Source of the DNA: Acidimicrobiia bacterium
GTDB lineage: Bacteria; Actinomycetota; Acidimicrobiia; Acidimicrobiales; JANYDT01
DNA length: 32,880 bases
Direction: 5' to 3'
Assembly: GCA_025359845.1 (NCBI GenBank)
Contig: JANYDT010000035.1
Coordinates: 1 to 32,880, forward strand
In this document: piece by piece, positions 1 to 32,880 of the stretch
How the letters are laid out: each line of letters opens with the position of its first letter
Position numbering within the stretch: position 1 is the first letter of the stretch
Notes under the pieces: generated by a model
What the model was told of the DNA's origin: nothing
Seen by the model: the letters and a program-made list of their open reading frames with translations, nothing else
Database searches by the model: none
Translations under genes and position numbers: made by a program

Positions 1-1
1 A

Positions 2-148
2 TGGCCAACCGCACCGAGGACGATTCCGATGCTTCGAGTCTTTCGCCGCTCTCTGCTCGAACCAGAGATCATCACCTTCGATGAACTGCTTGAGCGAGCG
101 GTCGCAGCGGTGACGTTGGCCGAAGCGACCAGCGCGCCCGCAACGTAG
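2..148 (+). CDS. C-terminal end of a probable Shedu-type (DUF4263) defence nuclease, partial
   Basis: This frame is open from the window edge and ends at a TAG at 146-148. The visible 48 residues contain LLEPEIITFDELLERA, which resembles the conserved C-terminal end of Shedu/DUF4263 nucleases, where an R-S-L stretch is followed by an 'I-I-T-(F/Y)-D-E-L-(L/Y)-E-R-A' motif. Shedu proteins are single-gene anti-phage nucleases of the PD-(D/E)xK fold. The catalytic part would lie upstream, outside the window, so I cannot say whether the gene is intact. Other PD-(D/E)xK proteins share a similar tail, so the family call is moderate. The gene lies 275 bp from a tRNA gene, a usual place for acquired DNA. 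Confidence 0.45.
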   Translation, partial: WPTAPRTIPMLRVFRRSLLEPEIITFDELLERAVAAVTLAEATSAPAT

Positions 149-330
149 CACCACGCGACGATCCGTTCGGGGCTCGGTGGCGCTGGCGTCGACGCCGGTC
201 GTGATCCGCGTCGGAGTCCGTGATTGAAGGCTTGGACCAGCGCGACGAGTCGGTTGCGGACGTTCGTCGCCCTGCGCCTGGCTAGGGGAGGTGCTTGTTG
301 GCCGCCGACCTCGGCTGTCAAACAGACGTT

Positions 331-371
331 GTCAGCACCGTGTCAGCACGTTTGCTTGCAATTTGCTTGCA
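331..371. repeat. Two pairs of 11-bp tandem repeats beside the tRNA
   Basis: The octamer gtcagcac occurs at 331-338 and 342-349, and tttgcttgca at 351-360 and 362-371. All copies keep an 11-bp spacing, one helical turn. They lie in the otherwise gene-free stretch 149-422, just past the 3' end of the tRNA-Leu gene. Phased short repeats next to a tRNA can be arm-type integrase sites left by an integrated element, but no integrase gene is visible here. I see nothing else supportable in 149-422. Confidence 0.45.
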
Positions 372-422
372 CGGCGACACCTTTGGGGTCTCCCGCAACG
401 CTGTGACCAGCGGAAACACTCG

Positions 423-506
423 TGTCGAAGGGGGGACTTGAACCCCCACGCCCTTTCGGGCGCCAGCCCCTCAAGCTGGTGCGTCTGCCTATTTCGCCAC
501 TTCGAC
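423..506 (-). tRNA. tRNA-Leu (anticodon GAG)
   Basis: Read on the minus strand, the 84-nt sequence folds as a type II tRNA. The acceptor stem GTCGAAG pairs with CTTCGAC and is followed by discriminator A. The anticodon stem CCAGC/GCTGG holds the loop CTTGAGG with anticodon GAG, which decodes CUC leucine codons. A variable arm (GCCC-gaaa-GGGC) and a T arm with GTTCAAGTC are present. The 3' CCA is not encoded, so a CCA-adding enzyme must complete it. The flanking DNA is accessory in character (a defence-gene fragment on one side, a decayed toxin-antitoxin pair on the other), as expected for an integration hot spot. Confidence 0.95.
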
Positions 507-516
507 GAGGAAACGA

Positions 517-819
517 TCATTGTAGCGCGCTCTGGGGCGCCACGAGTTCCACATCGCTCTCATCAACCCATGACGAAGCAACCGCCTCGCACAGTTCGAT
601 CATCCGTTCAGGCGACAGCCGATCGCGGAGCCGTTGGAAGTCGTGGAGCGTCAGCAGAACAAGTCCAGAACAGTTGGCCGCACATTCGCGCGGCAAGCCA
701 TCACTCGGGCCCAAAGCGACTTCGCTTGGAATCTTTCGAAATCGGCTGGTTATGGGCACCACGGGTCGTACCTTTCCATCGGGCCCGTTCGCCCACCAGA
801 CTTCGCCGCGATACGGCAT
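517..819 (-). CDS. MazF/PemK-like mRNA interferase toxin, apparently with an internal deletion
   Basis: The protein (about 100 aa from ATG 819; GTG codons at 840 and 837 are alternatives) begins with YRGEVWWANGPDGKVRPV, the typical MazF opening, and carries the family blocks IPSEVALGPSDGLPREC and RLSPERMIELC. MazF toxins are ribosome-independent endoribonucleases that cut mRNA. Relative to the usual plan, RPV runs straight into VPITSRFRKIPSEV. The segment normally between them, about 17-20 residues with a core beta strand and the end of the first loop, is missing. The gene follows the antitoxin gene directly. The toxin may therefore be inactive. ATG 819 is preferred because family members start just before RGEVWW. 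Confidence 0.7.
   Translation of the reverse strand: MPYRGEVWWANGPDGKVRPVVPITSRFRKIPSEVALGPSDGLPRECAANCSGLVLLTLHDFQRLRDRLSPERMIELCEAVASSWVDESDVELVAPQSALQ
519..524 (-). promoter_or_regulatory. Candidate -10 box for tRNA-Leu
   Basis: On the minus strand the hexamer TACAAT ends 12 nt before the mature 5' end of the tRNA, which would put the transcription start 5-6 nt upstream of the tRNA. It overlaps the last bases of the toxin gene. No convincing -35 box is visible 16-18 bp upstream. Confidence 0.4.
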
Positions 820-849
820 CGAAACAGCATCTTTCACCACGGATTGTCA

Positions 850-1059
850 TCAGCCCACCGCGCTGAACCCGGCCTTCTGCAGGGCCAGGAGCGGTGCGAG
901 TTCTTCGTCGTCCTGGGGAAGTTTCGTGTATCCGGCTTCGTGCTCAACCTCTCTTTGTCTCACGATGAGCTCGTGCACGGCCGCCCTGTCGGCTTCGGCG
1001 CGCGACACATAGAGCCAGGGGATCAGGCCATCCAGCCTCGCCAGATCGTCGTCCGGCAA
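850..1059 (-). CDS. MazE-like antitoxin, start codon apparently lost
   Basis: The reading frame gives LPDDDLARLDGLIPW followed by SRAEADRAAVHELIVRQ. This is the ribbon-helix-helix plan of antitoxins that precede MazF: strand, D-L helix, turn, S-R-A-E-A helix. Family members typically begin M-T-K-Q-I-A. Here the frame reads I-T-K-Q-I-A, with an ATC codon at 1083-1081 where the ATG would be. The first permitted start is TTG at 1059, which gives 69 aa and cuts off part of the DNA-binding strand. The stop is at 850, 30 nt before ATG 819 of the toxin. The protein would bind the toxin and repress its own promoter. Whether it is still translated is uncertain. Confidence 0.6.
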   Translation of the reverse strand: MPDDDLARLDGLIPWLYVSRAEADRAAVHELIVRQREVEHEAGYTKLPQDDEELAPLLALQKAGFSAVG

Positions 1060-1095
1060 CAGAATGGCGATTTGTTTTGTGATCGGTCAACCGTA

Positions 1096-1139
1096 CCTAC
1101 ACCGAGAGCAACATCGGCATGATCATCCGCCTACACCGA
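1096..1139. promoter_or_regulatory. Direct repeat upstream of the antitoxin, candidate operator
   Basis: The decamer cctacaccga occurs at 1096-1105 and 1130-1139, 34 bp apart, just upstream of the antitoxin frame. Toxin-antitoxin modules usually autoregulate through repeated operator sites in this position. The assignment rests on position only. Confidence 0.3.
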
Positions 1140-1177
1140 TTTTGCTCGATTCGCGGGCGTGGGGTGGGTGAACCCGC

Positions 1178-3268
1178 TCACGAATCGATAGCCCCCGCCG
1201 GGTGCCAACAAGCTACCAACCGGCCGCCGCCACCAGTATCCGCCGAGGAAGGGCCGGCCCGGCAAGGGTCGACGACCAGCGGCGGCGCCGACTCGATGCA
1301 TTGGGCCGTGGCAAACCCGCAGCGAGGAGCGAACGCGCAGCCCGAGGGGCGAAAGTATGGGTTGGGTGGTTGGCCCGGAATGGCTAGAAGCCGCTGGTGC
1401 GACCCCGCTGCGAGCGAGGGCGCCGAGGCCAACAGCGCCTGGGTGTAGCGCATCTTCGGACGGGCGAACAGGTCGTTGGCCGCGGCCCGCTCGACAATCC
1501 GGCCCGAGTACATGACGGCGATCTCGTCGGCGAAGCTGGCCGCCATGGCCAAATCGTGGGTGATGAGCAGCACAGCCATATGGCGATCCCGCCGCAAGCG
1601 ATCGAGCAGCGCCAATATCTGCGCCTGCACCGTCACGTCGAGCGCCGATGTGGGCTCATCGGCAATCAGAAGCTGCGGCCCACACGACAGCGCCAACGCA
1701 ATCGCCACCCGCTGGCGCAAGCCCCCCGACAACTGATGTGGATACTGCCGAAACCGGCGCTCCGGCTCGGCAATTCCCACTGACGCCATGAGGGCGAGTG
1801 CATGCTCTCGCGCCAACGCCCGCGCCAACCCGAGGTGCACGCGAGCTGGCTCGGCGATCTGCCATCCAACGGCCATGACCGGGTCGAGCGCCGTCTGAGG
1901 GTCTTGCAACACCACCGCCATCTCCCGACCCCGTTTCCGTCGCCGCCCCTGCGGGTCGAGCGCGGCCAAATCGGTCCCGTCGAGCAGCACCCGCCCGCCC
2001 ACCTCGGTCCCGTCGGGGAGCATCCCCAGGATCGTCCGCGCCAGCATGGTCTTGCCCGCCCCCGACTCCCCCACCAGGGCCAGCACCCGTCCCGGTTCGA
2101 TCGACAAGTCGATGCCGTCGAGAATCCGGACGGGTCCGACGGGTGTCGTCAACGTTACCGTCAAAGCCTCGATGCGTAGCCGCGGCCCTGGCGGGAAGGG
2201 CATCGCGCCGGGGCCGGAGTCGGGTGAACGACGGCCGACGGGGAGCATGGCACGGGCCGCCGCGACGTGCGCCATTGCGCCCAGCCCCACGCCCGTGGAG
2301 TCGCCCCCCGGGCCGGAGTCGCTCGGAGGCCGCGCATGGGGCACTTCGGGGGAAACCACCGCAGGCGCCGACACGCGGGCGGAGACGGCGACCCCCCGTG
2401 GCGCCTGCGCCTTCGATTTCGGGAGCGGACGGCCGAGGAGCCACCGGGCCTGGAGTCGATCGTTGATGAGGTTGACCGAGAGGATCGTCAAGAAGAACAG
2501 CGCCGACGGACACATCGACCACCACCACGCCCGTTGCAGCTCCTCCCGTCCGCCCGCGATGAGCCGGCCCCAGCTGGCCTTGTCGGACGGCGCGCCGAGC
2601 CCCACGAACGACAGCGCCCCCTCGGCCAAGATGGCCACTCCGGAAATCAGGATCGCGTAGGTCAAAACGGGTACCACGATGTTAGGTCGCAGTTCCTGCC
2701 ACATCACGCGGGCGTGTCGTGCCCCTGCCATCCGAGAGGCCAACACGAAATCGCGGTCGACGACAGTCCGGGTCGCGGTGCGCGTTACGCGGGCCATCAG
2801 GGGCGCCGTGACGACTCCCACGACAAGGACGACCGTCAATACGCTTTGACCGACGAACAACACGAGCGCCGAGGCCAGTACGAACGTGGGAAACGCCACC
2901 ACCGCATCGAGCAACGTCGTGATAACCGTGTCGACTCGCCCGCGGAAGTAGCCGGCGATCAGGCCGAGCGGGGCCCCGACCAACAGGGCCACCAATGCGG
3001 AGCAGAGGCCCACGATCAGCGCCACCCGACTGCCGTGCACGGCTATGGCGAAGATGTCTTCCCCTACCTTGGTGGTGCCGAAGGGATGGCGAAAGGTCGG
3101 CGCCAGGAGCCCGTTCCTCGGATCGAATCCGTTCGGATCGAGAGGCAGCCACGACGCCGTCATGGCCGCGAACACCAGCAACGACAGCCACCCCGCGGCG
3201 AGCCAGAACGACGCGCCTAACCCCGACCACCGCTTCGGCCCCGCGCTCACCACGACGGGTGCCTTCAC
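1178..3268 (-). CDS. Oligopeptide/dipeptide ABC transporter, permease fused to ATP-binding protein (DppC-DppD type)
   Basis: This 696-aa protein joins two subunits that are usually separate. Residues about 20-275 form a DppC-like permease with several hydrophobic helices and the ATPase-docking EAA-type loop near 178-200. Residues 281-362 are a Pro/Ala/Gly-rich linker. Residues 365-696 are an Opp/Dpp-family ATPase: Walker A GESGAGKT 400-407, Q455, signature LSGGLRQR 513-520, Walker B LLIADEP 533-539, H571, and the C-terminal oligopeptide-ABC domain with cysteines 644, 650, 657 and 687. The start is GTG 3268, which overlaps the stop of the upstream permease as GTGA and indicates translational coupling. 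No second ATPase gene follows, so the ATPase domain must dimerise with itself or borrow a partner. The fusion is read directly from the sequence; the peptide substrate is inferred. Confidence 0.9.
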   Translation of the reverse strand: MKAPVVVSAGPKRWSGLGASFWLAAGWLSLLVFAAMTASWLPLDPNGFDPRNGLLAPTFRHPFGTTKVGEDIFAIAVHGSRVALIVGLCSALVALLVGAPLGLIAGYFRGRVDTVITTLLDAVVAFPTFVLASALVLFVGQSVLTVVLVVGVVTAPLMARVTRTATRTVVDRDFVLASRMAGARHARVMWQELRPNIVVPVLTYAILISGVAILAEGALSFVGLGAPSDKASWGRLIAGGREELQRAWWWSMCPSALFFLTILSVNLINDRLQARWLLGRPLPKSKAQAPRGVAVSARVSAPAVVSPEVPHARPPSDSGPGGDSTGVGLGAMAHVAAARAMLPVGRRSPDSGPGAMPFPPGPRLRIEALTVTLTTPVGPVRILDGIDLSIEPGRVLALVGESGAGKTMLARTILGMLPDGTEVGGRVLLDGTDLAALDPQGRRRKRGREMAVVLQDPQTALDPVMAVGWQIAEPARVHLGLARALAREHALALMASVGIAEPERRFRQYPHQLSGGLRQRVAIALALSCGPQLLIADEPTSALDVTVQAQILALLDRLRRDRHMAVLLITHDLAMAASFADEIAVMYSGRIVERAAANDLFARPKMRYTQALLASAPSLAAGSHQRLLAIPGQPPNPYFRPSGCAFAPRCGFATAQCIESAPPLVVDPCRAGPSSADTGGGGRLVACWHPAGAIDS

Positions 3269-4221
3269 CGGCTGACCGGATCGTGGCGCAGCCGCGGGTC
3301 GAGGACGGAATGGAGTAGGTCGGCGCCGAAGTTGGCCAGCACGTACGTCGTGGCGATCACGAGCACTCCGCCCTGCACGACCGTGTAGTCGCGCGCCCCG
3401 ATCCGCTGGATCATCAGCCGACCCATCCCCGGCAACGCGAAGATGCTCTCGACGATCAGTGAACCGCCGAGCAGCGCGCCGATTTGCAGCCCGGCGACCG
3501 TGATGAGCGTCAACGAAGACTGACGCAAGGCGTGACGCACGAGAATTCGGCGAGTCGGATAACCCATCGCCCGGGCCAACTCGATGTGGGGTTGGCGCAA
3601 CGTGACGACCATGTCGGTGCGCACCACTCTCGTGTAGAACGCGGCCAACGGAATAGCCAGCGTGAGGGTAGGCAGCACCATCGACCGAAGGTTCGCGCCG
3701 AGGCCGTCGGAAATATGGACGAACCCGATCGTCGGAAACCAATGCAACCGCACGCCGAACACCAAAACGAGGGCGATGGCCAACGCGAACTGCGGAAGAG
3801 CCAACGCGCCAAAGCTGACCGCCGAGGCGATCTTGTCAAAGCGTTGATTGGCCCGCTGCGCGGCCCACACCCCAACGGGCACGCCAATCAACAACGCCAG
3901 CAGCTCGGCCAGAATGACGAGTTCGACGGTGACCACCAAGGTTCGGGCCAGCACGGTCGTGACCTGTTCTTCGAGTTGATACGACCGCCCGAGGTTGCCC
4001 GTCGCAGCCCGGCCGATCCACGTGGCGTATTGCGTCGGGATGGGCCGGTCGAGGGCCAGCGAATGGCGGACCACGGCGAGCGACTGGGGTGTGGCCGCCG
4101 GCCCGAGAATGGCGACCGCGGGATCACCGGGCAGAAGACTGGTCAGCAGGAAGCTCCCCATGCTCACCAGAAACAGCACGACCACCAGTGAACCCGCCCG
4201 CCGCACCAATCGAGACCTCAC
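3265..4221 (-). CDS. Oligopeptide/dipeptide ABC transporter permease (DppB type)
   Basis: A 318-aa inner-membrane subunit. The N-terminus has the DppB plan: a basic stretch, a long hydrophobic helix, then LLPGDPAV. Five further hydrophobic segments follow. The cytoplasmic EAA-type loop (ARAMGYPTRRILVRHALR) is near residues 235-252, and the family's ESIFALPGMGRL block comes after it. It would form the channel with the permease half of the downstream fusion protein, whose start overlaps its stop by 4 bp. GTG 4221 is chosen as start because it gives the usual N-terminal length. That codon lies inside a 19-bp tandem repeat, and no strong ribosome-binding site precedes it. Confidence 0.88.
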   Translation of the reverse strand: MRSRLVRRAGSLVVVLFLVSMGSFLLTSLLPGDPAVAILGPAATPQSLAVVRHSLALDRPIPTQYATWIGRAATGNLGRSYQLEEQVTTVLARTLVVTVELVILAELLALLIGVPVGVWAAQRANQRFDKIASAVSFGALALPQFALAIALVLVFGVRLHWFPTIGFVHISDGLGANLRSMVLPTLTLAIPLAAFYTRVVRTDMVVTLRQPHIELARAMGYPTRRILVRHALRQSSLTLITVAGLQIGALLGGSLIVESIFALPGMGRLMIQRIGARDYTVVQGGVLVIATTYVLANFGADLLHSVLDPRLRHDPVSR

Positions 4222-4262
4222 TGGGTCATCACGGGGTCACTGGGTCATCACGGGGTCACTGG
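4219..4262. repeat. 19-bp tandem repeat at the start of the dppB-type gene
   Basis: The unit cactgggtcatcacggggt is present at 4219-4237 and 4238-4256, with a 6-bp partial third copy at 4257-4262. The proposed GTG start of the permease is the first three bases of the first unit. The repeat fills much of the 71-bp gap between the binding-protein gene and the permease gene. Confidence 0.9.
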
Positions 4263-4292
4263 CTGGCGGGACACCGGCCGCGGGCCAAGCCC

Positions 4293-5873
4293 TCAGCAGG
4301 AGTAACCCGCCGTCTTGGCCGGGAAGAAACCCGAGGGCTCGATTCCGCACAGCTTCGGGTTCGAGATCACTCGGATCGTGGCCGGGGAGCCGACGAGGAA
4401 CGGCACGTCGCGTCGAAAGATCTGCTGCACCTTCGCGTAGGCCGCTCTACGGACCGCGAGGTCGGAGCTGGAGCGCCCTTCGTCGAGCGCCGCATCCATC
4501 TCGGGGTTCTTGTATTTCTCGAAGTTGAACGTTGACGTGGAATACAGAACAGGGAAGGAGGTGGGGTCTGGGTCGGCCGCCAATCCGGTCACGAACCCGG
4601 CCGCGGTGTACCCGCCGAACACGACCGCCAGCACGATCTGGTTGCCATCGGGCACCGACTGCAGATCGACGTCGAAGCCGGCGGCCTTCCAGAACTTGAC
4701 CAACAATTTGGCCGTGTCGGTGGCCGTCTGGCTGGAGTTTCCGCTCAAATAGGTGAATTTGGCCGGACCTTTCTCTTTCACGTACGCCGCCACCAACGCC
4801 TTCGCCGCGGCCAGGTCGAACGTGAATGGTTTCTCGGGAGCGACGTACCACGGGCTATCGGTTGGCCACAGTCCGAACCCGCGTTTGGCGTAATTGGGGT
4901 CCTTCAAGAACGCCGCTAGCACATCCCCATCCACGGCCAACGCCGCGGCCTGACGCAAGCGAACGTCGTTGAACGGCGCAACCGCGTTGTTGAGCAACAC
5001 CGTTCCGTAGCCCGCGAACGGGGGAACCACGACCGCCAGCCCCGCCGCTTTCGCGTCGATTGCGGTCTCCGGCAAGGCCGAGGTCATCGATTGGATGTCG
5101 CCGGCCCGCAACGCCGCCAACCGAGCCGTTTCATCGGGTATTACTTTGAAAGTGATTTCATCGAGTCGGGGCTTGGGCGTGCCCCAATATTTCGGATTGC
5201 GTACCACCGTGAGATGGTCGCCGGGCACCCACTCCTTAAGCAGGTAAGGACCCGTTCCGGCGCCGGCGGGGTTGCGCTTGAAGTCGGCCTTGTTGGTCAC
5301 GATCGCGGGTGAGACCATCACGCCGATCTGACCGCCTCGACTCAGCAAATAAGGGATGGCGACGTCGGGCTTTTCGAGCGTGAGTTTGACCGTCATAGGA
5401 CCGGAGGCGGCGATGTCTTTGATCGGGGTCATTGCGTTGCCATTCAGTTGCGATGCCTTTTGGCGCTGCAAATTGACAACTACGGCCGCCGCGTCGAGCT
5501 TGGTGCCGTCTTGGAACGTGACGCCCGCACGGACCTTGAGCGTCCACGACAGCCGGTCCGGCGCCTCGGTGATCGACTCCGCCAGAGTCGGGATGGGCTT
5601 GCCCCCGAACGGCACGACGAACAGCGGATCGTAAATGGCGTTCGACACGCTGACGGCCGTGAAGCTGAGCATGTTGCCGGCGGGATCGAGTTCCGCCGGA
5701 TCGAGGTCGACCCCGACCACGATCTTTCCGCCCACCTTCACGGCCGATGAGCCCGACGGTGCCGCCGTCGAGGAAGCCGGTGCCGACTTGGCCGCCCGGG
5801 CCGGCAACCCGAAGACCCCCGTAAGGACGGCCATGGCGCCCACGCTCAGAAAAACCCGACTCGAAGCTTGCAT
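4293..5873 (-). CDS. Extracellular solute-binding protein, family 5 (peptide ABC transporter)
   Basis: A 526-aa secreted protein. ATG 5873 is chosen because AGAGAGGA precedes it at good spacing and it opens a classical signal peptide: short polar start, hydrophobic core VFLSVGAMAVLTGVFGL, and ARA as a signal-peptidase I site near residue 27. A Ser/Ala/Pro-rich linker comes next, then the family-5 body with DPAELDPAGN, a WTLKVRAGVTFQDG block and a C-terminal domain ending in two cysteines. It captures peptides or similar ligands and delivers them to the downstream permease. There is no lipobox cysteine, which is unusual for a binding protein in a bacterium with a single membrane. The gene heads an operon of three. 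Confidence 0.88.
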   Translation of the reverse strand: MQASSRVFLSVGAMAVLTGVFGLPARAAKSAPASSTAAPSGSSAVKVGGKIVVGVDLDPAELDPAGNMLSFTAVSVSNAIYDPLFVVPFGGKPIPTLAESITEAPDRLSWTLKVRAGVTFQDGTKLDAAAVVVNLQRQKASQLNGNAMTPIKDIAASGPMTVKLTLEKPDVAIPYLLSRGGQIGVMVSPAIVTNKADFKRNPAGAGTGPYLLKEWVPGDHLTVVRNPKYWGTPKPRLDEITFKVIPDETARLAALRAGDIQSMTSALPETAIDAKAAGLAVVVPPFAGYGTVLLNNAVAPFNDVRLRQAAALAVDGDVLAAFLKDPNYAKRGFGLWPTDSPWYVAPEKPFTFDLAAAKALVAAYVKEKGPAKFTYLSGNSSQTATDTAKLLVKFWKAAGFDVDLQSVPDGNQIVLAVVFGGYTAAGFVTGLAADPDPTSFPVLYSTSTFNFEKYKNPEMDAALDEGRSSSDLAVRRAAYAKVQQIFRRDVPFLVGSPATIRVISNPKLCGIEPSGFFPAKTAGYSC

Positions 5874-5945
5874 CTCGTTCCTCTCTGAACGCCACCGAAC
5901 GAGTGGCTTGTTCAGCATGCCTCAGATCGCCGAACGGGGGCCACC

Positions 5946-6725
5946 TCAGTGCGTCGCTCGCCTCGTGCGTCGTTTCGGCCGGGTCGTGACGACGGCCGGC
6001 TTCGACGTCGTCGTCGAGCCCGATGCCTCCGTTGTCTGGACAGCCGTCACGTCGGTCGTGGCCGAACCGGAGGCTCCAGCCCCAAAGTTGGCCGAAGACT
6101 CCAGCATGGCCGACACGTCTTCGCGTGCCACCGTTACTCCCGATTGACCGTCAGGAAGAGGGACCCCCACCACGAATCCATTCTGCATGAACTTGACCTG
6201 ACCCACGCCCCGCAAACCGGTCAGCGTCAGCACAAGTTGACCGATGGCCAGTCGCTGTTCGGTGGAGGGCAGGGCCGTGAACGCATCGGTGAGCGCCACG
6301 GTCGCCACTCCTTTGCTAGCCGGTTGGACGCTTGCCACCGTGCTGAAGTCGGCCACGGTCCGGAGGGTAGGATCACCATTAGACGGGCCGGCGAGCAGCG
6401 AGTTGAGTACGCCCTGCACGGCGATCGAGTCAGGGAAGGGCCGATCCAGTGCAACCAAACGCCCTTCACCGACGCGCACGAAGTACAACGGCACTTGAAC
6501 CATCGCGATCACACTGGTCGCTACCGACGCCTCGGTGGAGGCCAGCGCAACGGTGGTGGTCACGATGGTCGTCGTCGCCGTGATGGGCGGACGGGCGAAT
6601 TCCTTGGGCGGCCGGGCCTCTCTGAACTTGTCGTCGACCGGCACACCGCACGCGGCGAGCACCATCGCCAGCACGCTGAACAGCGCCACGACGGGGGTGC
6701 GCAACCATGACCATTGCGCCCTCAT
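5946..6725 (-). CDS. GerMN-domain lipoprotein, LpqB-like
   Basis: A 259-aa lipoprotein. The signal peptide ends in the lipobox LAAC with Cys26, so it is anchored on the outer face of the membrane. A Thr/Val-rich linker (residues 40-70) leads to a GerMN domain at about 75-200 (ALDRPFPDSIAVQGVLNSLLAGP and TLRTVADFSTVASVQ are its recognisable blocks). The tail is low in complexity, rich in Thr and Ser, and ends in a basic stretch. Its ATG overlaps the stop of the sensor-kinase gene as ATGA. A GerMN lipoprotein coupled to a kinase is the MtrB-LpqB arrangement, in which LpqB modulates the kinase. LpqB itself is about twice as long and carries a beta-propeller, which is absent here. Confidence 0.8.
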   Translation of the reverse strand: MRAQWSWLRTPVVALFSVLAMVLAACGVPVDDKFREARPPKEFARPPITATTTIVTTTVALASTEASVATSVIAMVQVPLYFVRVGEGRLVALDRPFPDSIAVQGVLNSLLAGPSNGDPTLRTVADFSTVASVQPASKGVATVALTDAFTALPSTEQRLAIGQLVLTLTGLRGVGQVKFMQNGFVVGVPLPDGQSGVTVAREDVSAMLESSANFGAGASGSATTDVTAVQTTEASGSTTTSKPAVVTTRPKRRTRRATH

Positions 6726-8104
6726 ACGTTCTCCCGTCGCGGCAATGTGAGCACGAAACGGGCCCCGACGCCACCGGGGCGGTCTTCGACTCGAAGCTTA
6801 CCCCCGAGCGCCCGAGCGTGTTCGGCCACGATCGCCAATCCGAGGCCGCTGCCCTGAGTAAACCGGGCGCCGGTGCCGCGCGCGAAGCGTTCGAAAATCC
6901 GCTCCCGCTCGCCCTCGGGTACGCCAGGACCGCCGTCGTCGACCACGATCTCGATGCTCGATCCGAGCGATGACGCGCTGAGGCCGGTCGCCCCCCCGCC
7001 GTGGACCTTGGCGTTGTCGAGCAGGTTCACCACCATCCGTTCAAGGCGGCGCCGGTCGACCACCAGCGTCACCAGCGACGAGGCCACGGACACCGGCACT
7101 TCCCCGTAGCCGGCGGCCTTCGTGACCCGCTCCAAGAACCGTTTGACCGGGATGGGTTCGAGGTGCACGTCGCTGACCCCGGCGTCGAGCCGGCTTATTT
7201 CGAGCAGATCGAGGACCATCCGATCAAACCGCCGCAACTGACTGAGCAGGATGTCGAGGGCCTTCTGGCTTCGTTCGGGCAGCTCGTCTCGCCGCCCGGC
7301 CAACACTTCCGACGAGGCCGTAAGGGCCATGAGCGGGGTCCGCAGTTCGTGGCTCACGTCGGACGCGAACCGGGCCTCGCGTTGAATGCGGGCCTGCAGC
7401 GCGTCGGCCATCCGATTGAACGAGTCGACCAGGCGGGCCAAATCGGTGTCGTCCTCGACCGGGAGCCGCGTCCCGAGACCACCGCGAGCTAGCTCTTCCG
7501 ATGCCCCGGACACCCGCGTAAGGGGTTGCAGCACCCGCCGGCTGGTCGATGCCCCCAGCGCCGCCCCACCCAGGGCGGCGATCGCCGATCCGATCACTAG
7601 CGCCACCCGAATGGTACGGAGGTTGCGTTCCAAAGTCTGGTTCGGCGACACCTCGATATAGGTGGCGCGCTGCGTGCCCAGCGACACGGCGACGGCTATG
7701 AGGCTCTGCCCTTGACCCTCGTAGCGTTGCCGGCCGGTGCCGGCGCGCCGTACCGCAATACGCAACGGTTGCGGGAGCGACTGGTACGGCGGCTCGACGA
7801 CGCCGGGGGTGAACACGCGGTCGCCGACGACGAGATACACGGGGGAACCGCGCTCTCGGGGCAGAACCTGTAGCGAAGCCGAAACCGCTTCCTTGCGTGT
7901 CAACACGCCGCGCATGACGGTGGCGTTGGCGAACGCCCGTTGGAGCGCCCCGCTGTCGCGCTGTTCGAGCAACGCACTGCGAACTATCGCATAGGCCACG
8001 ACCGACAGCAGTGACGTCACCAGCAGCGCTCCGAGGGCCGACGCAACTGTCGAGCGAGCGCGCAGACCGAGACGATGCCGGCGTCTTCGTCGGGTCTTGG
8101 CCAC
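6722..8104 (-). CDS. Sensor histidine kinase, MtrB-like
   Basis: A 460-aa membrane kinase. Its layout is a basic N-terminus, TM1 at about 22-42, an extracytoplasmic sensor at 43-163, TM2 at about 166-185, and HAMP at about 186-240. The HisKA domain has the phosphorylated His252 in SHELRTPL. The HATPase domain has the N box (NLLDNAKVHGG, 360-370), the G1 box DDGGPGVP (389-396) and the G2 box GSGLGLAIV (418-426). It autophosphorylates and passes phosphate to a response regulator, most likely the one encoded divergently 153 bp away. The start is GTG 8104, with GAGG just upstream. Pairing with a GerMN lipoprotein gene is the main reason for the MtrB comparison. Confidence 0.9.
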   Translation of the reverse strand: MAKTRRRRRHRLGLRARSTVASALGALLVTSLLSVVAYAIVRSALLEQRDSGALQRAFANATVMRGVLTRKEAVSASLQVLPRERGSPVYLVVGDRVFTPGVVEPPYQSLPQPLRIAVRRAGTGRQRYEGQGQSLIAVAVSLGTQRATYIEVSPNQTLERNLRTIRVALVIGSAIAALGGAALGASTSRRVLQPLTRVSGASEELARGGLGTRLPVEDDTDLARLVDSFNRMADALQARIQREARFASDVSHELRTPLMALTASSEVLAGRRDELPERSQKALDILLSQLRRFDRMVLDLLEISRLDAGVSDVHLEPIPVKRFLERVTKAAGYGEVPVSVASSLVTLVVDRRRLERMVVNLLDNAKVHGGGATGLSASSLGSSIEIVVDDGGPGVPEGERERIFERFARGTGARFTQGSGLGLAIVAEHARALGGKLRVEDRPGGVGARFVLTLPRRENV

Positions 8105-8257
8105 GCCCTCAAGCCTGCCTCATATCACCCTGGTGGCCGTGCTCATGGCCTAACCTGATTGGTCGGTGCACCGTTGCACCACCATTGACAGGCACGCACT
8201 CTGCACCTCACTGGCCGCCCACCCACTGCGCATCGGCGCCGATCCCGAGGGAGAAAC
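8105..8257. promoter_or_regulatory. Divergent promoter region between sensor kinase and response regulator
   Basis: This 153-bp gap must hold the promoters of both divergent genes. A TTGACA lies at 8185-8190 on the plus strand, but no clear -10 box stands at the right distance, so I do not assign a promoter. AGGGAG at 8249-8254 precedes the GTG start of the response regulator. Confidence 0.4.
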
Positions 8258-8977
8258 GTGAACGACCTGCTTTTGATCGAAGACGACTTCCAGGTCAGCG
8301 CGGCGTTGCGCCTGGCGCTGGAGGATGAGGGCTATCGCGTCGTCGAGGCCCCTAACGGTCGCACCGGACTGGAAGAGTTCGCCAAACAGTCGATCGATCT
8401 TGTGCTCGTCGACCTGCGGCTGCCCGACATGACGGGCTTCGACGTGTGCCGGGCGCTTCGGGCCAAGAGCATCGTGCCGATCATCATCGTGACCGCGCAA
8501 ACCGATACCCACGATCTGGTGGTGGGCCTTGAAGCGGGGGCCGATGACTATGTCACCAAGCCGGTCGTGCCCAAAGCGCTCGCCGCTCGAATCCGGGCCC
8601 ACTTGCGGCGCGTGGCCCTGCATGAGAGCCCGGACGCGACGTCGGGTAGCGACGCCGGGCCGGAAGGCCGCCCGAAGGGCAAGGTGTTCGGCGACATCGA
8701 GGTGCGCGAGGCCGACACCGTGGTGCTCAAGAAGGGTGTCATTTTGTCGCTCACCAAGACCGAGTACCTATTGATGGTCGAGTTTGCCAATCACCCCAAC
8801 CAGGTGCTGTCTCGCGACCAGCTGCTGGAACGCGTATGGGGCTACGACTGGCTGGGCGACTCACGCCTCGTCGATGCGCACATGCGCCGCCTACGGGTCA
8901 AGATCGAAGATGAGCCCGAAAACCCGGTTCACCTGCTGACTGTACGAGGCCTCGGATACCGGCTGCAATCGCCCTAA
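8258..8977 (+). CDS. OmpR/PhoB-family response regulator, MtrA-like
   Basis: A 239-aa two-domain regulator. The receiver domain has the acidic pair E8-D9-D10, the phosphorylated Asp52 (VDLRLPD), Thr79 and Lys101. A short Ser/Gly/Asp-rich linker at about 122-145 leads to a winged-helix DNA-binding domain whose C-terminal half reads LSRDQLLERVWGY, VDAHMRRLRVKIE and TVRGLGYRL. This is close to the MtrA pattern. Start GTG 8258 has a good ribosome-binding site five bases upstream. The gene is transcribed away from the kinase-lipoprotein pair. In mycobacteria mtrA, mtrB and lpqB are colinear, so this split is a variant. Targets are not visible. Confidence 0.92.
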   Translation: MNDLLLIEDDFQVSAALRLALEDEGYRVVEAPNGRTGLEEFAKQSIDLVLVDLRLPDMTGFDVCRALRAKSIVPIIIVTAQTDTHDLVVGLEAGADDYVTKPVVPKALAARIRAHLRRVALHESPDATSGSDAGPEGRPKGKVFGDIEVREADTVVLKKGVILSLTKTEYLLMVEFANHPNQVLSRDQLLERVWGYDWLGDSRLVDAHMRRLRVKIEDEPENPVHLLTVRGLGYRLQSP

Positions 8978-9066
8978 TCGGGGTTTTTGTTACACAACCG
9001 CAACCTGCGGAAGATGGTCGTGTTACTTGCGGGGTGCAACATATCTATGTGGTTCCCCTTGGCTGG

Positions 9067-9096
9067 CCGAGCCGGTAGCGATTGCTGCCGGCTCGG
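9067..9096. terminator. Hairpin between convergent response regulator and ABC operon
   Basis: The arms ccgagccggtagc (9067-9079) and gctgccggctcgg (9084-9096) form a 13-bp stem with one G-T wobble and a four-base loop. It lies in the 171-bp gap between two convergent transcription units, so it could stop both. There is no T tract on either side, so it is not a textbook intrinsic terminator. Confidence 0.5.
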
Positions 9097-9148
9097 TGCG
9101 CGTTCGGGCACAAACCCAGCACCTGGTGAAGACTCCAGCCACCGATCC

Positions 9149-10198
9149 CTAAGCCACGGCTGAGGTCGATTCCAAGGGCGAGGACGATGCCGCCGGCCAC
9201 TCGATGCCCGGGTAGTGGCAGGCCACCAAGTGACCGCCGCCCTGGTCTGTGAGCAACGGTTCGTCGCTGGCGCAAAGATCGGTCGCCATCGCGCAGCGGG
9301 TCCGAAAGCGGCAGCCTGACGGCGGATCGGCCGGCGAGGGAACGTCGCCCCGCAACACGATACGGGTCTTCTTGCGGGCCCGTTCCAGCCTCGGATCCGG
9401 CACCGGCACGGCCGATAACAGCGCCTTCGTGTACGGGTGCTCGGGGCGTTCGAACACCTCGGACCGGCTGCCGGTCTCGACGATCTTACCGAGGTACATC
9501 ACGGCGATCCGGTCGCTGATGTGGCTCACGACCGAGAGGTCGTGGGCGATGAACACGTACGTCAGGCCGAACTCGTCCTGCAGATCCTCCAGGAGGTTCA
9601 TGACCTGGGCCTGGATGGATACGTCGAGGGCCGAGACCGGCTCGTCGAGGAAGATGAGCTTCGGTCGGGTACCCAGGGCGCGGGCCACGCCCACCCGCTG
9701 GCGCTGTCCGCCGGAGAATTCGTGCGGATACCGAGCGGCGTGCTCACGGGCCAGGCCGCACCTGACGAGCAGGTCGTCGACCTGCCCATAGGCGTCCTTC
9801 GGAGCCGTCCCCTGCACGATCATCGGCTCGGCCACGATCTGGCGGACCGTCATGCGGGGATCGAGCGATGCGTACGGATCCTGGAAGACGATCTGGAGGT
9901 CACGGCGCAGTGCCTTGTTGTTGGGCTTGATGTGGGTGATGTCGACCCCGTCGAAGATGACCTGGCCGGCCGTCGAGGCCATCAGCTTCAACACGAGACG
10001 GGCCGTCGTCGACTTACCGCAGCCCGACTCTCCGACCAGCCCGAACGTTTCTCCCGGCCGGACTGTGTAGCTCACGCCGTCGACCGCTTTCACCGTGCCG
10101 ACCCGACGCCGTAGCAGGGCCCCCTTGGTAATCGGAAAGTGCTTCGTCAGGTTGCGGACCTCCAGAAGGGGCGCAACCGCGGCGAGCTCGGCGCTCAT
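9149..10198 (-). CDS. Oligopeptide/dipeptide ABC transporter ATP-binding protein (DppF type)
   Basis: A 349-aa cytoplasmic ATPase, last gene of the second peptide-transport operon. Walker A GESGCGKS at 56-63, signature FSGGQRQR at 161-168, Walker B LIFLDEP at 181-187 and H219 are all intact. The C-terminal oligopeptide-ABC extension contains CRFRTRCAMATDLC and a further Cys, as in OppF/DppF proteins. It would form a heterodimer with the DppD-type ATPase encoded just upstream. Start ATG 10198 overlaps the upstream stop as ATGA and gives the usual N-terminus, so the longer frame to 10267 is not needed. Confidence 0.92.
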   Translation of the reverse strand: MSAELAAVAPLLEVRNLTKHFPITKGALLRRRVGTVKAVDGVSYTVRPGETFGLVGESGCGKSTTARLVLKLMASTAGQVIFDGVDITHIKPNNKALRRDLQIVFQDPYASLDPRMTVRQIVAEPMIVQGTAPKDAYGQVDDLLVRCGLAREHAARYPHEFSGGQRQRVGVARALGTRPKLIFLDEPVSALDVSIQAQVMNLLEDLQDEFGLTYVFIAHDLSVVSHISDRIAVMYLGKIVETGSRSEVFERPEHPYTKALLSAVPVPDPRLERARKKTRIVLRGDVPSPADPPSGCRFRTRCAMATDLCASDEPLLTDQGGGHLVACHYPGIEWPAASSSPLESTSAVA

Positions 10199-11256
10199 GA
10201 CTGCAGCCTCTCCTCTTGCTGCTCGAGGAACACCCGTTCCCAGCCCACTTCTACAATCCGATGACACCGCGCCAGGTGACCAGCATCGGCATTTACGGCC
10301 ATCAGTTCGGGCCCAACGCTCGTGCAGGCCTCCAAGCAGGCGAAGGCGCAGCGGGGGTGGAAGCGACAGCCCGCCGGCGGTCGCAGCATCGAAGGAGGCG
10401 CCCCCACGATCGGCTTAAGGCGTTCGTGGGCGGGTCGGTCCAGGCGGGGGATCGAGCCCAGGAGCCCCCAGGTGTAGGGCATTCGGGGTCGGTAAAACAG
10501 CTCATCGACCTCACCCTGCTCGACGATCTGGCCCCCGTACATGACGGCGACCCGGTCGGTCATGCCGGCGACGACGCCGAGATCGTGGGTGATCAGTATG
10601 ACCGCCGCCCCCAGATCCGCGGCCGTCTTCTCGATCACCTCGAGCACCTGGGCCTGGATAGTGACATCGAGAGCCGTGGTCGGCTCGTCACAGATGATGA
10701 GCTGGGGTGTACATGAGAGCGCCATAGCGATCATCGCCCGCTGGCGCATGCCCCCCGAGAACTGGTGCGGGTAGTCGAGGGCCCGCTCCGCCGGTCGGGG
10801 AATGCCCACCTGGCCCAGCATTTCGACGGCACGGTTCCAGGCGCTGCGACGTGACCCTTCCTGGTGGACGAGAACCATCTCCTGGATCTGATAGCCAACC
10901 GTGTAGACCGGGTTAAGCGCCGAGAGGGGATCCTGGAAAGTCATCGAGATCTCGCCGCCGCGGATCCTTCGCATCTGTCCTTCGGTACACGCCAGCAGGT
11001 CCTGGCCTTTCCAGAGGATCTGCCCGGACTCGATCTTGCCGGGCGGCCTTGGGATCAGCCCGAGGATCGACATTGCCGTGATCGACTTGCCCGAGCCCGA
11101 CTCGCCCACGATCCCGAACACTTCTCCTGGGCCCACGTCGAAGCTCACCCCGTCGACCGCCTTCACGACGCCGGCGTCGGTGTGAAAATACGTCCTCAGG
11201 TCGCGCACCGAGAGCAGCGGCTCGCTCGACGTCGGTTTGTCGGTGCGATCGGTCAC
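10195..11256 (-). CDS. Oligopeptide/dipeptide ABC transporter ATP-binding protein (DppD type)
   Basis: A 353-aa cytoplasmic ATPase. It has Walker A GESGSGKS at 51-58, the Q loop FQDPLSALNP, signature FSGGMRQR, Walker B LIICDEP and the ITHD switch His. A C-terminal Cys-containing oligopeptide-ABC region (CRFHPRCAFACLEAC) follows. It powers the importer together with the DppF-type partner encoded next. Start GTG 11256 overlaps the stop of the permease gene as GTGA, and its own stop overlaps the next start. The two ATPases are therefore likely made in equal amounts. Confidence 0.92.
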   Translation of the reverse strand: MTDRTDKPTSSEPLLSVRDLRTYFHTDAGVVKAVDGVSFDVGPGEVFGIVGESGSGKSITAMSILGLIPRPPGKIESGQILWKGQDLLACTEGQMRRIRGGEISMTFQDPLSALNPVYTVGYQIQEMVLVHQEGSRRSAWNRAVEMLGQVGIPRPAERALDYPHQFSGGMRQRAMIAMALSCTPQLIICDEPTTALDVTIQAQVLEVIEKTAADLGAAVILITHDLGVVAGMTDRVAVMYGGQIVEQGEVDELFYRPRMPYTWGLLGSIPRLDRPAHERLKPIVGAPPSMLRPPAGCRFHPRCAFACLEACTSVGPELMAVNADAGHLARCHRIVEVGWERVFLEQQEERLQS

Positions 11257-12152
11257 TTGGCCCCACGCAGTTTGGGATCCAGCGCGTCGCGCAGACCATC
11301 ACCGATGAACGTGAAGGCGAGCACGGTCAACACCAAGGCGCCCGCCGGGAAGAAGAAGAGATGAGGAGCGTCGAAGAGGTGGTCCCGGGCATCACCGACC
11401 ATGAGCCCCCAGGCCGGCGTGGGCTCGGCGATGCCCACTCCAAGGAAGCCGAACACCGACTCGAGCAGAATGGCGGAGCCGATCCCGAAGGCGACGCTGA
11501 CGATGATGGGCTGGATGGCGTTCGGCAGCACGTGGCGCGTGAGGATGCGCAGGGTGGAGCAGCCGCTCGCCCGAGCCGCCTCGATGTACTCCTGCGACTT
11601 CACCTGAAGCACACCGGCTCGGAACAGGCGCGCCGATCCCATCCAACCCAGCGCCACGATGGCGAGCACGATCACCCAAACCTTGCGGCCGAAGACGGAG
11701 ATGAAGAAAAGGACCACCACGATGTAAGGAAGAGTGGAGAACACGTCGGCGGTCCGCATGGTGATGGTGTCCCACCAGCCGCCGAAGTAGCCGGCCAGGG
11801 CACCCACCAGCAGCGAGAGTACGGTGGATACGACGACGACGGCCAGAGCCACGCTGAGCGAGATACGGGCACCGAACGCGAGCCTGGTCCACACGTCTCG
11901 GCCCAGTAGGTCCGTTCCCATCCAGTGGGCCCTGCTCGGCTTGCCCAGGCTGGCGGCCGGGTTGATCTTCTTCGGACCGTAGAACGTGATCAGCGGCGCC
12001 AAAATCGCGATCAACGAGAGCAGAACCACGTAGACCACCGACCCTACGGCGAGCTTGTTGCGCAGGAACCGCCGGCGGACATCCGTCCAAAACGGGATGA
12101 GGTCGCCGAGACCAGCGTCGCCGACTGCGGCCGGGGTCACGGTTGCCGCCAT
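11253..12152 (-). CDS. Oligopeptide/dipeptide ABC transporter permease (DppC type)
   Basis: A 299-aa membrane subunit. It has a cytoplasmic N-terminal segment, a first helix at about 38-58, then the periplasmic-side family block HWMGTDLLGRDVWTRL. A helix cluster follows, with the EAA-type docking loop ARASGCSTLRILTRHVLPN and the closing LESVFGFLGVG block. It pairs with the DppB-type permease encoded upstream. Start ATG 12152 shares one base with the upstream stop (TGATG). Unlike the first operon, the permease and ATPase are separate genes here. Confidence 0.92.
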   Translation of the reverse strand: MAATVTPAAVGDAGLGDLIPFWTDVRRRFLRNKLAVGSVVYVVLLSLIAILAPLITFYGPKKINPAASLGKPSRAHWMGTDLLGRDVWTRLAFGARISLSVALAVVVVSTVLSLLVGALAGYFGGWWDTITMRTADVFSTLPYIVVVLFFISVFGRKVWVIVLAIVALGWMGSARLFRAGVLQVKSQEYIEAARASGCSTLRILTRHVLPNAIQPIIVSVAFGIGSAILLESVFGFLGVGIAEPTPAWGLMVGDARDHLFDAPHLFFFPAGALVLTVLAFTFIGDGLRDALDPKLRGAK

Positions 12153-13150
12153 CAGTCCACTTTCTCAGTCGTTAGGCGCACTCTCGGGTCGAGAATGCTG
12201 TAGCCCACGTCGACGAGCAGGCTGGCCATCGCCCCGAACAGCACCACGATGGACGCCAGCCCGAGCACCACGGGGACGTCCTGGGCGAACGCGTAGTCGC
12301 GTATCGTCGAGCCGAGGCCCGGCCAATTGAAGACCGTCTCGGTGAGCACCGCAACGCCGAACAGGCCGATCACATCCAACCCGATGACGGTCAGCGTCGG
12401 GAGCAGGGCATTGCGCAGCGCATGCTTCACGATCACGGTGCTCGACCGCAGGCCCTTCGCCCGGGCCGTGCGAACGTAGTCGGCGTTAAGAACTTCGAGC
12501 ATGGAGGTGCGCGAGATGCGGGTGATGAACCCCGTCTGCACACAGGCGAGCACGATCGCGGGCAGGATCAGATACTTCCATTGATGCCCCAAGGGGATCA
12601 CCACGAACCACCGGTTCGGGCCCATGCCCTGCACGGGAAACCGAGCCCACCGGGGCCAATTCCACTGGGCGGGGCGAACGCCGAGGCCGTATTGCAACAG
12701 CAAGCCGAGCACGAATACCGGTATGCCGGCGAGAGCCACCGCCACGAATCCCGTCACGACATCGAGCAACGAGTATTTCCGCACCGCGGCGATCACCCCG
12801 ATGCCGATGCCGAAGACAATTTCGATGGTGAGACCCCAGAAGGCCAGTCGGGCGCTGTTGGCCGCCCGCTGTTTGAACAGCTCGTTCACCGAGCGGTTAT
12901 TGGAATAGGACTTGCCGAGGTCGCCGTGCAGGACGCGGTTCCAATAGTGGACGTACTGACCGGTGACGGACTTGTCGAGGCCCCACTCCTTCTCGATGGT
13001 ACGCCGGATCTCGGGTCGCACGACCTTCTCGCCCGAGAGAATGTCGATGGTGTTGCCGGGGATGACGAAAAACATGACGAACATGATCGTCACCGCGCCC
13101 CACACGACGAGGAGAGCGAGACCGAGGCGGCGGATGAGATAGCTGGCCAT
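12152..13150 (-). CDS. Oligopeptide/dipeptide ABC transporter permease (DppB type)
   Basis: A 332-aa membrane subunit starting MASYLIRRLGLALLVVW, the usual DppB opening. An extracytoplasmic loop of about 70 residues follows, then helices, the EAA-type loop ARAKGLRSSTVIVKHALRN and the block LTETVFNWPGLGS. ATG 13150 is preferred over an upstream in-frame start because family members begin at this point. The loop after TM1 (GEKVVRPEIRRTIEKEWG) is typical of oligopeptide permeases. The gene is second in its operon, 75 bp after the binding-protein gene. Confidence 0.92.
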   Translation of the reverse strand: MASYLIRRLGLALLVVWGAVTIMFVMFFVIPGNTIDILSGEKVVRPEIRRTIEKEWGLDKSVTGQYVHYWNRVLHGDLGKSYSNNRSVNELFKQRAANSARLAFWGLTIEIVFGIGIGVIAAVRKYSLLDVVTGFVAVALAGIPVFVLGLLLQYGLGVRPAQWNWPRWARFPVQGMGPNRWFVVIPLGHQWKYLILPAIVLACVQTGFITRISRTSMLEVLNADYVRTARAKGLRSSTVIVKHALRNALLPTLTVIGLDVIGLFGVAVLTETVFNWPGLGSTIRDYAFAQDVPVVLGLASIVVLFGAMASLLVDVGYSILDPRVRLTTEKVD

Positions 13151-13225
13151 GGGCTGAGAACCTAGATGACGGCAGGACCGAGGGGGCGGCCACACTCGCG
13201 GCCGTCCCTTCGGGACCTTACGCTG

Positions 13226-14992
13226 CTACTTGAGACTGACCCCGCCGAAGTCTACGAAACCGAGGGCGTTCTGCGGGTATTGGTCGACCTTGGGCGACAG
13301 CACGGTCTGGAAGCGTCCCCAAACGAGCGGGATCACTACGGCCTGGTCGAGCATGATGGCTTCGGCTTGCTGATAATCAGCGGCCTGCTTCGCCGGGTCC
13401 GATTCGGCCTGACCCTTCTCGGTGAGCTGGTCGTACTGTGCCACCGCGAAGTCTGTCAGGTTGTTCGACGCATCGTCGGTGGTGTGGAAGAGTTGGTTGG
13501 CTCCGTTGTCGTACCCGGAGTAGTCCCACGTCCAGCCCGAACGGAACAGTTGAGGGTTCTTATTGCGTACGTCCGTGAAGTAGGTGGTCGGGTTCTGGGC
13601 CTGGATGTCGATATCGATGCCGACATCCTTCAGGTTCGCCTGGATGAGCTGGGCGATCGTGGCTTCCACAGAGGAAGTCCGGTACCAGTATGTGAGCTTC
13701 GGGATCGGCTTGGCATACTCGCTGATCAGCCTCTTGGCCAGCGCCGGGTCGGCGCCTTCCTTCTGGAAGTTCTGCGTCAGGCCAGCCTTATATCCGGGGA
13801 TTCCGGGTGGTGTGAACCCGGTCGAGATCTTGCGGCTCCCGTTGTACACGATGCTGTTGATGCCCGCACGGTCGATCGCCGCGCCGATGGCCTGGCGCAG
13901 CTTCGCCGCGCCGAATCCTCCGACGACCGAGTCCTTCCAGTTGATGCCCAGGTACTGCTCTGAAAGAACGGCCTTGGTGGCCCGATCGCCGTACTTCTTC
14001 GTCGCTTCGGCGAACTTGCCGCCGGGGATGACGCCGTTCGAGGAGTTCCCGGCCTCGAAGTCCGCGTATGCCGAGATCGGGTCCTTCGACACCTTGAAGA
14101 CGAGCGTGTCGAGGCAGGCCGGATGGCCGTTGATCCCACCGAAGTAGGAGTCATTGCGCACAAGCTTTGTCTGCAGATCAGGTTGGCGGGGGCCGTCCAT
14201 CTTGAACGCGCCGTTGCCGATCATAACGCCCTTCTCGTAGTCTTTTCCCGCGATCTGGCCGTCTTTGCTGAGCGGGAAGAACAGCGTGTGCGACACCCGC
14301 TGAGCGAGGCCGCCGTAGGGGCTCGACAGGTTGACGGTAAGCGTGAGATTCGCGTCATCGGCCACAATCGCAAGTTCTTTGCCCTTGCCATCCTGGATCG
14401 CCTGCCAGCCCTTGATGACGTTGGCCAAGTCGGCATACTCCGAGCCCAAGGCGGGACTAACGTTACGCTCCCATGTCTTCTTGAACGTGCTGGGGAGCAC
14501 GTCTTCACCGTTGGAGAACTTGACGCCCTTCTTCAGCTTGAACGTCCACACTGTCGAGTCGGCATTGGAGGACCAAGACTCGGCCACGTCGGGCAGCAAG
14601 TTGCCTGTGTCCGGATCGACACGGGTCAAGCCGTCCCAGACCGCGTTGATGACTTGCGCGCCGATCAGCTCGGTGGTGATGCCTGGATCGATGTGCTGGG
14701 CGTCGGAGGTCGAAAGGGTCCAGTTGTCGATGAACGTGCCGCCCACCTTGTTGCACTTGGTGCCGGTCCCGCCGGCCGCAACGGCCTTGACGGCCGTTGT
14801 CACAGTGGCGGCCGCAGTCGTGGCTGGGGTGGCGGTCGTGGCTGGGATTGCTGTGGTGGCCGGAGCGACCGTCGTCGTCGCCTTGGTTACCCTGGTCACC
14901 TTCTTCTTTTTGACGGCAGAGGTTGCAGGCGGCACGGTGATCGCCAACGCGAGCATTCCGCCCGCTAAGGCTTTCAGATATCGGGTGTTCAT
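13226..14992 (-). CDS. Extracellular solute-binding protein, family 5 (peptide ABC transporter)
   Basis: A 588-aa secreted protein, first gene of the second peptide-transport operon. ATG 14992 begins a signal peptide (MNTRYLKALAGG, a hydrophobic core, then ATSA near residue 26). A stretch KKKKVTRVTKA and an Ala/Thr/Pro repeat segment of about 50 residues come next. The family-5 body starts near KVGGTFIDNW and includes DPGITTELIGAQVINAVWDGL and WTFKLKKGVKFSNGED. No lipobox cysteine is seen, so attachment to the cell surface may depend on the basic and Thr-rich linker. The ligand is probably a peptide, inferred from family and operon. AAGGA lies about 13 nt upstream of the start. Confidence 0.9.
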   Translation of the reverse strand: MNTRYLKALAGGMLALAITVPPATSAVKKKKVTRVTKATTTVAPATTAIPATTATPATTAAATVTTAVKAVAAGGTGTKCNKVGGTFIDNWTLSTSDAQHIDPGITTELIGAQVINAVWDGLTRVDPDTGNLLPDVAESWSSNADSTVWTFKLKKGVKFSNGEDVLPSTFKKTWERNVSPALGSEYADLANVIKGWQAIQDGKGKELAIVADDANLTLTVNLSSPYGGLAQRVSHTLFFPLSKDGQIAGKDYEKGVMIGNGAFKMDGPRQPDLQTKLVRNDSYFGGINGHPACLDTLVFKVSKDPISAYADFEAGNSSNGVIPGGKFAEATKKYGDRATKAVLSEQYLGINWKDSVVGGFGAAKLRQAIGAAIDRAGINSIVYNGSRKISTGFTPPGIPGYKAGLTQNFQKEGADPALAKRLISEYAKPIPKLTYWYRTSSVEATIAQLIQANLKDVGIDIDIQAQNPTTYFTDVRNKNPQLFRSGWTWDYSGYDNGANQLFHTTDDASNNLTDFAVAQYDQLTEKGQAESDPAKQAADYQQAEAIMLDQAVVIPLVWGRFQTVLSPKVDQYPQNALGFVDFGGVSLK

Positions 14993-15157
14993 GGGGGAGT
15001 GGTTCCTTTCAACGAGGCTCAGTAGTAGCTTCGACACGACGCCGGTGCGACTGAAGGCCAGTGTGCGACCAGGCCGCAATCGGATACGTCGGTGGAGTGG
15101 TTTGCTTGTTTGCGACGACGTCGGGTGGCGTCGGGCCGATGACTTCGGCCGATAAGG

Positions 15158-15391
15158 TCAGGAGAGCCGGATCGCGAGGATCACGGTGGAGTAGAAGAAA
15201 ACGAGGGCCGTGGCCACCGTCAGACGGTCGAGGTTGCGTTCGACCACCGACGAACCCGACGTGGCCGCGCCGATGCCGCCGCCGAACATGTCGGAAAGAC
15301 CGCCTCCGCGGCCACTGTGCAGAAGAATCAGCAAGATCATCAACAGACCCGAGAAAACGTCGAGCACGATCATCGGTGCGGTCAGCAGCAC
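15158..15391 (-). CDS. secG: Protein translocase subunit SecG
   Basis: A 77-aa two-helix membrane protein. TM1 is at about 7-24 and TM2 at about 56-75. Between them is the conserved SecG loop with HSGRGGGLSDMFGGG. SecG assists SecYE during Sec-dependent export. Start GTG 15391 has AGGAG upstream at good spacing. The gene closes the gap-pgk-tpiA-secG run, the normal actinobacterial order. A 122-bp gap after tpiA holds a candidate promoter of its own. Confidence 0.93.
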   Translation of the reverse strand: MLLTAPMIVLDVFSGLLMILLILLHSGRGGGLSDMFGGGIGAATSGSSVVERNLDRLTVATALVFFYSTVILAIRLS

Positions 15392-15500
15392 GGCAAGGAA
15401 CTCCTAGAAAGACGAAACAACAACGAAAAGGTCATCGAAAGGTACCAGGAAAATCACGTGATTTGCGTTCATTCGAAACAACCTGAGCATTTGCTCGGAA

Positions 15501-15509
15501 ATCATACCA
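15501..15509 (-). promoter_or_regulatory. Candidate extended -10 promoter for secG
   Basis: Just after the tpiA stop, the minus strand reads TGGTATGAT, a TGn extension followed by a near-consensus -10 hexamer. No good -35 box is visible, which is acceptable for an extended -10 promoter. It would give a leader of about 100 nt before the secG start. Confidence 0.4.
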
Positions 15510-15513
15510 GTCC

Positions 15514-16296
15514 TCAGAACCGAGCGGCCTGCACAATTTTGGCGAATTCGTCGGCGTCCAAGGAAGCGCCCCCCACCAGTAGGCCATCGACATCGGACTG
15601 GCTGAGCAACTCAGAGGCGTTCGCCGCCTTGGCCGATCCCCCGTACTGGATGCGCACTCGCAGCCCGGCCTCCGGTCCGAACTCGGCCGTGACCATCGAC
15701 CGGATCGCAGAGCACATGGCTTGGGCGTCATCGGCAGTGGCCGTGCGGCCCGTCCCGATGGCCCAGATCGGCTCATACGCGACGACCAGCGAGCCAACCG
15801 CGTCAGCCTTCAGACCGGCCAGCCCCGCCGCCAATTGGGTCGAGACCCGGGCCACGGCTTGGTCGGCCTCGCGCTCCTCCAAGGTCTCGCCCACGCACAC
15901 GATCGGCGTCATGGCGGCCTTCAGAATGGCTTTGGTCTTCTCGTTGACTCCGGCATCGGTCTCGCCGAAGAACTGGCGGCGCTCGGAGTGGCCGGCGATG
16001 ACATAGCGCACATCGAGCTTGGCCAGCATCGAAACGCTCACCTCGCCGGTGAAGGCGCCCTTGTCGGCGGCGTGACAATGCTGCGCACCGAGCAGGAGGC
16101 CGACGTTCTTTTCGGCCAGGATGAACGTCTGCACGGTGCGCATGTCGGTGAATGGCGGGTGCACCGACACGTCGACCCGTGCGTAATCTTCCTTGGAGAG
16201 CCGAAAGGCCAGCTTCTCGACGCAATGCAACGCCTCGAGGTGGTGATGGTGCATTTTCCAGTTGCCGCTGATGAGCGGACGACGGGCACTGTTCAT
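15514..16296 (-). CDS. tpiA: Triosephosphate isomerase
   Basis: A 260-aa cytoplasmic TIM-barrel enzyme that interconverts dihydroxyacetone phosphate and glyceraldehyde 3-phosphate. The substrate-binding GNWKM is at the N-terminus, the catalytic His lies in AGHSERR and the catalytic Glu in YEPIWAIGTG. The phosphate-binding YGGSAKAAN and LVGGASL blocks are at the C-terminus. ATG 16296 is preceded by AGGAGA, and the N-terminus then matches the family, so a 76-codon upstream extension overlapping pgk is rejected. The gene follows pgk after 26 bp. Confidence 0.97.
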   Translation of the reverse strand: MNSARRPLISGNWKMHHHHLEALHCVEKLAFRLSKEDYARVDVSVHPPFTDMRTVQTFILAEKNVGLLLGAQHCHAADKGAFTGEVSVSMLAKLDVRYVIAGHSERRQFFGETDAGVNEKTKAILKAAMTPIVCVGETLEEREADQAVARVSTQLAAGLAGLKADAVGSLVVAYEPIWAIGTGRTATADDAQAMCSAIRSMVTAEFGPEAGLRVRIQYGGSAKAANASELLSQSDVDGLLVGGASLDADEFAKIVQAARF

Positions 16297-16322
16297 GGTT
16301 CTCCTGAGTGACTTGGACGAGG

Positions 16323-17483
16323 CTACGCGTGAGGCGCGGCGCCTACGCGACCCGCGAAGTTCGGCGCGCCCCGCAGGGCGATGAGGCCAGGTAAATCGCC
16401 CAGCTCGATGAGTTCGAGCGAAGCCCCGCCCCCGGTCGACACGTGGTCGACCTCGTCGTCGAGCTTGAATTGGGCCAGGGCGGCGGCGGAATCGCCCCCG
16501 CCGACGACAGTGAACCCTCGGCATTCGGCCACCGCATGGGCCACATGGCGGGTCCCGGCGGCGAACCGGGGGTCTTCGAAAACGCCCATCGGTCCGTTCC
16601 AGAACACGGTGCGGGCCTCGGCGATCACGTCGCCGAATTCGGCCGCCGACCCCGGGCCGATGTCGAGGCCCATCCAGCCATCAGGCAGTCGCCGTCCCAT
16701 TTGGCGAACCTCACCCGATTGCGTCGCTCCGAACGATCCGTCGGGCGAGAGTGCGGCGATGTCGGAGGGCAGCACGATTTTGGGGCCGGCCAGCTTCAAG
16801 AGCCGGGCGCACGTGTCGACCATGGCGGGCTCGAATAGCGACCCCCCTATGGAATGGCCGAGCGCGGCCAAGAAGGTGAAGCACATGCCGCCGCCGATGA
16901 GCAGCCGGTCGCACCGAGCCAGCAGCGCCTCGATGACACCAAGTTTGTCGCTCACCTTCGAGCCACCGAGCACGGCCACAAACGGCCGCCTAGGAGCATC
17001 GAGCAGCTTCCCCAGCACCTCGACCTCTTTCGCCAGGAGCCGACCGGCGGCCGACGGGAGGAACTGGGGCGGACCGACAATCGACGCGTGGGCGCGGTGG
17101 GCTGCCCCGAACGCGTCATCGACATACAGGTCGACGCCGGCAATGAGGTGTTGCACGAAGGCCGGATCGTTGCCCTCCTCGCCGGCGTCGAAGCGCAGAT
17201 TCTCCAGCAGCTCAACGCCCGGCGCCAGCGCGGCCAAGCGGGCCCGCACCGGATCCATCGAGTACTTGGAGTCGGGCCGCCCCTTCGGCCGTCCGAGATG
17301 TGAACAGGTCACCACCGAAGCCCCCCGCTCCAACAGCCAAGTGAGGGTCGGGACGGCCGCTCGAATGCGCAGCTCGTCGGTGATCGCGGAACCGTTCAAC
17401 GGCACGTTGAAGTCGGCCCGGACGAGCACCCGCTTACCGCGCGGATCGGGCAGGTCTTCCAGGACGGGGACAGGGGCTACCAC
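16323..17483 (-). CDS. pgk: Phosphoglycerate kinase
   Basis: A 386-aa cytoplasmic enzyme that makes ATP from 1,3-bisphosphoglycerate. Seen in order: RVLVRADFNVPL, the substrate motif SHLGRPKG, VLGGSKVSDK in the middle, FWNGPMGVFE, and the nucleotide-binding GGGDSAAALAQF with STGGGASLELIE near the C-terminus. The start is probably GTG 17483, nine bases after the gap stop; the V codon three residues further upstream in frame is GTA and cannot serve. The gene forms an operon with gap upstream and tpiA downstream. Confidence 0.96.
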   Translation of the reverse strand: MVAPVPVLEDLPDPRGKRVLVRADFNVPLNGSAITDELRIRAAVPTLTWLLERGASVVTCSHLGRPKGRPDSKYSMDPVRARLAALAPGVELLENLRFDAGEEGNDPAFVQHLIAGVDLYVDDAFGAAHRAHASIVGPPQFLPSAAGRLLAKEVEVLGKLLDAPRRPFVAVLGGSKVSDKLGVIEALLARCDRLLIGGGMCFTFLAALGHSIGGSLFEPAMVDTCARLLKLAGPKIVLPSDIAALSPDGSFGATQSGEVRQMGRRLPDGWMGLDIGPGSAAEFGDVIAEARTVFWNGPMGVFEDPRFAAGTRHVAHAVAECRGFTVVGGGDSAAALAQFKLDDEVDHVSTGGGASLELIELGDLPGLIALRGAPNFAGRVGAAPHA

Positions 17484-17491
17484 GTGCTCGC

Positions 17492-18508
17492 TTACTTCTT
17501 CGGGGTCTTTTTGCCGATATGGGCGACGAGTTCGACGAGGCGGTTGGAATAGCCCCACTCGTTGTCGTACCAGCCGAAGATCTTCACGAGGTTGCCGATG
17601 CTCTGCGTCAGCCCCGAGTCGAAGGTGCAGCTGGCCGGCGAACCGACGATGTCGGACGACACGAGCGGCTCATCGGAGTACGTGAGCACCTTCGAGAGCC
17701 GGCCCCGCTTGGCCGCCGCCCTGAAGGCCGCATTCACTTCGTCGGCGGTGACGTCACGCTTGAGCAGCCCGGTGAAGTCGGTGATGGACCCGTCGGCGAG
17801 GGGCACGCGCAGAGATTGACCGTCGAGGCGACCCTTCATCGCCGCCAACACCAAGCCGGTGGCGCGCGCCGCGCCGGTCGAGGACGGGACGATGTTGACG
17901 GCCGCGGCCCGGGCTCGGCGCAGATCGCTGTGGGGCCCGTCGACGAGCAACTGATCGCCCGTGTAGGCGTGAACGGTGGTCATGAGGCCGCGCTCGATGC
18001 CGAAGGCATCGTCGAGCACCTTGACCATGGGTACGAAGCAGTTCGTGGTGCAACTGGCGTTCGACACCACGATGTGCGTCTTGGGGTCGTAGGTGTCTTC
18101 GTTCACACCCATCACGAACGTGGCATCGGCCCCGGTGCTGGGGGCGCTCACAACGACTCGGCGGGCCCCAGCCTCAACGTGGGCGGCCGCCTTGTCGCGC
18201 TCGGTGAAGAACCCTGTCGACTCGACCACGATGTCGATGCCCAGATCGCGCCATGGCAGGTTTTTCGGGTCACGCTCGGCCAACACCAAGAATTCGTCGC
18301 CATCGAGGGTGATGCCGCTCTTTGAACACTTGACGTCGTGACCGAGCACGCCGTGGACCGAGTCGTACTTGAGGAGGTGGGCCAGCGTCTTGACCGTCGT
18401 GAGGTCATTCACGGCCACGATGTCGATCGGCGCGCCACACTTTTTGGCGGCCCGCAGAAAGTTGCGTCCGATACGACCGAACCCGTTGATGGCGACCCTA
18501 ATGGCCAT
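17492..18508 (-). CDS. gap: Glyceraldehyde-3-phosphate dehydrogenase (type I)
   Basis: A 338-aa cytoplasmic enzyme oxidising glyceraldehyde 3-phosphate with NAD+ and phosphate. The Rossmann motif NGFGRIGRNFLRA opens the protein, the catalytic Cys lies in SNASCTTNC, and the C-terminal block WYDNEWGYSNRLVEL is intact. Start ATG 18508 has GAGGAG about ten bases upstream. It leads the glycolytic operon. In most actinobacteria whiA sits directly upstream; here only 93 bp separate gap from yvcK. Confidence 0.97.
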   Translation of the reverse strand: MAIRVAINGFGRIGRNFLRAAKKCGAPIDIVAVNDLTTVKTLAHLLKYDSVHGVLGHDVKCSKSGITLDGDEFLVLAERDPKNLPWRDLGIDIVVESTGFFTERDKAAAHVEAGARRVVVSAPSTGADATFVMGVNEDTYDPKTHIVVSNASCTTNCFVPMVKVLDDAFGIERGLMTTVHAYTGDQLLVDGPHSDLRRARAAAVNIVPSSTGAARATGLVLAAMKGRLDGQSLRVPLADGSITDFTGLLKRDVTADEVNAAFRAAAKRGRLSKVLTYSDEPLVSSDIVGSPASCTFDSGLTQSIGNLVKIFGWYDNEWGYSNRLVELVAHIGKKTPKK

Positions 18509-18601
18509 GGCGCGATTACTCCTCGTGATGTGTCGATTGGGGTGACAGATGAGTGATGGACGGATTGGTTGTGCCCGGCTCGAGGCCGAAATGTCCGTTC
18601 G

Positions 18602-19519
18602 CTAGTCTGCCACGGGCACTAACCCGCGCAAGGCCACGCCGAGCTTGAAGGGGTCATGAAACCGACCCGTGTCATCGACAAGGTCGGCGGCGACAAGATC
18701 GCCCGCGACAATTTCCATGTCCCCCACCGCCAGCGTCCGAGGATCGTGGAGGACGATGTCGATCACGACACCATGGGACCGCAGCGCGTGCACATGGGCG
18801 GCCACGTCGTAGCCCGTCGTTTCGGGATGTTGCTCGGCCAGGTTGGCCACGTACACCCGTTGACCCGTCGCCGCGGCCACGGCCTGGCGCAGTTCGGGAA
18901 CCGCGAGAACCGCCAACACACTCGTGAACAACGACCCCGGTCCGAACACGATCTGATCGGCTCGCGCGATCGCATCGAGCGCGTCGGGATGCGCCGGTGG
19001 GTCAAAAGGCACGAGCGATACGCCCGTGAGCCCGGCCGTGCGTCCGATGGTGGCTTCGCCTTCGACCTCGCCCCCGGGGTAGGTGGCCTTCAGGTGGACC
19101 AGCCCACGCGTGGCCGGAATGACCCGCCCAGTGGCCCCGAGCATCGCCAGCAGGAGGTCGATGGCTGCGCCGAAATCGCCCGTCGTCTCGGCCAAACCGG
19201 CAATTAGGATGTTGCCGAGCGGATGGCCGGCCAGTTCGTCGGCCGTGAAGCGATGCTCAAGAGCGTCGGCCCACGGGTTGCCATGCGCGGCGAGCGCGAC
19301 GAGACACCGGCGCAAGTCACCGGGAGCGGGAATGCCGAACGTACGGCGCAGCCGCCCCGAAGATCCGCCGTCGTCGGCGACAGAGACCACCCCGGTGATC
19401 GAGCCGGCGTAGTGGCGCACCGCTCGCAACGTGGTCGATAGGCCGTAGCCTCCGCCGAGCGCGACGACCTTCGGCCCAGCGACCCCATCCGGCCCAGTCG
19501 ACCGCGCCTCGGCCCTCAT
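18602..19519 (-). CDS. yvcK: YvcK/CofD-like (gluconeogenesis factor) family protein
   Basis: A 305-aa cytoplasmic protein of the YvcK family, UDP-sugar-binding proteins needed for growth on gluconeogenic carbon and for cell-wall synthesis in several Gram-positive bacteria. Near the N-terminus it has VVALGGGYGLSTTLRAVR and VSVADDGGSSGRLRR, then PAPGDLRRCLVALA; further on come GHPLGNILIAGL and VFGPGSLFTSVL. These are the family's conserved blocks. Start ATG 19519 overlaps the rapZ stop as ATGA. The usual downstream neighbour whiA is missing. Confidence 0.93.
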   Translation of the reverse strand: MRAEARSTGPDGVAGPKVVALGGGYGLSTTLRAVRHYAGSITGVVSVADDGGSSGRLRRTFGIPAPGDLRRCLVALAAHGNPWADALEHRFTADELAGHPLGNILIAGLAETTGDFGAAIDLLLAMLGATGRVIPATRGLVHLKATYPGGEVEGEATIGRTAGLTGVSLVPFDPPAHPDALDAIARADQIVFGPGSLFTSVLAVLAVPELRQAVAAATGQRVYVANLAEQHPETTGYDVAAHVHALRSHGVVIDIVLHDPRTLAVGDMEIVAGDLVAADLVDDTGRFHDPFKLGVALRGLVPVAD

Positions 19520-20397
19520 CGCCGCTCCAAGTGAAGGTGGCGCACGATGGGCGGATGGCCGTGATCGGTCAGCAATCGGGCGAGGGCCTCGGCAATGGCC
19601 ACCGAGCGGTGTTGGCCGCCGGTGCAGCCGATCCCGATTGACAGGTAACTCTTGCCCTCGGCCTCGTAGCCGGGCAGGAGGAACGTGAGCAGGTCGTCGA
19701 GTTTGGCCAGGAATGTCCGCGCCGGATCGGAGTCGAGAACGTAACTGCGCACGGGTCCGTCAAGCCCGGTGAGCGGCCGTAGGGCTGCGTCCCAATGGGG
19801 GTTGGGCAGGAAGCGGACATCAAAGAGCAGATCGACGTCGTTCGGGGCGCCGTGCTTGAACCCAAAGCTCTCAATCGTGATCACGAGCCCCCGGTCTCCG
19901 GGTGCGGCGAACAGCGAGAGCAGCTCATCGCGCAGTTCGTGAACGTTACGATCGGTGGTGTCGATAACCTTATCCGCCAGCTCTTTGAGGGGCGCAAGGA
20001 CGGCGCGCTCGCGCTCGATCCCGATGGCGACGGCCTCATGTTCGGCCAATGGATGGCGCCGGCGGGTACCTTCGTAGCGGCGGATCAACACCTCATCGCT
20101 GGCCTCGAGAAACACCGTCCGCACATGTACGCCCGCCCCGCGTAGCGCGTCGAGCGCCTCACCGAGGGGCGACGCCGCCGGTCCTTCGCCTGGATCGGCT
20201 TCGGCCGCGTCGCGTCCGATGACCAACGCGACCCGATCGATGTCGACCGCGGCGAGGCCCGACAACATCGGTAACGGAAGGTTGTCGATGACCCACCAAC
20301 CGAGATCGTCGAGCACGTTGCTCGCGGTTGTTCGACCGGCCCCCGACAGGCCCGCGATGACGATCAGTTCACGCACGCGGCCCGCCGACGACCGCAT
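19516..20397 (-). CDS. rapZ: RapZ/YvcJ-family nucleotide-binding protein
   Basis: A protein of about 293 aa. The P-loop GLSGAGRTTA near residue 18 has Arg in place of the usual Lys, as in many actinobacterial members. WWVIDNLPLPML, the C-terminal GCTGGQHRSVAIAEAL (a conserved family signature) and a His-rich end follow. RapZ proteins bind RNA or nucleotides and, in enterobacteria, control glucosamine-6-phosphate synthase. The role in actinobacteria is less clear. ATG 20397 overlaps the end of the methyltransferase gene by 29 bp. GTG 20376 is an alternative that starts MRELIVIAGLSG. The gene is coupled to yvcK. Confidence 0.9.
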   Translation of the reverse strand: MRSSAGRVRELIVIAGLSGAGRTTASNVLDDLGWWVIDNLPLPMLSGLAAVDIDRVALVIGRDAAEADPGEGPAASPLGEALDALRGAGVHVRTVFLEASDEVLIRRYEGTRRRHPLAEHEAVAIGIERERAVLAPLKELADKVIDTTDRNVHELRDELLSLFAAPGDRGLVITIESFGFKHGAPNDVDLLFDVRFLPNPHWDAALRPLTGLDGPVRSYVLDSDPARTFLAKLDDLLTFLLPGYEAEGKSYLSIGIGCTGGQHRSVAIAEALARLLTDHGHPPIVRHLHLERR

Positions 20398-21202
20398 TGG
20401 CCGGGGCGCCGACGACCACGTCGGCCGGGCCCTCTACGGCATCATGGGCGGGGCCACCGCCCATGATGCCGGCGAACTTGGTGGCATGGAGTAGGAGCAA
20501 CCTCGGGATGGTGGACGCGTCGCGGTACTCGGCGGCCTTGGCCAGAAACCCGGCCGGTGGCGTCGGTTCGGCCATCTCGGTCACGAGCAGGCCGTGGGCG
20601 GCCATTGCGTTCACATACCGAGACATCGGCCGATGCACGAACGGGATGAACACGTTCTTCTCGACTTCCTCGATCTCGTTCGACTCGGTCAAGTACGGAC
20701 CAATGCGCCAGTACTGCTCGTCGATGATGTGATCGTCGATCCAGCCGCTGCCCGGAGTCTGCAGCAATGGATGGTTGAGAAAGAAGACGAACCGTCCGCC
20801 CGGCTCCAACACCCGTGCGACCTCGGCAATGGCGGCGTCGACGGCTTCGATGTGTTCGAACACGAGGCAGGCGAGCACGGCGTCAAAGCTGGCGTCGGGG
20901 AAGGGCAGCGCCGCCGCCTCGGACTGGATATAGGCCGGTCCGCCCGCCTTCTGCGCCGCCACCGTGACTTGGGCCCACGTCGGATCGATGCCCACGACTA
21001 GCTCGGCGCCGGCTTGGACGGCCAGTCGGGCCAACTGCCCTTCGCCCGTCCCCACATCAAGCACCCGCTTGGCGCCCCGCAACCGGGCCAAGGCCATGGG
21101 GATGATCTGTTCCTCGTATTCGGGGTCGGCGCCGTCGCTGAACCCTTCTTGCCACCACTTGGCGTTGATCTCCCACAGCTCGTCGCGATCGGACTTGACC
21201 AT
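20369..21202 (-). CDS. SAM-dependent class I methyltransferase, substrate unknown
   Basis: A 277-aa protein with the class I methyltransferase fold: motif I VLDVGTGEGQLARLA at about 46-60, motif II GIDPTW, a post-motif Asp (ASFDAVLACLVFEHIE) and RVLEPGGRFVFFLNHP as motif III. The middle carries Y/W-rich segments that may form the substrate pocket. The last 30 residues are a Gly/Pro/Ala/Val-rich tail with repeated G-P-A units that overlaps the start of rapZ. ATG 21202 lies three bases after the uvrC stop, so it is co-transcribed with uvrC. The position between uvrC and rapZ is not part of the usual actinobacterial order. I cannot name the substrate. Confidence 0.85.
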   Translation of the reverse strand: MVKSDRDELWEINAKWWQEGFSDGADPEYEEQIIPMALARLRGAKRVLDVGTGEGQLARLAVQAGAELVVGIDPTWAQVTVAAQKAGGPAYIQSEAAALPFPDASFDAVLACLVFEHIEAVDAAIAEVARVLEPGGRFVFFLNHPLLQTPGSGWIDDHIIDEQYWRIGPYLTESNEIEEVEKNVFIPFVHRPMSRYVNAMAAHGLLVTEMAEPTPPAGFLAKAAEYRDASTIPRLLLLHATKFAGIMGGGPAHDAVEGPADVVVGAPANAVVGGPRA

Positions 21203-21205
21203 GGC

Positions 21206-23155
21206 TTACTCGCTCTTCTGGGGGACTGGTTGGTCGAACTTGCTCGACGATGCGGAGCGGGCCGGGGCGGCCGCATGCAGCCGCCCGTGGACCTCGTCGG
21301 CCACCGCATCGGGCAACCATGACAGCGCCCGCAGCTCTTCGATAGTCGCCGCCTTCACGTTCTTGACCCCACCCAGTTCGTTCGAGAGTCGCTTCTTGCG
21401 GACTTCGCCCAACCCGGGAATGTCATCGAGCGCGCTCTTGGTCATTCGCTTGTCACGCAGTTGGCGGTGAAACGTGATGGCGAACCGATGAGCCTCGTCA
21501 CGCAGGCGCTGAAGGAGATACAGAGCCTCCGACTGACGCGGGATCCGGATCGGCTCCGACCGACCGGGCACGAAGACTTCCTCGAACTGCTTGGCCAGCG
21601 AGCACACGCTGATCTCGTCGTCGAGCCCCAACGCTTCGAGCACGTTGACCGCGCTCGTCAGCTGGCCCTTTCCGCCATCGATCACCAGCAGGTTGGGGGG
21701 ATAACGAAACTTGCTGTCACGCCCCTCCAACGGCTTCTCGCGCTCCTCGAGGTAGGCCGTCAACCGCCGCGTCAGCACTTCTTCCATGGCTGCGAAATCG
21801 TCGTTGCCCTGGCCTTCGCGGACCTTGAACCGGCGGTACTCGCGTTTGTTGGCCAACCCGTCCTCGAAGACGACCATCGAGCTCACGTAGTCGCTGCCTT
21901 GGATGTGGGAGTTGTCGTAGCACTCGATGCGCAGCGGGGCTTCAGGCAGATCGAGCCAGTCCTGGAGTTCTCGCAGCGCCTTCGCCCGCGAGTTGTGATC
22001 GCTGGCCCGGCGCATGCGATGGCGGGTGAACTCTTCGGTGGCGTTACGGGTCACCGTCTCGAGGAGGGCCCGCATGTCGCCGCGCTGAGGGACCCGGATG
22101 TTGACACGCAGCGCAGGGCGCCCCGGTCCCGTCATGGTCGAGGCCCGTTGGGTACCGAGAAACTCTTCGTATACCTGGTGATCGGGCGGCAGCTCCGGCA
22201 CCAATACCTCACGGGGAGTCCCGGTCACCGGCTCGTCGTAATACAGCGCTTCGATGATCTGCCCCATCAGTTGCGAACGGGTGAGATCTTCGACCTTGTC
22301 GACGATGAACCCTTTGCGGCCGGTGACCCGGCCCTTGCGCACGAAGAACACTTGGACGGCCGCCTCCAACTCGTCTTCGACCAGACCGATCAAGTCGATG
22401 TCATCGGTGCGCTCCCCCACCATCTGTTGCTTCTCGATGGCCTTGCGCACGCTGATCAACCTGTCGCGCAACCGCGCCGCCCGTTCGTATTCCATCGTGT
22501 CGCTGGCCGCCCGCATCTGGGCCTCGAGCCGACGTACCATCGGATCGGTCTCGCCGTCGAGAAAGTCGCAGAGATCGTGGACCAATTGGTCGTACGTGGT
22601 CTTGTCGACCTCGCCGACGCACGGGCCCGAGCACTTGGCGATATGGAACAGCAGGCAGGGCCGGCCCAACTTGGTGTGGGTCGAGAGCTTGGAGTCGCTG
22701 CACGTTCGGATGGGGAAGCTCTTGACCAACAGATCGAGCGTCTCCCGAATGGCGTAGGCGTTGCCGTACGGGCCGAAGTACTTGGTGCCCTTGTCCTTGG
22801 TGCCCCGCTTCACCATGGCCCTCGGATATTCATCGCCCAACGTCACCGCCAGGAACGGGTAACTCTTGTCGTCTCGCAGCCGGATGTTGAAGCGCGGCTT
22901 GTGCGCCTTGATCAGGCTGTACTCGAGCATGAGCGCCTCGACCTCGGTGCGCACCATGATCCATTCCACCGTCACGGCCATGGTCACCATGGCCGCGGTT
23001 TTGGGGTGCAGGAGGTGGGGGTCGCCGAAATAGCTGTTGAGGCGCTGGCGCAGCGACTTGGCCTTGCCTACATAGATGACCCGCCCGTCAACGTCCTTGA
23101 ACTGATACGAGCCCGGTTGGTCGGGGATCGTGCCGGCGGAGGGACGTTGGACCAC
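21206..23155 (-). CDS. uvrC: Excinuclease ABC subunit C
   Basis: A 649-aa nuclease that makes both cuts in nucleotide excision repair after UvrA2B loading. The GIY-YIG domain is at residues 10-95 (PGSYQF, then VIYVGKAKSLRQRL). A Cys-containing segment (CLLFHIAKCSGPC) is near 155-170 and the UVR UvrB-binding helix pair near 200-235. The RNase H-like half has IECYDNSHIQGSDYVSSMVVFEDG, LLVIDGGKGQL and the His in DEAHRFAITFHR. A C-terminal helix-hairpin-helix pair (IPGLGEVRKKRL) binds DNA. Start GTG 23155 gives the normal N-terminus, though GAGGGA abuts it very closely. uvrA lies upstream, separated by one small gene. Confidence 0.96.
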   Translation of the reverse strand: MVQRPSAGTIPDQPGSYQFKDVDGRVIYVGKAKSLRQRLNSYFGDPHLLHPKTAAMVTMAVTVEWIMVRTEVEALMLEYSLIKAHKPRFNIRLRDDKSYPFLAVTLGDEYPRAMVKRGTKDKGTKYFGPYGNAYAIRETLDLLVKSFPIRTCSDSKLSTHTKLGRPCLLFHIAKCSGPCVGEVDKTTYDQLVHDLCDFLDGETDPMVRRLEAQMRAASDTMEYERAARLRDRLISVRKAIEKQQMVGERTDDIDLIGLVEDELEAAVQVFFVRKGRVTGRKGFIVDKVEDLTRSQLMGQIIEALYYDEPVTGTPREVLVPELPPDHQVYEEFLGTQRASTMTGPGRPALRVNIRVPQRGDMRALLETVTRNATEEFTRHRMRRASDHNSRAKALRELQDWLDLPEAPLRIECYDNSHIQGSDYVSSMVVFEDGLANKREYRRFKVREGQGNDDFAAMEEVLTRRLTAYLEEREKPLEGRDSKFRYPPNLLVIDGGKGQLTSAVNVLEALGLDDEISVCSLAKQFEEVFVPGRSEPIRIPRQSEALYLLQRLRDEAHRFAITFHRQLRDKRMTKSALDDIPGLGEVRKKRLSNELGGVKNVKAATIEELRALSWLPDAVADEVHGRLHAAAPARSASSSKFDQPVPQKSE

Positions 23156-23191
23156 TCCCTCAGCGTGCCACGAGCCGGCCCTCCCGCCGCG

Positions 23192-23265
23192 CCGTCTCGA
23201 GGTCAGCCGTCTCGAGGTCAGCCATCTCGAGGTCAGCCCTCGGCGAGGTCAGCCCTCGGCGAGGC
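23192..23265. repeat. 15-16-bp tandem repeat between uvrC and the small membrane protein gene
   Basis: About five imperfect units based on ccgtctcgaggtcag run from 23192 to 23265 (units at 23192, 23207, 23222, 23237 and 23253). The stop codon of the small membrane protein lies within the fourth unit. The rest occupies the leader of uvrC. Confidence 0.85.
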
Positions 23266-23548
23266 CCGACAGGCCGGACTGGTAAAGCTTGGCGACCATT
23301 GCGACAGTCTGGTGGCGCGAGCCAGCGGCGGCGCTGAACAACACGGTGGCCATGGCCACGAACAGGCCGATTACACACATTGAACCGGTCAGGAGGGGGT
23401 CGCCAAAGGCCAACGCCACGAGCGCTGGCAACGCCACTGCGGCCAACACGACGATGATCGTCATCACTCGTTCCCGGGCCTCGCGGCGCATGACGACGGA
23501 TCTGCTGGTGCGTTCTTGCTTGTTGAACTCGTTCACGTAACTCTCCAT
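23249..23548 (-). CDS. Small two-helix membrane protein, unknown function
   Basis: A 99-aa protein that I do not recognise. ATG 23548 gives a polar, Arg-rich N-terminus (MESYVNEFNKQERTS, then RREARER), two hydrophobic segments at about 28-50 and 55-76, and a short polar C-terminus. Both ends are predicted to face the cytoplasm. It sits between uvrA and uvrC on the same strand, which could mean co-expression with repair genes, but no repair motif is seen. The 3' end runs into a tandem repeat, and one unit more or less would change the last residues. A competing frame over the same DNA has no helix pattern. Confidence 0.6.
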   Translation of the reverse strand: MESYVNEFNKQERTSRSVVMRREARERVMTIIVVLAAVALPALVALAFGDPLLTGSMCVIGLFVAMATVLFSAAAGSRHQTVAMVAKLYQSGLSGLAEG

Positions 23549-23708
23549 CCAATGGCTTGCGGGTTGCTTTCCTGACCAAAGAATCGGCGCCAACCGGAAA
23601 CTTCTACATGGGTCGCACAGCTCATTCGCGACGACAGGCCTTATGAGGTTCTCGCCGTGGTCGTCGTGGCGGCTGTCGATGCGGCGGGCTTGGGTGGGTC
23701 GGCCCTCT

Positions 23709-26700
23709 TCACCGAGCCGCCTTCAGTGCGCGGTCGGCCTTCTTGACCGGAGGCCCTGACTTATAGGCCGCGGACTGCTGGGCCGCGGGCTTCTGGGCCG
23801 CGGACTGCTGGGCCGCGGCCTTCTTGCCCGGCTCGGCCTTCTTGGCCGCGGCCATCTTGCCCGGCGCAGCCTTCTTGCCCGGCGCGGCTTTCTTCACCGG
23901 AGCCCCTGCGTCATCGGGCGCGGAAAGGCCGGCCGTCCCGACCTCCTTGAGCGCCGCCACCCGCTTCTTGGGCGGAGGCGACTCCGCCTGGAGTGTGTAC
24001 TGGCCCCGCTCCAACAACGGCGCCAAGAACCGGCCCGTGTAGCTGGTCGGATGCTTGGCCACCAGCTCCGGCGGCCCCTCCACCACCACCCGTCCGCCCC
24101 CCGAACCCCCTTCGGGCCCGAGATCGATGATCCAGTCGGCGGTCTTGACCACGTCGAGGTTGTGCTCGATCACGATGACCGAGTTGCCCTGCTCGACGAG
24201 GCGGCTGAGCACTATGAGGAGACGGCGAATGTCTTCGAAATGCAGCCCCGTGGTCGGTTCGTCGAGTACGTACAGCGTCTTGCCGGTCGACCGCTTCGAC
24301 AGCTCGGAGGAGAGCTTGACCCGCTGGGCCTCGCCTCCCGAAAGGGTGGTGGCCGGCTGGCCGAGCCGGATGTAGCCAAGGCCGACGTCGACGAGCGTCT
24401 GCATGTGGCGGGCGATCGACGGCTGATTCTCGAAGAACCCGGCGGCCTCTTCACAAGGTAAGTCGAGCACTTCGGCGATGTTCTTGCCTTTGAACGTGAT
24501 ATCGAGGGTGTCGCGGTTGTATCGGGCCCCCTTGCACACCTCACACGGCACATAGACATCGGGCAAGAAGTGCATCTCGATCTTGATGGTGCCGTCGCCC
24601 GAGCACGCCTCGCACCGCCCACCCTTGACATTGAAGCTGAACCGACCCGGCTGATAGCCCCGCACCTTGGCCTCGTTGGTGGCCGCGAACAGCTTGCGAA
24701 TATGGTCGAATACGCCCGTATAGGTGGCGGGATTCGACCTGGGGGTGCGACCGATGGGCGACTGGTCGATGGCGATCACCTTGTCGAGGTGCTCCGCCCC
24801 TTCGATCGTCTTATGGCGCCCCGGGACCGTCTTCGACTTGTAGATCTTCTGCATCAACGACGTCAACAAGATGTCGTTGACCAGGCTGGACTTGCCGCTC
24901 CCCGAGACCCCGGTCACGGCCACGAAACAGCCGAGCGGAAACTCGACGTCGATATCTCGCAAGTTGTGCTCGCGGGCGGAGCGGATGGTGAGCCAGCGGT
25001 CTTTGGGGGTGCGACGAATGGCCGGGACGGGGATGAACCGCCGTCCGCTCAGGTAGCCGCCGGTTATCGAACGTTCGCTGGCCAGCAGGTCGGCGTAGGA
25101 GCCGGACACGATGACCTCGCCGCCGTGTTCACCGGCTCCCGGTCCGATGTCGACGATGTGATCGGCGATGCGGATCGTGTCTTCGTCGTGTTCGACCACG
25201 ATGACGGTGTTGCCCAGATCGCGCAGGCGAATCATCGTCTCGATGAGGCGATGGTTGTCGCGCTGATGGAGTCCGATCGACGGTTCATCCAGCACATAGA
25301 GCACCCCGACCAATCCGCTGCCAATTTGTGACGCGAGTCGGATGCGCTGCGCCTCACCGCCGGCGAGAGTGCCGGCCGACCGATTCAAGGACAGGTAGTC
25401 GAGCCCCACGTCGAGCAAGAACCGCATGCGGGCGTTGATCTCGCGCACGACCCGGTCGGCAATCATGGCATCGCGCTTGGACAACTGCACCTCGGCGAGA
25501 AACCGGGCCGACTCCGAGATGGAGAGGTCGCAAACGTCGAAGATGCTCTTACCCCCGACGGTCACGGCCAGCGACGCCGGCTTGAGACGAGCCCCCTTGC
25601 AGACCGCGCATGGCACCTCGCGCATGTAGCCCTCGAGCTGTTCACGGGTCCATTCGCTTTCGGCCTCGCCGTGGCGGCGATTCAGCCACGGGATCACGCC
25701 CTCATACGTGGTGTTGTAACTGCGGGATCGGCCGTAGCGGTTGCGGTATTCGACGTGGATGCCCTGCTTACCCAGCCCATGCAGGATGACCTTCTGCGCG
25801 GCCTTGGTGAGAGCTTTCCAGGGCGTGTCGAGGGCGAAACCGTGCTCGGAAGCCAACGATTCGAGCACCCGGTTGAAATACTCGCCGGCGTGGCCGCTCC
25901 AGGGCTGAATGGCGCCGCCGGAAATGGAGAGGTCGACATCAGGGACCACGAGTTCGGGGTCGACCTCGAATTTCGTGCCCAGCCCGTCGCAATTGGCGCA
26001 GGCGCCATACGGTGAGTTGAACGAGAAATTGCGGGGGGCCAGCTCGTCAAAACTCGTACCGCAGACCGGACAGGCGAGATGCTGGCTGAAAGTCAATACC
26101 GTCGCCTCCACTCCCGCCTTCGCCTCTTCGGCTGACGGGACGAGTTCGACCTCGGCCACACCCTCGGCCAGCTTCAGCGCAGTCTCGAGGGAATCGGTGA
26201 GCCGGCGCTCCAATCCGTCACGCTTCACCAGGCGATCGACGATGACCGATATCGAGTGGTTCTCGTAGCGACCGAGTTCGACGGGCTGGTTGAGTTCGTG
26301 GATCTCGCCATCTATTCGGGCTCGGGCGAAGCCCTGGCGCGACAAGTCGGCCAGCAGCTCGGCGTACTCCCCCTTGCGCCCCCGCACCACCGGGGCGAGC
26401 ACCTGAAAGCGGGTCCCGTCGGGCAGTTCGAGCACCCGATCGACTATTTGCTGGGGCGTTTGGCGGACCACCGGCGTACGGTCGTTGGGGCAGTGGGGCA
26501 CGCCAATGCGGGCCCACAAGAGCCGTAGATAATCGTAGACCTCGGTAATCGTGCCGACCGTGGAACGGGGGTTGCGGGAGGCCGATTTCTGGTCGATCGA
26601 GATGGCCGGACTGAGACCCTCGATGAAGTCGACGTCGGGCTTGTCCATCTGGCCCAAGAACTGGCGGGCGTAGGCCGACAACGACTCGACGTAGCGGCGT

Positions 26701-26852
26701 TGACCCTCGGCGTAGATAGTGTCGAACGCCAGCGAGGACTTGCCGCTGCCCGACAGTCCAGTGAAAACTATGAGCCGGTCGCGCGGCAGATCGAGACTGA
26801 CGTTGCGTAAGTTGTGCTCGCGGGCGCCCCGGACGATCAGCCGATCGGACAT
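23709..26852 (-). CDS. uvrA: Excinuclease ABC subunit A with Lys/Ala-rich C-terminal tail
   Basis: A 1047-aa DNA-damage sensor with two ABC modules. The first Walker A is [14 protein letters not shown] near residue 30; the second is [15 protein letters not shown]. Signatures [21 protein letters not shown] and [16 protein letters not shown] and zinc modules with CPVC/CANC and CEAC/CEVC are intact. The canonical protein ends near LLERGQYTL. About 90 further residues form a tail rich in Lys, Ala, Pro and Gln ([21 protein letters not shown] and similar). This is longer than the usual 940-975 aa UvrA and resembles histone H1-like tails. ATG 26852 is preferred over GTG 26864, since the latter overlaps the likely -10 box. 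A candidate LexA site covers the start. Confidence 0.97.
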
Positions 26853-26859
26853 ATGTTCG
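26846..26859 (-). promoter_or_regulatory. Candidate LexA (SOS) box over the uvrA start
   Basis: On the minus strand the 14 bases CGAACATATGTCCG match the Gram-positive/actinobacterial LexA consensus CGAACnnnnGTTCG except for one base. The site covers the ATG of uvrA and starts just downstream of a -10-like hexamer, the position expected for a repressor. uvrA is a known SOS gene in many bacteria. Confidence 0.6.
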
Positions 26860-26862
26860 TAC

Positions 26863-26868
26863 ACTCTA
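26863..26868 (-). promoter_or_regulatory. Candidate -10 box for uvrA
   Basis: The minus strand reads TAGAGT (TAnnnT pattern), which would start transcription only a few bases before ATG 26852. This supports ATG 26852 as start and places the LexA-like site over the initial transcribed region. Confidence 0.45.
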
Positions 26869-26939
26869 GCCGCGACGGGCCACCGTCACGAACCGCCGCT
26901 CGCACGCCGACCAAGCCCCGAGACTTCCGCGAGCGTGCC

Positions 26940-27584
26940 CTACTTTCCGGCGCTCGGGCAAAAGTCGGCGAGGGTGCACGCCGAACAGTTGGGCTTACGT
27001 GCCGCGCAGATTCGGCGCCCGTGCAAGATCAATCTGAGCCCGAAGGTGCCCCGCTCCATGGCTGGGATCATGGCGTTGAGTTCATGCTCGACCTTCACCG
27101 GATCGTCCTGCTCGGTAAGGCCCAAACGGGCTGAAAGCCGCAGCACGTGAGTATCGACAGGAAGGCCAGGCAACCCGAGCGCCACCGACCGGACCACGTT
27201 GGCCGTCTTGCGCCCGACCCCGGGGATCGTCACCAGGTCTTCCATGGCCCCGGGCACCACGCTGTCGAAGCGCTCGACCAACGCCTGCGCCATGCCCAAC
27301 AAACTCTTGGCCTTGTTGTGGAAGAACCCGGTAGAGCGGATCAGGTCTTCGAGTTCGGACACCTCAGCTTCGGCCAAGTCGGCCGGCGTCGGGTAACGGG
27401 CGAACAGCGCCGGCGTAACCATGTTGACCCGAACGTCGGTGCACTGGGCGGAAAGGATCGTGGCCGCGAGAAGCTCGAAAGGGTTGGCGTGAGCGAGTTC
27501 GCACCGTGCTTCGGGATACTCCTCGATGAGCCGGGTCAGCAGTAGCTTGGCCTGTCCTTTCGGCGATCGAGGCTTTCCGGGCAC
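26940..27584 (-). CDS. nth: Endonuclease III (DNA glycosylase/AP lyase)
   Basis: A 214-aa base-excision repair enzyme removing oxidised pyrimidines. After ELLAATILSAQCTDVRVN comes the helix-hairpin-helix LVTIPGVGRKTANVV with the catalytic Lys. The catalytic Asp lies in VDTHVLRLSARLGL, and the C-terminal iron-sulphur loop has C-x6-C-x2-C-x5-C spacing (the first Cys follows GRRI). Start GTG 27584 gives the normal length and leaves a 58-bp gap to the divergent mshD. Longer versions would run into mshD. Nearby uvrA and uvrC make this a repair-rich segment. Confidence 0.95.
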   Translation of the reverse strand: MPGKPRSPKGQAKLLLTRLIEEYPEARCELAHANPFELLAATILSAQCTDVRVNMVTPALFARYPTPADLAEAEVSELEDLIRSTGFFHNKAKSLLGMAQALVERFDSVVPGAMEDLVTIPGVGRKTANVVRSVALGLPGLPVDTHVLRLSARLGLTEQDDPVKVEHELNAMIPAMERGTFGLRLILHGRRICAARKPNCSACTLADFCPSAGK

Positions 27585-27642
27585 GGTCGGCGACCCTACC
27601 GCACCGGATCTGACCGGCTGCTCCTCGGGGTACGGTGGTCTC

Positions 27643-28578
27643 GTGGATTTGGAAGTGAAGCGCGAGGTTGACGAGGAGGACCGGCGCGCCATCAACGCTC
27701 TGCTCGCCACCGCGGCCTCGGCCGATGGTCACCGTGCGCTGTCCGACCATGCGTGGCTCGACCTCGTCGATGGCGGTCGCCCCGGATTCGCAGCGCTCGT
27801 GGCCTACGAACGCGGCCACGCCCATCCGGTGGCGTATGCCCAGCTGAGCCGGGCCGACTCAGCCAACAACTGGTCGATCGATCTGGTCATCCACCCGCAC
27901 CATCGTTACGACAGCGAAGAGATCGGACGGACGCTTCTGCAAAGAGCGGTCGACGTGTTGGCCGCCGAGGGCGGTGGGCATGTCCATTTCTGGGTGTCGC
28001 ATCCAAGTGCCGCCCATGATCGCCTAGCCGCCGCCGTCGGACTGCACAAGGGGCGCGACCTCCTGCAAATGCGGGTGACCCTGCCACTCGACCAGCGCAC
28101 CGACGTTTCGACCCGGGCCTTCGTCGTCGACCACGACGAAGGGGCCTGGATCGACGTCAACAACCGGGCGTTCGACTGGCATCCCGAGCAAGGCGGATGG
28201 ACGCTGGCGACGTTGGCCCGCCGGGAGAAGGAGCCCTGGTTCGACCCGGCCGGCTTCCTGCTCCACGAACGAGAGGGCCGCCTCGCCGCCTTCTGCTGGA
28301 CGAAACTTCATCCGGCGGGTACCCACGATCCGGCCATGGGCGAGATCTACGTGATCGCCGTCAACCCCGACTTTCAGGGTTTGGGGCTCGGACGGGCGCT
28401 CACGGTGGCCGGATTGGCGTCAATCGCCGAGCGGGGCGTAGCGACCGGGATGCTGTACGTCGATGCCACCAACGACGGTGCCGTGGCGCTCTACACGAAG
28501 CTCGGATTCACCGTCGACCACATCAACCGGGCCTACGCCGCCGACATCGCTCCCGCCTTGGCTATCGCCCCCGCCTGA
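27643..28578 (+). CDS. mshD: Mycothiol synthase
   Basis: A 311-aa cytoplasmic enzyme with two GNAT domains that acetylates Cys-GlcN-Ins with acetyl-CoA, the last step of mycothiol synthesis. The N-terminal GNAT half is degenerate; the C-terminal half has the family blocks VNNRAFDWHPEQGGWT, EPWFDPAGFLLHE, FCWTKLHP, GEIYVIAVNPDFQGLGLGRAL (acetyl-CoA loop) and LYVDATNDGAVALYTKLGF. Start GTG 27643 (MDLEVKREVDEED) yields the usual length of about 310 aa. The upstream in-frame stretch overlaps nth and is not needed. Mycothiol is confined to actinobacteria, so this gene identifies the phylum. Confidence 0.93.
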   Translation: MDLEVKREVDEEDRRAINALLATAASADGHRALSDHAWLDLVDGGRPGFAALVAYERGHAHPVAYAQLSRADSANNWSIDLVIHPHHRYDSEEIGRTLLQRAVDVLAAEGGGHVHFWVSHPSAAHDRLAAAVGLHKGRDLLQMRVTLPLDQRTDVSTRAFVVDHDEGAWIDVNNRAFDWHPEQGGWTLATLARREKEPWFDPAGFLLHEREGRLAAFCWTKLHPAGTHDPAMGEIYVIAVNPDFQGLGLGRALTVAGLASIAERGVATGMLYVDATNDGAVALYTKLGFTVDHINRAYAADIAPALAIAPA

Positions 28579-28589
28579 GCCGGTCGGGT

Positions 28590-28611
28590 CGGCGGAAGCG
28601 CGGTTCCGCCG
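28590..28611. terminator. Hairpin downstream of mshD
   Basis: The arms cggcggaa (28590-28597) and ttccgccg (28604-28611) form a perfect 8-bp stem with a 6-base loop, starting 12 bp after the mshD stop and followed by attt. It probably terminates mshD. Nothing else supportable is seen in 28612-28786. Confidence 0.5.
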
Positions 28612-28786
28612 ATTTGCAGGTCGGAGCGTCGTCTACGAAAATTCGCGGGTGACCGGTATCTTGTACAGATCCTCAGGTTTTCAATAGCGCCTCCGGACTC
28701 CTTCCTTACCCGTGCGCCACAGCGCCCCGAAACCCTGATTGAGCGGAGGACGTCCCGGACTTTGGCCGTCGCGGTCGCGGATAGCG

Positions 28787-30472
28787 CTACTTGACCGGCC
28801 AGGTGCCTACAGCCCGTTCGGCCATCTGCTGTTGACGGAGGTCGATGGATTCCGCTGTCCATTCCTCCTCACGCCCGACCTGCTCCGTAAGCACGTAGGG
28901 AGAAGCTGCGAGCGTTAGGCGTTTCGTGGCGAAGGTGCCGGACTTGAGGTCCGAATTTTGCTTGCGCGTTAGCAGCACCATATTCCCGAGACGATTTACG
29001 TAATCCGCCGCCGACTCATCGTCGAATGTGGGCCAGTCGCCGCCCGGAACTCGGGGGAGTACATGTTCCAGTGTGATCTTCTCCGGATCGCTCTCGGGGA
29101 TAAACCACGGGTCATGCGCGCCCTGTGCATTCGACTCAAGCGACCGTAGATAATACCTCGCGAACTTGGGACTCGATACCCGGGCCGTCGTAAAGGCCGC
29201 CTTAAACCGGGCGTCGGAAGGGGTAATGCCGTTTAGCGCTTCGCGGAGTTCTTTGTACGCGGTAATGCTGCCGTCGTACACGGCCTTGGCCGCAGCCGAT
29301 AGTGGAAGCTCGACCGAAGCGCTGCGGGTCGTGCTGGCGACAATGAGCCTTACGCCAAGCGATACGAGAAATTCGAGTGATGCAACCGCTTCCTTCGACT
29401 TCATTTGACGACTTATTACAACTATTAGGGGTCGCATGGGTTTGAGCTGGAAGAGGTTGAGCACTTCGATCGCCCTCCGGGCGGACACTGGGAAGTGGCT
29501 CCATATTTCGTGCTCGGGGTTGAATGTAGCAACGTACGTATTCGCCATTTCGTGGAGTCTGGCGGTTAACGTCACGACGAGTTGCGGGGTTTTGGCAAGC
29601 GCCTGGACTTTGCCAAAGACGTCAACATCGCGAATATGGCCTTCCATTATTATTAGCGCGTGGCGGAGGAAGAGCATCAGCGGCAGGTCGTCACTGTCGA
29701 GCGAATCCAGGATTGAGCGCATTTGCGACCATCTGCTCTGTGCCTCGTCCTTACGGTCTCTGGCGGTCTTGTACAGGTAGTTCTTCACGAGATCAGCCTG
29801 AGAAACCTTAAGCCCGCGATCATTCAAGGTCTCAAACATTCGGAAGGCGTTCGCGTCATCCGGAACCCGCATCAACACTGCTACCGCCTCGTGCTCGATG
29901 AAATCGATCCATTGATTCAGTACGTCGCCCTGATCCTTCGCCGCATATGGATTAACGATGGCCTCTACTCGCTTTAAGGCCAACCGGTAAGCCGCGATCA
30001 AATATTTGTGTGATTCCCGCTTATATGTGATGTTGGGGTCGGGTTCGCCGGACTTCAACAGAAGCGCGAAGAGGTCGTTGTCATCGACGTTGAGTTGCAG
30101 TTTGGGCACTTCCTCGCGCGTCTTGCGATCAATGTCGGCGAGGTAGTTGGTAACGGATGCAACTAGCGCGTCCTCATCGAGTCGTCGTAGGCGCCCTCGT
30201 ATTGCGGCGAGTAAGAGCGCTGTAGTCGCGAGACGCTGCTGTCCGTCCACGATTTCCAGAGCGTTTTTGCCCTTCGGGATCGTTACCAGACTGCCGAGAA
30301 AATGCTCGTCTCCGGTGGAGATGGCTCGCGAGAAGTCGTCGTACAGTTGAGTTACGTTCTCGTCTTCCCAAGCGTAGTCCCGCTGGTCAAGCGGTACCTT
30401 TACGAACCACTGTTTCAGAATTGAACCGAGTCCGCGTGCGTCGAGTTCGATTTTCGGCGTCGACTCGGCCAT
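28787..30472 (-). CDS. GmrSD-like DUF262/DUF1524 (HNH) nuclease, probable phage defence
   Basis: A 561-aa protein of the GmrSD (type IV restriction) superfamily. The DUF262 half has VPLDQRDYAWEDENVTQLYDDF at residues 26-47 and the ParB-like nucleotide-binding motif IVDGQQRLATTALLL at 74-88. The middle is helical. The C-terminal DUF1524 half has the HNH pattern: LEHVLPR with His470, then RLGNMVLL and Asn506. GmrSD proteins cut phage DNA with modified bases, using NTP hydrolysis. Both half-domains look intact, so the gene is probably active. ATG 30472 overlaps the stop of a ribbon-helix-helix gene as TGATG. The DNA is more AT-rich than its neighbours, with runs such as ttattacaactattag, consistent with transfer. 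Its target is unknown. Confidence 0.88.
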   Translation of the reverse strand: MAESTPKIELDARGLGSILKQWFVKVPLDQRDYAWEDENVTQLYDDFSRAISTGDEHFLGSLVTIPKGKNALEIVDGQQRLATTALLLAAIRGRLRRLDEDALVASVTNYLADIDRKTREEVPKLQLNVDDNDLFALLLKSGEPDPNITYKRESHKYLIAAYRLALKRVEAIVNPYAAKDQGDVLNQWIDFIEHEAVAVLMRVPDDANAFRMFETLNDRGLKVSQADLVKNYLYKTARDRKDEAQSRWSQMRSILDSLDSDDLPLMLFLRHALIIMEGHIRDVDVFGKVQALAKTPQLVVTLTARLHEMANTYVATFNPEHEIWSHFPVSARRAIEVLNLFQLKPMRPLIVVISRQMKSKEAVASLEFLVSLGVRLIVASTTRSASVELPLSAAAKAVYDGSITAYKELREALNGITPSDARFKAAFTTARVSSPKFARYYLRSLESNAQGAHDPWFIPESDPEKITLEHVLPRVPGGDWPTFDDESAADYVNRLGNMVLLTRKQNSDLKSGTFATKRLTLAASPYVLTEQVGREEEWTAESIDLRQQQMAERAVGTWPVK

Positions 30473-30669
30473 CAGATGTTGGTCCGCAGCGGCAGCAGTT
30501 CGACGAAGGGGGCGCTCTGGCCGGTCGTCTCTAGGTCACGGATAGCAGCCTGGCGGAGACGCTCCCTAACCCATGACGACAACGGGATGCCAGCGAGATC
30601 GGCCGAAGCCTGGAACCCCAGCTTCTCGGCGTCCGTCACCCTAATTTGCAGTACCTGGCCCTTTGTCAT
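30472..30669 (-). CDS. Ribbon-helix-helix DNA-binding protein, probable regulator of the GmrSD-like gene
   Basis: A 65-aa protein. The first ten residues form a strand (GQVLQIRVT), followed by helix A (DAEKLGFQASADLAG) and helix B (PLSSWVRERLRQAAIRDLE). This is the MetJ/Arc-type fold used by autorepressors and antitoxins. The tail (residues 50-65) is short and Pro/Leu-containing. Start ATG 30669 lies six bases after a -10 box, so the mRNA is probably leaderless. Its stop overlaps the start of the downstream nuclease gene, so the two are co-translated. It likely represses the operon through the repeats upstream. An antitoxin-like role toward the nuclease is possible but not shown. Confidence 0.75.
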   Translation of the reverse strand: MTKGQVLQIRVTDAEKLGFQASADLAGIPLSSWVRERLRQAAIRDLETTGQSAPFVELLPLRTNI

Positions 30670-30675
30670 GAGAGC

Positions 30676-30681
30676 AGTGTA
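30676..30681 (-). promoter_or_regulatory. -10 box of a probable leaderless promoter for the RHH-GmrSD operon
   Basis: The minus strand reads TACACT, separated by six bases from ATG 30669. This is the spacing of leaderless actinobacterial mRNAs, whose transcription begins at the A of the start codon. There is no Shine-Dalgarno sequence. The box overlaps one copy of a 9-bp repeat. Confidence 0.55.
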
Positions 30682-30728
30682 CCGCGACACCCGGGCGGAT
30701 CACCCAGCAAAGCTACATCTGTACCGCG
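30678..30728. promoter_or_regulatory. Paired CGCGGTACA repeats, candidate operator
   Basis: The nonamer tgtaccgcg (CGCGGTACA on the transcribed strand) occurs at 30678-30686 and 30720-30728, in the same orientation and 42 bp apart, close to four helical turns. The proximal copy overlaps the -10 box, so a bound ribbon-helix-helix protein would block transcription. Confidence 0.45.
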
Positions 30729-30772
30729 CAAAGTAGGAAGTGACGGGCGATTGACCTTGATTGTGGTGCAAT

Positions 30773-31282
30773 ATGCAGTACACTGGAGCATTGAGCAACA
30801 TCCTCAGCATCGAGCGTCGGGCGCAGGTCGTTTCCTGCCTGGTCGAGGGCATGAGCACCCGCGCTACGGTGCGCGTGACGGGCGTAGCGAAGAACACCAT
30901 CGTGAAGCTGCTCGCCGAACTGGGCGCAGCGTGCGCCGAGTACCAGGACGCAGCGCTCGCGAACCTCGATTCCAAGGTCATCGAGTGCGACGAGATCTGG
31001 AGCTTCTGCTACGCGAAGCAGAGAACGTTCCCGGGCAGTACAAGGGCACCCCCGGCTACGGCGACGTGTGGACGTGGGTCGCCATTGACGTCGATGCCAA
31101 GCTGGTCCCGTCGTGGCTGGCAGGTAAGCGCACGAAAGCCGACGCCTACACGTTCCTGTCCGACCTCAGAACCGCTTGAAGGGCCGTTTGCAGCTCACCA
31201 CGGACGGCCATCGCCCTACCTGACCATCATCGAGCCGCTGTTCGATGCCGACTCCATCGACTTCGCCATGCTGCACAAGTAA
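30773..31282 (+). pseudogene. IS1-family-type transposase, frameshifted and truncated
   Basis: The first frame reads ILSIERRAQVVSCLVEGMSTRATVRVTGVAKNTIVKLLAELGAAC and IECDEIWSF, the helix-turn-helix and first catalytic part of IS1-type transposases. Near 31020 the frame shifts by one base, and the next frame continues VPGQYKGTPGYGDVWTWVAIDVDAKLVPSWLAG. A second break lies near 31175 (LKGRLQLTTDGH continues in a third frame) and another near 31222. The last part (SIDFAMLHK) ends at TAA 31280-31282 before the usual C-terminal region. With at least three breaks the gene cannot give a working enzyme. No terminal inverted repeats are recognisable. Confidence 0.85.
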
Positions 31283-31305
31283 CCGACCGGCGGCCCGACT
31301 GTGGG

Positions 31306-31580
31306 TATTCGTGCCATCGCTGATCGGGTCTGACTCCTGGCCGGCGTAACCGAACGTGCTCGTCACCGCGCCCTCAACCCGCTGATACACCCGGTCGAGA
31401 CCGTCATATGTGAAGGCGGCCGCTCCGGCCGTCGTCATTCGGCCCAACCCGTCGAAGGCATAGCTCGTCGTCACCCCGGCCTTGGTGCTTGACGCCAACG
31501 TACCTCGCGGGCCGGTCGGCCAAGTCGTAGGCGTAGGTGTAGGTGTAGGTGTGTTGCCCCGTGGCCGTTGCCCGACATGA
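31306..31580 (-). pseudogene. RHS/YD-repeat protein fragment
   Basis: On the minus strand one frame reads TATGQHTYTYTYAYDLADRPA, and after a break near 31500 another reads SYAFDGLGRMTTAG, FTYDGLDRVYQRV and FGYAGQESDPISDG. These are YD repeats (Y-D-x-x-G/D-R) of RHS-type proteins, large secreted or toxin-carrying shells. The fragment has a frameshift and is cut off at both ends. Its downstream end adjoins the transposase remnant at about 31283-31305, so an insertion or rearrangement probably destroyed it. Nothing remains of a toxin domain. Confidence 0.75.
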
Positions 31581-31705
31581 CCGAACCCTTCCGCACACCC
31601 TCCCCTCGGAACGCCTGCCCCGCCTTCATACCACACCCACACGCGCCCCGCCCGGCGAAACCTGGATGCTCACCGGCGGGCTGCCGCGGTGGAAAACCGC
31701 GCCGC

Positions 31706-31780
31706 CTACTTCTTGCGGGTGAAGGCGGCGAGGGCGATCAGGATGGCCGAGGCGAGCGCGATACCAGACAGGAACGTCAT
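31706..31780 (-). CDS. Possible 24-aa single-helix membrane microprotein
   Basis: ATG 31780 to TAG 31706 encodes MTFLSGIALASAILIALAAF followed by T-R-K-K. It is one hydrophobic helix with a basic end, as in known small membrane proteins and small permease-associated peptides. It is too short for usual gene finding. Upstream there is no strong ribosome-binding site. It lies 33 bp from the divergent rlmN start. The helix is clear; whether it is expressed is unknown. Confidence 0.35.
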   Translation of the reverse strand: MTFLSGIALASAILIALAAFTRKK

Positions 31781-31813
31781 GGCTACAAGCGTAGGGGCCG
31801 TAGCCTAGGGAGA

Positions 31814-32880
31814 ATGGCCCGTTACGACCTCTCCCTCGCCGAACTGAGCGAATTGATGTCCACCTGGGGCGGGCCCGCCTATCGGGCCAAACAAGTATGG
31901 CAGGGCCTCTACACCGAGCGACCCGTCGATCCGTGGGGCGCCACGGCCCTCCCGAAAGACCTGCGGGCCAGGCTCGAAGGAGAGCCTGCGTTCGCTTCGT
32001 CTTTACGTCTCGCCCACAGCTCGAGCAGCGAGCACGACACCACGATCAAGTGGTTGTGGGAGCTGCACGACGGGGCGCAAATCGAGACGGTCCTCATGCA
32101 TTATCCCGATCGGACGACGGTGTGCATCTCCAGTCAAGCGGGCTGCGCCATGGCGTGTGGCTTTTGTGCCACGGGCCAGGCCGGGTTCGAGCGAAACCTC
32201 ACCAGCGGCGAGATCGTCGAGCAGGTCATTCGGGCCCGCGCCGAGGCCGCGCGAACCGGACGGCGGCTGTCGAACGTGGTGTTCATGGGGATGGGCGAAC
32301 CGATGGCCAACTACGCCAACGTGTGGCGCGCAGTCGAACGCATGCAGGGCGATATCGGCATATCGGCTCGGCATTTGACGATCTCGACTGTGGGCGTCGT
32401 GCCCGGAATCAGACGCTTGGCCAGCGAATCGCTACCCGTGAACTTGGCCGTTTCACTGCATGCCGCCAACGACGAATTGCGCAACGAACTCGTCCCGATC
32501 AACCGCACCTATCCACTCGACGCGATCGCGGCGGCGTGTGAGTTGTATGTATCGGCAAAGCATCGCAGACTCTCGTTCGAATGGGCCCTCATCGACGGCG
32601 TCAACGACCGGGGCAGCGATGCCCATGAACTGGCCGCCTACGCCCGTCCGCTCGGCGCTCACGTCAACCTCATCCCACTCAATCCCACACCCGGCTACCT
32701 GGCCCAAGGCACGCCCTACCGTGGGGTGCGATCGTTCGCCGACCGGCTCCTGGCCCTCGGCATCAACGCAACGGTGCGACGCAATCGCGGCACCGGGATC
32801 GACGCCGCGTGCGGGCAACTCCGGGCCACCGTGGGTTGCCAGCCGGCCGAGGGCGTGACTGTGGCCGGCCCCCGCCGCCG
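31814..32880 (+). CDS. rlmN: 23S rRNA (A2503)-C2 / tRNA (A37)-C2 methyltransferase, 3' end beyond the window
   Basis: A radical-SAM dual-specificity methyltransferase, open from ATG 31814 (AGGGAGA just upstream) to the window end, 355 codons seen. After an N-terminal helical region (YRAKQVWQGLY), IETVLMHYPDRTTVCISSQAGC leads to the iron-sulphur motif C111-x3-C115-x2-C118 (CAMACGFC). GEIVEQV, NVVFMGMGEP, the SAM-binding HLTISTVGVVPGI, NLAVSLHA and LIPLNP follow. The methyl-carrying Cys is C333 in GTGIDAACGQLR. This is nearly the full family length. It marks the return to core genes after the accessory island. Confidence 0.95.
   Translation, partial: MARYDLSLAELSELMSTWGGPAYRAKQVWQGLYTERPVDPWGATALPKDLRARLEGEPAFASSLRLAHSSSSEHDTTIKWLWELHDGAQIETVLMHYPDRTTVCISSQAGCAMACGFCATGQAGFERNLTSGEIVEQVIRARAEAARTGRRLSNVVFMGMGEPMANYANVWRAVERMQGDIGISARHLTISTVGVVPGIRRLASESLPVNLAVSLHAANDELRNELVPINRTYPLDAIAAACELYVSAKHRRLSFEWALIDGVNDRGSDAHELAAYARPLGAHVNLIPLNPTPGYLAQGTPYRGVRSFADRLLALGINATVRRNRGTGIDAACGQLRATVGCQPAEGVTVAGPRR

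Follow-up and report, generated by a model that had tools for sequence, protein, structure and literature searches.

The window analysed here, a stretch of 32,880 nucleotides from an Acidimicrobiia bacterium, carries two tightly coupled genes on its minus strand. The first encodes a ribbon-helix-helix (RHH) DNA-binding protein of 65 amino acids counted from its ATG (30472–30669), recognized from its ORF, a family HMM, and AlphaFold and Foldseek. The second encodes a GmrSD/DndI-type nuclease of 561 amino acids with DUF262 and DUF1524/HNH domains (28787–30472), recognized by Pfam, PADLOC, and structural matching. The RHH stop and the nuclease start share one base within TGATG (30470–30474), and the ORF coordinates thus bear out the coupling proposed in a sequence-only reading of this DNA. 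Six bases 5′ of the RHH ATG (30667–30669) lies a putative −10 box, TACACT (30676–30681, minus strand), a leaderless spacing also found in two related loci, L018 and L020. That reading had located this box correctly, together with two minus-strand copies of CGCGGTACA, one over the −10 box (30678–30686) and one farther upstream (30720–30728). Rfam gave no match in the region around the pair.

Divergent from the RHH gene, on the plus strand, is the relic of an IS1-family transposase gene (30791–31283), which that reading had missed. It retains the N-terminal ∼163 of ∼289 residues, is interrupted by several frameshifts, and has lost its C terminus. Its TTG start (30791–30793) is preceded at six bases by a putative −10 box of its own, TACACT (30779–30784), as in L018. 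Searching the window at up to seven mismatches revealed no terminal inverted repeat (TIR), and no target-site duplication (TSD) was found there either; a transposon origin is therefore argued from the transposase relic and the relatives described below. Because the transposase is broken and no TIR is recognizable, we regard the window copy as a relic that has lost its mobility while both of its cargo genes remain intact. This cargo is GC-poor (53%–60%) relative to its flanks (64%–68%). An RHS-repeat-like fragment (31166–31642; a weak match, below the cut-off) overlaps and then follows the transposase relic and may reflect a rearrangement where the transposon end was lost.

The window nuclease matches GmrSD_N (PF03235, 5e-30) and GmrSD_C (PF07510, 1e-22), both above cut-off, and its best PADLOC model is the candidate system HEC-06 (3e-147). 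The columns that are invariant in 25 relatives, including the DGQQR motif, H470, N497, and N506, are all kept, which justifies at the sequence level the earlier description of the nuclease as intact. With its DUF262 and DUF1524 domains and its DGQQR and HNH motifs, the protein belongs to the GmrSD/SspE/DndI family and is predicted to be an NTP-dependent HNH enzyme. Its structure model is closest to DndI of Salmonella (PDB 9JFL, TM 0.75), then to SspE and BrxU, the BrxU match (7p9k) being distant (TM 0.32). DndI is likewise a single DUF262–DUF1524 chain of comparable size with DGQQR and HNH motifs; however, its partner genes are dndBCDE, whereas the window nuclease is partnered by an RHH gene. 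Both DndI and SspE sense phosphorothioates through a tyrosine (PMC11662687). At this position, the Tyr of P-x-Y-Q-R, the window nuclease has Asp (P-L-D-Q-R) and 18 of 25 relatives have Asn. No DndC was found in the window's genome, and only one of 15 RHH-bearing genomes has a clear DndC. With the sensing Tyr replaced and DndC absent, we judge phosphorothioate dependence of the window nuclease unlikely. Calling the protein a GmrSD type IV restriction enzyme, as the sequence-only reading did, is thus only loosely right: the Pfam domains are the same and are fused as in GmrSD/BrxU-type enzymes, but the closest structure is DndI and the sensing residue has changed. The parts of a context survey available to us (PMC4619093) describe no RHH partner for GmrSD/BrxU-type enzymes. 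A diverged second GmrSD-type gene with one in-frame TAG lies elsewhere in the window's genome (G000:C125:537-2282, L012).

In Pfam the RHH protein gives only a NikA-like match that is weak and below cut-off (4e-5). Its fold is nonetheless clear from an AlphaFold model (pLDDT 86) and from Foldseek matches to AtaR, TacA, NikA, CopG, and Arc, whose E-values are individually weak, as expected for 65 residues. Across 19 RHH sequences, W33, R35, R39, L46, and F55 are invariant, P54 is present in 16, and the C-terminal tail past helix 2 is conserved. This tail, with its invariant F55, and the GmrSD-type nuclease partner distinguish the protein from RHH antitoxins, CopG, and NikA, with which it shares the fold. 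Since the conservation extends through the tail (L46 and F55), it suggests protein contact beyond DNA binding, and the RHH protein may also restrain the nuclease directly.

The pairing recurs widely. When GTDB genomes were scanned with a two-row alignment, 80 loci emerged (a single-sequence query had given no matches), and the RHH–nuclease pair was found in 18 loci, the RHH gene overlapping the nuclease gene or sitting a few bases before it. Recurrence was one of the points on which the sequence-only reading had staked its proposal, and here it held up. The RHH family HMM is positive directly before the nuclease in the window and in L018, L019, L020, L022, L024, L025, L026, L032, L033, L035, L039, L045, L046, and L048; the RHH gene is degraded in L038 and partial in L064. 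On viral contigs, RHH occurs in L147 and, with a truncated nuclease, in L142. Within the 80 loci, RHH HMM matches fall only beside the nuclease and nowhere else. The pair is present in at least nine phyla: Actinomycetota, Acidobacteriota, Thermomicrobiota, Chloroflexota, Pseudomonadota, Bipolaricaulota, Bacteroidota, Thermodesulfobacteriota, and Nitrospirota. In the nuclease tree, RHH is confined to one clade of 30 rows (SH-aLRT 100), 17 of which carry it. Tree neighbors come from different phyla, a pattern that fits horizontal transfer, and the window nuclease sits on a long branch (0.95 vs. about 0.35 for its neighbors). Among 247 Acidobacteriota genomes, full-length RHH occurred only at the known locus, the remaining matches being generic RHH domains. 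Annotated plasmids and phages yielded no RHH, and the DUF262 relatives on plasmids are distant.

Two other viral contigs (L143 4001–4153 and L144 4001–4171) encode an RHH protein with the conserved tail and have no nuclease gene nearby; these are possibly counter-defense decoys or captured repressors. In a sister clade (L047, L051, L053, and L055), a ∼325-amino-acid protein with a DpnII-like restriction domain, shown by Pfam for L047 and L051, precedes the nuclease in place of RHH.

The regions upstream of the pairs have a common motif, a TGTANTGCA-NNN-TGCANTACA palindrome accompanied by TGCANTACA half-sites over the start-proximal −10 box of the RHH gene. In the window, the full candidate operator, TGTGGTGCA-ATA-TGCAGTACA, lies at 30762–30782 with one mismatch to consensus, and its right arm overlaps the TACACT-N6-TTG of the divergent transposase. 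The repeats that had been taken to flank the promoter are real, but that description was incomplete: both CGCGGTACA copies are degraded half-sites, two mismatches from TGCANTACA, of a larger palindrome that sits just outside the segment considered earlier.

Several counts tie this palindrome to the pair. With at most two mismatches, it stands upstream of 11 of 17 RHH pairs (each matched by 0 of 500 dinucleotide shuffles) and of none of the 12 nuclease genes from the same clade that lack RHH (Fisher 4e-4). Because these loci also supplied the motif, this enrichment is partly circular, a concern that applies less to the genome-wide counts. Its expected number in the window is 0.03, and the copy there is the only one in the genome. 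At one mismatch or fewer, seven of 17 genomes contain exactly one copy each, always at the RHH–nuclease locus, and a reversed control pattern has zero matches in the same 17 genomes. Among 299 Pseudomonadota genomes, a sample centered on the Caulobacter RHH locus, there are three exact matches: that locus and two (L105 and L106) within homologous glycosyltransferase genes, which we dropped as coding coincidences. The consensus operator is missing in six of the 17 RHH loci.

The arrangement around the operator is also shared. In the window and in L018, each of the two divergent genes has TACA(C/A)T-N6-start, which in L018 reads TACAAT-N6-ATG twice, and in L020 and L022 the palindrome adjoins decayed transposase starts. 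L046 has no TGCA operator; by eye, a different AT-rich motif is common to its RHH and transposase promoters. We considered whether the palindrome might be the transposase's own site and discarded this, since the promoters of other IS1 transposases differ and the palindrome is kept where no transposase was detected (L026 and L032). The conserved, locus-specific palindrome in the RHH promoter is instead a candidate operator on which the RHH protein would act. We take this TGCA-type palindromic operator to resemble that of CopG, which we offer as a lead.

The relatives reveal what kind of element surrounds the pair. In L017/L018, perfect 19-bp TIRs (GGTAGTGGGTCAGTTTGAA) enclose transposase, RHH, and nuclease genes within 3.86 kb, flanked by an 8-bp TSD (GACCTCGG). 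L046 has perfect 17-bp TIRs and an 8-bp TSD (ATTCAGGC); both elements are of the IS1 family. An unguided inverted-repeat search found perfect 25-bp TIRs with an 8-bp TSD (ATTTTTAA) in L039, whose transposase is IS1595-like, and perfect inverted repeats of 32 bp in L048 and 26 bp in L035, whose transposases are IS1595-like as confirmed by Pfam. In L017 and L046, a search of the stretch between transposase and RHH found no TIRs that would belong to the transposase on its own. Thus, in L018, L046, and L039, transposase and passengers lie together within TIRs bordered by a target duplication, as in a transporter IS (tIS; PMC9330008); the window copy, with its broken transposase and no recognizable TIRs, does not have this structure. 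Like other tIS elements of the IS1 and IS1595 families, those described here combine one DDE transposase, short TIRs, 8-bp duplications, and passenger genes. They differ in having an RHH–nuclease operon as passenger and the passenger's candidate operator on the transposase promoter. The founding IS1595 paper reportedly deals with passenger genes. Beside the transposon in L017 (9619–9668), additional GACCTCGG copies bracket a pair of abutted TIR-like ends (about 30 bp), an arrangement resembling a second insertion into this target that has lost its interior. tRNA-like sequences occur within IS1-family elements at L017 6271–6344 and L108 1321–1397.

Of 19 loci, 10 have an IS1/IS1595 transposase gene no more than about 0.3 kb upstream of RHH, usually in divergent orientation, as opposed to none of 66 DUF262 loci without RHH (Fisher 3e-8). 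Nine of the 10 pass a single E-value cut-off applied to all loci, and L020 is counted for a transposase remnant that has a TIR. In L033 and L035 the transposase is codirectional with RHH, so shared repression need not hold there. The nine loci without a transposase would suit a chromosomal defense operon beside which IS elements landed by chance. We consider such independent insertion very improbable, given the absence of these transposases from nuclease loci without RHH, the fact that in the window and L018 the transposase promoter bears the RHH candidate operator, and the TIRs and 8-bp duplications that in L018, L046, and L039 bound transposase, RHH, and nuclease as a single unit. It was on these repeats and duplications that we rejected the IS as an unrelated neighbor.

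The same proximity, and an operator common to both genes in several loci, might mean that the nuclease works on behalf of the transposon, for instance securing its retention by cutting rival or empty sites, with RHH coordinating transposase and nuclease. This, too, is improbable: the pair and its operator are kept where the transposase is broken or absent (the window, L022, L026, and L032), and the same TIR occurs on IS1 elements with unrelated defense-type cargo, so the nuclease is dispensable for transposition.

Those other elements came from IS1-family transposases sampled from relatives of a Thermomicrobiales genome, which with four earlier loci make 24 copies. Sixteen of the 24 lie in elements of about 2–4.6 kb with GGTAGTG-type terminal repeats; of these elements, 11 have perfect 8-bp duplications and several others are offset by one base. 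Among their varied cargo (L208–L226, L186, L187, and L145) are seven DNA methyltransferases, in some cases as fusions with Mrr-type nuclease domains, along with a HEC-04-like ATPase accompanied by a membrane protein, an RmrA-like protein, a PIN domain, and a Panacea domain. This small sample, confined to the IS1 family, suggests that GGTAGTG-type elements commonly carry defense or toxin–antitoxin genes. A small basic protein with the motif RLGGxKGGKARAxKLTxEER..IAxxAAxxRW recurs inside IS1 elements (L209, L212, L214, L216, L221, L186, and L187).

Cargo of this kind bears on a further reading, in which the pair is a toxin–antitoxin or addiction module: the RHH tail would bind and inhibit the nuclease, and the pair would stabilize the transposon or region and not restrict phages. 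The RHH structures nearest to the window protein are indeed antitoxins (AtaR, TacA, and Rv0298), its tail is conserved more than DNA binding requires, and PIN, Panacea, and other toxin–antitoxin-like genes ride on related IS1-family elements. However, 13 of 30 same-clade nucleases have no detected RHH, which is therefore not strictly required, and the known members of the nuclease family are defense nucleases. On balance we hold an addiction role to be rather unlikely.

It is probable, in our assessment, that the window locus is the immobilized remnant of an IS1-family transporter IS carrying an RHH-repressed nuclease, and that the same RHH protein silenced the transposase. The direct foundations of this account are the gene coupling, the conserved operator, the TIRs and target duplications of the relatives, and the loss of the window transposase; upon them we infer the following steps. 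The RHH protein would bind the palindrome and the half-sites over start-proximal −10 boxes and, once bound, would repress the operon that encodes it, along with the divergent transposase if there is one. Restriction of incoming DNA is the probable role of the nuclease, which would be toxic if overproduced, a proposal that would explain its tight coupling to RHH. Indeed, DndI is a nickase that nicks host DNA when protection is lacking and damages it when unrestrained (PMC11662687), and tight control is therefore required for such a nuclease. The sequence-only reading had pictured a self-contained, autoregulated unit. Half-sites over the −10 box in many loci are as autoregulation predicts, but the unit is cargo of IS1/IS1595 transposons and so not simply self-contained.

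More tentatively, and with the balance leaning somewhat against it, single-ORF tIS elements of the IS1 and IS1595 families may be general vehicles for defense modules. In the RHH–GmrSD branch, the passenger repressor would govern both transposase and nuclease, so that one event, such as loss of RHH on entry into a new cell or infection, would free mobility and restriction together. Release triggered by infection is a guess.

The nuclease family, RHH regulators, and transporter ISs were already known; their combination and the shared operator appear to be new. The full-text literature that we searched, mostly without subscription papers, held no description of an RHH partner of GmrSD-type nucleases or of IS1/IS1595 elements carrying such cargo. 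No PADLOC model matches the RHH gene, and the literature found for HEC-06 does not note a transposon link. Nucleases of the GmrSD family occur widely, and little is known of how they are controlled; the system described here, compact, found in nine phyla, and equipped with a defined candidate operator, makes their control testable. The placement of the pair on small transposons, under one likely switch with the transposase, suggests a way to spread a dangerous nuclease that is kept quiet. More broadly, defense cargo on very small transposons would be a simple route for moving defense genes without phages, plasmids, or large islands.
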